Assembly (NCBI GenBank): GCA_016215705.1
Contig: JACRIR010000200.1
Location: 1-8,569 of the forward strand
Reading direction: 5' to 3'
Length of the DNA stretch: 8,569 bases
DNA from: Candidatus Poribacteria bacterium
GTDB lineage: Bacteria; Abyssobacteria; SURF-5
In this document: piece after piece, positions 1 to 8,569 of the stretch
How positions within the stretch are numbered: the first letter of the stretch is position 1
Layout of the letters: the number at the start of each line of letters is the position of its first letter
Notes under the pieces: model-generated
Database searches by the model: none
The model's input: the letters and a program-made list of their open reading frames with translations, nothing else
Told to the model about the DNA's origin: nothing
Translations under genes and position numbers: made by a program

Positions 1-1929
1 CGAGAAAAGGATGCTGCTGAGCATTCCTTTGACGGCAAGGTCGATGACTACGGCAGTCACGTAGGCATAGCCTGTGAGGTTGACTTTGACGGGCTCGTCC
101 TTGAAGTTCTTCTCGATGAATCGCCCGATCCGGTCCGCCAGCCTTTTTGCTATGACTGTATGGTCGTCCTTGAGCGTGATGGTGATGTTCGCCTGGCGAT
201 ACTCGTAGTCCACGACCTCGTCGAAATCGTCGGGGTCGCCGGACAGAGAGTAAAGGAGCAGATATTGCGCGATCGCTTCTCTGCTGTCGGGAACGGTATT
301 GAACTCCTCGCGGTCCTCATTCATCACCTTGTTCATTCGCTTTATATAGTCGCCTATGGAGATTGAACCGCCAACACCTTCGTCCTGTTCGGCCAGTTCT
401 TGAAGCTCGCATATTTTGTTGAGTACGGAAGGAGATTTGATGACGTCGGGTTCGTTGCCCTCGACGACCACGTTTACGGAAACCGTGCCGTTCATCTTTT
501 TGCAGATCAGATCATTGGAGATATACACCTCGCTTTCGTGCGGGAACATCTCGACCCAACTGTCGTTTGCGCGCACTTTGATGAACCCGACGGCCGAGAG
601 CAGAGCAAGCAGCGCGCCGAGAACAGAGATGGCCACGCGGCGGCGGTAGACCCAGCGGCCCATCGAGCCGAGCGCGAGCTCCGACCATTTCTGGACGGCG
701 CCGCCGACATCGATCATTCGTTTTGCAGGGGCGTTGGAATCCGGCATTTTCACGAGCATCAGACCCGCCGGGATAAAGGTCACCGAGAACAGGAGCGCGC
801 AGAGGATGCCCACGCCGGTGTAAATTCCGAAGGAACGAACGGGTATCAAGCTGGAGGTGTAACACGAGGCGAAACCGACGGCAGTCGTAAGCGAGCTCAT
901 GAGCACCGGGGGCCAGATGCCGACCATCGTTTGCAGAACGATGCCGGCCTTGTTGCGCGGAGCCTCAGGGCGGGACTCTTCGTGGTCTTCTGTAAGGGCG
1001 CAGCGCGCTGCGCCCCTGCGGGACTCATCGCGCGCTTCTTCGTAATAACGGTTCAGGATATGGATGCCATAGGCTGTGCCGATTGCGACCAGGATTACCG
1101 GAGTCATTGTAGTCAAGTCGTACAAGGGAACATTCATCAAGCTCATGATTCCGAGGCTCCAGATGGAGCCGGCGCACACGACCATCAGCGGGAGCACAAC
1201 TCCAAGCAGGGTCCCGAACGAAAAGTACAGGAGCAGGATGACGACGACAGCGACGATAGGCAGCATAACCTCCATGTTTCTGACCATGTAATCGACGAAA
1301 GTGGCCTCGAGCACAGGCTGGCCTGCGACATATATCACGTCTCCCCCGCCCTGCTCGCGCGCGACGATCTTTTTGATTTCGTTGTAAGCCTTTGTCTGTT
1401 TCTCCTGGCCGTCTTCGATCTTGGCGAGGATAAGGGCCGCCGTGCCGTCCTTCGAAACGAGCCAGCCGACGAACATGTCGTTGTCATAGATATTCTGTTT
1501 GAGGCGTTCGATCTCCTCGCGGCTCGTGGGGATTTCATCCATCAGAGGCACGACCTCGATGCCTTCCTCTGTGCCGACAATGTTATCCATCGTGCTGATG
1601 CTCTTTACGTCGTCCTCGCGCTCGGCCATGACGTAGGGCGCCTGCGAGATTTCCGCCGTCATCCGTTTGATTTTGGCGAGAGACAGGGGATTGAAGATGC
1701 CGTCGGGGCCATCGTTGAAAACGGCGACTGCCAGCGACTCCTCGTAATTGAACGTCTCACGCATGAGGTCTTCATACTCGACCGCCGGATGTCCATCGGG
1801 GAGATAGACGTCCACATCGGTCTCTATTCTCAGCTTCGGGAGTTGGAGCGCAAAGAAAAGGGTAACCATGAGACTCACGAGGATGGTGAGTTTGGGATGG
1901 CGAATGAATATTTGGAATAGCGGTTTCAT
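1..1929 (-). CDS. RND superfamily (MMPL/HpnN-type) exporter, C-terminus cut by window edge
   Basis: Integral inner-membrane exporter of the proton-driven RND superfamily (MMPL-like, COG1033 type); the substrate cannot be read from the sequence. 643 codons are open from an ATG at 1929 to the left edge without a stop. Residues 12-30 form the first membrane helix, 31-220 a large extracytoplasmic domain, 223-300 two to three further helices ending in the GTAYGIHILNRYYEE motif typical of the family, and 340-393 more helices including the SSLTTAVGFAS motif. A second repeat half begins with a helix near 431-450, followed by a second large periplasmic domain. Full-length relatives are usually about 750-880 residues, so the last helices lie outside the window. 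The start overlaps the upstream synthetase stop as ATGA, so translation is probably coupled. An in-frame insertion sits at residues 305-320 (see the repeat at 970-1029). A long opposite-strand open frame covers this gene but has no recognisable protein features. Family confidence is high; substrate is unknown. Confidence 0.93.
   Translation of the reverse strand, partial: MKPLFQIFIRHPKLTILVSLMVTLFFALQLPKLRIETDVDVYLPDGHPAVEYEDLMRETFNYEESLAVAVFNDGPDGIFNPLSLAKIKRMTAEISQAPYVMAEREDDVKSISTMDNIVGTEEGIEVVPLMDEIPTSREEIERLKQNIYDNDMFVGWLVSKDGTAALILAKIEDGQEKQTKAYNEIKKIVAREQGGGDVIYVAGQPVLEATFVDYMVRNMEVMLPIVAVVVILLLYFSFGTLLGVVLPLMVVCAGSIWSLGIMSLMNVPLYDLTTMTPVILVAIGTAYGIHILNRYYEEARDESRRGAARCALTEDHEESRPEAPRNKAGIVLQTMVGIWPPVLMSSLTTAVGFASCYTSSLIPVRSFGIYTGVGILCALLFSVTFIPAGLMLVKMPDSNAPAKRMIDVGGAVQKWSELALGSMGRWVYRRRVAISVLGALLALLSAVGFIKVRANDSWVEMFPHESEVYISNDLICKKMNGTVSVNVVVEGNEPDVIKSPSVLNKICELQELAEQDEGVGGSISIGDYIKRMNKVMNEDREEFNTVPDSREAIAQYLLLYSLSGDPDDFDEVVDYEYRQANITITLKDDHTVIAKRLADRIGRFIEKNFKDEPVKVNLTGYAYVTAVVIDLAVKGMLSSILFS
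970..1029. repeat. Palindromic element inside the RND exporter gene, flanked by 12-bp direct repeats
   Basis: Positions 996-1015 are a perfect 20-bp palindrome (GGGCGCAGCGCGCTGCGCCC). It lies between two 12-bp direct repeats, GCGGGACTCTTC (970-981) and GCGGGACTCATC (1018-1029), which differ at one base. The repeats are 48 bp apart, exactly 16 codons, so the exporter frame is kept; the palindrome encodes roughly R305-L312 and the direct repeats encode DESR and EESR. The same core, with a CCCCTAC-like right flank, recurs at 4960 and 6640. Confidence 0.75.
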
Positions 1930-3335
1930 CGTCGTCGATGCTCGGCGTAGGAGCACAGGGCTTTCATTGCGCGGGCGCACGTTTCGGGCGACTCGAAGAA
2001 CGGGATTTCGCCGCGTTTGAGTATCTCATACATCGCTGTCTCTTTATATTCGCGCATCGCGAACGTGATGACGGGTTTCTTATATTTGCGGGGGATATCG
2101 GCAATCATCGAGCAGGCCTCAACAAGTCCTTTCATGGACTCGGGAGAAGACGTTCGATGGAAACCGCCATACGGAGGCATAATTACAATACCGTCGATGT
2201 AGTCTTGTTTTGCGAGCACTTCGATGGCGGCGGCGTAGTCGACGTGGCTCTTGCGCGCGATCAGGTCGACCGGGTTCAGGGGCTGAGGCGAGAACTCGCG
2301 TACGTGCTGAAGGATAGCCCCCTGGGTTTCCTTGTCCAGGAGAGGGATTTCGAGGCCGATCTTCGCACATGCTTCCGCAGTCACAACGCAGAATCCTCCG
2401 CCTCCGGAGGCGATGGCGATACGGTTTCCGGACGGAAGCGGTTGATGCGCGAGCGCCTCGGCGAAGTCGAACATCTCGAGCATGTGGTCACAAACAAGAA
2501 CGCCCGCCTGCTTGCATGCGGCATCGAAAAGATGCGTGCTTCCCGTGAGCGAAGCCGTGTGGCTTGCCGCTGCGCGCGCGCCTGCCTCCGTGTGTCCCAT
2601 CTTATAAGCAAGCACAGGCTTCCTTGCCGTGGCTTTTCGCGCGACTTCAAGGAATCGCCTGCCATCTTTGACGCCTTCGAGGTAGAGCGCTACGACCTTG
2701 GTGTCTTCGTCGTCAGCCAGGTAATCGAGGTAGTCGCACACATCGAGGCTTGCCTGATTACCGGAGCTTACGAACTTGGCAAAACCATATCCCTTCGCCT
2801 GCGAGACATCAAAGAGGTAATCTCCCATTGTTCCGCTCTGAGAGACAAAGGCGGTGGGGCCTGGTTTGACGACATTCCAGAAGCAGAGATTCAAGCGGGC
2901 GGCCGAAGTCCACATGCCCATACAATTGGGCCCGACGAAGCGGATGCCGCTTTCACGTGAGAGGCGCGTCAGTTCTCGTTGAAGCTCGGCGCCTTGCGGC
3001 CCGATCTCGGCAAAGCCGGCCGTGATAATGACGGCTCCGCCGACTTTTTTCTCCACGCACTGTCGGAAAGCTTCGAGGGCTTGAGCCGCATTGACCACAA
3101 TGACTGCCAGATCAATCGGGCCGGGCACGTCGAGGACGCTCTGATATGCCTTGACGCCCTGTATTACGTCCTCTTTCGGATTGATGGGATACACCTCGCC
3201 CCGGAACTGGCTCCAATTCAATACGCAAAAAAGCGTACTATGCCCCCAACGCTCGGGGTTATTCGACGCGCCCACAATCGCGACCGACCGCGGGCGAAAA
3301 ATGGGGTCCAATTGTTCCTTGATGGTTCGTGTCAT
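1926..3335 (-). CDS. ADP-forming acetate/acyl-CoA synthetase, alpha-subunit-like
   Basis: Alpha-type subunit of the NDP-forming acyl-CoA synthetase family, which interconverts acyl-CoA + ADP + Pi and acid + ATP + CoA in the cytoplasm. With the start at 3335 it has 469 residues, close to stand-alone alpha subunits (about 460). An N-terminal CoA-binding Rossmann domain carries SVAIVGASNNP (about 17-27); GPNCMG lies at 135-140 and VSQSG at 164-168 in the succinyl-CoA-ligase-like domain; His259 in ASHTAS matches the phosphorylated His of the family (His257 in the Pyrococcus alpha subunit, from memory). A third ligase-CoA domain follows. No ATP-grasp beta subunit is fused or adjacent. A longer start at 3359 is possible but lacks a ribosome site, whereas the 3335 ATG has GGAG 10 nt upstream and begins just before the conserved LDPIF segment. 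The gene ends with a 4-bp overlap with the RND exporter. The acyl substrate is unknown. Confidence 0.92.
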   Translation of the reverse strand: MTRTIKEQLDPIFRPRSVAIVGASNNPERWGHSTLFCVLNWSQFRGEVYPINPKEDVIQGVKAYQSVLDVPGPIDLAVIVVNAAQALEAFRQCVEKKVGGAVIITAGFAEIGPQGAELQRELTRLSRESGIRFVGPNCMGMWTSAARLNLCFWNVVKPGPTAFVSQSGTMGDYLFDVSQAKGYGFAKFVSSGNQASLDVCDYLDYLADDEDTKVVALYLEGVKDGRRFLEVARKATARKPVLAYKMGHTEAGARAAASHTASLTGSTHLFDAACKQAGVLVCDHMLEMFDFAEALAHQPLPSGNRIAIASGGGGFCVVTAEACAKIGLEIPLLDKETQGAILQHVREFSPQPLNPVDLIARKSHVDYAAAIEVLAKQDYIDGIVIMPPYGGFHRTSSPESMKGLVEACSMIADIPRKYKKPVITFAMREYKETAMYEILKRGEIPFFESPETCARAMKALCSYAEHRRR

Positions 3336-3394
3336 AAAATGAAAACTCCACAGATGCATGGGAAACGGAAGAGAGGGAGAGCAAGTTGACTGCT

Positions 3395-3423
3395 ATTGTA
3401 GATTCTCGCCGTCTCTGCGTCAA
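3395..3423 (-). promoter_or_regulatory. Sigma70-like promoter for the synthetase-exporter operon
   Basis: On the minus strand, TTGACG (3423-3418) and TACAAT (3400-3395) each match the consensus at five of six positions and are separated by exactly 17 bp. Transcription would begin near 3388, giving a leader of about 50 nt before the ATG at 3335. The -35 box overlaps a CTCTGCGTC repeat unit. This is prediction from sequence only. Confidence 0.5.
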
Positions 3424-3467
3424 GAGATTTCTCGAAAATCGAAAATTCCTGTGTCACCGCAGAGGCG
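3410..3467. repeat. Imperfect inverted repeat with internal 7-bp direct repeat in the divergent intergenic region
   Basis: CGTCTCTGCGT (3410-3420) and CCGCAGAGGCG (3457-3467) are inverted copies matching at 9 of 11 positions. Between them TCGAAAA occurs twice in tandem (3432-3445). The CTCTGCGTC/ACCGCAGAGGCGC motif resembles short dispersed repeats that I recall from many environmental genomes; its function is unknown. Confidence 0.45.
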
Positions 3468-3502
3468 CAAAGAGCACAAAGGAAAGAAGAAGAGTTGGAT
3501 CA

Positions 3503-3558
3503 CGAATCATGCGAATTGGACGAATTACACGAATACTCCGATTTTGGATTTTGGATTG
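3503..3558. repeat. Short-period tandem repeats (9-bp CGAAT unit, then 7-bp GATTTTG unit)
   Basis: CGAAT begins at 3503, 3512, 3521 and 3530, an exact 9-bp period over four copies. It is followed from 3540 by GATTTTG GATTTTG GATTG, a 7-bp period. The stretch does not encode a convincing protein. With the neighbouring inverted repeat it fills most of the divergent spacer; apart from the two promoters and the leader hairpins nothing else is seen between 3336 and 3696. Confidence 0.6.
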
Positions 3559-3580
3559 AACAAAGAATGGGCCTATTGGT

Positions 3581-3610
3581 TTGATTTAGTCGAAGGGCAG
3601 GTGATATCAT
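3581..3610 (+). promoter_or_regulatory. Possible promoter for the QueG-like gene
   Basis: TTGATT (3581-3586) and TATCAT (3605-3610) are separated by 18 bp and would start transcription near 3617, about 80 nt before the gene. The -10 matches five of six consensus bases but the -35 only four, so the call is weak. Confidence 0.3.
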
Positions 3611-3614
3611 AATG

Positions 3615-3651
3615 TTGCCGCGCGATGCGGCATTTTGTGAAAAAGCGGCAA
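3615..3651 (+). promoter_or_regulatory. Leader with two mutually exclusive hairpins upstream of the QueG-like gene
   Basis: TTGCCGC (3615-3621) can pair with GCGGCA at 3627-3632 (6 bp, 5-nt loop) or with GCGGCAA at 3645-3651 (7 bp, 23-nt loop). The arrangement could be a switching leader, or simply three copies of a short GC-rich word. It matches no riboswitch class that I recognise, including the preQ1 motif. Confidence 0.2.
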
Positions 3652-3696
3652 AAGAGCTGCAAGAGGCAAACATCAGTATTTCTTAAGGAGCATATG

Positions 3697-4506
3697 ATGA
3701 ACAGGCAAGAGATCATCGGGCTGACGGGGGAATTTGTCAGGAGGGGGCAGGGGAATTCCATCGCCGAGTTGGATGGGATGAAGATATACGAGGATAAACC
3801 GCTGGTGGCTTTTGCGTCAGCACGGGACCCGTTGTATGCAAAGTTGAGGGACGAGGGCATAATCGGGCCGCACCATTTGATGCCACAGGATTGGGTTGAA
3901 AACGCGAAGACGGTGGTTGTCTACTTCCTGCCGTTCACGAAGGAAGTGATCGAGAGCAACTATCCCGAAGGGATATCGTCGAAGGAGTGGTACCTCAGCC
4001 GCTACTACGGCGAGGATTTCAATAACGCCGTGAGAGATCACATTGCCGGAGTCTTGCAGAAAGCCGGACACAATGCGGTCGCGCCTTCGCGGTCAGGCAA
4101 GTTCGAGATGCAGAACGTCACGAGCAACTGGTCGGAGCGTCATTCGGCTTATATTGCCGGGATGGGCAGCTTCTGTCTTTCGTATTCGTTCATTTCGGAG
4201 AAAGGATGCGCGGGACGTTACGGCACGGTGGTGACCGATCTGGAGATCGAACCGAGCTCGCGCACGAAGGGCCTCAGAGACAACTGCTTGTACGACGCGA
4301 AAGGCACGTGCGGGCTCTGCATTTCGAGATGTCCGGCAGGAGCGATCACACCCGAGAAGAAGGATCACTGGAAGTGCCAGGAATACCTTGTCACGAAGGT
4401 GATGGCGGAGTACGTGCCGAGGTTCAATGTAGTGGCCGGCGGCTGCGGCAAGTGCCAGACCAAGGTTCCGTGTTCGCGGAAGAAGCCGACGAAAAGCGAT
4501 CTGTGA
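3697..4506 (+). CDS. QueG-like (epoxyqueuosine reductase-related) protein with two [4Fe-4S] clusters
   Basis: Predicted cytoplasmic Fe-S oxidoreductase related to epoxyqueuosine reductase QueG and the reductive-dehalogenase fold; the substrate is uncertain. The start is the second of two consecutive ATGs, six nt after a strong AAGGAG (3685-3690), giving 269 residues; an in-frame ATG at 3625 lacks such a site. The segment from about 134 to 186 (SGKFEMQN...ER...AGMG...GRYGTVVTDLEIEP) resembles the QueG core. Cys197, 205, 208 and 212 (C-x7-C-x2-C-x3-CP) and Cys227, 250, 253 and 259 fit two [4Fe-4S] clusters. Typical QueG is about 310-390 residues with a distinctive N-terminal domain and, in many cases, C-terminal HEAT repeats; this protein is shorter and ends just after the second cluster. 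No other queuosine gene lies nearby, so it may be a paralogue with another electron-transfer role. The next gene follows after 53 bp in the same direction. Confidence 0.8.
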   Translation: MNRQEIIGLTGEFVRRGQGNSIAELDGMKIYEDKPLVAFASARDPLYAKLRDEGIIGPHHLMPQDWVENAKTVVVYFLPFTKEVIESNYPEGISSKEWYLSRYYGEDFNNAVRDHIAGVLQKAGHNAVAPSRSGKFEMQNVTSNWSERHSAYIAGMGSFCLSYSFISEKGCAGRYGTVVTDLEIEPSSRTKGLRDNCLYDAKGTCGLCISRCPAGAITPEKKDHWKCQEYLVTKVMAEYVPRFNVVAGGCGKCQTKVPCSRKKPTKSDL

Positions 4507-4523
4507 GAGAAAGGACCTTTTCC

Positions 4524-4545
4524 CCTTTTCCATAAAAAGGTTTTT
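4524..4545 (+). terminator. Weak candidate intrinsic terminator after the QueG-like gene
   Basis: CCTTTT (4524-4529) can pair with AAAAGG (4535-4540) around a CCATA loop, followed by five T residues (4541-4545). The stem is only six bp and AT-rich, so termination would be partial at best and read-through into the TPR gene is plausible. Confidence 0.25.
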
Positions 4546-4559
4546 GCTGAGTTGGGAGA

Positions 4560-6614
4560 ATGATGGAAGCTAAGACCGTGGTGCGGCGGGTTGCGCCGTA
4601 TGTGGCGCTTTTGATTCTCACCGCAGTGGTCTATGCGAACACGTTATCCAACCAATTCGTTTGGGATGACAGGATACTCATAGTTGATAATCACCTGATC
4701 GAGAACTGGCGGAATCTGCCAAGCTTCTTTTCCCGGTCGTTCTTTGAGCTCGAAGATGAAGGAATGCTGCAGGGCGGATACTATCGCCCGTTCATTCTGC
4801 TTACGTATGTGGCCGATTATGCGATATGGGGATTGCGCGCGGTTGGTTACCACCTTACCAATATACTGACGCATTCACTGAACGTCCTGCTTTTCTTTCA
4901 TTTTTTCCGCAGTCTGACACAGAATCACAATGCGAGAAACGGGCCAGCATTAGCCGCAGGGGCACAGTGCGCCACACCCCTACAAGCGACTTTGCATCAA
5001 GATGACGGGTGCGGAACAGCCTCTGCGAGTTTCTTTGGCGCGCTTCTTTATGCTGTGAGCCCGGTGCATACCAACGCAGTCACCTATATTACCGGACGAA
5101 CGGATTTGTTCGCGACGTTCTTCTTCTTATTGAGCCTGATGTCATATCGCGTATTTAGTCGCTCGTCGGAAAGACGAAGTCTCTTGCACCTGTTCGGCTC
5201 ACTCGTCTTCTTCTCTCTATCTCTCTTGTGCAAGGAGAGCACTGTGATACTGCCGCTGATTGTGGTTTTGTACGACGTTTGCTTTGTTGGTCGATTCAAG
5301 AAAGGCATCGCGTGGCGAGCAGTCGCGCCTTACGTCCCCTACGCTTTGATTCTTGCGGGATACTTCTTCATAAGGGGTCGTGTGGTTCATTTGGAAGCCG
5401 GCTTCGCGATCAATTCAGTTTCGGACATGACATATAGAATAGCAACAATCATCAAGAGCGTGGTCCTTTATTGGAGGCTGCTGCTTTTTCCGGTGGGTCT
5501 CAGTTTTGAACGCAGTGTCGAGGTGGTTCATTCGCTTGCATCACCGATATTTATGCCGTATCTTTTGGTATTCTGCGCCTCGCTGGTATTACTCGTTCGC
5601 TGGTGGGGACTTGATAAGCAGTTGTTTTTCTGCCTGATGTGGTTCTTCATAGGCTTTGCGCCCGTTTCAAATCTCCTGCCCATATTTCCTTCGATAATAG
5701 CGACGCATCATTATGCGGCTGAGCAGCTCATGTATCTTCCATCGATGGGGCTGTTTGTTCTGGCGGGTTATTTCATCTCGACGGCGTATGGCCGCATAGA
5801 GAATGATGAGAAGCGCTTGTTCAGAAAGCGGCAGTCAGTGGTGTTGGTCTTCCTGGTTGCGCTGACTTTCTTTGCCTTGACCATACGACGGAACAGGGAC
5901 TGGAAGGACGAGAAGACGTTTTACGAGCGAACGTTGGCGGCGAATCCGACAAGCGTGCGCATTATGAACAATTTGGGGATTGTGTATAAAGAACAGAAAC
6001 GATACAGCCGCGCGCTGGAGCTTTTTGAATCCGCCGTCAAGCTGCAGTCCGATTTCGTGAGTGCGTATAACAATATCGCGTCGGTATATCAAGATCTTGG
6101 TTCCAGCGAGCGCGCTGAGGGTTATTACCGGAAGGCCGTCGGGATCGACGAGAAGAATCTCCGCGCCCACTTTGAGCTTGCCAAGATTCTCGAGGAGTCG
6201 GGCCGGCTTTCGGAGTCGGAGACGCATCTCTCCGCGTTGACGAAGTGGTATCCGGCATTTTCGGCGGGCCATCACGAAATGGGGCGTGTGCTCATGGCGG
6301 AGGGGAGATATCGCGACGCCATCGAGGAGTTTCAGAAAGCGCTCGAGGGATCGCCCAATCCCGATGTGGTTCTGAACTCGATCGGGATAGCCTACGCAAG
6401 ACAAGGAGACTACGGACGGGCCGAGCAGAGTTTCAGGCTGGCACTCGGGGCAAATCCGGAGTCATATCAGGCGCACGTGAATCTGGGAAGCGTTTATCTT
6501 GAACAAGGTTTCAAGGATAGGGCACTTGAGGAGTATGAGCGCGCATTGCGTATCCGGCCCGATTTGACGGGGATACAAGATCGCGTGAGGGGATTGAGGG
6601 CCCGGGAAGAATAG
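4560..6614 (+). CDS. TMTC-like multi-spanning membrane protein with six C-terminal TPRs
   Basis: Polytopic membrane protein of 684 residues. Residues about 10-440 contain roughly nine to eleven hydrophobic helices and carry GT-C glycosyltransferase-like signatures shared with the TMTC O-mannosyltransferase family: an acidic FVWDDR motif after the first helix (Asp36, Asp37), YYRPF at 74-78, and SPVHTNAVTYITGRTDL at 167-183. Residues 465-668 are six TPRs spaced exactly 34 residues apart with no gaps (equivalent positions 472, 506, 540, 574, 608 and 642), likely a protein-binding or acceptor-presenting solenoid. The inferred role is transfer of a sugar from a lipid carrier to an exported protein, or a structural role; neither is proven. 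GGGAG lies at 4554-4558, so the second ATG (4563) is slightly better spaced than the first. Residues about 121-153 are a low-complexity insertion between helices that contains a copy of the dispersed palindromic repeat. The gene may be co-transcribed with the QueG-like gene. Confidence 0.85.
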   Translation: MMEAKTVVRRVAPYVALLILTAVVYANTLSNQFVWDDRILIVDNHLIENWRNLPSFFSRSFFELEDEGMLQGGYYRPFILLTYVADYAIWGLRAVGYHLTNILTHSLNVLLFFHFFRSLTQNHNARNGPALAAGAQCATPLQATLHQDDGCGTASASFFGALLYAVSPVHTNAVTYITGRTDLFATFFFLLSLMSYRVFSRSSERRSLLHLFGSLVFFSLSLLCKESTVILPLIVVLYDVCFVGRFKKGIAWRAVAPYVPYALILAGYFFIRGRVVHLEAGFAINSVSDMTYRIATIIKSVVLYWRLLLFPVGLSFERSVEVVHSLASPIFMPYLLVFCASLVLLVRWWGLDKQLFFCLMWFFIGFAPVSNLLPIFPSIIATHHYAAEQLMYLPSMGLFVLAGYFISTAYGRIENDEKRLFRKRQSVVLVFLVALTFFALTIRRNRDWKDEKTFYERTLAANPTSVRIMNNLGIVYKEQKRYSRALELFESAVKLQSDFVSAYNNIASVYQDLGSSERAEGYYRKAVGIDEKNLRAHFELAKILEESGRLSESETHLSALTKWYPAFSAGHHEMGRVLMAEGRYRDAIEEFQKALEGSPNPDVVLNSIGIAYARQGDYGRAEQSFRLALGANPESYQAHVNLGSVYLEQGFKDRALEEYERALRIRPDLTGIQDRVRGLRAREE
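4960..4985. repeat. Degenerate copy of the dispersed palindromic repeat inside the TPR protein gene
   Basis: GGGCACAGTGCGCCACACCC (4960-4979) followed by CCTACAAG aligns without gaps to the repeats at 996 and 6640 and shares the CCCCTAC right flank, but its palindrome has decayed. It encodes about G134-P140 within a Cys/Gly/Ala/Gln-rich loop between two membrane helices. Confidence 0.55.
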
Positions 6615-6639
6615 CGATTAGAAGATTACTCTCAAATGA

Positions 6640-6659
6640 GGGCGCAATGAATTGCGCCC
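6640..6659. repeat. Palindromic repeat/hairpin between convergent genes
   Basis: GGGCGCAATGAATTGCGCCC has nine-base complementary arms and can fold as an eight-bp stem with a TGAA tetraloop. It is followed by CCTACAAAA and lies 25 bp after the TPR gene stop. It lacks a clear downstream T-tract on the plus strand, although the minus strand reads TTTTGTAG beside it. It may act as a weak bidirectional terminator or transcript-end stabiliser, and it is the best-preserved intergenic member of the repeat family also seen at 996 and 4960. Confidence 0.6.
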
Positions 6660-6712
6660 CTACAAAACGCATGAGCAGCCGGACCCGTGTGCGGAATTAT
6701 GAGAGAAAGAGG

Positions 6713-6832
6713 ATGGATTCCCGCCCCCGATCAAGTCGAGGGCAGGCTTTTCGCGGGAATGACATTTGGGGTATGGATTGCGGCGGCCAATCTGGTCGAG
6801 GGTAGGCTCTTGGAGGCGATGACGTTTGGGGT
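6713..6832. repeat. Two tandem 60-bp repeat copies downstream of selD
   Basis: Copies at 6713-6772 and 6773-6832 both begin ATGGATT and end GACRTTTGGGGT, and match at 46 of 60 positions by my count. In copy 1 ATTCCCGC (6717-6724) and GCGGGAAT (6753-6760) form a perfect eight-bp stem around a loop that itself can fold. In copy 2 the stem bases have diverged while the central GTCGAGGG(C/T)AGGCT is kept. The unit resembles the ATTCCCGC...GCGGGAATGAC class of intergenic repeats found in many bacteria (recognised from memory). It ends five bp before the selD stop codon and, with the hairpin at 6640, accounts for most of the 223-bp convergent spacer. Confidence 0.7.
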
Positions 6833-6837
6833 TGGAA

Positions 6838-7884
6838 TCACGGTTCAACGAAGATGCAGCAGGGAGGGCCGTCGATGATTTCGCCAATGATGGCGGCTGC
6901 TTCGACGCCTGCCTGTTTGAGGGTGGAGAGCATCTGGTCGGCCTTTTCGTGAGAGACGGCAATGAGCAGGCCGCCGGAGGTTTGCGCGTCGCACAATGCC
7001 AGGCGCATCGGTTCCCCCACGTCGTTATGCCATTTTGCAAAGCCGTCGGCGTACGCTTTGTTGGCTCGGCTGCCGCCCGGCACGCAGTCTTCTTTGATCA
7101 GTCCCCACACTTCCTCTATGATAGGGACGCTCGAGGCGCGCACTCGAGCGGCGACCCGTGAGCCTGCGACCATTTCCTCGAGGTGGCCCATGAGCCCGAA
7201 GCCGGTGACATCGGTGCATGCATGTGCGCCCACTTCGACCATCACATGGGATGCCCGCCTGTTCAGTGTCGCCATAAGGTGAATCACTTTTTCCGCGGTT
7301 TCCCGGGTGACCATCCGCGCTTTAATGCCGGTTGTGATGATGCCGATGCCAAGCGGTTTGGTAAGGATGAGGACATCGCCGGGTCGCGCGGTCGAGTTCC
7401 TGACGACGCGGTCGGGGGCCACGAGACCGGTCACGCACAACCCGTACTTGGGTTCCTCATCGACGACCGTGTGTCCGCCCGCTATGCTTATGCCCGCTTC
7501 AGCAGCCTTGTTCATTCCTCCCTTCAGGATTTCGGCGAGAAGCGAGAGCGGAAACTTCTTCATGGGAAAGCCGACTATGTTGAGGGCGAAAAGGGGGCGC
7601 GCGCCCATCGCATAGATGTCCGAGAGCGAATTGGCAGCCGCGATTTGGCCGAAGTGATAAGGATCGTCCACGATTGGCGTGAAGTAGTCCACCGTTTGCA
7701 CTATGGCGGTATCGTCGCTAAGACGGAATACGGCCGCATCGTCAGAGGTGTCGGCTCCGACGATTATTCGCGGATCAGTTACGGGTGGGAGCAAGCGCAG
7801 AACCTGCGCCAGGTCGCTTTGAGCGGCCTTACACGCTCACCCGCCGCTGCTTGTAAGAGTTGTGAGACGGACGTTGTTTTCCAT
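6838..7884 (-). CDS. selD: Selenide, water dikinase (selenophosphate synthetase), itself a selenoprotein
   Basis: Makes selenophosphate from selenide and ATP, the selenium donor for selenocysteine and for 2-selenouridine in tRNA. The frame runs from an ATG at 7884 (an upstream in-frame stop lies nine codons before it) to 6838 and gives 348 residues, the usual SelD length, if the TGA at 7837-7839 is read as Sec16. The N-terminus then reads LTSSGG-Sec-ACK, matching the catalytic GCGCK/GUGCK motif with the essential Lys at 19. ATP/Mg-binding motifs follow: DDAAVF (48-53), TVDYFTPIVDDP (64-75), AAANSLSDIYAMG (82-94), GGHT plus DEEPKYG (136-148), TDVTGFGLMGH (204-214) and DAQTSGG (269-275). Starting after the TGA, for example at the TTG at 7794, would remove the catalytic loop. 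The ribosome site is weak (GAAAG). The upstream isomerase-like gene is on the same strand, 100 bp away. Confidence 0.95.
7795..7839 (-). promoter_or_regulatory. Selenocysteine TGA codon and bacterial SECIS-like hairpin in selD
   Basis: The recoded TGA occupies 7839-7837. Downstream, GCGCAG (7809-7804) and CTGCGC (7800-7795) form a perfect six-bp stem capped by GUU, 28-42 nt after the TGA. This fits the known bacterial SECIS geometry (small apical loop with a G at its start, about 16-37 nt from the UGA) and resembles the GCAGGUCUGC apex of E. coli fdhF (recalled from memory). A second perfect stem, TGAGCG (7839-7834) with CGCTCA (7825-7820), starts on the TGA itself. A competing ACCTG/CAGGT pairing also exists. 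Confidence 0.7.
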
Positions 7885-7926
7885 GATCAGCTTTCGATGT
7901 TCGTACTGGTTTCAGGACACAATCAT

Positions 7927-7960
7927 GCGAATGAATTCGCACATACAGAATTCCATTCTG
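7927..7960. repeat. Two adjacent small palindromes in the selD leader region
   Basis: GCGAATGAATTCGC (7927-7940) and CAGAATTCCATTCTG (7946-7960) are each inverted repeats with six-bp arms, in the 100-bp gap between the isomerase-like gene and selD. They could be RNA hairpins in a shared transcript or an operator. The first resembles the core of the repeat at 6640 (ATGAAT centre). Confidence 0.35.
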
Positions 7961-7984
7961 GTTCCACAACCATGAGACGGCTTC

Positions 7985-8569
7985 TCAATCCCCCTTTGCC
8001 AACCGGGGGGAAGCGGACTGTGGAAAGTACTGTGACGCGACCGCCATCACTATCCTTGCTATCTCTTCTGCTTTGAGGCTCCAAAGCGCGGGGCTGAGAA
8101 TCTTGAGAGAGATCGGCCCCGAGAAACCTGCGTTCCACACCGCCTCGAGCATCGCGTCGAGACGCGCAACGCCCTCTCCCGGCAGCACACGATCCGTCTC
8201 CGAAAGAATGGCGTGAGCCACGTCCGTGCAATCGCTCATCCGCATGACGGATATGATTGATGGATCGATGGATTTCAATGTTTCCGGCTGCGTCCCCATA
8301 GCGTGAAGGTCAAAGGTGTCAAGCGCGATCCCCAGCCTTCTTCCTCTATGGGCTGCGACGGCCTCACATGCGCCCTCGAGCGAGTTCACCGCGCACCATT
8401 TGAATCCACGGAAAGCGAGCGCAAGTCCGACCCCGGCCGGCTCGGCAATATTCAGTAATTTGCCCAGAGTGGACGCCGTTTCATTTGTTATCAGCATGGA
8501 ATCGGCCCCGCGCGGCCGGACCGATGCGCTTGCCACGAGTGTGGGGCATGATATCGCGGCGGCGACGGA
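7985..8569 (-). CDS. TIM-barrel sugar-phosphate isomerase/epimerase-like protein, N-terminus outside window
   Basis: C-terminal 194 residues of an AP-endonuclease-2/xylose-isomerase-like TIM-barrel protein; the frame is open through the right edge, so the true start is not visible. The GTG at 8536 falls within conserved barrel sequence (CPTLVASASVRPRGAD) and is not the start. Recognisable family segments are LNIAEPAGVGLAL (about 39-51 of the visible part), GFKWCAVNSLEGA (55-67), GIALDTF (80-86), SVMRMSD (107-113), LPGEGVARLDAMLEAV (129-144) and FSGPISLKI (149-157). Relatives use Glu, Asp, His and Glu to bind a divalent metal. By eye only the Asp (84) is kept here: the expected Glu is Ala52, the His after DTF is Asp87, the His before the SD motif is Arg110 and the last Glu is Lys156. 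The protein may be catalytically inactive or act differently. Its neighbour selD offers no obvious pathway link. Confidence 0.82.
   Translation of the reverse strand, partial: SVAAAISCPTLVASASVRPRGADSMLITNETASTLGKLLNIAEPAGVGLALAFRGFKWCAVNSLEGACEAVAAHRGRRLGIALDTFDLHAMGTQPETLKSIDPSIISVMRMSDCTDVAHAILSETDRVLPGEGVARLDAMLEAVWNAGFSGPISLKILSPALWSLKAEEIARIVMAVASQYFPQSASPRLAKGD

Follow-up and report, generated by a model that had tools for sequence, protein, structure and literature searches.

Does the TGA that interrupts the selD frame at this locus end the gene, or does it encode selenocysteine (Sec)? In the window, by which we mean the whole 8,569-nucleotide stretch of DNA analysed, the plus-strand TCA at 7837-7839 is a minus-strand TGA and forms codon 16 of a 348-codon selD gene for selenophosphate synthetase (6838-7884, minus strand; ATG at 7884-7882, stop TGA at 6840-6838). 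Read from the ATG, the frame gives MENNVRLTTLTSSGG-TGA-ACKAAQSDLAQVL..., in which Sec (U) is followed by ACKAAQ. The product lies over the NCBIfam TIGR00476 selD equivalog cut-off in a full-length match (397 bits versus 125) as well as the PRK00943 equivalog cut-off (370 bits versus 299); among solved structures, selenide, water dikinases are the closest to it. When the solved SelD 3u0o is aligned, its Cys-x-Cys-Lys falls on Sec16-Ala-Cys-Lys19. The N-terminal loop of the family, with a catalytic Cys or Sec and a lysine three residues later, is therefore present, with the TGA in the Cys/Sec column and the conserved Lys19 encoded by AAG at 7828-7830 (minus strand).

A mechanical ORF call that respects stops places the gene at 6838-7794 (minus strand), with a TTG start at 7794, and thereby drops the first 30 residues including the Sec/Lys loop. 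Since this frame stays open for 318 codons past the TGA and has its own start, it could be argued that translation really begins there and yields an N-terminally truncated SelD or marks a pseudogene. We regard this as highly improbable: the 15 codons upstream of the TGA are conserved as protein from the ATG across genera, the truncation would remove both Lys19 and the substrate loop, and this is the only selD copy in a genome that has selA, selB, selC, and other Sec genes. In the two genomes of the same family, the 15-codon stretch reads MEDKVRLTSLTKSGG and MEDKIRLTALTTSGG, and its changes are synonymous and conservative. The gene call is thus corrected to a selD of 348 aa, not 318.

The codon itself is widely retained. 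Only two of the genomes compared share a family with the window's genome (G001 and G002), and both have TGA at the same codon (75 and 79% identity). SelD matches at E <= 1e-70 occurred in 158 of 366 genomes from across the domain, most of them, among the matches listed, with exactly one TGA. Over 151 SelD sequences, the codon-16 site is TGA in 129, TGC in 13, and TGT in 9, a pattern not due to chance, so that an in-frame UGA stands at the Cys column of homologues and is kept in independent genomes. The Cys-form SelDs in these genomes are mostly, among those listed, long fusions with open frames of >700 aa, and their length suggests that they are probably of the oxidoreductase-SelD type described in PMC4561486. 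The genome (5.47 Mb, 92% complete) is a draft of 270 contigs, and 22 of the 151 sequences do carry Cys, which would fit a sequencing or assembly error for TGC or TGT in the gene of a Cys enzyme. The probability of such an error is nevertheless negligible, because both same-family genomes, and most others, retain TGA at this codon; moreover, a SECIS-like hairpin is retained in the downstream codons but is missing from Cys genes. As judged from these alignments, conservation refutes the error reading.

A preliminary description had placed an in-frame TGA at the catalytic Cys/Sec column of SelD, on which the frame, the alignment to 3u0o, and the 151-sequence comparison now agree. The essential lysine three residues past the TGA and the total length of 348, both given there, correspond to Lys19 and the 348 codons of the frame, and the routine gene call that it expected to start past the TGA and lose the loop is the 318-aa call from the TTG. 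The alignment of N termini that it proposed, with Sec- and Cys-containing SelDs, puts the TGA in the Cys/Sec column, and the sequencing error that it named as a danger is contradicted by retention of the codon in independent genomes.

The genome also carries the genes expected of an organism that decodes UGA as Sec. The selA gene (C228:46088-47185, 485 bits) adjoins selB (C228:43728-45614, 371 bits), and a single tRNA-Sec gene is found at C59:13392-13486 (68 bits), with the anticodon TCA (UCA) assigned by ARAGORN; selA, selB, and tRNA-Sec thus occur together in one genome. A second match to the tRNA-Sec model, on C42, was rejected as a tRNA-Leu by ARAGORN. The selenoproteome was sampled by family, and at least two selenoprotein genes besides selD were recovered. 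One encodes the formate dehydrogenase alpha subunit (FdhA), with an in-frame TGA in the context DHCARL-TGA-H, and the other is an FlpD/FrhD-type gene with GADAVFVAG-TGA-LEGQCHF (L211:1594-1596 region, G000:C145), whose contig is rich in iron-sulfur proteins. NiFe(Se) hydrogenase matches were without a TGA. A search of the window's genome for mnmH/SelU found none, and selenophosphate therefore appears to serve selenoproteins in this organism. The lineage can be counted as Sec-decoding, with three selenoprotein genes or more.

These genes also bear on whether UGA could be read as an amino acid other than Sec, through general recoding or a suppressor. We found no support for this reading, and it is extremely unlikely: UGA terminates selD itself (6840-6838) as well as FdhA, a tRNA-Sec with anticodon UCA and SelB are both present, and the homologous residue elsewhere is only Cys. 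The preliminary description had taken the TGA to imply that the organism decodes UGA as Sec and had named the absence of selA, selB, or tRNA-Sec as evidence to the contrary; all three were found, together with the further selenoprotein genes. Its observation is confirmed in all testable details.

Insertion of Sec in bacteria calls for an RNA hairpin (bSECIS) past the UGA, and two candidate positions were considered in this gene. With the UGA counted as nt 1-3, the proximal hairpin H1 pairs nt 16-20 with nt 24-28, and the distal hairpin H2 pairs nt 31-36 with nt 40-45. The H1 site (7812-7824, minus strand; loop 17 nt past the UGA) has 3 of its 5 pairs left, and a shifted alternative, CGCU-CAA-AGCG (7825-7815), is possible. 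H2 (GCGCAG-GUU-CUGCGC, 7795-7809, minus strand) is complete, with 6 bp, pair probabilities of 0.94 to 0.99, a minimum free energy (MFE) of -8.0 kcal/mol, and a loop 33 nt past the UGA. As given in PMC13188914, a bSECIS has a loop of 3-9 nt, a stem of 4-16 bp, a G as first or second nucleotide of the loop, a distance of 16-37 nt from the UGA, and an MFE of at most -7.5. With its 3-nt GUU loop, its 6 bp, its 33-nt distance, and its MFE, H2 falls within these limits. Because H1 is broken, the distal H2 rather than the proximal H1 is most likely the bSECIS of this selD, and its position is a variant inside the published model (PMC13188914) and not beyond it. The FdhA hairpin of the same genome resembles that of selD in being a stem-loop just 3' of the UGA with G first in the loop, whereas it differs in having an 8-bp stem and a GGUCU loop 18 nt past the UGA. 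An Rfam scan of the window gave no match, and the region folded alone had an MFE z-score of only -0.3 to -2.0; in view of these weak single-sequence scores, we turned to a comparison with synonymous shuffles.

In this comparison, each codon was replaced by a synonym drawn at the frequency with which the gene in question uses it, which removes the protein constraint (500 shuffles), and genes were split into classes by a Gln-Val-Leu (QVL) motif (residues 27-29 in the SelD encoded here), which 38 SelD-Sec genes possess. The pair counts below cover related sequences, and the null ignores the tree. In SelD-Sec genes without QVL, H1 had 359 of 455 pairs as against 264.4 +- 6.7 under the null, while H2 was at the null level (235 pairs versus 228.6 +- 7.4). 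In the 38 QVL genes, H2 reached 217 of 228 pairs (null 152.6 +- 5.6), and H1 was above the null as well (130 pairs versus 99.0 +- 4.6). The H2 stem is complete in 32 of the 38, where the shuffles gave a mean of 2.77 and a maximum of 7. The 23 genes fetched once the pattern was known, taken alone, have it complete in 18 (null mean 1.66). Cys-codon selD genes showed neither hairpin. Furthermore, pair 33-43 varies among G-C, C-G, U-A, and A-U with the residue after Leu, a compensatory change by which the distal hairpin appears to be kept beyond protein constraint. That Sec genes differ from Cys genes, and one class from the other, argues for functional hairpins.

Two alternative hairpin positions past the selD Sec codon are seen across L018, L047, L048, and 126 other SelD-Sec genes, and the distal position is tied to the Gln-Val-Leu protein motif. 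Tentatively, and with slightly less than even confidence, we suggest that the hairpin bound by SelB in SelD-Sec genes occupies either or both of two set positions (17 or 33 nt), and that in the window's lineage the proximal hairpin has been lost through decay while the distal one serves; a single SelB would then have to recognise hairpins at 18 nt (FdhA) and at 33 nt (SelD) within one cell. The two-position pattern could aid bSECIS prediction and tests of SelB spacing tolerance.

Overall, with nothing found that speaks directly against it, it is nearly certain that this is an ordinary bacterial selD in which residue 16 of the catalytic loop is selenocysteine, inserted via SelB and a hairpin, with a product that feeds SelA. 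SelB carrying Sec-tRNA(UCA) would bind an RNA hairpin a short way past the UGA (the 6-bp stem with a GUU loop at 7809-7795 is the likeliest candidate) and insert Sec instead of allowing termination. Full-length SelD, with Sec16 and Lys19 predicted to sit in its mobile selenium-binding loop, would then convert selenide and ATP to selenophosphate, from which SelA would form the Sec-tRNA needed for SelD as well as for formate dehydrogenase and FlpD/FrhD. Frame, codon position, conservation, machinery genes, and hairpin selection are read from sequence; from them we infer Sec incorporation, the catalytic role of the residue, and the dependence of SelD on its own product.

SelDs that are themselves selenoproteins belong to the most frequent selenoproteins of bacteria, and they were recognized decades ago. 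The window's SelD shares with Sec-containing bacterial SelD/SPS2 (TIGR00476) its length, the N-terminal Sec/Cys-x-x-Lys loop, the UGA in the Cys column, a downstream bSECIS-like hairpin, and selA-selB-selC in the genome; nothing is different in kind, although of the two hairpin positions it is the distal one that probably serves as its bSECIS. Cys SelDs (such as 3u0o and the Cys-type SelD domains fused to oxidoreductases) have the same family and loop motif, whereas they carry Cys for Sec and have no conserved hairpin past the codon. Sec-containing SelD is standard (PMC1794560, PMC13188914, PMC4561486); SelD has been called the second largest selenoprotein family of prokaryotes, and PMC4561486 covers the history of the residue at this site, whether Sec, Cys, or another. 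The title of Guimaraes et al. 1996, as cited in PMC8659212, raises a possible autoregulatory mechanism. That an enzyme activating selenium should itself contain selenium is familiar and widespread, and neither Sec-containing SelD nor the idea of self-dependence, in print in 1996, is novel. The interpretation in the preliminary description is therefore supported, while its novelty was overrated.

Another in-frame TGA of the same genome lies at L099:2798-2800 (G000:C77), in a 968-codon alpha subunit of DMSO-reductase type II (EbdA-like). The site reads GNK-TGA-Cys-GIRGWN, with Gly-Ser in place of the TGA-Cys pair in seven close homologues, and it differs from the nearest paralogue by three changes (GGC AGC to TGA TGC). 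The would-be residue falls outside any Cys column, and a bSECIS-like hairpin is absent downstream; the TGA may be a nonsense mutation or, alternatively, part of an unusual Sec-Cys site. Elsewhere in the window, 1926-3359 (minus strand) encodes a protein of the ADP-forming acetate-CoA ligase alpha type (438 bits, short of the curated 567); the window has no gene for a beta subunit. An iron-sulfur protein at 3694-4506 (plus strand) is weakly similar to QueG (38 bits) and to reductive dehalogenases (27 bits), each time below the cut-off, and 4560-6614 (plus strand) encodes a large hydrophobic protein of 684 aa with a TPR-repeat C-terminal part.
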